This document shows, one piece after another, positions 1 through 64,000 of a stretch of 64,000 nt of DNA (within the stretch, counting starts at the first letter, position 1; each line of letters begins with the position of its first letter). The DNA is from Daphnia pulex (Eukaryota > Arthropoda > Branchiopoda > Diplostraca > Daphniidae), in contig NC_060020.1 of NCBI RefSeq assembly GCF_021134715.1, positions 1,364,001 through 1,428,000 of the forward strand, in the 5' to 3' direction. The notes beneath the pieces are model-generated. The model searched no databases. It saw only the letters and a list, made by a program, of their open reading frames with translations, and had not been told where the DNA came from. The translations under genes and the position numbers were made by a program.

Positions 1-521
1 CATTGTTTTGCTGAATGCATCATCCAGTTAATACAGGTAAAAACCAATAATAGCTTAGTCATATGGGAACATAATCAAGGCCATGTGTAATCTTCAGGTT
101 TATTGCAGCAACTTTGGGGAAGTCACACCATGGTCACACGAAAAGATGCAGGACACATACCAACTTGTGGTGTATTCATCTGATTTTTACTCGAGCAGTA
201 GGTAGCAATTAACTTTATTTTATTGAATTATTAATGTTGGAATATTGATTGAAATATTTCCCTTAGATTCAACATGACTGTTTGATGCCAAAGTTAGTTG
301 GAACTCTAACTCAAACACCAATAACCGTTGCTGCTGCTGCCTTACAGCCACAGGCAGGAAAATTATTCTTTTCTTCAGAAAATTGTAAGTTTAATTTTTA
401 TCTTTGAGATTTTTATGTTGAAAGTGAAAGAGTTAAAAATTCTGAAAAGCTAACTAAAAACTTTGTGTATTCATGTTATAGGGAAAGTTGCTGGAGTAAT
501 CTGGTGTTCATGCTCATTTGA
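1..521 (+). CDS. 3' end of an unidentified gene, last four exons
   Basis: Four exons on the + strand join in one open frame: 1-36, 98-169, 267-384 and 482-521, each flanked by GT/AG and with agreeing phase (0, 0, 0, 1). They give about 88 C-terminal residues ending in TGA at 519-521. The peptide begins HCFAECIIQLIQ, continues through EVTPWSHEKMQDTYQLV and LMPKLVGTLTQTP, and ends SNLVFMLI. I do not recognise the family. The agreement of three splice junctions is the main evidence that this is a real gene. The 5' part lies outside the window. Introns are about 60-100 bp, like those of the neighbours. Confidence 0.5.
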
Positions 522-775
522 TTCATTTCCTGCCAGCTAGTGAAAGCCGAAAGGCATATCGAATTCAATTGAGCTGCTGCGTGCTGTCTCGAAGCAAGCA
601 ATCCAGCCGTTGCGTTCAGTCATTTGGAACAGGAATCTAATGGCTGTCAATAGGTGGCTGTCAATAGTTGGCTGAAATGTCCACCAGGTAGCGCGAGTGT
701 TTCCAGGAACGCATAGCGGCCATTTTGTTCCAAGACGCAGCAGAAATTGGTTGTCGGTTGTGACGTTTTTTCACG

Positions 776-992
776 ATGAAAATTAAAAGGTATTTATTGT
801 TAATTTCCTATTGTTATTGAATGTAAAATGTTGATGTGAAAAATTTATAGGTGATTTAGCACGTTTAACCAATTTGCCAAATCATTCAACCCAGACTTGG
901 AAGTGCCTGTACATTGCCGAAATGGCGTGCCTCGTGTGTCTCGCTGCCTGTTCTTAGGCGTACGTCTCATCCCATGCAACAGCAAAAAGTAA
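776..992 (+). CDS. possible small two-exon ORF (48 aa)
   Basis: An ATG at 776 opens a 14-nt exon (MKIK plus two bases) with a GT donor at 790. The AG at 858-859 restores the phase and gives an open frame to TAA at 990-992. The predicted protein is 48 residues, basic, with a PVHCRNGVPRVSRC segment. The nearer AG at 849-850 would give an immediate stop, so only one acceptor works. Upstream sequence (roughly 640-775) looks like a leader. There is no recognised domain. It may be a chance ORF or the 5' UTR of another gene. Confidence 0.2.
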
Positions 993-2122
993 TTATTTTG
1001 ATCAAATGTCTTGAAAAAGTACTACTACAGATTTAGTTAACATGACTAGAGAGTAGACCACTTTGTTCCGCTACTATAGAAATTTTGAATCAGACACAAA
1101 GTTATTCTGTTGGACTGCGTAGTTTTCTGTTACTCTTTGTATTCTTTTGTTAATGAGTATGCATGTGTTCACAGTTTTGTTTCTCGAAAATAATTTTCTC
1201 TTCTGAAATAGGTATAACAACAACACTTCTGTAACACTGTTGGTTACCTTGTTGCAGCCAAATGGTGAAAGGTGTGGCGAAGACAGAATGATCCATTGCA
1301 TGCAGCATGGGGTTGCAGTGTAATCCAGAAGTTGCTGTGCTGTTGTAGCTGAGCTGTTCCATCTCGGTTTCTGACTTAAAAATTTTTGTGTTGTCGTTTT
1401 TGTTTTTGACTTGAAAGTTGAAAGTGTTTGATGTGTTGTCTTTTGAGTTTTCATTCAATCATGCAGTATACGACTGAGGCAGCCTGATCAATGTCAGGTT
1501 TGACACAGTCGAGAACTGCTAGATCAAACAAGCTTTCTGCGCCAAACAAATAATAATTTGCATATAACTTGCATCATGTTATTATCGCGGTAGAGAAAGC
1601 GACAGGCCCCCCCCCCTGGGGGCCACAGGAAAAATATATGTATGTGTATATTAAAAAATAAATTTTGAAAGCAAAAAAATTTTTGAATCAAATTTTTTCG
1701 CGATAATTTTTTAAAAACTTCGTGTAAGGGGGATTTTTTTAAATTTTTTTTCAAAAACAAAAGTCTGGACTTAGCAGAAATAATGGAAGGTGGACTTTGG
1801 TTTTTGAGAAAAATATTGGTTGTTGGACTTGCATTTTTATTTAAAATATTTATAAAAAGGAAGGGTTTAAATATTATTCAAATGTAAAACTGAGTTTGAA
1901 TTTTTATTGATTTATTTTGCAAGATCAATTATTTGTAAGTTTACATAGAACTCAATACACACACAAGGAATACTTTCTCACATCATGCGATTATCCGTAG
2001 GAAGAAAGGTACTTAAGGAGAAAATAGACACATGTACTTGTGTTTTAAATCAATCTTGTATTTCAGCAATCTTTCAACACATCCAGAGAAATACGTCAGT
2101 CGGGAGAATTTATGTGTGAAAC
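993..2122. other. intergenic, no supported gene
   Basis: This stretch is AT-rich with long A/T runs at 1660-1760 and a C9/G-run hairpin near 1608-1625. Minus-strand open frames at 1074-1458 overlap each other in different frames, have no domain and are rich in Thr/Asn/Lys, so I do not call them genes. The end near 2000-2120 is the probable 3' flank of the repeat-protein copy that follows on the minus strand. Confidence 0.5.
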
Positions 2123-2967
2123 TCAATTTGAAGCAGGGTAATACTTAAATTCCTCGATGTAGTATACCAGGCAGGGTACGTGGTTGTGTAATAGGCGGCT
2201 TTTTCGGTGTAGTACTTGGAGGCTGCGGTGTTACAGCTAGGTGTAGCGTAGGTCGTGGTGTAGTAGACTGGCGCATCAGTGTAGTGTTTCAGTTCAACGT
2301 AGCACGGAAGAGTAGCTTTTGTGTAGCAAGTCGGGACTGCGTAATACTTGGTCGCCTCAGTTGTGGTTGTGTAGATCGGGGCAGAGTAGTACTTTGGCGC
2401 TTCGGTGTAGCATTCGACCGTTTTGGTGGAGTAATCAGCGGAAGCCTCGGTGTAGCAGCTGGGAACATAGTGGTATTTAGGAAAATCAGTGCAATAAGTA
2501 GCTGAGAGAGTAATACTTGGGAGCCTCGGTGTAGTAAGATGGGGCAGCATGCGTAGTCATGTACTACTCCGTCACCTTGGTGCTGTAGTAACTCGGGGCA
2601 GAGGAATACTTCAGAGCGTCAGTGTAGCGGCCCGGGGCATCGTAAGTTGTGGTATATAACTTCGGTGCCTTAGTGGTGTAGTGCTGGAGGTCTCGGTGCA
2701 GTAACTGGTCGTTGCGAAAGTTGTTACTGTGTAGCAAGGCGACGGCGGCGTTGCGGTTTGGTATCCGCCATACCCAGAGACTTCGGTACACCAGTGGTCG
2801 ATCCAGCCATCAACGATACAACACCCAACAGCAGCACGACACCATAGTTAACTAGACAATTAATAAATTTAATTAACATTAATATTGAATAATAACAGGC
2901 ATATTAACAAATAGAAAAAAAAGGGATTGATACAGAATTCATAGTAAAAAACATAATATTTACCCAT
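2123..2967 (-). pseudogene. Tyr/Thr-rich secreted repeat protein, downstream copy (frameshifted)
   Basis: Exon 1 carries only ATG plus G (2967-2964) before a GTAAAT donor. Exon 2 starts at 2851 and continues a clean signal peptide, MVNYGVVLLLGVVSLMAGS. The mature part is repeats of the type YYTEAPKYY / YTTTYATPSC, a low-complexity Tyr/Thr/Pro/Ala pattern seen in secreted structural proteins. Compared with the upstream copy, one C is missing in the codon run before GYGGYQT (near 2777). At least two more frame changes follow, near 2670-2680 and near 2170, and an in-frame TAG lies at about 2565. The final codons in one frame read EEFKYYPASN then stop (2123). The copy therefore looks non-functional unless the assembly contains errors. 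Its function was probably cuticular, adhesive or egg/haemolymph-related, but this is inference only. Confidence 0.6.
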
Positions 2968-3509
2968 AATTGCGAACTGGGTACACGATGTGGAATGCAG
3001 TGTGTGACGGATAGGCCACTGCAGATCTTACCGTGTCGGAGATCCGCACTTAGGGTGTCGTAGTAATTAGGGACCTCGGTGTAGTAGGCAGGGAAAGCAT
3101 ACGTAGTCGTGTAGTATTCCGATGCCTTAGTGACATAGTAGTTGGGAGCCTCGATGTAGTTCTCCAGCTCTCTGGTGATGTAGCTCGCGGCAGAGTTATA
3201 CTTCGGGGCTTCGGTGTAGCAGCTCGGGGCATCAGAAGTTGTGGTGTAACACTCTGGAGCCTTGGTGGTGTAGTAACTGGCTGTTGCATAGTAAGGCGGC
3301 GGCATTACGGTTTGGTATCCGCCATACCCAGGAGACATCAGTACACTAGTGGTCGACTCAGCCATCAACGATACAACTTCCAACAGCATACGACATTAAC
3401 TAGACAGTAAAAAAAATTCAAACATTAATATTAAATAATAACAAATTAACACACAGAAAATAATTGACATTAATAGAAAACTCCATGTAAAGACAGAATA
3501 TTTACCCAT
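2904..3509 (-). pseudogene. Tyr/Thr-rich secreted repeat protein, upstream copy (truncated)
   Basis: The exon 1 leader and start codon (ATG at 3509-3507 plus G, then GTAAAT) match those of the downstream copy. Exon 2 begins at 3399. It is 7 nt shorter than the other copy across the signal-peptide codons, so the spliced frame stops early (at CGT TGA). An internal ATG (MLLEVVSLMAES) keeps the repeat frame open. Repeats include YYTTKAPECYTTTSDAP and YYVTKASEYYTTTYAFP. The 3' half is missing. At about 3045 the coding sequence runs straight into DNA homologous to its own 5' leader, which is the leader of the next copy, and then reads through to a stop at 2904. This marks the junction of a tandem duplication. 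The gene is probably broken, although a shortened secreted or cytosolic product cannot be excluded. Confidence 0.55.
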
Positions 3510-3582
3510 GGCTGTGAATTGGCAATACGGTGAAGAAGGCAGAGAGTGCGCTGCAGTTGTTGCCGTGTCGGAGATACTCACT

Positions 3583-3620
3583 CGACTGATTCTGCTTCAC
3601 GTTTTCTCTCTCCTTTTATA
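3583..3620 (-). promoter_or_regulatory. TATA box and initiator of the repeat-protein gene
   Basis: On the minus strand TATAAAAGGA lies at 3620-3611. The arthropod-style initiator ATCAGTCG follows, with its A at about 3585, some 35 nt downstream. The 5' leader then runs to the ATG at 3509. This is the expected core promoter for an abundantly expressed secreted protein. Confidence 0.55.
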
Positions 3621-3695
3621 CGATTTTTTGATCACCCTCACCTCTAAAGCCTTGCGGCTATTGTACCTGCTTGATAATGGTGCAACACGTGCTAT

Positions 3696-4222
3696 TCTCA
3701 CCCAGCCTCTACTCCACTGCATGACACGTTTTACGTAAAGATCTCCGTGACCTTCGAGTGTGACTGTCCTTTCCTTCTGTAGGTTGGCTTTGCTGGGGAT
3801 GGGTCTACAACAACCAATATCAAAATGAATACCAAATGGTTAATGTAAAAGGTCTCGTTCTCACCCAACCTCTACACCATTGCATGAAAAGTTTTACATA
3901 ATGATCTCCGTGACCTTCGATTGAAGAAAATGCAAACTGGCCTTTCCTTCTTTGGGCTGACGTTTCCGGGGATGGGTCTACAACAACATCAAAATGAATA
4001 CAAAATGGTTTTGTAACAAATCCCGTTCTCACCCAACCTCTACACCGCTACATGACACGGTTTACGTAATGATCTCCGTGACCTTCGCGCGAGAAGGACA
4101 TGCAAACCTAGTGTTTCCTTCTGCAGGTTGACTTTGGGAAAGAAGGGATCGTTGTTGGGAATTGGAATGGGTCTACAACAAATATAAAAATGAATACCAA
4201 GTGGTTATGTAACACGTCTCGT
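3696..4222 (+). repeat. tandem repeat, three units of about 163-196 bp
   Basis: Units begin with TCTCACCCARCCTCTAC at 3696, 3859 and 4027; a fourth start at 4223 is cut short. Each unit contains a near-identical block around GATCTCCGTGACCTTCG, another around GGATGGGTCTACAACAA, and AAATGAATAC. The third unit has an insertion of about 28 bp (near 4130-4165). No coding frame is shared by the units, so this is a local minisatellite-like array. Confidence 0.75.
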
Positions 4223-4255
4223 TCTCACTCAATCAAGGCAGTGTCTCCCCCTGCT

Positions 4256-4458
4256 TTGATTGGCTGCGACTTAAACCGTACGGTCTGTTTAATAAACAGA
4301 TCTATATAAATTTGTTTGTTAATATTGATGATTATGTTTTGATGTTTATTTGTTTAATAAATTATGCATAATGTAAAAATAAAATAAATTTACAATAATT
4401 TTTAAAATATAGATTTGTTTATTAAACAGACCGTCCGGTTCAAGTCGCAGCCAATCAA
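4256..4458. mobile_element. short MITE with ~52-bp terminal inverted repeats
   Basis: The left end TTGATTGGCTGCGACTTRAA (4256 onward) is the reverse complement of the right end (to 4458) over about 52 bp, with only a few mismatches. The repeats include the shared ACGGTCTGTTTAATAAACA. The ~100-bp centre is AT-rich and non-coding. No clear target duplication was seen. Just outside the left end, CAATCAAGGCAG (about 4230-4241) can pair with CTGCTTTGATTG, forming a second small foldback. A non-autonomous DNA transposon is the simplest reading. Confidence 0.65.
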
Positions 4459-5352
4459 GCAAGATTTACATGTAAATCTTTCAGAACTGAAACCTACATA
4501 TTAAAGTCCCGCTTTTACATTTAAATGGTTTCACGGCAAAAACATGAAGCGGAAATACATTCTGCAAACCGGGAATGCTGTCACTTGATGTCGATTATTC
4601 TCAATGACAGCAGCCATCTTGAAAGTAAAACAGTAAGGTGCAACATTGCCATTTTCGATTTTGCAATTAATAATTACAAGGAGTGAAAGAGCCAATCAGC
4701 CAAAGCGGAAAAATGTCTAACAGTAAATAACTGTGAATACAAAATGTTCAGCTTAACGAGTAACGACTAATTTAAAAAAAATAAAACAAAATTGTGTTAA
4801 AATCTTGCATTAAGCAAGTGCCGTAGCAGATCCGAGATCGACCTGACAAGTCTCGAATTCCGCTCTAGCTCGTTGACACTCACTTGAAAGAAGTAGAGAA
4901 CTAACAAATATATGCAAATATTTTTTATACTCACGTACTATTCCAACTGTACTATTCCAACTATAACCTACTGTACTCCCCTCCAAATTAATATCTCGTC
5001 TACAAAAAGTGCCGAACACGAAAGTGGAAATGTTGGGAATGGAAATGTTGGGAAAATGATGGAAGTTCCCGTTTTAGAACGTCAAAGTTCACAAGGGACG
5101 ATTGCCTTGCGGCCGAAACCGGTTAGCTAACGCCAGACGAGATCAGATCTTCGAAATAACAAAATACACGCAGTGAGTCGGAAAAACGATTGCATTTTTC
5201 AACCACAAATACACAATCCAACAGTCAATTTTTGAGTGTCTTTAAAACTGAGAAAACTTTGATTACTTTTCTTTTTCATAGAGAGATAGAGAGAGACGAT
5301 ATATATTGATTAGATAGGTTTCTGTAGACAGCGACCGGTTATATACAATCTC
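4459..5352. other. intergenic and 3' flank of the angiomotin gene
   Basis: I see no supported gene. A + strand open stretch at about 4990-5130 and a minus-strand open stretch at 4810-5019 have no recognisable domain and no partner exon. A GA-rich tract (GAGAGATAGAGAGAGA) lies at 5280-5296. The last part is probably the 3' UTR of the gene on the minus strand. Confidence 0.4.
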
Positions 5353-8300
5353 TTAAGAAGGCCAGTAGTTATTAGGGAACCGTTCCTTGTCCGATTGTAG
5401 AGCCTGAATCAGCGATTGCTACACAAAACGTAAAAAAAAAAAATATATAATCAAAAATGAAATGTTTCGATTGCTGTGTTAATCGTTGCATACTTTGTTT
5501 TGGTAAAAACGATCTAGTGCACGCAACTGATTGTCAAGACTTTGAGCCGTCTCGGCAATGCCGTTATTTTGACTAGCGACCGATGGATTGGCATCACTTG
5601 CGGCGGAAGTGTTGGGGGCGTTAGTGGAGGATGTTGGTACTTTGGCGCGGGACGGGCTATTATTGCTGGCTACGCTGATGGCACTCCCGCGTGAGCTACT
5701 TGGTAAGCTGGATACGCCGCTACTTCCTGACCAAGCTCCTTTGACTCCGTTTGTCGTCGACGTGGCGAGATCTGCTCCATAAAATGAAATTCTTTGTAAA
5801 CAAACGATTTTTACGATTTTATCGTATTTTTGTTACTCATGGCAAGATGGCTCTCAAGTTGCGGTTGACTAGACTGCTGCTGTTGGCTGGGGTATCTGTT
5901 GAGCAGCGAGACCGACTCGGGTAATCCTCTCGTGGCTCCAAATGCTATTTCACGGTCCATGGAAGCGCGCTGAAGCAAATGGATTAGCATTTCTTTTTCG
6001 CTCAGTTTCGCTTCCAAATCTCGAATTCTTTGTGGTTTTCGAAACAACGATCGGTTATCCTGTTTGCCTACGCAAGAATTGACATTTAATACCTGATTTC
6101 CATATTCGCCATTTCCCGATGCGCCGCTGGTTCCGCTTGAGCGGATGCATTAGACTCGACACCAGTTGAGGCCAAAAGATGACGCGAGTCGCCATTACAC
6201 AGACGTCGGAACTGAATAACCAGAAAAAAAAAAAACAGAAAATAATGATAAGAAAATAATTCATTATCAACAACATGTTTTTATTCTAACCTCATCTTCC
6301 AGTCGATTGACGTTTTGTTGGGCCCGACCCAAGGCCGACTCCAGAATTTCGATATGCGATCTCTGTTGTTGTAGCGTTGCCTTTTGGGCACAAAGCTCGA
6401 TATCCTGACGCTCTTTGTTGGTCATCAGCTCTTTATCTACAAAACAAAGAGACAATTTAATACATTTTTATGGTTACCTTTTTTTAATCAAAATAGATGT
6501 GTTTGTGTACTTTGGCTAACAAGTTGAGCGATGAGAGCGTCGCGGCGGGCAATTTGATTTTGCCAGTCAGCGGCCGATGCGGATTCGGCGGTGCTGCCAA
6601 GAGAAGCTACCGAGGCGCTCCTGAGCGCCAACTGTGATGTCAACAGCTCGACTTGATTGCGCAGCCCCGCGTTCATGTCCTGTGCGCGACGCCATTCGGC
6701 TTCGAGTCGAATTCGGGCAGATTGCTCGAGCGATTCTTTGCGCTCAGAGGAGCGCACTAGAGCCTGATGAGCGACCTGGACAGCGCTCAATTCTTTTTCG
6801 AATTTCTGCAATTTGGCGATGTGATCCTGATGATTCTGCACTTGTTGACGCAATTTGAAATTCTCCTCCAGTATGGCATCGACTAGCTCTGGCGTACTCC
6901 AAACCGCTTCAGAATCCTCTTGCCTCACCACCATTACCTTGTCTCCACTAATTGCTATTGTTGCTGGTCCGGTCGGTTCTGCTGGAACAGTTTGAATTTC
7001 AATAGGCGGATCGATCTGGCTCTTTTCGGTTTGAGTATTGAGTTCTTCGGCTGGAGCAGCAGGCTCTGTTTTACTACAGCAAGGTCAACAACATTTTTGT
7101 GTGATTAGATTAGAATTATGACGACATAGGAATTTACGATGTTCATGTTTGCCTTATCTCTAAAACGGCTGTTTGAAACATGTGTTTTGATTGCGTTTGT
7201 ATTTGTTTTGATGACTTTCTTTTTCTAACTTACTTGTGACGTAACGCTCTCCACGTATTGCTGGAATCCGAGGTCCCAGCGCTGCTCTTGTTCCAGCCGA
7301 GCTCTTTACCCAATTTGGACAAATCGGGATGGGAACGGGACAACGCTCGTCGGATTTTTATTCGCCGGCAAGAAGATGACGATGACGAATTTCGGCTGCT
7401 GGCAGGAGTTCCATTTTCTGTCGCGACAGCTGCCGCCGCCGCCGTTGCTGGGGCCGCACCACTGCCGAAACTTTTATTCCGCGGATAAGCAGGTGGTGGT
7501 TTACTCAAATAAGTAAAATCTCTGGTGTAGGACGACGGTGTCTGCAACGTCTGGTGGTCGTTGAGGAGTGTGTCACTGATCGACAGGGCCGAACAGGCGC
7601 CTTCACCACTTTCCTCGATGGATAAAGGGTAGCAGCTATCGCTGGGACCGGCAGCCGTTGTCGTATTTGTTGTCGTAATGGGCAAGCTCCAGTTCATTTC
7701 ACGAGCGAGACCATGGAGCATTTTCAAGTGTTTTCTACGTTCACAACATCCATTTTGGTGATCCAGCTCGGTGTTTTCTTGTTCTTCGTGGTAGAGTGAA
7801 GCCAGACTGGTCAAATGGGACGACGGGTGATGGCGCTGGTAGGTAGATAGAGCGCTGAAATCTTTGGCGGATCGTGGAAGACTCCGAGTGGTAAATCCTC
7901 CAACACCAGGTGGTGAAGGTGGCGGAGGTGGTGGATGACCTCCTCCGCGACGTCGACGCCGATTGGCGCTGCCCAATAGCAAAAGATCCTCTGCGTCGTC
8001 GTTGCAATCGGACGACGCCGGTCGAAACGGTGGCGTTTTGGGTGTGCTGGTAAGATAATGCGACGAACCGGCCATTCCCAAATCGGGTATCGATCCTGTT
8101 CCAGCCAACCTGTTGTGAAACAACGACAACGAGTCAAGGATAAATAGCACACCAACAACATCCGCCAATCTCCAACGTCAACAAACTGGGAAAAGGTTTC
8201 GCCTGGTGATGGTTAGTTGGCTTTAATCTGGCCACCCTTTGATAACCCGTGGTCTACACAAAAAAGAAAACATCACCAGTAGAATGGAAGGGAGACGAAA

Positions 8301-9619
8301 GAGTAGAGTGAGGACGTGTGTCGGGGGAGGCACTCGATTTTAAGTGGCTCAACAACCATCGATTAAAACAGATAAGACTGGACTGGGACTCCTTTTTTTT
8401 CTTTTTCTCTTATCACCCACGCGCGCGCACAGACACAGCAGAGCTCCACAAACGCGCCAGGCATTTGCGGAATGTGTAATTTTAGACTGTACTACCCCTC
8501 TCAAACAGTCCCAGTCGCTCATTTTTCACTCAGCTCTTCTCCCGGGATCCCCGGCAACCAACTTTGCGCTGCTGCCATCTGATGATGAGACGGTCAGAAC
8601 ATTATGGTTCGATGCCAACAACTCGGAATACTGTAGTATATACATCTCTCTTTCTCTACACTCGACCATTTTTTTTTTCTTTCTCCTTCCTTTTCCCTTC
8701 TTTCTCTTTTCTCTATCCTTTCCGGTGAACGATATAATAATCAGCTGAGGCTGCACACCCAATTCCCTTCGATTCCCCCACACACACATACGTAATCATC
8801 CCAGTCCGGTCTGGTCCGGCTTTTTTGGATTCTGTGCGACGAATATTATTATAAGACGACAAAACGCGCGATGAAGATGATGAAACCGTGAACGTCAACA
8901 AAAAATGGGAACGCAACAAAGAAGAAGAACTCGTCAAAAATTAAAAAAAGAGAAAAGAATGAAGACGGGAGCGGAGGTGGGGTGGGGTGTCGGATTGAAT
9001 TTCACCAGCGCAACCAACCAGGGTATTACTTTACAATGAAGTGACACTGACGCCATCTTTGATGATGATGAACGTGTTTAGGTATTATGCATAGATGGAA
9101 ATATGCGGGCGATGGATATTTAATACAATATATGCTCGTAACTACCTTGCCCAGCTTTCATCCGAGAGGCTTCCGTGAATGATGAGCGTTCGACAAGAGG
9201 AGGCCGGATCGGGTCCCCCGCCGCTGCTATTCATCGATTGTTCTAGCGGGTTGACGCTGCCACTGCGTTGTTGATGTTGCTGGTGCTGTGCAAGTTGCAG
9301 TCCGCTGCAGCTGCGGCAGCTGGGCCGCGATTGACGTTGTTGTTGAAGCTGTTGCCAGCTCTTGCTCTCCTGACCTTGCGGTTCCTGACGGGCAGTGTGA
9401 CGCAAAACGTAGAGCTTCTCCTCCCGTGTCAAATGCTCCGTTGATGACGTCGTCGTCGCGTCAGAATCACTCCCGTCGCTTCCTGCGGATCGAAAAATCA
9501 TCAATCAATTCATTGAGTTTGTATAATAAAAAGCGCGACAATGTATTTCTTTTTAAATAGGTTGAAAATGTTTTCTTACCATCGGAATGGTCCTTGCGGC
9601 TTTGGTTGGACACGCTCAT
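5353..9619 (-). CDS. Amot: angiomotin (AMOT) family homologue
   Basis: Nine exons on the minus strand: 9619-9580, 9482-9146, 8109-7234, 7073-6511, 6436-6291, 6211-6163 (or to 6093), 6067-5837, 5771-5494 and 5418-5353, about 861 residues. The N-terminus has LTREEKLYVLRHTARQEPQGQE; the core ARQEPQGQE is the signature of the AMOT N-terminus. A PPPAY (PPxY) motif in exon 3 would bind WW domains such as those of YAP/Yorkie. Exons 4-7 form the long coiled coil, ending in RIRDLEAKLSEKEMLIHLLQ, which matches the AMOT coiled-coil end (EKDAMIKVLQ in vertebrates). A Ser-rich tail follows, ending NNYWPS. Vertebrate AMOTs are scaffolds at tight junctions and actin that hold YAP in the cytoplasm. The exon 6/7 junction is ambiguous: only the donor at 6162 keeps frame. 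Confidence 0.85.
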
Positions 9620-10958
9620 TTCACAATCGCTCACTACTCACGCACAAAAACACGCAACGCACACACACACAACTATTTTCTTTCGGTTTGGCACTCAAAC
9701 GACGGCACTCACGACAAACGCCATGAGAGTTAGAGAGAGAGAGCGGGCGATGCGTCAGCTACGTCTCAAGTCCGGGCAGCTACTGTGTGTATATATGTGT
9801 AGGCTGGACCCTCCTCCTTTTTCTCCTACCCCCCTAGCGCGCCCACACTCACAGACTAATGCCAGAGGAATTCTTAGACACACACACACACACACAGTCT
9901 TTTCGCATGCGTTCCCTCCCCCCCCCCTTTGCTTTCGATTCCTATGTTGGTATACTATACTCCTGACACTCTCGAATGCACATATGGGCCTCACCCCTCC
10001 TCGATCGCATTTTTGTGTGTCCACCAAACTGGAAGCAGATGCAGCTGTTGCGCTAAACCCAACCTCCCCTTTTTTCCTTTTCTTTTTTGATATGTATTTT
10101 CTCTATTGAGAAAAATAGAATCCCTCCATCATCTACCAACCGCCACAACATCACCAACAAGAGGCAGCTGCTATCGGAGACGACCAGACCTACATAATAA
10201 CTGTCAAACGATATCCACCGGTTCTCGTTTTACGTTTTCTAGGTTACAGGTTCCAATCAAATTATTGGACCGGACTGAAAAGGAAAGAGGAATGTAGAAT
10301 ATGTCGGATGAAACCGTTTAAACCCATCAGTCACGACACGAAAAAAAAAAGAGGTTCCTTTATTTGTTTCTTAAAAGGTTCCTCGAGTGACAACGACGGC
10401 GACGCTGTCGACGCCAGGGGATGCGACACGCACACATACACTCACACGTCCGTTTCTCTTCCTTCGACCCCGCAGGCAGTTCCCATCGGAAGAGAAAAGT
10501 CTTACGAAACTGGAGGGGGGAGAGAGACAACAACAAAAATGTTAAATACCCCCCATTGGTCGCCCTTGGCAACCGGAAGCAGAAATAGATTCGTGTCGTG
10601 CATGTACCACGTTCCGGTTAGGTTTGCTTGACTTTACGTTATGCGCGGCACGTTTGCGCATCTCGAAATACTTTTAGAAAGCCAACGGTCAAAAACCCAT
10701 TGGGCACGCAGAAATCGCGTGCCAAAAAATCCCCGCCATTCCTTGGCGGCCAGATTTAAAATAGAAACATCTCGACGAATAACTATGCAAACAATTTCCT
10801 TCTTTTTTGTTTTACATTTTTCAGTCTGACGGAATTTCAGTTATTGCTTTATAGGTAAAGTTATTCTCTTTTTTTTACTGTAACAATGTAACAAACAAAA
10901 AATGTAGAGTTCGACTGGAATGATGGTGAAACTCGATAGAAAGAAAAGAAACAAAACC
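9620..10958. other. intergenic, low-complexity, no gene seen
   Basis: This is the 5' flank of the angiomotin gene. It contains GA and CA microsatellites (for example a CA run at 9879-9897), a C9 run near 9921, and pyrimidine-rich stretches. Open frames here are composed of the simple repeats and show no domain, so I see no supported gene. Confidence 0.5.
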
Positions 10959-13578
10959 TCAAAAGTTTCCTTGCGACGAATTCGATGTCGTTCGCCCTCT
11001 TCCACGTAGCTTGAACGTGCTCGAAATGGCCAACGCTTCAGTTCGAGATGTTACGCTATCCATTCCATCATCCATGTCCAAAGGATTCGGTTGGCTGATG
11101 GTTATAGGTGATGATGAAAGGGCTATCTTTTCTACTTCATTGGCCTCAGGTGCTGGAGGCGCCTCGAAGGTAACTACAATAAAAGAAGAGAAATTTATAG
11201 ATACAATTCCGACATTTATAACGCCTTTGATTTTGTACTTGGTGGAGGGGAAGGACTGGTGGTGAGAGCTTCTGATTCGGGACTGCGTAAATCAGGTGCA
11301 GATCCATGAAGAACTGATCCGACAGATGACAGTAAAGGAGAACTGGCCGAAAATTCCAAACGATCGACGACCAAATCCAATGATAATGTTGACGACGAGT
11401 GAGTGTTCCAAATTTGCTGTTGCGGAGGGGGTTGTCTGAAATAACCCCCGGCTTGAGGTGAATCCGTCAAGTTATCCAAGCTTACTGTTGACGCCATACT
11501 AGGATCCGCCAAACTCATCTGACTTCCAGCCAAAGATCGTGAGAGTCGATGAGGTTGCCATTTCGCCGATTTGAATAAGTAGTGTGACGCTGAAGCCATA
11601 CTGTGGCTACGCGGTGTAAATCCACGTTCCCGACTGTCTGATCTCTTCATTTTGCTTTCGTCACTTTACAAAAGAAATCCAATAAACTGTTAATATGCAA
11701 AAATCAAAGTGCTTTCTAAAAATGTTACCTAGAAGGAGTAATAAGATTCTGCAGTAAAGAGTAGAGATTTGGTAGAGTGGCAGCAAGATCAGTTGTGTTA
11801 AGCCCACATAGCCATCGAAGTTGCGCTATATCTTTATTAAGGAGATAGACAGCGTATTCAAAGTATAGCCTATCTTTGCCTTTTGCAAATAATGGGAACC
11901 TAAAGTCAGCCAAAACGAGTATGGAATTTACCAAATGTTGTAAGTTGTAGGTTGCAAGTTGTAAACAAATTATCAAAGTCAATTTTTACTCTTTCTGTGC
12001 ATCGGCCTCCCGTTGGCTAACGTCGTCTATTATTCGGCTTCTAGAGCTAAATACGGCCACTGGATAGCGATTGGGCACTTGAAGGAAGACGGAAAGCATT
12101 TGGACCAGATGGGTTACGTGACCAAGAGCCACGCTAAGCTGAATGTCGTCACATCCAGCAAAAGAGTCAGAATTCGGTAGAATAACGTCATTAATCGAAT
12201 ATACACCGGGCTTAACCTAATTATGAGGAAAATAATTGGATTTAATAATGTGATTGTCACTTGCATCATTAAAGCGTAGCCAACCTGAACAATGGGAAAT
12301 ATTTCGACTAATTCCAGGAATAATTGCCTTCGACGAGCAACGAGCTGATGTTTTAAACGGGTATCTTGTTCTTCGGTGCTAGCGAGGCTTTTCACTAATT
12401 CTGCCAATCGATCTTTGTCCATTTGCAGGTGAAAATGCTTTTCTTTCAAATGAAGAGCTTTAGAAAGAAACAAAGAAAAACAGACAAAAATTAAAAGGTG
12501 TTGGGATAAACTTTTAGCAGACTCAAATTTCAATATACCTCTGGTATGGTTGTCCACTCGGAGATTCTTTAACGTTTCTTTTAATTGCTCTAAACTCTTT
12601 AGTTGTCTACTTCGTTCCTGCTGGAGCATTGAAACTCTTGCCAATGCCACTTGACGTTTGGCTCTCATTTCTTGCAGGGCAAGAAGATCAGTAGGCGATG
12701 CACTCAGTGAAGAAATCGAGCGCATAGACTTGTTCCGATAACGACTGGGATTTGATTGAACTGACTGAATTTCTAGCTTCAGTCGCTCTGACTCTGCCCC
12801 CTCCTTGTAGATTGCTCTCTGCATTCGGTGAATCCTGCATTTACAAACATTTACGAAAATTACGTGCTTTCATCTTCAGTAACAACTTATTTAAAACAAA
12901 CCTGCACATAGATGCGACATTATAGCTTTTGCTACTTGTATTGTCTTGTTGTTGAGTTGAAGGGCAAACAATTTGAGATTTCAGAGAATTTTCAGCAGTG
13001 AAAAATCCCCAAGACATGCCGAATATTAAGGCATTCTTGGTGAAGAGGACAGCTTCTTTTGGAGGCTGTGATCCTAAGTAGACTAGACCATTAAAGTAGA
13101 CAGCCCAAACAGTAACCAGTTTTGGAGAAGAATTTTCTGTGTCTTCTTTGACCCACACTCTTACTACTAAACCTGTAATAATGGGAAAAATATTAAACAA
13201 AACGAATTCAACACCTTCTGGTTAATCTCATCTTAGAATGCACATACCTGGGCAAGAATTGACAATACTTTCAGGAAATTTTCTTGTATCCAAATCATTC
13301 CAATCAATATTTACTCCAGATTGATGTTCACTAGTATAAAATGGAGCTGACATGGTGGTGATATGTAGGGTATAATAAAAAACAGCACATTCAGGATCAA
13401 TTGATGGATCCAAATAAACACTTCTAAAGCAGATTTTACGCAAGTGCCTGAGTCGAATCTGATGAAAGAAAGAAAATTATATTCAAACTCATCTCTTATC
13501 AAAATATTTTTTTAACAGCACTTGATTAGTATCTGTGGGTGTCCATTCTCTCATCTTAGATTTGTTAGCCTCAGCCAT
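10959..13578 (-). CDS. UVRAG: UVRAG (Vps38-like) autophagy/endosome tethering factor
   Basis: Nine exons: 13578-13522, 13458-13248, 13172-12902, 12834-12539, 12457-12285, 12216-11990, 11899-11729, 11663-11239 and 11173-10959, all in phase, giving 681 residues (human UVRAG about 699). The order is a C2-like N-terminus (RLRHLRKICFRSVYLD, then a WAVYFNGLVYLGSQPP block), a coiled coil (exons 4-5), and the UVRAG/ATG14 homology region. That region has LGHVTHLVQMLSVFLQVP, then FAKGKDRLYFEYAVYLLNKD and LPNLYSLLQNL. A Ser/Pro-rich tail ends it. In known systems UVRAG is the Vps38-type subunit of the PI3-kinase class III complex II (with Beclin 1, Vps34 and Vps15) on endosomes. The start is a short exon, MAEANKSKMREWTP. 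No anomalies were seen. Confidence 0.95.
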
Positions 13579-14179
13579 AGCTGTAAATTTAACAGCTTGT
13601 CAATTAGACTTTGCTGCATTTAGAACAACCTGTAGAACAGTGGATAGTGGGCGTATAACTTTAAAAATAGACGTGTTACTTTACAACAATTGGTGCTAAA
13701 CATTCGAATATCTACAGCTCGTTGATAAATTTAAACTGGATCATATATCGACGATCCCGTGCAGACGAAAATTCCAAATTTTTGACGTATGACGTGAAGA
13801 ATAACGAATGCCAATTCGCCAAAAGCTTTCTTTTTCCCCTTTAATTTCGGTGCGTAGCACTATGACGGAATCGCAGTAGTAAAAAGGCGCTTAAGTATCG
13901 TACTATAGTAATTTGTATCACTAGTAAAATTGAAAATGGCTACAGTGCATCACTAGTAAAACGTATCTCAAATAATACCGTTCGGTAGAAAATCAAAATT
14001 TTCTAAATAATTTATTTATTTCATACCAACAAATGGTCAATAGTAAATTGTTTCATAATTCTTTTTCAAAATTTCGTGTGAAAAGGGAAAGTGATACAGT
14101 AGTATTTTGTAGTATAACGACAACGTCTCGTTAGTAACAGGCATCAACAGTAACACCCCCTATGATCCAGTATGATATT

Positions 14180-14369
14180 CACGGCTTCGCCGTGATGATC
14201 CCGAATGTAAATTTCACGGCTTCGCCGTGGATGATACCGAATTTAATTTCACGGCTTCGCCGTGGATAATAATAAAATTATGTTCACGGCTTCGCCGTGA
14301 TTGATAATAACTTGACGTTCACGGCTTCGCCGTGGATGATAATAATATGATGTTCACGGCTTCGCCGTG
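14180..14369. repeat. six identical 15-bp palindromes at exact 35-bp spacing
   Basis: CACGGCTTCGCCGTG occurs at 14180, 14215, 14250, 14285, 14320 and 14355, always 35 bp apart. Each folds as a 6-7 bp stem with a TTC loop. The 20-bp spacers differ but are all AT-rich and GATGATAAT-like. The array lies inside the MULE-like element, next to the TTAGG-type array. Confidence 0.95.
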
Positions 14370-14396
14370 ATTGTGATTCGGGAATTACCAATTTTA

Positions 14397-14482
14397 TAAC
14401 CTAACCTAACCTAACCAAACCTAACCTAACCTAACCTAACCTAACCTAACCTAACCTAACCTAACCTAACCTAACCTAACCT
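14397..14482. repeat. interstitial telomere-type (CCTAA)n array
   Basis: Sixteen and a partial tandem units of CTAAC (= TTAGG on the other strand) run with one variant unit (CAAAC at 14416-14420). TTAGG is the ancestral arthropod telomere repeat. The array is interstitial and lies within the MULE-like element, not at a chromosome end. Confidence 0.9.
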
Positions 14483-14991
14483 GATGTTACTTGTGAACAG
14501 AAATACTAGTGAGACAATTTATCAATGCAACGAAGTTCTTATGATACAAGAACCACAAGAACTTCGTTCTTATGAGACATTTTACTTAAAGAACTAGTTA
14601 TTAATGGGTACTGTTTCGAGTTACTAAACAATGAAATTATTAGTGATATATTTTACTAATGAAACACTTTACTTTCAACACTATATATTTATGAGCAAAA
14701 AAAAAAAAGCTGTTATTTATGGCCACCTTTACTAGTGCGATTCCGTCACTGTGAGATGCACCCTTTAATTTAATTTACTGAATAATCCGATAAATAAAAA
14801 AAAAATAACAACAAAACATTAAATAGTGCTTCATTTCAATTATTTTATTGACTCAGTAAATGATCAATTACTTTTTCCGTATGTATACAAAATGCTATTA
14901 ATAATTGCTAACAAAACAATCACTTGACAAAGTTTAAATTTCACCGATGAGACCAGCGGTTAACACTCACACCTAATTATTATTTAAAACA

Positions 14992-15720
14992 CTAGAACTG
15001 GATATATCTCTTGCGTAGGTTAGAATTTTTGACCAATTGCGGCGTTTCAGGATCCTTAACCAGTTGTTGCTTTTCCAGAGCACTTCGTGAAGGAGCTTTA
15101 GTGGTTTCGGGAATGATGTACAAATCCTTGTTAACATCCGAGAATTTGCTGGATTTCGTGCAATCTACGTCGTAATACCATTCGCATACTCTTCTCTCTT
15201 GAGAGTAAATGGTTCCGTTTGGACAAAGGAAGGAATCCACCAAGCCTTCGAGACTGCAATAATGCCATACCTGTGTAAACAATCGGAAAACATATGAAAT
15301 GAAGTGGGCAGGCTTTTTAACGTGTGTTAAATGGGGTTAGGTTACCTGGCAGCGGGCATCAGTGTCGGCATAATAACCAGGAAGCTTGCCCGAACATCCA
15401 AAATTTGTTTGCGGGATTTCGTGAAAGATCGGATAATCTTTCCCAGCAACACCTTATTGTTTTAAAAAAGTTAATTTGGAATAAGTAAAAAATGCGCGAT
15501 TGTCAATAAATTTATACCTGGAATAGAGTTAACGTCCGATTCTTCCTCCTTTGTAAATTGTGATGATGTTGGTTGATTTTGCGACAAAACGGTCGCAACA
15601 CTGATTAAAACTATCGACAGATTATTTTAATAGTATAGATTTAATTTCCAATATAGCTTTCGTCAAATATAAGTAAGTGTAACATAAAAATTTACCAAAA
15701 AACAGATGAGTATGAATCAT
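14992..15720 (-). CDS. secreted protein with one chitin-binding type-2 (CBM14) domain
   Basis: Four exons: 15720-15696, 15610-15518, 15452-15346 and 15270-14992, 167 residues. The signal peptide MIHTHLFFVLISVATVLSQ is split by the first intron. The CBM14/peritrophin-A domain has six cysteines: GCSGKLPGYYADTDARCQ, then WHYCSLEGLVDSFLCPNG and RRVCEWYYDVDC. The C-terminal tail is basic (LRKRYIQF). One-domain secreted proteins like this (CPAP1 type in insects) bind chitin in cuticle or in the gut lining; the location here is inferred. A TATA box (15803-15796) and an initiator TCAGT (A near 15767) lie just upstream on the same strand, so the start codon at 15720 is close to the promoter. Confidence 0.9.
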
Positions 15721-15764
15721 TTTTGCAAGAGAAGACACGCTGCTGACGGTTTGAAGGTACGAAT

Positions 15765-15803
15765 ACTGATGATGCGAAAAGATGCAAGTTTTATGTATAT
15801 ATA
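15765..15803 (-). promoter_or_regulatory. TATA box and TCAGT initiator of the CBM14 gene
   Basis: On the minus strand TATATATA runs from 15803 to 15796. CATCAGTATTCG follows with its A at about 15767, roughly 32-36 nt downstream. A 47-nt leader separates it from the ATG at 15720. Confidence 0.55.
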
Positions 15804-16600
15804 CCTTTTCAGACAGACCTTTCTCCCCTTTGGCAGCTTTCCTTTCGATTGTACCGTATCATCCTTGGAATGGGGTAATAATACCGCACCTTAAAACATA
15901 ACATGCAATCTTTATCGTTTTCACCGAGCACTATTAACTTACAAACCAAGCTTTCTCTTCCAACTTCCAAACAAACACTGAAGTTGGTTGACTCGATCAT
16001 CTCTCTATTGCAAAACGAATGATGTAGCATGACTAGACTTTAAATAGTTAAAAAATTTAATAGGGCTTCCAGTTTCGAATTTCGTACGTGTCTAAATATC
16101 GGGGTTGTTGAACGACGGAGAAAGTGTCGTCTCGATCAACGATGTTTTAGCCGTTCTCCTTCTTGAAATCGACAAAACTTTCACTTATTATCTGCGGGTG
16201 AATGTGCACGAACTCATAAATACTTGAGGTAAACGCAATATTCAATTGCGCTGTCACAGTAGAAATTTCTCTAACCACGTAGACCCTTTTTCTTATTCGC
16301 CACACAGTTCCTCTGATTTCATTAATTTATTTTGTTCCCTTTCTCCACAGACACTATCGATTATTACATTTCTTTTTAGTTTTTCCCAAAGGAAAGTCCT
16401 TTGAACAAAAGAAATTAAACAGGGAAAAGTACTGGCGCAAAATCCACAACAACTTACTGGATAACATTTTCTAATGACAGGGACTGAAGTTTTTAAAAGA
16501 ACACTTGAACGAAAAATAAAGTGGAAAGTTGAAGCGTTCAAATCTTAAATAACAGAATGAAATAATAAAAAGAAGAAAACAACCGAATGGTTTTTGATTT
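15804..16600. other. intergenic, no supported gene
   Basis: This is the flank between two minus-strand genes. A minus-strand open frame at 16293-16541 has no domain and no signal. I see no repeat or RNA gene here. Confidence 0.4.
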
Positions 16601-18482
16601 TTAACACTTCTTCTGAGTGTAAGTCAAACAGAACCCCACATTGTTGATTTCGTCTTTGCCTTCTTTTGCATCGGTGATGTAAGTAATTCGGTCAGATGAA
16701 GCTATAATAAAGAAATATTTGATTGAAATTTTTCTTTAATATAGTTGCATTATTAAGTATTTGTTCTATGCACTTACTGCAAATGGGGGCGTCGCTTGTC
16801 GTATTTTGGTTGAGGGCTGCTCCACAATAAACTGATTCGCGTACGCTTCCACCGTTTGATCCGCCCGGAATAATAAGCTGGTCTGGACAGTTGGAACCAT
16901 TAGTAGCACTTGTCGCATTCTCTGCCGATTTCGTTAAAAGGAAGCCTGGGACATTTTTGAACGTTTGGCAGGGTGTGAAGCAGACTCCACAGTAACCCTG
17001 TTTTAATGGATTCATTAACAAGTTAAGTTAATACTGATAGGTATCATCAAATTCTTGTAAAAAAAAATATACTGAAGGCCTCTTGAAACAAATGTTGTAA
17101 TTCTGGTCTGCAAGTTGTCGGACGGAACCTCCGTATTCTTGCTTGAAGTTGAACGATTCAAGTGATCCCGCCGTTTTGGTCAAGTATTGCAGACAGTTTG
17201 AGGGAGCTGAATTCGAAAGTTAAATGTAAAATGTTAGAAAAATGAGAGAGGGATTAAAATAGAAGCAAGAATTGCGAACAAACCGAGATCTTGAGAAGAG
17301 CAAGGGATTCTAGTAATCCTTAACTTCCAATCTTTGTTGGAGGCATCCGTCAAGAAAAATCCCAATGTGATGTCATCTTGCTCGTCGTTGAATGACAAAT
17401 AAACTTGAGAAGAAAGAAAACATTTAAAGTTTTAACAAAATCACGAATTATTAATGTATGAATTGTATAATTACGATGTTGATCGGTGTATGAATCACCG
17501 CACAATTTTTGCGTTGGAGTGGTACTTCCGACCGCTGCGAAATAATCTTCGTCGCAAATGGTAGTATTCGGATTGGGTGGAGCAAGTCGGAAGTTTTCAA
17601 ATTCTATCCTGAATTTTAGAAAGAAAAAGAAATGGTGTAACCATCGGACACATACAAAAAAATAAGTTGCATAATATTACTTGAGTTGACAGCTGCGGAT
17701 GCTATTGCTCGATGAAGTCAATCCACCACCGATTGTAGTTCCGCCGACCCTGATACCTGGATTAGCTGGGAATGTCAATGTACAAGATTGCTTACTGGAC
17801 GCCCTAGATGGAGTCATCCACATCAAAGGGCTGCGGATTGCAGTTTCTGAGCACTTTTTAATCATAACTGAAAGAGAAGACAATAACAAATGAAATAACG
17901 AATAAATTCTTTCTCGAATTAATGAGCTACTTACATGAACAGCAGACTCCGGCAGAGCGGAATAGAACCGTTCCACAATCGCCGTCTTTGATTCCGCCTT
18001 GGTTGTCACATTCACTCTGAGATAGACAGGTTCCCTCATCACCGGAATTAGTCGTACACTTGGTACCTGATACTGGGAAAAGTGACGTAAAGGACGGGAG
18101 TGTACCAAACGAGGGAATGGAACCGATGCCAAAAATTGATGTTGTTGTGGGCGCCGTCTGCGATTGTGGAACTCTGGCTTCTAAAAATAATATAATTGAA
18201 CAATTTAAAATAAAATGAGTCCCTAAAGGCTAAATGAAAATGAATCAGTGAAGATTTTGTCGTACGAATTTCAGCGCCGGCTAGGTCAACGGAAGGACTC
18301 GCTGGATAAACGGAAGGATCAACGTAAGGGTATTGATCTTGATTAGGGTCGAATACGTAATAAACGGGTTCGTCAACTCTAGCTTCCAGAATATGCTTTC
18401 GGTTACATTTCCTAGGAGTTGGATTGGCGAAAGAATAGCCTATGATGGCTAACGCGATCAATACAACACTGGAAAATCTCAT
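16601..18482 (-). CDS. secreted CUB-domain protein of the arthropod clip/CUB type
   Basis: Eight exons: 18482-18266, 18180-17935, 17867-17681, 17608-17475, 17403-17284, 17206-17073, 16997-16778 and 16701-16601, 452 residues, all in phase. The signal peptide is MRFSSVVLIALAIIGYSFA. The next region is Pro/Tyr-rich (VYYVFDPNQDQYPYVDP), then a six-cysteine knot with GTCLSQSECDNQGG and SAGVCCS. The rest is a CUB-like region with CTLTFPANPGIRV, CQLKIEFENFRLAPPN, CGDSY and a closing GFCLTYTQKKC. Many arthropods have secreted proteins with this order (Cys-rich GTCxxxxEC segment, then CUB); their roles are mostly unknown. A TATA box lies about 220 bp upstream, so a 5' UTR intron is likely. Confidence 0.85.
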
Positions 18483-18702
18483 CTTTTTAAAGGTGATGAT
18501 GAGAGCCCGACCAGTAGTATGCGTGATTTGATCCAGGAAACTTGAACAGCTATACAGAATGAAATGAGATTAATATAAATACATCGATAAATCGCAATTG
18601 AAATATTTACCGATAGAAAACGTTAGGAGAACTCGTCATGAACAACGATGATGTCGTCCGAGAATATGTTGACAGTGTGACGAGAACATGATGATTTTCG
18701 GG

Positions 18703-18712
18703 TTTATATATA
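18703..18712 (-). promoter_or_regulatory. TATA box upstream of the CUB-type gene
   Basis: TATATATAAA reads on the minus strand from 18712 to 18703. Transcription would start near 18680. The leader to the ATG at 18482 contains a likely short intron (donor GGTAAATATTT at about 18612). Confidence 0.5.
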
Positions 18713-19750
18713 GAAGCGACGCTGGGTTTACCCCAGAGAATGTTGAACTCGAAATTGTGTAGCGGCATCAGTCAAACGGGATTTGACCAGTAGGAAGGCA
18801 ATAAATAAAAAAAAAGAAATTTATAGATCTCATCAAATCATAAACGCTATCTTATCTATAACGCTCCTATAATCATGTCTCAAGGTGGGAATATTTTATA
18901 TGCAAAACGCGATTCATCATTCGGCAATAAAAACAGTCAACGGCCGCCGTATAATTTAACAATTCTATTGTATTCCAACAAGGAAGAAGAATAAGACTAA
19001 TGTTTCAGACATTGGCTCAGGACTATGAACAGATCAATGACACATTTGCAACTGAAGGTCATGGATGTAAATAATATTTTACGAGCCCCGTAAAATCATT
19101 ATTCGATAGGTTAACGACCTGACGAAAATATTTCGGTCCAAAATGTTAATATTTATTCGTTTCCTTATTTACGTTGTCGCAATTACAATGTATACGTAAA
19201 ATGTTTAGCAACACCAGTTGAAGGATACTGTACGTAAGATTCGTTACGGTAAGTTTTATTTTAAGTCACTTGTAAAAAGGTGCAAAGTATAAGGCGAGAT
19301 GATTGTTCATTTGACCTGAATACGGTCAAAATCATTGTGATGAAAACAAGGGAATGGTAGAATGCTTCTACTGCATTCAGAAATACTTAAAATTCGGGCG
19401 ATTTTTACAACCCAGACAGATCCTTAAAAGTTTAATAAAAAAGGGGACGTGAACAAGTGTCAGAGAAAAAGAAACAAAAACATGGATTGCATAACTATAA
19501 AGATTCCTCAAGGCAGTTCCAGTGAGGCTGGAGACAAATACAAGCAACTTTTGTGGACGGAATACAATTCAAGAGTTGAGGTCACACATATTTTCTTTAA
19601 ATGTAAAAATAATCAAAAAAAAAAAAAAAGATAAGGCTTATAAAAAAATATTTAAATATGATGGCATAAAAATATACAAGGCTCGCGTTCAATCTATATG
19701 TGTCGTACATAGCAGGCGTACAGCTGCCATTAGTTGCCAATATCTCTTCA
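18713..19750. other. intergenic, no supported gene
   Basis: AT-rich sequence between the CUB-type gene promoter and the 3' end of the phosphatase gene. Overlapping open frames near 19449-19860 lie across poly-A tracts and the last phosphatase exon and have no domain. The segment nearest 19751 is probably the phosphatase 3' UTR. Confidence 0.45.
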
Positions 19751-27319
<7,569 letters not shown>

Positions 27320-29273
27320 TGGAGGGCAATATCCAGCTAGTGAGATTTAGGTGAAACCTGAGCAACGTTGAGAACCTTCAAAGGTTCTGATGACCACTAT
27401 TTAGAAGAAGATAAATACAATTAGTTTCAACACTACAAACTTACTAGATCTTTTAAGTTAATCAAGTCAAGCTGAAATATAAAAAAAAACACACACACTT
27501 CTGGGATGGTAAGCCAAAGCATGCATGACATACTTTCCCCATTGCAAATGAGGAAAGGCACCTGCCCTACTTCCACCTGGCCAAAATAGAAGGTTATTTA
27601 CCTGAAGACAAAAACTTGCCAGCCTCTCCACATTTTTTAATTTTGATGAGGACAAATTAATGGCACTGCGGTCGACTGATATTCCAAAGTGAAAATAATA
27701 TTCCTCCAACACCAAGGCACGAATTTCACGTCGAAAAACCGAGAAGACTTGCAGTGCACTAAGATGTGTTTTCGCTCCTACTTGTTGTGGCACCAACTTG
27801 CTTGTGTGGGCTCCATCTGGCGGCGAGTATTTACCGCTTCAGGGTAAATAAAACTATCGATACACAGCTTGTATAGCGCGATACATAAGCCAAAATGCAA
27901 AATATAGATTAAAAAAACCATTTGTCACGGAGTGTCACGGTAGAAATTCTGAAATCAACGCTGTAAGATATTGCCACACCACGAAACCACCAGGTTCTGG
28001 CCGGATCGAATCACATTTTATACGTATGACGACACTATGGAAAAATTTTCATTTAGATTGTTTCGTATTTCTCGTCAATTGCAAGGAGAGAGAGAGTGAC
28101 GCAAGAAAATTGAAAGGTGTAAGTAGCTCTGACTATACCTCGTCCGGCAATCCAAATCTCCTATACACTCACAAAAAAGAACCCGTGTGTCAAGGCTGCT
28201 TCCCGACTACGCCTTTCTTTGAACAACTTCCCCCGGATAATAATATCTTGTGAAAACAAAATTTATTCTAGTTCCCGACCAGTAGTATTTTACGACTATC
28301 GTTGTTGTATTCGCTCATTCATGACGACAGAGAAAATAACATTTCTAAAAATATTAGCGAAAACTTGTGGAAAGTCGAACCAATTTTTTTGTGGCAAGGC
28401 TACCACGTCTTGAGGGATGGGTTATTTCTCAAAATGTCTCCTTGGTTCGCCTTGACTAATCTAGCGTATTTCCTATGCTAATTATACGCCAAAACCATTA
28501 TCATTTGAGGAAGCGGGCATTCCAAACTGAGGGTAATTTGGGTTCTATTTTTTTAATTATATAACCCCACATACCAACGAGTGTTGTTTGGAATTGTTTA
28601 GGTGAAACAAATAACTCTTTACTGGACCTTGAATCGAACATCTTTCTCTCCTTTCAATCCAAGGCTAAAACGTGATTCATCAATATGTAACGGAAGAACT
28701 ATTTTCGATGATTCACGAGAATTTTTTTTTCCTCTTCAAATTTTAATTTACAAAGTCAGAATGCATTGGCTTTCACGTCATCTTGAATGTGTATTCTCCA
28801 TACAGCCAACTTTCCGGTTGTGTTATTTATTCATCACCGCTTAGGTGACTAATACAGCAGCAGCAAGGACGCAAAAAGATTAAATTCTTGGCTAATGTGC
28901 AACATGACACAAGTTTCAGAATCGGGGAAAATAATTGGGACACGTGAAGATCGACGGAAAAGAAAGTAAACAAAAGATGTAGAAAGCTTTCACGCCGTAA
29001 AAATAGTAAGGTTTTCACGCGTGCGGAATTATTTGTTCTAGACATACGAAATTGATTTCTTTTCATTCGTGGCCGAGGACAAAAGAAATGATGACGGTGA
29101 TTTGACAAGAGTAAGAAGGAGAAATAAAGTTGAAAATGATGGCGAATGCCCGTTTCACTGTCAAGATGGCGGAGGAGACGTTTCCGTAAAAAAAAAAAAG
29201 CCGGCATTTGAACTTCTATTTCAAAACAAAATAAGATGGGACGATTCTGGTTTGACCGCCGCTGTCCTCTTCT
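27320..29273. other. intergenic, no supported gene
   Basis: A minus-strand open frame at 27467-27796 could belong to an upstream leader of the phosphatase gene but has no domain or clear splice partner. The rest is AT-rich with no RNA gene or repeat that I can support. The part next to 29273 is the 3' flank of Caprin. Confidence 0.4.
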
Positions 29274-31743
29274 TTATTCCTTGGCGTACGCTGTGTTTCT
29301 GCCATCGTAATTACCACCACTTCCTCGAGATGATCCTCTGGGAGCTCCTCGGGGTGGACCTCCACGGTATCCACCACTGTTGCCTCTTGGCGCATACGAT
29401 GAGTTTCCTCTGTCGCCAGATGATCGGTAGGAACCGCCCTGGTTGTAGTTTCGTTCGCCATTGTTGCCTTGGTAGCGACCTCCACCATTGTTGCTTTGGT
29501 AGGAACGTTCGCCACCCTGATAAGAGCCGCGTTCCATTCCGTTGCGATCACCTCCATTACCTTGATGACGATCATTATTCTGATAGTTCCTTTCGCCGTT
29601 TCCTTGACGATCACCACCACCATATCCACCTCTGGAGTTGTTATAGTAGCCTGATCCGCCACCACGTGATCCTCCTCTAGGCCCACCGTTACCACGACCA
29701 CGGTAGCCACCGCGACGACCATCTGTACCTAAAATAGCCCATTCTAGACCAGTTATTAAGTTTCAGAACCAGAAAACCAGTAATAAACCAAAAATTTAAC
29801 CACAATTACCTTGATCGTTTGAACGGTAATTTGAATTAGTCCACGTGTTGGATTCGTTACGACTCTGATCCTGTTGGAAAGCCGGAATATCATCTTGAGG
29901 CTCTTCAGCCCATGGTGAACTTGCTGTTGCCCGGTTTTCTTGGGCTTCCACCTGAGCGGTAAGAGGAGCTGGGTTTTCTTGGATGACGGATTCGATAGGG
30001 AGATCATTAGAAGGTTGTTGCTGTTGATGCATCTGTTGTGGAGGTGGTTGTTGTTGTTGCTGATGCTGTGTGGTTGGTAGCTGCATAGATGGTGGACCAG
30101 GCACAAGTGGTGCAGCATGGGCAGCGTACATCGAAGCTGCATAGTGAGGGTACGCCAGGTGTGGCATCTGAGAATGGACCATCACAACTGCAGAGTCCAT
30201 CGATGCGAGAGAAACAGGAACATGAGCAGCGGTTTGAATGGGCATGGGGACGGATGCAGGGATAGTGGGTAAAACTGGTTTAGCATCAATCATTGATTCT
30301 TGAATGAAATTGAAATCCGTGCTACAGAAAACAAAAAATAGTTAAGATTTAAACAAAATCAATTTAGTAAAGGTTCAATACTCGATGTCGACGGGGAAGT
30401 ACGCTGCAGCTTGTGGGACGACTTGTGGCTGAATAGGCAAAGAGACTTGAGGCTCAATGTACTCCATTCCAGTTTCAACATAGGTTGGCTCATCTGGCAT
30501 GTTTTGATAAACCTAATACAAATCTGGATATTAAAAGAGAACAAGAAAAAACTTTTGCAGTAACTGCTACCGTTTCCATGTGGGTCGTCTGGAACGCTTC
30601 TGATTTCTCCATGACAGGCTCAACAATTTCAGGTTCAACAGGCTCAGGCTCAACTTCTGGAGGAGCCTTCCAATCAAAGTATCCGTTGTTGATAATGCTA
30701 AAGACTAGGTCTTTAAGTTCGCGATATGTGCTACCTGCTACTTCTTTGTTACGTCCCTCCATTAGATGTTGAAAATGGGTGGCTGAGTTTGCAACGGCAT
30801 CCTAAGAAAAAAAATTGTAACTGTGTTCAACTGACATGGAATATAATTCAACAAAATAATACATTGAATTTCTTTGGAAGATTTTGACGGTCAATGGAAA
30901 TCAGGCTGTAGAAAGTATCTAGTTTTTGGAGATCAGATTCTGTAAGTTGAGGTGAACCGTGCAGTCCATTCAAGAAATCTTCACGAGCAGAGGGGGAGCA
31001 CAGGCAATTGAAGATTTCCTAAGAAATAAATAACACATTGTGAAACAAATCCAACACGAAAAAATTGTTTAAAATAATATACATACTTGGATTGTGAAAA
31101 GCTCTTTAAAGCGAGATAACTCATACTGTTGCCTCTCAAAGATTTCTTTCTTCTTCCTTTTCTTCTCTTCTTTGCTTGTTTCACTCCCAATTTTCTCAAA
31201 AGCTGTCAAGAACTCTTTAGTCAACTCCAAATTGGCAACAACCTCATCATAGCGATCAGTGGCACGCTGCTGTTCTTCTGACAGACCCTTTCCTCTTGCC
31301 AACTCTTCACGATATCCATCAAGCCTTATCTGCAATCAAGAACAAAGCATTCAGTATCAAGACACGGATTGTTAATTAAATCTCAACACTTTCATTGCCA
31401 ACCTTGCAATAATGTTTCACATAAAAAATTTACTTAAAAATAAAACATGTTGATGTAGTAAGGTATGAAAACTAAAGCTGACTTGACACGAACTAGAATA
31501 AAGAAAGCCATGTTGAGACACAGGGAGCCGGCGTGACGACCGCGTGTTGCCACAGCCGCCTCCTTCAGAGATTTCCAGAACAAAAAACTATCAAGTTTAC
31601 TGGTGATATATTACCTTCCGTTTTTCCAAATTTCTGCATTTCTTCTCTATAACAGTATTGGCAGATTTGAAAGATTCCGGAAGGTCCAAGACCGAAACTT
31701 TCTCCACTTTTACAGATGTATTGTTAGACGCGATCGACGGCAT
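29274..31743 (-). CDS. Caprin: Caprin, RNA-binding translational regulator
   Basis: Seven exons: 31743-31615, 31329-31087, 31018-30863, 30801-30571, 30512-30382, 30321-29810 and 29728-29274, 618 residues, all in phase. The N-terminal Caprin homology region has KKCRNLEKRKIRLDGYREEL, then LSEEQQRATDRYDEVVANLE, followed by the helical dimer region (exons 2-4: ERQQYELSRFKELFTIQE, NGLHGSPQLTESDLQKLD). The middle is acidic and Pro-rich, with Gln-rich stretches. The C-terminus is a long RGG/Gly-Tyr-rich region with repeated QGGERSYQ-like units. Known Caprins bind mRNA and partner with FMRP and G3BP/Rasputin in stress and neuronal granules. Vertebrate Caprin-1 is about 700 residues, so this one is slightly short. 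I did not find a B-box-like C-terminal C1q domain. Confidence 0.93.
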
Positions 31744-32093
31744 GTTCGGTTCAGTCGAAGTAGCTCTGACTTTAATCTATCCTAACCAGCAACCAGACTA
31801 CCCGAGCTTCTTTCGCTTATGGGGCCATTTGAGTTGTCGGGTTGGGCAACCGTAGGCGAGTTGCCGCAATTCCTGTGACAGAAATGAGGAAATTTAAGGT
31901 TGCCAAAACCGATTTGATTACATATCGATTTCCTCGAATTTCAGAAATTATAACAAATTTCTTCAACTGATAAAATACCTAACTCAATAAATGAAATAAA
32001 GCAACACAGTTTCTTTTTTTTTAGAAAATAGCCAAATTGTTATATGTATTAAAATGGTCCAGACATAAATCATCATTTTGCATGAGAATGAAA
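31744..32093. other. short intergenic region upstream of Caprin
   Basis: This 350-bp region holds the Caprin 5' flank and the 3' flank of the C16orf87-like gene, both on the minus strand. I see no gene or clear core promoter motif. Confidence 0.4.
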
Positions 32094-32823
32094 TCAAAAG
32101 ATGGGGTTGACTGCAACAAGTTTACGATTAATTTCACATAGATTAATTCCCAAGCATAATTGTTTGTGGAGAGGGAGAACGGGACCAGCTTCATCATCTT
32201 CAATCTTCTTTTCATCATTATCTCCAGCACGAGTCCTCTTTCTCCTACGCCTTCCCCTGCCTCCTTTATTTCCAACTGTCTGGTCAAATTCGTCACCCAA
32301 CAGATCATCTCTGTCTTCACTAACACTTGCTGCTAGTCTCTGTCTGGATGATTTAGGCTAAAGAAAAAAAGAATTTTAAAACCAATGAGTCTAAATTTAA
32401 TGGAAAATATCACCTTCCGCTGCTTGTCATATTCTGAAGCATTGTAAAAATCTGGTTTATCTCTTTTAACCCTTTCTGTGCGCCTAATTCCAGATTGAGA
32501 TCTTGATGATGTTGGTTCTGGAGGAGGAGGAGGACTGACACTAGTTTTTTTGTCATTTTCCTCTTTCATTCTGGACACTAATGCAGAGGATCTTCTTGCA
32601 ACAAAAAAAATATGGCCACAAAGGCAATTTTTGCAAGCAACTGCCACCTTGAAAAAAAAAAATCAAATTTAAACAAATTGGTAATTGATTATCGTTTTTT
32701 TCACACAACACATTGATAACTAGCCACTTCTTATCTTGAAATACTTGACTTGATTCTTATTACATGTTTGGAACAAGATGGGCAATTTTTGGTGATGGCT
32801 TTATTATTCCCCTTTGGAGCCAT
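32094..32823 (-). CDS. UPF0547 / C16orf87-like zinc-ribbon protein
   Basis: Three exons: 32823-32764, 32647-32414 and 32357-32094, 185 residues (human C16orf87 about 154). The family signature spans the first junction: NCPSCSKH joined to VAVACKNCLCGHIFF, matching the human [21 protein letters not shown] pattern. This gives two CxxC pairs of a zinc ribbon. A basic middle follows with RRTERVKRDKP. The last exon has GRGRRRRKRTR and ends LHKQLCLGINLCEINRKLVAVNP, comparable to the human ALAEINRK block. The biochemical role is not established; the human protein has been linked to histone deacetylase complexes. The gene shares a 435-bp divergent flank with the orphan gene on the + strand. Confidence 0.9.
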
Positions 32824-33258
32824 GGTTTTCTTTTAACTTAACAATACAGCTGGAGTTTTTTGTAAAGATCCACTGTAATTAACGTTCTCAATCCCAACCG
32901 ATAAACGGACAATAAACCTGGATAAATTACAAACTTAGGAGTCAAACATGGATCAATGTCAAAAAATGGTCTGCTAGAATCGTATACGTAGTGCCCCAGT
33001 CGCCCAATAGGCGTATGTTTGTGAAGGATAAAATTAGACAACGCGGATCGGGGGTGGAAATTTGCTCTTATAAGGGCATTGATTTAGATTTTTTTATGGT
33101 CAAAGATTTCTACAGTAATTTAAGATAGGTCTTCCTTTACCCGCATGTCACTTCCTGTGTACTATGTACAGACTTTTCTTCTTTGAACAAGAACATGAAA
33201 CTCAGTCCACAATGAAAAATAGTATTTTTTTTTTTTTTTTGCTTGGATCCCGCGCGGA

Positions 33259-34281
33259 ATGCGAACTCGACATTTCTATGTAAGGTTACGGCATAGAGGG
33301 CTAATTATAGACTGTTTTTTCGTATTGTGTATGGACTGGACCCATATGGGCATTGCTAAGCCATCCGCCGAGGTAGACGCATCTCCCTTTACTTCTCTTG
33401 CGGTAAATTTGGTTTTCTTCGCAAAAGCGTTTAGTCTAACATTTAAATTGAGTCTAAGTATGGCTAACATTTCAAGACCACGAAGTCGAAAGCGAGCCAA
33501 GGGTGAAATCTGCCACTTAGTTTCTCCTTCATCATCAACGTCGGTATCAGGAAACAACGGCGAACAACCATTGAATTTGTGTGTTCGGGATGAATCTTTG
33601 CCAGTGTTGCTTCATGGAACAATTACAGAGGAACAAGTGATCCGGAATCCGACCATTCGAAGACGGAAAAAACGCTCCGCTATCTTTCTCCCTCCGGAGA
33701 AGCTCGCCGATAACGACGTCTGTATTTGTAAATTTAAATTTGTTGCTGGCCACACGCCACGATTGCAAGAAAAGAAAATTCTTTCCCTTGATTCTGGCGG
33801 AAACTTTCGATTCTTCCCCGAGTTACAGCACCAGCAAAATCAAGAAAAACAACATCTGCAACAACAACAGGAAAAACGGAAGCAATTAGTCATTTCTTCA
33901 GTTGCTGTCCAACAGCCGCCAAATCAGCAAGTAAAGCCAATCCCTGATTTACTTCCAATTGATACTATCCGACCAACATGGTGTCCCCCACCTTCACCTA
34001 CACCCAATAGTCCTCCTCTACTTCTCGCAACAACACCACCTCCTTCTTCGTTAGGCGCCAATCACAGCAACGGAAGAAGACTTTCACGACGTCAAAAGAT
34101 GGAGCAGACCTTTGGGGACAAAGGATTTCTAATCCAAACACAACACGTTCCAGCTACGGAAGGATCTGCATTCTGCAAGTTTCGTCAGCTGAAAAAGTTT
34201 ACTCGTTATTTGTATCGATCATGGCGGCATTATCTACCAGATGAAAACCCAACAGCTACTTCTCCTTCGATTGACGAATAG
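33259..34281 (+). CDS. intronless orphan protein (up to 340 aa)
   Basis: One long open frame. A start at 33259 gives 340 residues. An ATG at 33460 with a good context (AAGTATGGCT) gives 273, starting MANISRPRSRKRAKGE, and I consider the latter more likely. It is basic and Gln/Pro-rich in the middle (HQQNQEKQHLQQQQEK; PPPSPTPNSPP). Recognisable short blocks are EQPLNLCVRDES, RRRKKRSAIFLPPEKL, DVCICKFKFVAGHTPRL, and a C-terminal block SAFCKFRQLKKFTRYLYRSW. These look like conserved motifs of a nuclear regulator, but I cannot name the family. PLNLC loosely resembles a CtBP-type PxDLS motif; this is weak. A possible polyadenylation site is AAATAAACACAG near 34480. Confidence 0.7.
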   Translation: MRTRHFYVRLRHRGLIIDCFFVLCMDWTHMGIAKPSAEVDASPFTSLAVNLVFFAKAFSLTFKLSLSMANISRPRSRKRAKGEICHLVSPSSSTSVSGNNGEQPLNLCVRDESLPVLLHGTITEEQVIRNPTIRRRKKRSAIFLPPEKLADNDVCICKFKFVAGHTPRLQEKKILSLDSGGNFRFFPELQHQQNQEKQHLQQQQEKRKQLVISSVAVQQPPNQQVKPIPDLLPIDTIRPTWCPPPSPTPNSPPLLLATTPPPSSLGANHSNGRRLSRRQKMEQTFGDKGFLIQTQHVPATEGSAFCKFRQLKKFTRYLYRSWRHYLPDENPTATSPSIDE

Positions 34282-34516
34282 CTTTATAAAGCATCGTTAA
34301 ACGAAGTAAAAATTCGGTCGGCGGACGGGACTGAATGCATATAGATTTCGAATGTGAATCCCTTTTCTTACCTTAAGTCATATCACTGCCACATGACAGA
34401 AACTGTGTGCTTCATTCGGTTCGTAAACACTTCTGCATCTGTGTAATATTACAATTGAATATTTTTTGTTGTCAACAAAATAAACACAGGGTGATATATA
34501 TATATATACGTTATCA

Positions 34517-37500
34517 TTAATCTGATTTGAATCCAGTTCGGAAATTGTGCCACATTTGTAAGAATTGAACTCGCTGATTCCATACGTCTCTTTGCCCCCA
34601 ATGGCTCCAAAATCTGAGAAATTTCACCAGAGTAAGAATAATCCGATATTTATAGAAAATACTGAGGTTACTCACAGTCCAAACATGGCGCCACCCAAAT
34701 GCGCGGCATGATCAAAAAGCTTCCACCGCATTATCAAGCCTACTGTATCGAAACAAAGAAGTGCCTTCAAACCCTAGAATAATGTATTTTTGTTAGAAAA
34801 CGTTTTTCGTGGAGACAACAAAGCCAATAAAACTCACCGAATCTGCAGTGAAAGTGAATCCAGGAATAAAGGCTATTTGCAATAGGGCGTCGGGGTGTTG
34901 AGAACAAAAATAAGCAAGAACACCCATAATGGCTCCTGACTATAACATTTAAGATTATAAACAAATTTTAGGGGGCGGGAATTTTTAAAAACCGATTGAG
35001 ATTTTGACTTACCGCTCCAAGGGAAATTCCAGGCATTCGCAACGCTGTCTTGAAGATGTGACTGGCCAATGATGATATCACACCGGCAGAAAGATAGAAA
35101 GCTAGAAATTGTTCTTTACCCATATAATGAGTAGTGGCTAAGAAATAATGTTGTTAAAGGAGATTTCTTTTCATTATGTTGCTTGAGGCTCACTGTACCA
35201 TTCATGAAAGAATAAAGAACATACATGTTGGCTCCAAAATGCAAGAAAGAGTGATGAGAGAATGTTGAAAAGACCATCGGCCAGCAAACAGCTCCTTCAG
35301 GATTAAAAAAATATTAGTTATTAAAAATTTTTGATTCAACTTAATGTTAAGCTTATTACTTGCAAATGGATTAGAACAAAAATATGATATCATAAATTGT
35401 GTCAATGCTGGAATTCTCCAAGCTAACAAAACTGTTGTGTTGGCTAACAAGATGCAATAAAATAGTTTTTGCCCCTCAGTCATATTCTGGCTGTTCCACC
35501 AATGATTCATTTGGTTTCTGAAACTCCCCTGTAAGCATCAACAAATTAAATATAAGCACTAGTTTACAAATGATTGCTGGATGTCTATAACATTTTTAAT
35601 ATTATTCTGTTGTCTCTCAATCCAGTTATTAGCTTTTTGTTTGAATTGCAATGCTTTGCTCCTCATATTTTCATATTCCCAAATTGCACCCAAAGCAAAG
35701 CAGGATCCTGTAAACTTCAGAAGTAAAATAGGGTGTCCCTAAACTATGGACTTGGACAGTCCATTTTGGACTACTAAACTATGGACTTCGATCGAAAACT
35801 ATGGACTTCACCAGATGGCGCTGCCTGTCCGAAACTATGGACTTAGGGACCTAAAATATGGACTTTAACCTGCAGAAACTATGGACTCCATCAGATGGCG
35901 TTATATCCGAAACACTGGACTTGGCGTCTAAAGTATGGACTTTAAATGTATAAACTTGGCTTTTAGATCCGAATATTTTCGCTTAAGTTTTAAACGGTTA
36001 TATGAATATATCTTTTAATTAAATTTAAGCAAACCACAAATTCATTCTGAATGGTGTATTGCGAATATTAGGGGCTGTCCATATATTACGTAACGCGATG
36101 AGGGGGGGGAGGGGGTTGCAAAAAGTGTTACGAAATGTTACAGGGGGGAGGGGGGGAGTTTTGAAAACGTTACGTAGCAAGGCCGAAAATTTTTTTCAAT
36201 TAAAAAAAGTTAAAACAGTGGCAAAAATATCGATTTCCCACGCTAAAATGTAACTAAAATGGTTCTTCTGTTTAGTTTTTTGTTTCCCACGAATAAACAC
36301 AGGAAATACAATTCCCCTGAGTGCTGAGCTCGAGAAGCTAATGATCGAGCAAAGCCCTCAGGGGAATGTCGAAATAGGTTTTCAATGATTGTCGTCATTG
36401 CAGTTCAGACTTTGCGTTATGCCAGTCATCATTTAGCGAGCTCTTTTTCCAAACAAAATGGATAAAAACAAATTATATACTTCTCTTTTCCAATCGTACG
36501 TTGAGGCTCACCCTAAATACATGGCTTTAATCAAGAAAATTTTGTATTTTGTATTTTTTAATTCACCGGGGGGGGTTTTGTTTTTTGTTACGTAATTAGA
36601 AGGGGGGGTGTCTGTTTTTTTGTTACGATCCGTGACAAGGGGGGGAGGGGGGGTCCAAAAAGGTGAAAAATTGCGTTACGTAATATATGGACAGCCCCTT
36701 AATACACGATTTACAAGGTACATTTTGAACATTTCAAAAAAGGTTTTATTATTCTTGATTTGACATTTGAGAAACGAAATAAAACAAAGTCATTTAACGT
36801 TTAAATGCAAGATGAGCAATACCAGAGCACTTTTTTGCACTTGATGGCAGATTCGGGTATGTTCTCGCATTCCGGATGGAAATATTCTTTGCAAATGTTG
36901 CACTGTACCATAGCGTGAAATTTTTTAGGAAGGAGTTTATGAAATCCAAAGTCGGGCATCCGACACACACAGAAGAGGGGAATGGAAATTTGTTTCTTTG
37001 GTCTCCAATTTGAACGCGTTCGGAGTCCTTCGGTTGGAAAAGGAATGATTGCGCCGTCGGAAATGCATTTCATTAGATGGCAGCGCATTTGTGACCCATC
37101 AAACCTCAATTCAGATGGATTAAATGAAAATGCCAAGGCTGTCGCAAATGCGATGGCATATAATCCGCAACTTCCGCTTTCTTTTTGGCTTTCGCATTAC
37201 CCATTATACCCATTATTTTTATCCCTTTATTTTTTTAAGATATGGTAGTGGTTTTGTTAATAATGGAGCTATTGATCTTTTAGGTACACAGTATGAACAC
37301 ATTTCTCAAAAGAGGGAATTAATTTTAAATGTGCTGCAGAACCGCTTATGTCTCTAAAGACTGTTCTTGCCCTATACGTTGTTTTATATAAAAGCAAAAG
37401 TCAATTTAAAAAAATGAGATCTTAAGTATGAATCAAAGATATAAAAAGCATAGCTCATCATCTGATAGAAAGCTTAAACCTATTAATTAAGCAAAAAAGA

Positions 37501-38476
37501 TATGTAGCTCATGCTTCTCTTGCAGTTGGTGCTTTACTTGGACAACCCGAATTTTCAATTTTATCTTTAGAACCGGGTAAACTTAGTGAGAGTAATGTGG
37601 ATATAGGAGGAAGGAATATTAGTTAAATTCGCAAATAGAAGCTTAAAGATATATAAGAGAAAAGAGATTTGGCCTTTAATTAACACGGAAAAACATCTTG
37701 TATTTAAACCGTTTTATAGATCGGATAAAGCAAGACAGCGAATTAATAAAAAATAATACTTTAGAAGAAATTAACAAAAAAATAGAATATTTTACAAAAA
37801 TATATCCTACCGCCTACGGAATTCTACCAAGCAGTGTTCTGGCATTTGATACTATTATTATAATAAAAAACTATGAACCAAACAAATTTTTGCTTTAAAA
37901 AAGTAAGTGTCCCGCCAGCTCTAGAAAGCTCGTGGCTTCTTGTAGTTTATTGAACGGACGTTAAATATATAAAACAAAAAAATGATAGAACGATTCGTAG
38001 TTTATGTTTTACGTTGAATTTGGATAAAGTCCATACTTTTCAGGAAAAGTCCATAGTTTAGTATGGCCATTGGTGGAGCGTTCAGGTTCTAAAATATGGA
38101 CTTTGACAGGCAGCGCCATCTGGTGAAGTCCATAGTTTTCGATCGAAGTCCATAGTTTAGTAGTCCAAAATGGACTGTCCAAGTCCATAGTTTAGGGACA
38201 CCCAGTAAAATACATGTTATTAATTATTCATAAGTAATATTTAAAGAAAGTAAATACCCCAGTTGTAAACAAAACTGGCCCAAACAAACGTCCTTTGCCT
38301 TCGGGTGATACATTCGGTTTTGAAGGTGTCAATTCTACTCGCGATTGCAATCTTGAGGAGCCTCCTCGACCAGTCCATTTACCACCTTTAAAGACAATTT
38401 GGTGTAGATTTCCCTTCTTAAAAGACAATAGAGTTCGCCTGCTAACTTCACTTTGAAACCTATGCACGGACAGCAT
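34517..38476 (-). CDS. Parl: PARL, mitochondrial rhomboid protease
   Basis: Eight exons: 38476-38258, 35714-35592, 35528-35360, 35294-35199, 35137-35013, 34939-34838, 34773-34676 and 34613-34517, 342 residues (human 379), all in phase. The N-terminus is basic (mitochondrial targeting type: [20 protein letters not shown]). Membrane segments follow, with [17 protein letters not shown] in the second rhomboid helix. The catalytic Ser is in GASGAIMG (spanning exons 5 and 6) and the catalytic His is in [12 protein letters not shown] (exon 7). The C-terminus [16 protein letters not shown] matches the PARL tail. PARL cleaves PINK1, PGAM5 and others in the inner membrane. Intron 1 (35715-38257) holds a 2.47-kb transposon, and without it the intron would be about 61 bp. 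Confidence 0.95.
36071..36698. mobile_element. nested PIF/Harbinger-type MITE with TTA duplication
   Basis: The ends are perfect inverted repeats, GGGGCTGTCCATATATTACG at the left and its reverse complement at the right. TTA flanks both ends (36068-36070 and 36699-36701). The subterminal regions have G-runs next to GTTACG motifs. At about 36312-36370 there is an internal foldback, ATTCCCCTGAG with CTCAGGGGAAT. No coding capacity is seen. A 3-bp TTA duplication suits PIF/Harbinger elements. Confidence 0.75.
36801..37200 (-). pseudogene. transposon-encoded Ulp1-like protease end with PHD finger (fragment)
   Basis: The open stretch inside the PARL-intron transposon reads [15 protein letters not shown], placing the presumed catalytic Cys of a C48 peptidase at 37169-37167. 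It continues with [18 protein letters not shown], a linker typical of such transposon proteins, and a C-terminal PHD-type finger ending CSSCI then stop at 36801. The upstream catalytic His/Asp part is not visible in frame, so this is a fragment. It belongs to the transposon, not to PARL. Confidence 0.6.
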
Positions 38477-38937
38477 TTTGATGAGTTTTAAATAGGAAAA
38501 ATCTTCCTTATCATTATCATTCGAAAACTAACATCAACTATTTATAGTCAAGCAGACCATAGCATAGAGCCATCAGCCATAGAGTAGACCAAGCAGACGA
38601 CAGCCACGAATAAATACCCCAAAAAAATTTCAGCAAAGAAAGGAAGAAATCAAGAAAGTGATTTGATCTAAAAAAGAGATAACAATTAAATCTTCCTATA
38701 ATTAGGGTATGTTTCATTTTTAAATATTTTTATTAGGTTTGAAAAATGAAAACCGTACCAATTTGATTTGTGATTTCTAAAATTTTCCCGTTAGGCCTAT
38801 TATACTTCTTCTCACCAGGTGGTGTGGGAGAACAAATACAGAAGAAATTATCGGTACGTAACGAAATATCTCCTGGATTGCAAATTACTGTAAAAGTCGC
38901 AAATCAAAGTTTGATTGAAGATTGAATAACCCAAGTC
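38477..38937. promoter_or_regulatory. divergent promoter region, PARL / UBE2K
   Basis: A 461-bp region separates the start codons of PARL (minus) and UBE2K (plus). It is AT-rich and holds no gene. Both transcripts must start here. I saw no clear TATA box placed for either gene. Confidence 0.45.
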
Positions 38938-39737
38938 ATGGCAAACATCGCTGTGCAACGTATTAAACGAGAGTTGAAAGAAGTTTTAAACAGTGATGAG
39001 GTAATCGTAACATTTAAAATACAATTTTTTAAAATGACTTTTAAAAACATCATTACGCATTCTATTTCTGATAGGTCGCAAGGTGTTCTATCCATGTTGA
39101 ACTGGTCGGCGAAAGTTTTGCTGAATTGAAGGGAGAGATAGCTGGTCCACCTGATACTCCATATGAAGGTGCAAGATTCCAATTAGAAATCAAGATTCCT
39201 GAGACATATCCTTTTAACCCTCCCAAAGTTCGGTTTGTCACCAAAATTTGGCATCCGAATGTTTCTTCAGTAACTGGAGCTATCTGCCTTGACATTCTAA
39301 AAGTAATTTCTTAATAAATAAGTTAAAATAGTTCTTAATGCCATGTATGTCAATATAGCATCAATGGGCTGCAGCTATGACTCTACGAACTGTCCTCTTA
39401 TCTTTGCAAGCATTATTGGCCTCCCCAGAACCAGATGATCCTCAAGATGCAGTAGTTGCCCGACAATGCAAAGATAAGCCTCAGATTTTTCAGCTCACAG
39501 CTCAACACTGGGCAAATGCTTATGCAGGAGGTGGGTGAACAAGAACATGTCAATTACTTTTACCTGAATGGGATTTTAGTTCCTTAATTGTCTCAACTAG
39601 GTCCTTCCGTTAATCCTGACTATGAGAACAAAATTCGGCGACTAAAAGATCTTGGTGTAACAGAAATGAACGCACGAGCATCACTTTCCTCGTGTGACTG
39701 GGATTTAGAACGCGCAACTGAACAGATCTTTAGTTAG
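38938..39737 (+). CDS. UBE2K: ubiquitin-conjugating enzyme E2 K (with UBA domain)
   Basis: Four exons: 38938-39000, 39075-39302, 39359-39530 and 39601-39737, 199 residues (human UBE2K 200). It has the E2 fold: [55 protein letters not shown]. The catalytic Cys is in [28 protein letters not shown] and [11 protein letters not shown] are conserved family blocks. A C-terminal UBA domain follows ([20 protein letters not shown], then [13 protein letters not shown]). UBE2K makes K48-linked ubiquitin chains in the cytosol. The terminal Ser is followed by TAG. AATAAA lies near 39920 as a possible polyadenylation signal. Confidence 0.97.
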
Positions 39738-40595
39738 TGATTTACATCGTTTTAAGCCCTTTTTTACGTAAGCAAAATGTTATTGCCTACAGTTTTGTGA
39801 GTGAATGGCTGAGGTGTTTGATCAATTTATGAAATTTTTTGCTTTCTATAATGGTCTTTATTGTCATATCTTTAGATTAAATATAAGTTGAACTAAATTC
39901 TACTATGCATCTACCTCTTTAATAAAAATCACTAAGCACAATACTAAACGGGAGTTACAGCTACACTATTTTCTAATGGTTGCTTGTGAAGTTGTGAGTA
40001 ACATTAAATATCAGTTAAGACAGTTTTAACGGCAAGGAAACACACATTCCAGCAGGGTTAGTTTTTTGTATAAAATATGAATACAGATTTCTATAGTAAT
40101 ACTTCTGTTTGTGCGGTTCAATATTCGCAATAGAAACATTGACTTTATACGAAGCCAGGAGCCCGCGCTTGTTAATTAATTGTTGAAGAAATTATTTTAT
40201 ACCTTGTTCATGTGTTTTTAGTTTTTACATCAATGTACTAACTATCGATTCTAGATTGATTTTAGACCAAACAAATAATTGTGAATGATAAATTAATTTA
40301 AAATGCGTTATCTTTTGTAGAACGGGCTCTCACGAATAAATATTCACTGCTTCAGACTCTCAGCTCTTTGCTTGATATAATTACTAGCATATCTTATGTG
40401 AATATGAATATGTTTGTAATTAATTAACTAATTATAAGTTTTTTCGGTTTTTTGTGCCAAAAAGTAAATTTGCTTATCCGTATCCGCTGATTAGTAGCAT
40501 CCTGCTAATATAACAAGTTTGAATTTTTAGTCTGCTACAATGGCGCGGAATTGACATTTCTTGTGTTTGTTTTCTAAACAGTCTTAAATTTTATA
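39738..40595. other. UBE2K 3' flank and POT1 5' flank
   Basis: AT-rich, no gene seen. It includes AATAAAAATC near 39919, and several T-rich stretches up to the POT1 start at 40596. Confidence 0.4.
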
Positions 40596-42504
40596 ATGAA
40601 ATTTCATGAGTGGAATACAACAAATTCCAAGTGCCTTTTTTATTCTAATCCTAACCACATGCAATCCTTTACTTTCTCTGGAAATTCCTATAATGTGACA
40701 AACAGCTCATTCTTGGGGAAATGTGATCAACAAGGCAAATCATCTCTCCTTGAAGCTTTGTGTAAGGTGTTCCAAACCAACACTTCCAGCCTCAACTCTC
40801 CATTTCACAAGCTAAATCAAGATGAGTTCCTTAAAGTTAAGACATCACTTTCCCACTACAAGTCATGTTTACCAGCTACAGAAACTGCCGAATGGTTTAT
40901 AGAGAGTGGAGAAAGTTCAAATTGTTTAATGCCACAGGCCGAAGCAACAAAAGAAAGACTTGTTTGCTATTTCCTGACAAAACAACGCAAGGTTGTGGGA
41001 AAATTTGTAGTCAGTAATGCTGAAAACAAACTTATTATTCCAAGAAAGTCAGTTGATAAGGGAAATAGCAATCTTCAGTTGCTTAAGAACATGAACCAAT
41101 TATCCAGTGCAACAATCAAAGATAGATACAAGGCTCCATTTAATCACTCTAATTTGAGTGATATTGAATTCACATCCAGCCGGTTGCAGATTTTTGGTGT
41201 TGTCACAGCTGTGAATAAACTTCCAACAAAGACAACAAGCTCCTGGCATTCTCTAATTTGCATTTCAGACCCATCTCTCATCATGATTGCATCTGGTGAT
41301 GAAGAAGAAGAGGATAAAGCCCCTGGTGAGTTCAAAATGTCCCTATTCTTCAATACATTAGAAGATCATCCAGAATTCCATCGAGGTGATGTCGTTCGAT
41401 TTACCAATGTCAAGGTAAGGTATTTATATTAAATTGCATTTAAGCTAGGTTGAATGTTATTTTTATCTTGCAATGATTTCACCACAGATAGAGACTCATA
41501 AAAATCGTTGTGATGGACGGGTCTTCAACAAAACAGATGTCACCGTCTATTGTCATCCTGATAGTAAAGCACCTGTTCTCCGCGAAAGTAATATCTGAGC
41601 TCTATCATTCAAGTATTTAATTAATAATGTCGTGTATCTCGTTCTAGATTTTGATGACCGAGCAGCCGTTGTTCGCGTTTTGAGCCACTGGTGGACGTTA
41701 AACCATCGGTTTTTCGACTATGTCACGCCACATCCAATTTATCATCTTCTTTCCAGATATCCAGGCATTCGTACTTTTAGGGAATTATCTGATGAACTCA
41801 TCTGCGACTTGTATTGCCAAGTATATCATTCAAACCTGGATGGATTCTTTTTTTTTGAAAGAAAATTATCAATGTCAAAATTGTATTTTTTCTAGGTAGT
41901 CAGTATATCGGATGACTCTTCAGATTTAAATTTTTTGTGCGTTCGAGACGGCACTATTTTTACACTCCAAAAGCAACCCACGGCTAATCAGTCTGAACCA
42001 GAGATCGAGCAAATTAACACCGACCCAAATGAGAGAAAACCTTCTTTCGGGTTCTTAGGACTCGCCATTTTTGAACCCGAACACTGGAAAACAATCAAAA
42101 CACAAAACGTAGTCCCGTTACTAAATTTTGTCCAATTCAATTCGAATTAATTACTTAATAATTCTTTACAGATTTTTGTGAACGATTACGTGATTATGCG
42201 TGAAGTAAAAGTAGTCTTTTTGACTGAGGAGACGTTGGCCAACTTACGATCCTATTACGCCTACCACCATCCGTGTGTTTTGTTCCGTCCGGCTGGCGAT
42301 AAAGTAAAGAAAATTTCGGCCAATCATCACGAAGCGTACAAGATCCGTGCTCGCTTGCACCGCCTTCCCGATGAATTGGAAAAGATGGATAGCTGGAAGT
42401 TCCCTTCACAAATTGAAGAAAAAGTACCTGAAGACCCTCTTTTAGTCCGGTTAAATGACTCTTCCGTACAAATGAACATTCTGAAAAGATTGAAACGTTC
42501 TTGA
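40596..42504 (+). CDS. POT1: POT1-like telomere single-strand binding protein
   Basis: Five exons: 40596-41414, 41488-41587, 41648-41820, 41896-42108 and 42172-42504, 545 residues (human POT1 634). After an N-terminal region of about 200 residues without a clear domain, an OB-fold of the Telo_bind type appears: SRLQIFGVVTAVNKLPTKT, CISDPSLIMIA, an acidic loop DEEEEDKAPGEF, then FHRGDVVRFTNVKIE. A second OB-like part follows (FRELSDELICDLYCQVVSIS, NFLCVRDGT). Near the end, HHEAYKIRARLHRLPDEL resembles the human QYRIRAKLRSYKPRRL segment. The protein stops soon after this, so the C-terminal OB3/HJRL region that binds TPP1 in humans is missing. POT1 binds telomeric G-strand overhangs. The call rests on short motifs. 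Confidence 0.72.
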
Positions 42505-43003
42505 AATTACAGTAATAAATAGAAGCGAATTTTGGTACGATACTTGTTCGTTTATTGCAGCATTGCATTAACAAACGTTGTAGAAAACACACAACCACGA
42601 CTATTGATTAATTAAGCTGCACAGAGTACAGTGACGCGCACAGAGCCATTTTTTTTTATTTATTTTTGTTTGTCTTATTTTGTAAAGTACGTGAGACGTA
42701 AAGTGTTAATTATTAAATTTAAACATTTGAACTAATTTGTGTTTGTTCTCTTTGGGAGAGAGAAAAAAGACCAACCACACGATACTAGATGAACACTGGG
42801 ATGGGTTTTGGGCATTTTTTGTTTTTGTAACGAAATTGAACTATTAAAAGCCGAATTCCTTTTTTTCTTTTTGTAAAAGAAGGAATGGCCCGTCAAAGAA
42901 ATTGGGGTCTATTGTTCATTTTGGATTAAAAAATTCAGGTTTGGGTTTTTTTTCGCGTCGCGGAAGGAGGAAGCGCGCCTAAATTTAAAAATTTAAATTG
43001 TTA
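42505..43003. other. convergent 3' flanks of POT1 and SINHCAF
   Basis: Both neighbouring genes end here. AATAAATAG follows the POT1 stop (42515). The rest is T-rich with no gene. Confidence 0.45.
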
Positions 43004-44211
43004 CTAAAATGCGGCCGGTACTGCCATTTTGGAATGGCCGTTTTGGCTCTCAAACGGCTGGTCAAACTCTGCCGTTTCTGGTTCTGAATCGCATCCACTC
43101 CCCTTGTCGGTGTCCACCTTGTAATGGATTTGTGACGACGAGGCAACAGGCGAATCGCTACTAGAAGGACTGGCTCCTCCGCTGGGCGAAGATGAACTGA
43201 TTGATTCTTCACGACTTGACCGACGAGCCAAACACGGTCGAAAATTATTTGTGTCGATCACGATGGCGTTCATCGGGCCACGGAAAATGGTTCCGCAACA
43301 AACAGTTTCTCTGTAAAATCATTATTACAAAATTAATTCTTGTCTTAAAATCAATTCAAGCGAAACTCACCTGTGCCACAACTGAGGGTCGAGAAAACTA
43401 GGCATCTGGTTTTCTATTTTGGTTATTATTTTACTGCGAGTGCGATTCCAGTGTTTTTCTTCTCGTTTTTCTCGACGTTTCTTGCGAATTACTTTGGAGA
43501 CTAATTTTATGTCGTCATCATCATCGCCGTCGTCAACACCTCCTTCCTCTTCATCTTCAGGCTGGTTAGCCTTTTGCACTATAGATATTTTAGGACGGAC
43601 TTTGGTATTGGCCCGGGCATCGACTACCTGCAACATTGAATATCCAATGAATGTAAAATTTCTTAATGCATTTTTTTAATTTGATCAAACTGACATGGCC
43701 CCAGTGCCGCAGCAATCCGGTCGGGAGCTTGCGAAAGCGTTTAACAAGTAAGACGCAAGCGTTACAAATGTCACCCGAGCGTTCCTCTTCCAGGTGAAAA
43801 CAAGCTTCGAAATACGGCTGATATTTCCCAGAATCGGTAAACCTGGAACTGTTGGATTTGAAGAAATAAACATTTTTATTTTTTTCAAAATAGATGCAAC
43901 TCAAATTCGGTTTTGTCCGCTAGAGTGCGTTCCAGTCGAATTCGGGTCACGAACCGTAACCATCCCCTCCGCTTCTCTTCCCCAAAAAGGGGCGGAGTGA
44001 AGGGGTGTTTTTATCGATCATAGCTGCTGGTTCGCTTCTTCTTCTTCTCTCCCTTTCACAACGGACGTAGCCACCAATCAACTTGATCGGGTCCGCGATA
44101 CACAAAATGAAATCAAAATTGCGCGATCAATATTCACCTGCTGGATTTTGCACGGCAAATGCAGCAGCCCGTCCCCGAACGGTAGATTTTTGGTTTGTGA
44201 AAACTGAACAT
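43004..44211 (-). CDS. SINHCAF: SINHCAF / FAM60A, SIN3-HDAC complex subunit
   Basis: Four exons: 44211-44138, 43848-43695, 43627-43371 and 43310-43004, 263 residues (human 221). The N-terminus MFSFHKPKIYRSGTGCCICR matches the family start (MFGFHKPKMYRSIEGCCICR). Exon 2 continues the GATA-like zinc site: SSRFTDSGKYQPYFEACF, then RSGDICNACVLLVKRFRKLP, and HVVDARA across the next junction, where the donor is GTCAGT. The middle is acidic (EDEEEGGVDDGDDDDD) and then basic. The last exon has ETVCCGTIFRGPMNAIVIDT and NNFRPC, matching KICCGIIYKGRFGEVLIDT. A Ser-rich tail follows. The known role is as a chromatin-bound subunit of the SIN3/HDAC repressor. Confidence 0.95.
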
Positions 44212-46115
44212 TTTCTTATTTTTCCGCGGTCGAATTGGATGATGACTGGGTTTCTTGTTCGACAAATTGTTGTCGACAGTCTCCGAAGACTCCAGCCTTG
44301 TAACGAAATTCCTTCCTAAAAATAAATTCTAAAAGTCGAATAGTTTCGGGTTCGAAACTGCTGGGTTCTGTAGTGCATCTCTCGCTTCCGGAACGCCTGA
44401 ACAAAAATTTGGGGAAAGTTAAAAAAGAAAATAAAAAGTTGTTTCACCATTTTAACATGCGCTAGTAGAGGGGGGAGACATTGTCCCTAGGAGGGGAGGG
44501 AGAAAATACATAATAATGAGATTGAACGTTGGGACAAAGTGCGTGCACAGCACACACACAGTACACCACACACAAAGTCTCTCACTCCAACAGCTCGGTC
44601 TCATGACGACTTTTATTTTTCATTGGGCCTACACATACGGACCACTTCCTTGTTTTCATCCGAATTTCTTTCATTGTCTCTCTTTTCTACTACCCCAAAA
44701 CAAAAATGATGAACGTAACTAACCACGACCCATTTTCAGTCGCCATATTTTATATTTTGATAGACTCTTGATTTTTCCCATCCCGTAGGGTAGGTTTCTC
44801 CGAAGCGTGTCGGACGAAAGCCATGTCAACCCTCTACTTCCTTAGTTACTGAATTTTTTGGTGGGGGAAACGATGCAGTTTTAAAACAAGCCATAACCGA
44901 ATTGAAGGACGATCAATGAAAAACTATTTTTAGATGATTGTAAAATCTTACCTGTTAAAGATAAGGTCCCTTAAACCAGTTCGAGAGATGGCACACGACG
45001 AGTGAATGCGTGGAAGTTTGTTTGGTGACTGAGTTACGTGAGCAGGGTTGAACAACCCCTGAGCTCCTGCTCCTGCTAGTACACAGCTCTACCCAAGGCC
45101 GAAATGGCCTAAAAAGAACCCTACATATGGAGGGAGAGAGAGAGAGAGAGAAGGTTCTCCGGGTTGTTATAATAGTAGGAAGGGGAGGGAGGGAGGAGCT
45201 GCATACCCTCGACGCTATCTCTCCTCCGTTCACAGGGGGAGGAAGGGGAGGTTGTTGGGAGTGCCAGAGAGGCGGCCATTGAGGTTACTCGACTCAATAT
45301 CGTTTAATTTCTATGAAATTAACAGAAGAATAATCAGCGGCAATTGAAAGAAGCACGTGCGGAAGTGCTTGAGCCGCGTTCAAATCGCCGCCAATTTTTC
45401 TCTATTTTGCAAACAAACCGCGAAACGCCAGATGCCAAAACAATGCCATCTAGCGATTAGTTCCCGCATGACTGGCGTAGCTATGTGTTTAGCTTTAGGG
45501 GCTGAACCTTTGCTCGACCAAGAGGGAGGGGAGAAGAAGAACGAACGAAAATATACACACACACACACCACAATATTTCTAAAAAGAGAAAACAGCCCAA
45601 GACCGGTTTCGCTTCGGTCTTGAAACCCTTACCAAATGAAACGAAGGGACGATCTGGTCTTCCTGGGCCGTAGTAATAATGACGGGCGGAGGGATCGTTC
45701 ATTCACCTTTCGGACAACCTTGGCCCTGTAAACAAAACAACAAAAAAGGAAGGCAAAAGTTATTCTTAGTTTAAGAGTGCGTTATACAGAGAGCGAACTG
45801 TTATTGTATCTGTATTTGAGGTTTTCATTTTTTAAAAATAATACAACATTCCATCAGATAATTACAAAAGAAAAAAGAAATCCCGTCACAAGAGTGACTA
45901 TATAACGACCTGATTGCTCATTCGCCAACAATTTTCTTGACACGGATAATGCGACACCACAATCACCATGACTCTAGAGAACATTTTTCCGAAACTCTAG
46001 TTTTTTTACAATTAACTTGAGGGGTGAAACGGAAAAAAAGAATTATAACAAGGAAACGTTCATTTAATAATAAGTAGAAGCGTGTGTGTGTGAGAGATAG
46101 AGGAATAAAACGATA
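44212..46115. other. intergenic, SINHCAF 5' flank to Rab21 3' flank
   Basis: Contains CA and GA microsatellites (CACACACACAG near 44550; GA run at 45133-45152; CACACACACACAC near 45557), and a GT run at 46083-46092. No supported gene. Open frames here follow simple repeats. Confidence 0.45.
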
Positions 46116-47102
46116 CTAGCAACAAGATTTTTTGGGGGCGAGACTATCGTCAACAATAACCACTTCTGGATTGCGATTACTAGTCAAGTTTGTGGAACTA
46201 TTGAGTTCATTCTGACTCTCTGCCATCCTCAAAAGCTGCTGAGTTACGTCCAAGAATAATTCCTCAATGCCTCGATTCGTCTTGGCCGAAGTCTGGTAAT
46301 GTGTAGCACCAACCGATTTGGAATACCTTTTTTGTATAGGCAAAGGGGTTGGAAATGTTGATTAAGTAAACTGATGATTGAATATGACATGTATCTTACT
46401 CTAAGGCTTCTTCTGCTGGAACATTTCTTTCCTTATCCAAGTCTATTTTGTTTCCAACAATTGCCAAAACTACTTTGTCTCCTAGAATCCTTCTCAGTTC
46501 TTTAACCCAGTTTTGAACCTTTCAATGAGAAAACAATTGCATTGCATACACACTCTTCATTTGAAATAATATTTGACTATACTACCTTTACAAAGGAATC
46601 TTGGTCAGTGATGTCATAAACAAGGATGGCAGCATGAGAATCTCTGTAGTAGATGGGTCCCAATGCATGAAATCTTTCTTGACCTTAATAAACAAACAAA
46701 CAATCACAAGTGTTGAAGAAATTTTCTAGACTACATTTGATTGATAAGATGTCATCTGTATTTACCAGCTGTATCCCAAATGGCCAGAGTCACTCTTTGT
46801 CCTTCCAGGTTAATTTTTTTAGTCAAGAAGGAGGCCTTTGAATTGAATCCAATTAATGTTTCATTGTCATTTGAAAAACATCAAATTTTATGAAATAACT
46901 TACTTGAATTGTTGAGAAATGTTTTTCGTGAAACTTATCTTCGACATATCTGAGGACTAGTCATTCAAATTAGTCCTCGCAAAATGTCATTCAAAATATC
47001 AATTTTAAACTTACCAAGAGAAGTTTTGCCGACGCAACCTTCACCGAGAAGTACAATTTTAAAATGTAATTGACCAAGGTTTGAACGAAAGTTACTCGAC
47101 AT
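46116..47102 (-). CDS. Rab21: Rab21 small GTPase
   Basis: Six exons: 47102-47015, 46956-46904, 46835-46766, 46683-46586, 46518-46400 and 46326-46116, 212 residues. The nucleotide-binding motifs are GEGCVGKTS (P-loop), the effector-loop threonine in HFSTIQ, WDTAGQE (switch II), [12 protein letters not shown] and [23 protein letters not shown] and the [20 protein letters not shown] block are specific for Rab21. The C-terminus KKSCC carries the prenylation cysteines. Rab21 acts at early endosomes in integrin and clathrin-independent traffic. The gene starts 409 bp from the fucose-transporter gene on the opposite strand. Confidence 0.96.
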
Positions 47103-47511
47103 ATTTAAAACCTTTCATGAAATTAGCTGGTAACAGGATTTCCTTGCTCAATCACGATTAATTACAGAAAGTGGTCTGCTATCCGTTGACCGCGCCATCT
47201 ACCAAAGGGAGATTTTATTACGTAAAAGGAGCAACAGCGTCATCTGCAATCGGTTCAAAACAATGGGTCGGAACTCAGCCCATTATGCACAGATGTTTGC
47301 CACATGTACACAAAAACATAAAGACAACCATTATTCTCTGTGAACTTAACGACTGCTGTCATTCCTTCGAATTTCCCAGGAAAATCCCTAAAAAGCCTAG
47401 TAGTATCTAAAACTGGGCTGGTAAAGGGTTGGACACAAGTTCGTTCCGTTTTTGATGTATCCACGTCAGCACTCGTCTTTAACAATCAGTTCTCCTAGTT
47501 TCAAGAGAAAG
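47103..47511. promoter_or_regulatory. divergent promoter region, Rab21 / GDP-fucose transporter
   Basis: A 409-bp region between start codons of Rab21 (minus) and the GDP-fucose transporter (plus). No gene. No clear TATA box, as expected for two housekeeping genes. Confidence 0.45.
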
Positions 47512-48779
47512 ATGGAAAAAGCTACAGCTGAAGAATCCCTTTTAAAGAAATACCTGAAAATATTTGCAGTTGTCTCAGCATATTGGTAAGATTAATTTTA
47601 TGAATCGGGAACTGTCAGGGCTTAATTTTTCTTAATTTTCTAGGGCCGTGTCTATATCATTGGTGTTCATTAACAAGGCCTTGCTGAGCGGAAGTACAAA
47701 TGGAACCACAGTTGACGCTCCTTTGTTTGTCACATGGTTTCAATGTGTCGTTACAGTTGGTCTATGTGTTTTCCTAGCATGTGGAGCCAAATTTTTCCCT
47801 AGTTTGGGTAAATTTCCAGAACTTGGTTTGGACGTACAAATTATGCTCAAGGTATTCATTGCTGTCAGACTCTTGTCTCTTTGTGGCATTTATTTGATCT
47901 CTTGTTCATATTCAGGTTCTTCCATTATCTTTGGTGTTTGTGGCCATGATTTCCTTTAACAACTTGTGCCTGAAATATGTTGGTGTAGCATTCTACTACA
48001 TTGGGAGATCCCTCACCACAGTATTCAATGTTTTGATGACATGGGTTTTATTGGGTGAGATCAACTCCTGTCGTCGGTTGTTTAAAATCTAAAAGTAAAA
48101 TTTTTTTATTTCTTTTGCGTTATAGGCGAAAGGACATCTTTTAGTGCCCTTGTCTGTTGTGCCATTATTGTCGGAGGTTTTTGGCTCGGTGTCGACCAAG
48201 AGGGCGTAGCCGGTGGGTCAATGAACTGTTGGAATTTCCCTTTTAAAACTTGAAAACTTGGCTAAATCATTTTATTATGCAGGATCTCTATCGATTTCGG
48301 GGACTATCTACGGGGTGCTAGCCTCTCTCTTCGTGTCGCTCAATTCCATTTACACAAAAAAAGTGTTGCCATTCGTGGATCAAAGCATTTGGTTGCTGGG
48401 TTATTACAACAATTTGAATGCCTGTCTCCTCTTTTTGCCGTTGATGCTGCTCAATGGGGAATTACCGACGTTGATATCTTTCCAAGGCTATGGCAACCTC
48501 ACGTTCTGGTCCATGATGGTAGCTGGAGGTGTTTTTGGTTTTGCCATCGGCTACGTTACTGGTCTCCAGATTCAAGTGACCTCACCTCTCACACACAACA
48601 TCTCCGGTACAGCCAAAGCTTGCGCACAGACGGTGCTGGCCACCTACTGGTACAGCGAAGTTAAACCTTTCCTTTGGTGGATATCCAATTGGGTGGTACT
48701 CTTCGGCAGCGCCGCCTACACCAGGGTCCGCCAGCAAGAGATGGAGAAGAATCACAAAGCTAAAGTGATTGCATCTTAA
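47512..48779 (+). CDS. Gfr: GDP-fucose transporter (SLC35C1 / Gfr)
   Basis: Five exons: 47512-47585, 47644-47851, 47916-48054, 48126-48212 and 48283-48779, 334 residues (human SLC35C1 364). About ten membrane segments of the nucleotide-sugar transporter fold are visible. Family blocks are [62 protein letters not shown], then [19 protein letters not shown] and [18 protein letters not shown]. These match the Golgi GDP-fucose carrier. It moves GDP-fucose into the Golgi lumen for fucosylation, including of Notch. A short basic tail ends NHKAKVIAS. Confidence 0.96.
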
Positions 48780-49867
48780 TACATTTTCTATTTTGGAAGT
48801 TACTTGTTAATGAGCTTATTATTATTTTCCTTCCAATTATGACACTATTAGCCTATTGCATATTTTTTTTTTCAATGTTGACGTTCTCCGTCCCAATCAA
48901 AAAGAAAACACACGTCTAGGAGATGCTCATTAATTAATGATAATTACAAATGATTTTTTGAAACATTCTAAGATATTTGTTTGGTTTTGTTTTATTCTTT
49001 TTTCTGTATTTCCAGTTTTACATGAGGGTAAAATGACCGACGATTACGCTTTATTTCGTGTGCAGATATGTGTGGGAAAAGAAGATTCAATTTTCGAGCG
49101 CACACGCGCATCGGAGAGAAAGAGACAATTTGTTTTTCAACAGTTGAATAAAGCCATTGAAAATGAAGTTAAGAAATTTGAATTTCAATTGAATTTCAAA
49201 AAAAAAAAAGCCTGACAGAGACACGGAAGAATAGTTTCACGTACATGAAAGCCTTGTTTGGAGGATCCTGGGAGTCAACAATAAGTGTTTAATTAACTTA
49301 AATTAAAATGCAAATTGGAGGGGGGAGGGGGAACACAATAAGTGGAGGAAACCAAAAGTCGGGCGATTCAAAAGTTTTGAAGGAAAAAAATGTTTGACAA
49401 GTAAAAACGCAAGACATATTCGGGATAAGCCACCAATAGATGGAGTTATATATATAAGTAACGGGGGGGAGGGATTGGCAAGGTAATTACAAATACACCG
49501 CCTCAGCTGCTCGTTTATTTCTTTTGCTTTTTCAGTTTTTAAAAATAATTTAAAATTGAAATCGGGTAGAGCTGCCGTCTGGATTAAAAGGGCCTCGATT
49601 AATTACCTCTTACACATGAATAGAGCCGATTTTTTTTTTCTCTTTTACAATCACTATGTTCACACAAGGTTTTATAAGGCCCCGTCTTAGATTAAAAAAA
49701 AAAAATCAAAAAATGGCGCACGTAAAATAATAACGTTAAAACATTTAAAAGAGAGGGTTCGAATTGAAGATCATTAAAATGGAGATTTAAAAATGCCAAA
49801 TAAATTGTCACCAATACGGTTGGTATTTTTAAAACAAGTTGTGTGTTTATAGAAGGGACAAAACTTT
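48780..49867. other. convergent 3' flanks of Gfr and Raver
   Basis: No supported gene. Long A/T and G runs (GGGGGGAGG near 49321 and 49463). A + strand open frame at 48937-49215 has no domain. Confidence 0.4.
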
Positions 49868-52800
49868 TCAGTTTCGCTTCTTCCTCTTAAAATAAGAGTC
49901 AGCATAGTGTCCGCCAAGGCCTTGCGAGTGCTGGCCGATATATCCGGCTTCCGGAGAAGGCTCAGGCGATGGTAAGACGTGGTTACTGTATTTCCGTTTG
50001 GTGCCCTGCTGCTGAATGGGCGTTGCGAAATTGTTGTTGTTGCCCACGCAAATAGCTGTTCCACGAGCTGGGCTTGTGCTGGGACTGGACGACGAAGTCG
50101 GAGATGAGCCCCTGGAACCGGCTGAACCCAACGAACTGGGACCGCCACTTCCTAGAGAGCGAACTTGCCCCAGAATGTGGTTCCAGGTACCGACATTCGT
50201 GGAAGCGCCCAGGGAAGATGTCGACGACAGCGACGACTGACAAGAAGACGATGATGGGCTGTGGTTGAGTGACGGAGGTGGGAGGTAGTTGGCATAAGGG
50301 CCACCGGGAGGCGCTGTCGTCAGCAGACCGCCGAGATTCCCATACGAAGCGTTCGTGTCGTGATTCAGGGTCGTCAGGCTCAGCGGAGCCAGCGGCGACG
50401 GTTGTTGTTGTTGTTGTTGCTGTGGGGGAGAATTGTTGGGCTGTTGAACCATTTGAAGGAGAAGACCGAGCAAGGCTCCAGCCGCCGTTTGTTGTTGAGT
50501 CAAAGGAGGTGCACTAGAGTTGGGCGAGAGAGACTGGACAGCCGTGCTGAGCGTTCCCAGGAGGGCCGACAGTGTTTGCTGCAGGTTGTTGACAGCCGCA
50601 GGTTCCTGCATCTGCATAGGGGGAGGTGGCGGAGGCGGCGGAGGTAGAGGTCGAGTGGGTTCTGGTGGTCGATGATAAAGAAAAGGTGGCGGCGGTACGT
50701 TGATATTCAACGGCGGAGCTTCCATCAATCCGCATGGGAATGTCTGCTGCTGCTGTTGATGTTGTTGCTGCTGCTGCTGCTGCTGCTGAGCTTGGGTGGT
50801 AGAAGTTGCTGGTCGATAACTGTTTCCATACTGCGATGGAATCATCCGGCTATTACCAGCAGCAGCTGGTGGCGGTTGGGAACAAGAATTTGGCCCTTGC
50901 TGCTGCTGCTGCTGTTGTTGTGGAGGAGGACTAACGTGACTAAGAGAACCACTGCTACCACTGCTACTGCAGCTACCGGCCGGACTCGGTTGCGTGGTCT
51001 GCTGGGCGGCCAAGAGCATCGACAGGGCCGCCTGGGCACTGGCTGCTAGCGAAGCATTGCTAGCTTGCTGCTGCTGTTGGTGGTGGTGGTGCTGGCCGGA
51101 TTGCTGGTGGTGGCCAGACTGAGCCCTCTGGGCCCCAGTTAGCGCCGCCCCCGAAGTGTTGCTAGAATTGCCTGAGCTCGTACTGTTTGCCGGGTTGTTG
51201 AGATGTTGTATTTGCGTTAGGATGATATTCTGCAGACTGTGAACAACTACACAATGGGAAGAGAGAAAAAAAAAATAAATTCAATAAAATGGAGATTACC
51301 ATTCGCTGCTAGGAGTAGAGAGGGGAAAAGAGAAAAATCGATGGATCGAAACTATTGTATATCGCTATAATAGTGTTTCCTCTCTCTTTTTTCACTTTTC
51401 ACTGCGCGTACGTCTACTTACATGCAGGGTTCTGTTTGGTCAGGTTTTGCAATTGATGGAAGACGGTATCGCTTGGTGGTTCGGGTAACAGAGCAGCTCT
51501 GCCTTTATTCTGACACTGATGAAACGTCGAAAGAGAGAAAAACAAAATGATTAAAATGTATAGCCAGAAAAAAATAAATCAAATCAAATACCGTGTCGTT
51601 CAGAAGCTTCATGTAAATGTTGATGGCCCTAACACCGGGTATAAAGAAAGCCACCCTGATGGGTGAGTTATGAAAGAGTTTTCCGTCCAGGACTCGGAGT
51701 GTATCCTCGGCTTCCTGGGCTTGCGAGAATTCAACCAGACCCCAATCTTGAGGAGCTCCACCTTTCAGCGCAATCTATAAATAAATAATATTCGAAAATA
51801 AATGTACAAGCGCGCCATGGAGGTCTTTTGGGGAGAGAGAGAGAAATATTAGAGAATATCCATCATCTGTCGTCTGTCAGATGCAGCCTGCAAAGCACAA
51901 GTAGCAGCTGCTGCTGCAGCTGAGCGGCTGGGTAAAGTTAGTATATTAGAAATAACGTCTTAGTAGTAGTACCTGGCAGTATGGTGGATTGGCCACTTGA
52001 GAAAAGAGCGTCCTAAATTGGCTCATGTCTCGGAATCCGCCCGGGAGGCAGTCGACGTAGAGCAACTTGGAGTGGAGACCGGCGAGGGTGACGATTGAAG
52101 TGTCGAGCCAATCGCAAGCCAATGCCTGACCCTCGTAGATTCTTCCATCGAGCTGGGCTCGGGCGCGCTGGCCGCAATCTTTGCTTTGATATTCAACAAA
52201 TCCGTAGCCTTTGCTCTCGCCTGTCATCCCCATCAAGGAGAATTTTAAGAAAGAAAAAAAAAGATTAGATGTGTGTCAAGTCAATTGAAAAACTAACTGT
52301 ACACTTTTTTAAAATTTTAGATTATCTTTTTTTCATTGCATCAAAAGAAAATATAAATTTCAACTGGAAGGGATGAAGAAAGAAATGCGAACCGGTTTTG
52401 TCGCTGTAGAGTAGGAAGCAACGGCGAACTGGACCATACGAAGAGACGAGCTCTTTGAACTCGTCGTCGAGGAGATCGCGTGGCAGCCGGGCAACGCAGA
52501 GCAGGTTTTCAGTCGGTGATGGGCTCAGCGAGATCTTGTGCCCTCGGATTGTGCAAGCGTCCAGTTTGTCACGGATGCACAATTGTTTCCATTCTTCCCA
52601 AAAATCTGGCTGACTTTCGGCGTTCACAGGCGCTGCTCTCGCCCAGTTGGGACCCGATCCGCACGGTGATAACGTCACGCTGGAAGATTTCAGTCCTCGG
52701 GCGTTCAGCATGTCTCTGATTTCCTGTTTTATTTTAAACAAAAAAATAAAAAAGAAACACATGTCATTTTTTCTCTTTTAGTTATTATTTTTTTCATAAG

Positions 52801-55800
52801 TATTGTTGGGGGGGAGTGCGTGACAAAATGGAACCCAGAGCTCAATGCGTATGCATTCCAATTGTTTTCCGACTTTTTTAAATGCAAGAGAGACCAGGAA
52901 GTTATGGTGGACCGGAACGAGGTGATGGGGGGAAAAGAGGGGAAAAGGCACAGATTATTTTTAGTTTTCGACACAAACTAAGCAACAACAACAAAGGGGG
53001 CGTACATCATATAGTATATATTCTGGACGTCTATATGGCCTTCCCTCTCTCTCTCTGGAATGTTTTTGAAAAAAAAAGGCCCTAAAAAGGATCTGCCGGC
53101 CGTGGCTAACGGGTTCCGACACACGAGTTCATAAAAATTCTCTCCACAAAGTGAACTTTTTGTTCAAAGAAATTTTACGAGCAGACGAAAAGTTGAGAGA
53201 ACAAGACAACAACAACAACAACAGAAAAAAAAGGTATTGATGGGTTGTGTGACAGAGCCGAAAAACGGGGCGGCATAACATGGCAATAATTGGGCAGCCA
53301 AGGAAACGTCTAAACCAATTAACTTTGTTGAACTCTTTTCGTGAACGAAATAAATGAGATATTGATTTTTTCTTTTTTTCTTTCTCCCCCCATACAGAAA
53401 AAAGTTGCTCCGCCGAGTTGTGTTCACTTTATCAACGTCGAGTGACTCAAATAATGACGACAGTCACAACAAGTAGGTCAACTATTCCATATTAATTATA
53501 CTAATGATGTTTTTTTCTTCTTTTCCTTCCTTCCTCAAAGGACGTGCTGCACACAAATGGGGGGAAAACAATGAACTCTGCCTGAATAAGAAACGAGAAA
53601 TGTGTTTATCTCTATTTGGTTTCGAATAAACATGTAACCAACTTGTCTCTTGATCTACGTGTGTGGGTGTGTGTGTCAATAACAAGTCTTGAAGAAGAAA
53701 AAGAAAAAAACTAAATTTTTCTGGGGTGATTGAACGGACCTGACCTCCCAAAGTTATTTTTCTTTTAAAAAAACATTTTGCAAGAGATGCGGGGTCGGGA
53801 ATTCCGTCCGAGCTGCTAGACTCCACCTACGGCTTTGTCTGTGTACAACAGACTCACTTTTTTGTTGTGTGTTGTCTTGCTCCTCCTTTTGGGTTAACAT
53901 TGACCAAGTTTTTATGGTTATCGGGAGATCTTAAAAAACTTGAATAAAAATTATTTACATACACGTTCTTTTTTATTCTATCCACCAGTTCCCCCTTGGT
54001 TCTCTTACGGTCATGGTGGCGGCTCGGTTGAACGACCTCTCGACAGAGGGGAAAAAGAAGGAATCAAGACGAAAAAGTAACGGAACTTGACGGGCCAGCT
54101 CGCCCGAGGGACGGCCGCAGAGTCTTACGTGTGTGTCGGCGGATAATACCCGACCGTATATAATAAATACGTGACCCCCCTCGGTTCCGTCTCTCCCCGC
54201 CAATGAACGGCTCAGAGACAAAATGTCTTCTTCACCTTCTTGTCTTCCATTCTTCTATCCCCTCTACACGCAGAGAGAGAGAGATACGGTTACAAACATA
54301 TTTGCCTTCAAAGCGTGGGATGTGTTCCCTTGCATCCCCACCTGTGGACGTCGTGATGTCACGGTGGAAATGAGACGCGATCGATAACCCTCGGCATGTT
54401 AATAATACACAAGGATATGACGTGTAACAGAGCATCTCTTAAGAAAAAGTGGGGGAATAAATATGCCAATTTTGATGTGGGAGCTAGAGAAAAGTTTTCT
54501 TCGGAAAGAGTGTCAGCTGGCGTCGGCAGGCCCAAGAAAAAAGACGGTCGACATCAAACTCGAAAGAGTGGGGGGGGGACGTCCCCGTTGGCGCGTGACA
54601 AGCAAGCTGATCAACTGGGTGGTGATCATTCAACATGGAAATGCGTACAGGAAAAAGAAAGACTTTCCAACAACTAGTATCGCTTGCGAGGCTGTTTCCT
54701 TTCAGGCAAAAGAAACAACTTTTGAATCGATCCAAAGAATTTGGTAAACAACACGCCCAAAAGGGTAAAAGATGGATGCGGGCGGATGAGCTCTCATCGA
54801 TCCCCCAACACACACACACACATACAACAAACAGACAGACAGAACAGCAGTAGTACATTCGGAGAGAATCAATTCCAAAGTTGACACTCTCACTAGTGTA
54901 CTGCCACTCTGTGGAATGGTGCTCTTCACGCATCTGTAAACTTCGGGGCAACGTTAGGACGTACATGGCGCTGACTTCCCTCGAGAGTCATTATCATCAT
55001 CTCCAAGGAAATGAAACAGCCCAAAAAATGGGAAAAAAAGGGACGGGGAGAACGTGCATGCGCAAACATATCAAATGGGAAAAAAACTGGTTAAGAACCA
55101 TACGAAAAGAAAATAAAATCAGACGAGTAACACGTACCTGAAAAGATCAGGCCCTTAAAAAGTAGAGAAGAATAATAAAACAAGATCCTTTTCTCCCCCT
55201 GATAGTCTGTCGAGTGTGCAACTCGACCAAAGGTGAGTGACGAAAACAAACACGAGAAGAAAGGGGGGGTAGACTCGCTCTCATTCACAGAAAATACGAC
55301 AACCAAAAGAAGAAGAAGGAGAAACATGTACAAAATAGAAGGAAAAGAAAAAGAAGATCACATTTCCTTGTGTGACGACATTGCCAGGATGAAATATCAT
55401 ACCCAACCTTATAATAGTGTGCCGCAGTGCGTGTGAATTGTGGACTGGCCGGGAACGAGATTTTGAACAGAAGAAGAAAGATACGAAAAATTCCAAATTT
55501 TTTATCAAGTTGATGTTGATAAAAGAGACGAGCAAAAATGTTGATCTTGGCGTCGCAGCTCTCCTCTAAATCTAGTTTGGTTTGTTTGTGTGTTGAATAA
55601 ACCGGATGATGCGAGTAGTCCGGCCTCGCACACATTTATATAAAAAAAAGACAAACATTTCTCGAGGGCAACATATTAACTACACAAAGGGCAGCCGGAC
55701 GAAATCAAAAAATAAATAAATATACGAGCTGCTGCCGCCACCGCCAATTCTTCTTCTTATTATTATTTTTATCTCTTTCATTCGAGCTCTACTTGTTTCC

Positions 55801-58333
55801 ATGTTGCCTTTTGCCGCTGTCGACCGGACGGCGCATTCCCGTCACGCACGGGATTAACGTCTTCTCACGAAGGGATCAACCCCACCCACTCCAACAACAT
55901 CAACAACAACAGCGAAAAAAATAAAGAAAAAATTCGAGCAGAAAAAAAAAGAAAGAAGAAACTGATCGTGTGGTTTCGCATTTGAAATCCTCATTTCGAT
56001 GTTATTTTTTCGAAGCTTTTTTCTCTCCTTGAGATGGGGGGATAGAGACCAGATGTCGTCCTTCCCGGGCGCCATTTTTAAATGGACGTCATAAGAGGAT
56101 TTGCTCAACATCATCTTAAAGAAAGGAAAAAAAAGGGACAGAAAATAAAGGGGTTCGAAAAAAGGAATGCAATCGAATTTCAATGTGTACAAGATCCATC
56201 ATTCAATTTCCAACAAGTACGACTGCTGAATCTCTTCTACTCGGAAACGGGTGAGAGGGAAACAAGCAACCCGACAACATGCAAGAAAAGGAGGAAATAA
56301 AAGACATCTTATATCCCTTCCTGAAAAAGAGAGAGAGAGACAGGATGGGCGTGTGTGCTCCGGAAAGATTTCTCAAGACCTCCCGAATAGAAGATTGATC
56401 TCGACGCGGGAGTTGTAGCAGCGCCGGCCGCAAAAACGAGTCGAGCGAGACGCCTTTTTTACTCCCCTTCTTCTTTTTTGTTTTTGGGGATTTTTTCCCC
56501 AGTTGTTCGTTGATTTGACTAGCAGACTCTCACAGAGATCCTTTCTAGTACTTGCAGCTGTTGTAGAAGAAGAAAATTAGAAAAAAATACGAGTTCTTTT
56601 TCTCCACGTCACATATGAAAACCTTTTGTCGATATCAAATGGGAAAGAGGAGGACTGACAGGACATTGTTGTGTGTATAGTCGTGTTGGAATTTTTCCCC
56701 TTTTTCTCCATTTCTTTTGATTGTTCAATCAAGTGGAAGAGAGCGCCGCTCGTAATGAAAAATAATCTCGGGAATAGCTGGAATGTCTCCGTTATAGAGG
56801 ATCATAAAAACTCTTGGGCGCGGACGGTTCACGCACACACAGGCCCAAAGTCTTTTTTTCTTCTGATTTATGAAAAAAAGATATCACTGGTATTTTTTTC
56901 GGTATAGCTCTCTCTCTCTTGGCTTGGTGTGTGTGTGTGTGCGGTAGGAGTGGCCATCTTGGGCACAACATCAAACATGGCTGCGCAATCTTTTCTGTAT
57001 CATCAAGTCAGGAGGGGCATCACAAAGTGCCACGAGTCATTTCTCTCGGCAAGAAGGAAAAAGGAGGATTTTTATTTGCTTTATTTCTCTCAAGACTTGA
57101 TCCTCACACTTGAAAGAACAAAAATATTCAGGAAGCAAGTTCCGTTTCCTTGTGATCCATCAGGATCCAATCAGACGAATCCCTTACAGCATTCCCCAGC
57201 GCGGGCCAAAGTCTTCCATTTCGCTGATTGAATAACATTACAAGCGGAAGAAAGAAAGAAGGAAAAAATCCTTCACAAAATTCGAGAGTAAGTTGCTTTG
57301 CAGATGGTGCAAGATATCAAAAGAGTGACGCCATTCTTGATCCGGGTTGGACGGTTTCAACAAAAAAGCGAGAAAAAATGTTGATGGATGAAAGAGGAAA
57401 TCGATCCTCATTATAGGATGAATCGATACTCTCTTCTTCTTCTAGTCGGCTGACTCATGTTCGTAATTAAGGATCGGCCAAGACTTGACCGAAGCAAAAG
57501 ACAAAGAACGTTCAATTCTTTTGGTAGAAAAAAAAAGAGACACACACACACACAAATTCTAATTTTAGGCGTCAACTGGAAATAGAATTTTCTTCCAATT
57601 TTCGTGCAACACACAGCTGCCGTGGCGCCGAACGACACACTCACGCGAGACAGGTTGACGTGAGTTAAAAGTTCTAATTCAGGTGCACCCATTTCGACCG
57701 GAGAGAAAAGACAACAAACATTGGTAGCCACTTAATAGCCCATAATCAACTTTGATGAATTTTACATAGAAAATTCGCCATAGGAAAAGAAGTAGAAGGT
57801 TCGTCAAGGTCAACCAGAAGAGAATCTTCTTCTGCATGTCGTGTGTGTGTGTGGCCATGAGGAGGAAGACATTTTTCTTTTATTTAAAAAAACAACTTCC
57901 CAGGTGCGCCCTGAGGGTCAAGATGGTGGCTGAGACCTTCAAGGTCGTAAACCCCACCAAACACACACGAGACAAAAGTGATGGGGGGGACTACTACACA
58001 GACATATTTTTGCACAAGGAAAAATGATTTAAATATATTTACGTGTTCGTTGACATCGCGTGGAAGATGTTTCAACAAGAGGGTCCGACCAAAGTGGAAA
58101 AGTTTCTGGCTGTTTCGTCTGCGGCGCAGCTGCACGGCCTGCTGGCCGCTTTCGACCATTTGCCAGCACAAATCCGATGGGCCATTGACGACGACGCCAC
58201 CGGCACTCAAAGCTGGCACCTGGGCCGTCCAAACGGCCAACGGACTCGTACTATTGCTGCTGCTCTGATCTTCGCCACTGTAAGACTGTGATGGCATCGT
58301 CAAAGTTGCGTGAGGATGGCCACCCGACGCCAT
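49868..58333 (-). CDS. RAVER: Raver-type ribonucleoprotein with three RRMs
   Basis: Six exons: 58333-58043, 52723-52393, 52220-51973, 51774-51592, 51515-51422 and 51246-49868, 841 residues, all in phase. The first RRM begins [15 protein letters not shown] at the end of exon 1 and continues after a 5.3-kb intron with [14 protein letters not shown]2 has [20 protein letters not shown] and [16 protein letters not shown]3 has [19 protein letters not shown] and [24 protein letters not shown] matches the family linker. The long C-terminus is Gln/Pro/Ser-rich with polyglutamine runs. It ends with the most telling block, LPSPEPSPE followed by [19 protein letters not shown], nearly identical to the vertebrate Raver1 tail. 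Raver proteins bind PTB and vinculin/metavinculin and act in splicing control in nucleus and cytoplasm. Confidence 0.93.
52724..58042 (-). other. large first intron of Raver, no nested gene seen
   Basis: Donor CAC|GTAAAT at 58042 and acceptor TAAAACAG ending at 52724. The intron is unusually long for this window and rich in microsatellites: CA runs near 54810-54823 and 57539-57553, GT runs near 53660-53675 and 56925-56941, GA runs near 56326-56340. Open frames in it are simple-sequence artefacts. An enhancer function is possible but I see no specific sites. Confidence 0.6.
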
Positions 58334-61300
58334 GGAAACGCTAATAATCAAAACACTTTTGAAAAACGAGTAAAACACACACGAAACTAAAACTCAAAGC
58401 TCCAACAATTTCAAACAGACACACACACGAAAACACACCAAATTCTTTATGTTCCCCCCTTCAACGGTTCTCTGTTTTGTGTTAGTAGAGAAATAAAAAC
58501 GTGCAACCTATCGCCACCACCGGTCGAAAGCAACTGTCCCCCAACTGATGACGGTTACACGGATTCTCTCTGTGTGTGCGCGCCACTGCCGCCAGCGCCG
58601 CCTAGCGGATTCATTTCAAAGCGCACCCCCCTCTTCCGGTTGACCAACTGGCGCGACGGATTTTCTTTTGAAAAAAAGAATTCTCTCCCAACTAAAAAAA
58701 TTACAAAACAAAAAAACAAAATTGCATTTACACACGAAAAAAAAAAAATAGTCTTTTAAGTAATGAAAATGCGTTAAAAGTTTACGGTTGGTCCGGCCAT
58801 CCAACTCTCCACTCAATATTCTCTTCCGGCCACTATAATATACAACATTGGGCTATAGCGGAGAGAGCCAACATTTACGCTGAGAGCATTGCTAGTGTGT
58901 GTACACACTCTCTTTTGGTGGTGGGGGGCATGTTGGGAGCTATATAAGAACGTCGTCGACGTCTAAGGAGAAGGGGGGATGGTGGTGTCGGTTGATAGCC
59001 GTCGTATTAGTATTAGAGCATCGAGTGACCTGCTCTCCCGATGAATAATACATCACGCGCTACACACTTACTCTCTCTCGGTTGCTGCTACTCCACTGCA
59101 CGGAATAAGAGTGTAGCGATATAGCTCGACTCTTCTCTGTTTCTTCTTCCGTGTCTAAAGGAGACGCGTGTCGTTTGGTTTGTCCGTCTCCATTATAAGC
59201 ACACAAGGGAGGATTCTAATTTCCTTAATTCTTTTGACTGTTATTTTTATAATCAGCGCCAATAGATAGATACTGTACATTCCTCCAACGGACCGTCAAA
59301 TGTTATTTTTAACTAACAAAGTAACGTGATTTTATCTTCGTTTATTTTATTATTTAGTTTTTTCTAGTTTTTTTTTTTTTCGTGATTTACCGTTGTGGAA
59401 AAACATTAGCCAGAAAAAAAAATAGCTCTACACACACACACACACACAAGAAGTAATGACATTTTCCCATCCCTATTTTCCAATATAGACAAGTGGTCGG
59501 CCGGAGCGTGAATCGATCGATTTTTTTCCAGGACCGTTCAGTCTGTTCTTTTTTTGTTTTCTTCTTGTTCTTTCTTTTCTTTCTAACCTAAAAGAAATAA
59601 ACGATGCCCAGCAATTTTTCTGTCGACGACTTTTCGTTTCTTTGTGTGTGTATGGGCCCGACGGACGCTGTTATACGACTGTATGGACGATACATGTAGG
59701 CCCGCCTGTTCCCATTTAGCAGATGTCGTCGCCGACCCAGCCGCGGCCCTATATACCGTGATGCACGCAGCAGCACATGTGCCGTAGAGTTGTGCTATTT
59801 TAATAGGCCATCATACGCTTTCAACTTTGGTCGTTATGCAAAGAGGTATATCCCTACTAGTAGTGTACACAGTATTACACATATATGCAGAGGCGCATAC
59901 ATACAAAGGGAAGAAAAGACGACATGGCAGCTGGTATTTATATATAGAGGAGAGATAGTCCTTGTAGTATCTCATCACACATATATACACCGACGTCCGA
60001 CCCGTCTATCGATTTGCGGCGACTATACGCAGCACACAGCACACAACGGCAGGAGCAGCCAAACTTTATTCGGCTCCTTTCTGATTGGCTGTTGGCCTTA
60101 AAGAGTCTCCTTTTCCTATACAACACACATCACTCCTGCTGGTACACATAATGATTCGGCCCCCTGACTTGCTGCTACTGTGCCCATACTATACATTAAT
60201 AGAGATACAATATAAATAAATGCATGTATATGTTTTTGATACAAAAGAGAACAGTCGCTCCTATGCACTATACTCCTGCGTGTGTGTGTGTGTGTATATG
60301 TAAGCTTTTCCATCATCCCAAACTCAATAAAAGCTCTCGCCCGGTTGATTCGATTATTACGGAAGCGAGCAGACATGATGCACTATGTGTTTTTCACTCT
60401 GTGCGTAGAGCGCTAGACTTTGTTTCTTTTTTCTTTTACAATTAGACATTGCACTAACGAACCGACGAGCCTCTCTGTGAAACCAACCCTGGAAAAAAAA
60501 ATAGGAAATCACTGGAAATAAAGAAGAAATGAGAATCGATGTGTGCTAACCGCAAAATGACAATATGATCACGTATAGTACAGAAATGCTTCTCAAGAAA
60601 TTAACCGGGAATTCAAGGTGAACGATCGATTGTTTGATTCTCCTCTTTTGTCTCTACAGCAACAACAATACACGCCTTGGTCCTTTGTCCTGCTGCTGCT
60701 GTTTGGATACAACAACAACGCAGATTGTGTGTGTTGCTTCTCTCTGCTGTTGCGTGATTCTTGTTGGCTGGCTGGATCGTATAATCGTCTAATATGGCCG
60801 GGAAAACAATAAGGATTTCCCATTATATCCAGCAATGTTTAATGACGGAGAGATTTGGAGTGGGGTGGGGGAAGCGGACGCGCACACATATCGTCTTCTT
60901 CTTCTCAGCAGCGCCGGAATTCATTCATTCCGTCGTCCGCTGCCGGGCTCTAACCAATTCGGAAGTCATTTCTGCCATTCGCTGGATAGTAGTGGTGGAT
61001 TCCAAACAATTCAAGTGGATCCATTATTATATATCACGCGGGCCTCGAAAGAATATAAAGAAAAAAGGAAAAGAAAAATATAACGCCAAGATCTATTATA
61101 ACCAAGCACACACACAAGAGAGCGGACCAGAAGGTATATAAATCGAGTTTTGCTGGGGAGAAGGGTGAAAGGCCTGCGGATATAGGCTCCACAGTGCAAT
61201 CATTTCTTGCTGCTGTTGGAGAAACGTGCAATTCCATCTCTTTCACTAATGATGCGCTAGCTGCTGCTGCTGCTGCTGCGCCATATCCTATTATTAGAGA

Positions 61301-62285
61301 GAATGGGATTCCTTTACCGTCGTCTATACAACAATGTGATGATGATGGCAATAAGGCATCAAATGTGAGCAACAGAGTGCGCGTCTTCATATATACACAC
61401 AACCGGCGTTCCTTATTGGCGCAATAGTCGTGGCCCGCATCAGGATCGATCCCTGCCATTTTGTCAAAACAATTCCCGCTGACGCGCTTTTCTCAACAAC
61501 AACAACATGTATACACAGCAGCAGCTATAGCGTCGGGTATACACACACAAGCCTCTCTAAAGTAAACCCCGCGCCGTGTTGTGTGTAATTCTATTTATAT
61601 TGACCCCGGCGATTCGAGAAACAAACTCTCGGCGCTGATCGACTCACGCTCCGTCCCCTACACCACAGTCGACAAAGAGCAGACCAACGTGACTTGTGTG
61701 TGTGTTCCAGTTATACGCCGCCAGCCCCAAAATCTATGAATAGATCATCTCTCTCAGACTTCTCAGAGAGACCCAAAATCATATTCGACCGATTCTTCTC
61801 GTTTTGGTTTGTTCTAATATACCTGCTGCTCCAAAAAACAACAGACAAATCCAATTTTCCTACTTGACGCGTCAATCAATGCACTACACTACTTGAGTGA
61901 AACTATTGTTATTCATTGATTTCGGAGGCTGTGTGACGTCATACACTATCAAGAGGGAAAAGGAAAATGTGCTGTTGGTCCTATCTGCTATAAGGCGTCC
62001 AATAAAAAGTCTTTGGTGCGTGTTGTGTGTGTTGGCAGTTTTATTCAGCCCACCCCTCATCACCGACGCTCTACTATACACACAGAGAGCAGTGCTGCTG
62101 CTGCTGCTGGCTGGGATCGTAAACATTTTGGAGCCCCCTAACAAAAGCTCGTCGTCGTCTTTGTGAAACAAACATCTTAACATAACAAAACACGACAGAG
62201 GGTCGCAAATAAAAATAAAAGAAGAAATAAAAATAAAAAAGTGTGTGTGACACGTCCGGCTGCTGGGCTGCTGGGCTGGGCCATC
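58334..62285. other. intergenic, microsatellite-rich
   Basis: Raver 5' flank and a long non-coding stretch. It holds CA runs (59432-59448), GT runs (60279-60294), poly-A/T tracts, and GCTGCTGCT runs near 61263-61280 and 62094-62110. Many ATATATA stretches are present. I found no exon chain with consistent phase and no RNA gene. Confidence 0.45.
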
Positions 62286-63922
62286 ATGCCGCGGTTGAAT
62301 CAACCTTTGTCCATGAGGAAATGTGCACTGCAAAGCTTGGCTCAGCAGTTCGAAGTCGTTTGTTATGGGACCACGCCGACACATCGACTGCGCGATCTGA
62401 TCGAAGACGGAACCTATTTGGATTTTCAAGGACCTTTTACCCAATGGCGTGAGTACCGGGGGGTATCTCCCGACCGACGACATGATACGTAACTAGAGCG
62501 CATATAAGGGACTATAAGACAATTATTATTTCGGGAGCAAAAGCCTTGCAGCTTCTCTATAGTTTCTCTGTGTGTGTGTGTGTGTGTCTATAGTCGAATT
62601 TATGTGGGATGTCATCAGCAGTTATTACAGGCAAACGATAAAGAACTGCATTGGCCGAGAGGCCGAATCGACCGTGAATTGTGTGGTGGTGCTGACGGCA
62701 CACACAGCAGAGCAGTGCGGGATTTATTCCAGCGTGACAACAAAAGAAAAAAAAGGAATATAGTAATACAGAGAAAGAGGTTTGCGGTCCTGCGTGCTGT
62801 GTGTACAGAAACGTTATAGAGAGATATTCCCGCCCGACTGGAAGTAGATAGTAATGTCACCTGCCTGATGATGTAACGGAACTTTAATATTCCTCATCAT
62901 TTCTTGCACAATTTTTTAACTTGGTGTTTTGTAACGGGAACGGCTCCGCTTAAAATATTTGAAGACTTTATTTTTTTTCCTTTTTTCCTTCTGATAGTCA
63001 TAAAGTACGTGATGTATTTATTTATATACTGGGGGAGGAGTCATCGGTCCTTATCGGTTGGCTACCAGGCCACTAGGATTTTCCTCCCGGAATATAAAGT
63101 ACAGCAGGCGACTTTTAGCATTTGCGAGCGTCTCCTTGTCGTCACAAGGATTAAGTGGATCGCTTATATGTGATGTGTGCATCCTTTTGTCTCGGCCCTG
63201 ATATGGCAGCAGGATGGAATGGATGCATTCCGTCGCGGCCACGTCAAACATGGGGCCTCTATCCTGACGATGTGCCCCAAGGAGCGTCTTTTTCACATCA
63301 CAAAAGCGACTCACTTCACCAACTCGATGATCCCAGTCGAGTGAGAGGAGCAGGTCCAGTTGCTCCCAACAACGCGACGAGATATATGTCAACCGGAATA
63401 ATCCTTCAACATCTAGACGTCGTCGTCGTCTTACCAGCTGTTGCCATGAGCCTATATAGAGGAACTTTTTTAGATTTAATTGGATTTTAAGCGTCGTGCG
63501 GATGGGGGGAGGGCGAAGGCATTTAAAATTCAATTTGTACCACTCCCTTTTATACATATAACACGACAATTAACTTATGAAGCACTCAGGGATTTTTGTG
63601 CTGTATAACTTTCTTTGTCCTTTTGTTTTTTACTATTATTTTTGGGCTGTTGGGGATGAGAGAAGCTTCGGATTTACTGGAAGAATTGTTCCAAGCGGTC
63701 GCCCAGCTGCGTCCAGTCGGCCGGGCCTATCTCCACCATTTGATTCAACCTCATCTGGAAAGGTCTCATATAATATTATTCATGTATTCCACATCTATTT
63801 GATTTACCAATGATGACATTTATTGTGATTTATTTATTCTTACATGATCTGTTAGCTTCAATTTGGCGTCGGGTATCGGAGATGTCTATTTCGCCATCCA
63901 ATTCCTCGGTGATCGTTGCCAA
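62286..63922 (+). CDS. 5' part of an unidentified protein, three exons
   Basis: Exons 62286-62448, 63663-63762 and 63856-63922 join with matching phases (1, 2, 0). The first starts MPRLNQPLSMRKCALQSLAQ, then FEVVCYGTTPTHRLRDLIED and GPFTQW. The second gives QASDLLEELFQAVAQLRPVG and YLHHLIQPHLE. The third gives SFNLASGIGDVYFAIQFLGD. The amphipathic helices followed by a possible strand-like segment could be the N-terminal cap of a leucine-rich-repeat substrate receptor, but I cannot name the family. The gene continues past the window edge. A GT run and CA-type repeats lie in its first intron. Confidence 0.5.
62449..63662 (+). other. first intron of the terminal gene
   Basis: About 1.2 kb between two well-matched splice sites. 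It has a GT run (62569-62587) and open frames on both strands (for example + 63155-63490 and - 63051-63569) without recognisable domains. An additional exon after the CTATAG near 62593 would also keep frame, so the exon chain here is not certain. Confidence 0.35.
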
Positions 63923-64000
63923 GTAAAAATCGCTCCACCGTCATTCATCGATCCATGTGTCGTCTGGCTAGCCCCTATATGTATCGCATGCAGCCCCCAG

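Follow-up and report, generated by a model that had tools for sequence, protein, structure and literature searches.

Tracts of the telomere repeat that lie inside chromosomes, the interstitial telomeric sites, are often taken as traces left by the fusion of chromosomes or by the repair of breaks. One such tract is present in the window analysed here, a stretch of 64,000 nucleotides of the Daphnia pulex genome on contig C4 (NC_060020.1, positions 1,364,001 to 1,428,000), where it is enclosed, together with a series of hairpins, between two inverted repeats. How did telomere-like DNA come to be in this place, and does it have the history that is usually assumed for such sites? We addressed this question by analysing the sequence of the locus and by searching the rest of the genome (133.2 Mb in 13 contigs) for its relatives.

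The element containing the tract runs from CGGTGCGTAG to GATGCACCC over 916 bp (13848..14763, plus strand) and, as its longest stop-free stretch is 52 codons, it is non-autonomous. It has the inverted ends of about 35 bp that an earlier note on this DNA had described: the left terminal inverted repeat (TIR; 13849..13883, plus strand) is 35 nt long and 83% complementary to the 35-nt right arm (14728..14762, minus strand), and both arms contain GACGGAATCGCA. The six regular hairpins of that note are also there, as six exact copies of TTCACGGCTTCGCCGTG (CACGGCGAAGCCGTG on the opposite strand) at 14178..14369 (plus strand), with all five hairpin-to-hairpin spacings equal to 35 bp. They are followed on the same strand by a spacer (14370..14396) and by a telomere-type (CCTAA)n array of about 17 units, one of them a CCAAA variant (14397..14482); this array, put at 16 TTAGG-type units in the note, measures 17.2 copies with 97% matches, and its longest tract has 15 exact units. 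The hairpin strand folds with an energy of -43.5 kcal/mol, a value that none of 200 dinucleotide-preserving shuffles equalled (z -5.9). A second, imperfect inverted repeat, with 28-nt arms that agree at 75%, lies outside the module formed by hairpins, spacer and array (14516..14581, plus strand). Other repeats were observed elsewhere in the window, i.e., a tandem duplication of 168 bp at 3763-4087 and a short array at 35739-35945 whose repeats contain AAACTATGGACT, and proteins with YYTTKAPEYYTTTYA-like repeats were also found.

The element is not unique. A search of the whole genome with its sequence, in which only the best candidates were scored so that all copy counts are lower bounds, gave four full-length copies, i.e., that of the window and those at C9:6707169 (99% identity), C5:810236 (97%) and C10:5500044 (94%), with identities of 94-100% over the four. 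It also gave one degraded copy (L013, C10:13738402-13739168), many partial matches and four large relatives of 7.7-8.1 kb that have the same ends and are located on C10, C2, C7 and C8. Diverged versions of the ends are found at L028 (C2) and L045 (C12). A right end in common with the family, interrupted by other elements, was seen at C12:3555000-3564000 (frames judged by eye). Two pieces of the module occur without TIRs: L014 (C4:3892294-3893827), with 11 hairpins, apparently the result of a repeated 105-bp block (by eye), and L015 (C5:2189065-2190278), with hairpins but no array.

Exact duplications of 8 bp or more flank seven of the eight complete members (four small, four large), whereas random 8-mers within the window match at a rate of 4.35e-5. 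Read at 8 bp, these duplications are TTTAATTT, AAAATATT, AAAAAAAC, ATTTTGTC, ATATTTTA, CGTCATAC and ATCTATTT. The longest exact match between the flanks is 8 bp in five members (L010, L012 and the large L017, L018 and L019), and it exceeds this length in the window copy and in the large relative L020 because flank and element end have bases in common. In the remaining small copy (L011) there is no exact duplication; its flanks, TTTTTTGCA and TTTTTCGCA, agree at eight of nine positions in a 9-bp register and less well in an 8-bp register (by eye). A 9-bp duplication had been proposed for the window element, and CTTTAATTT is indeed present on both sides (the match is actually CCCTTTAATTT), but comparison with the other copies shows that the target duplication is the 8-bp TTTAATTT, at 13840..13847 on the left and at 14764..14771 on the right. 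The duplications that the note expected around further copies thus exist, with a common length of 8 bp instead of 9. With inverted ends, several copies that share them and target site duplications, the family has the attributes of a cut-and-paste TIR transposon, and the proposal that the window holds a mobile element stands.

The more specific proposal, that the element is a MULE, was not supported by the comparison, and we class the window element as a TIR transposon of unproven superfamily. Target duplications of MULEs are typically of 9 bp, with a range of 8-11 bp; those of hAT, P and Merlin elements are of 8 bp. An 8-bp duplication, the length found in the deciding copies, lies inside the MULE range and does not decide between these superfamilies. 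A true MULE (Mutator superfamily) is still a serious candidate, which in our judgement falls somewhat short of being probable. It would account for TIRs of about 35 nt that start near GGGTGC and for the capture of a host gene by the large relatives, and the genome does contain 55 matches to the MULE transposase (PF10551). However, 123.7 kb separate the nearest of these matches from the closest of 12 family loci, and in eight of the 55 MULE loci, each taken with about 1.5 kb on both sides, the 14-nt core of the TIR was matched with 3 mismatches at best. For D. pulex, hAT, P, Merlin and Helitron families are listed along with Mutator elements of the Phantom-like type (PMC2884549). A 22-base end pattern, allowed at most 3 mismatches, matches 35 places genome-wide, all of them in the nine members of the family or at one solitary end on C1, and led to no coding partner; Pfam scans of the stop-free frames of L017 and L020 (nine frames each) revealed no transposase. 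These searches could miss a partner with diverged ends or with introns. Within their reach we rejected an autonomous partner, as none was found by the TIR search or in the vicinity of a MULE domain.

The four large relatives (approximately C10:1834431-1842532, C2:9505017-9512687, C7:5734186-5741863 and C8:2453299-2461396; L017 to L020) differ from the window element in their cargo. Each of their ends is made of three alternating copies of the two terminal units of the small element: the left unit (13849..14058, plus strand; query 2-211 or 2-219, 78-82% identity) and the right one (14565..14762, minus strand; query 718-915, 81-90% identity). All four contain pieces of INTS1, in long collinear blocks that are 95-96% identical to the parent locus. 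The latter (C3:12570209-12571554) and its neighbourhood correspond to INTS1 (PF22929, E 9.8e-65; PF12432, E 4e-18). The blocks span several open frames, which suggests that the gene was captured at the DNA level, introns included. In L017, the Pfam scan of stop-free frames returned INTS1 plus weak matches below the cut-off. The interior of L020 shows frames for a retrotransposon gag and an aspartyl protease, and thus another element is nested there. Elements that carry pieces of host genes between TIRs are known as Pack-TYPE or Pack-MULE elements, and L017 to L020, which hold genomic pieces of a host gene between TIRs and are flanked by duplications, are a Pack-type capture in an animal. Among the complete members only these large relatives fit the definition. 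In contrast, the cargo of the window element is a transposon module and not a gene, and its superfamily is unproven. The hairpin-array module is absent from all four large members.

What, then, is the origin of the cargo of the small elements? The array is not private to the window element: it is part of a hairpin-plus-array module common to a Helitron family, a point that the earlier note had missed. Hairpins, spacer and CCTAA array recur in the same order near the 3' end of this family, whose loci end in CACAAG(A)TTACTAG and then T. Searches with this end gave 15 matches with at most one mismatch to one form and seven exact matches to a shorter form, which together make 20 distinct loci; this count leaves out 16 two-mismatch matches of the first form, for which a reversed control pattern gives 19, and two one-mismatch matches of the shorter form. 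Hairpins are present in 17 of the 20 loci and absent from L074, L075 and L076 (901 bp examined in each). The identity of this second carrier rests on its proteins and on its ends. Upstream of two such ends and on the same strand, a Rep domain was found at a distance of 4.2 kb (C3:3308435; end at C3:3313196, 1 mismatch) and of 5.3 kb (C3:5940274; end at C3:5934954, 2 mismatches). In L078, Rep (E 1.7e-54) is followed by a PIF1 helicase (E 8.4e-51), in separate, broken frames. The family thus has the Rep plus PIF1-type helicase of Helitrons, and it also has their 3' CTRR next to a T: CTAG|T is found without mismatch in seven of nine matches of the shorter form and in 10 of 31 of the longer one, frequencies that are biased for the T, which was part of the search pattern. 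We take this end to place the family closer to the classical Helitrons than to the Helentrons. The 3' hairpin was examined by folding two of the 18 loci: in L024 a stem of 7 bp lies some 36 nt away from the end (z -0.85), and L038 has no stable stem (z 1.1).

When the 227 bp of the hairpin region in the window element, without the CCTAA array, were compared by blastn with 15 of the 18 Helitron loci of that class, all 15 matched; the best E value per locus lies between 4e-48 and 6e-27, part of the score being supplied by the repeated hairpins. The spacer between hairpins and array has no hairpin inside, and none of 5000 shuffles reached the score of the alignment between its TIR and Helitron versions. 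When eight Helitron loci were compared with the whole element, matches were confined to its positions 313-643. The reverse order, i.e., an array followed by TTCGCCGTG within 30 bp, has no exact match genome-wide. One module is therefore carried by two transposon classes of different mechanism, and its presence in both implies that it was exchanged between unrelated classes. The module of the TIR family is about 15-25% diverged from the Helitron copies compared, so that no extant donor is identified.

Regarding the arrays of the TIR family, the note had asked whether most copies have them; each of the four full-length copies and the degraded L013 does, but none of the large members. Counted in exact units, the longest tracts of the full-length copies measure 15, 15, 12 and 25, and all six TIR-class loci with an array have a CCAAA variant close to where the array begins. 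The common variant and the differing lengths of the tracts point to one inheritance followed by changes in length. Tracts of at least six exact CCTAA units were found in six of eight TIR-class loci, a class that includes the pieces without ends, L014 and L015, and in 10 of 18 Helitron-class loci. The unit is that of the host telomere: the first 6 kb of contig C9 are perfect CCTAA, and telomerase products of Daphnia have been reported to contain the TTAGG repeat (PMC9498494).

Other interstitial arrays lie outside both families. When exact (CCTAA)6 sites were taken in coordinate order, the first 100 of 11,725 (covering C1, and C2 to 13.34 Mb) included two before the C2 end region. Both are in inverted-repeat elements built around a TTAGG array and flanked by exact 9-bp duplications: one of 741 bp at C1:3295816 (L033, duplication TTTTTATTA) and one of 317 bp at C2:8780730 (L034, duplication AAGGATACT). 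They are unrelated to the window family and their arrays lack hairpins. For a third array, 70 bp of CCTAA at C12:6129701 (L079), we had predicted beforehand a position inside a TIR element, and this prediction failed: four inverted pairs nearby are AT-rich or weak, none of them borders the array, and no duplication was found at the three pairs checked. This is possibly a site of the break-repair type. Two of the three interstitial arrays examined outside both families are thus in TIR elements, in what is a small sample and no census. The view that transposons disperse telomere-like DNA, already put forward in the note, is supported, the window family having several array-bearing copies with target duplications.

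These observations also bear on whether the arrays could be true telomeric DNA, either synthesised by telomerase or taken from a telomere at the site of a double-strand break, e.g., during gap repair after excision. The identity of the array unit with the host repeat speaks for such an origin, as do the array of L079, which has neither TIRs nor a duplication at its edges, and the arrays of L033 and L034, in TIR elements that have no hairpins. Insertions linked to telomerase at breaks have been described for vertebrate interstitial sites (PMC8537989). Yet for the window family we regard this origin as unlikely: its array is linked to hairpins and to a spacer that Helitrons also have, and a CCAAA variant present in six of six array-bearing loci indicates one inheritance and not repeated addition.

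A subtelomere offers another potential source, since a satellite of about 496 bp, with CACGGCTTCGCCGTG once per unit, is found at C3:30997-33989 (L030) and C4:1-6000 (L046) and contains the same 15-bp hairpin. In L030 it adjoins CCTAA arrays, and some 22 bp separate its last hairpin from the start of an array of the same polarity. However, the hairpins of the satellite recur every 496 bp and not every 35 bp, and its spacer between hairpin and array is not significantly similar to that of the module (scores as high were reached by 28% and 44% of shuffles). We rejected this origin for want of significant similarity in the neighbouring spacer, and we consider it highly improbable. The satellite of L030 and L046 also contains tRNA-like stretches (by eye).

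The hairpins themselves are the best conserved part of the module. We collected 122 of them in 26 loci, two of which (L023 and L026) each hold one hairpin outside arrays, by allowing at most 3 mismatches, a cut-off that favours conserved hairpins and somewhat raises the measured conservation; the regular spacing leaves few units missed. Within arrays, hairpins follow each other at 34-37 bp, except in L015 (one spacing of 32 bp) and in L040 and L042 (58, 69). Conservation is 94-100% in the 12 stem columns and 93-100% over all hairpin columns save for the centre of the loop (98, 83 and 93% for the three loop columns), against 41-81% for the columns of the spacers. All six pairs are intact in 97 of the 122 hairpins. 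The loop is TTC in 96 hairpins and TCC in 16, which correspond to GAA and GGA on the opposite strand and thus to the d(GCGNAGC) type of mini-hairpin, known to be unusually stable. No compensatory change was found among the 122 hairpins, and the pattern is thus one of sequence conservation rather than proof of structure. With bases far better conserved than those of the spacers, the hairpins give the impression of being maintained, and this pattern of substitutions suggests that they may be under selection. In the first hairpin block of L022 (C3:7664071), one hairpin has an inverted loop with its flanks in register, as expected of an inversion at the hairpin.

Such conservation could mean that hairpin array and telomere repeat form an exchangeable accessory module that aids transposons of unrelated mechanism, through the binding of proteins that would protect a transposition intermediate or prime its repair. 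The G-rich strand, which combines TTAGG units with d(GCGNAGC)-type mini-hairpins, would then bind single-strand or telomere proteins. This idea is speculative, and we think it rather improbable. If true, it would account for the conservation of stems next to drifting spacers, for the fixed order of the parts and for the presence of TTAGG arrays in other TIR elements.

We hold it to be likely that the window element is a short cut-and-paste TIR transposon carrying a module that most probably came from a Helitron, and that the array was multiplied with the element. A transposase, whose type could be that of any of the superfamilies discussed above, would recognise the inverted ends and make the 8-bp duplication on insertion. 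The module would most likely have passed from the Helitron to the TIR element, by nested insertion or by template switching during gap repair, and would then have been multiplied along with it. The length of the array, which is observed to range from 12 to 25 exact units, would have changed by slippage. The telomere-like DNA is thus spread as a hitchhiker on two transposon classes. A common third source of the module is possible.

It is above all the layout that leads us to regard the array as a Helitron microsatellite in the first place and as telomere-like DNA in the second. The Helitron family has (TTAGG)n, a spacer and repeats of 35 bp, and in its microsatellite and repeats it matches the layout published for non-autonomous Helentrons. 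Of these, the Cg_HINE elements of the oyster begin this series with a short microsatellite, continue it with central tandem repeats and close it with a 3' palindrome, and as rolling-circle elements they spread these repeats through the genome (PMC7492417). DINE-1-like elements are similar to them in layout (PMC4067079). In the account given of Cg_HINE, the microsatellite mostly has a 4-nt unit (GTCY and similar) and the module is placed in Helentrons (PMC7492417), whereas the unit found here is a telomere motif, each 35-bp repeat has a hairpin and the module is present in a TIR transposon too. Miniature elements with hitchhiking microsatellites, i.e., the lepidopteran MITEs with GTCY and those of Xenopus with tandem repeats, are likewise non-autonomous and spread a simple repeat (references cited in PMC9659126). 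In D. pulex, unlike in these MITEs, a telomere-type unit is joined to a conserved hairpin array that is common to another transposon class. Mobile elements linked with telomeric repeats are also described in Oscheius tipulae, as telomere-associated Helitrons (PMC8022731), and in rotifers, as Terminons (PMC6431247). Those are at chromosome ends, whereas the D. pulex elements are internal and have the repeat inside the element. Our search of the open-access literature found no description of a TIR transposon with the hairpin-telomere-repeat module of a Helitron.

In this genome, interstitial telomeric sites are borne by two transposon families and apparently also by two further, single TIR elements. 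Since such sites can be transposon cargo, they should not be used as marks of chromosome fusion without checking what surrounds them. The exchange of a module between a rolling-circle and a cut-and-paste element provides a concrete and testable case of modular evolution of transposons, and the conserved hairpins give a handle on its function.
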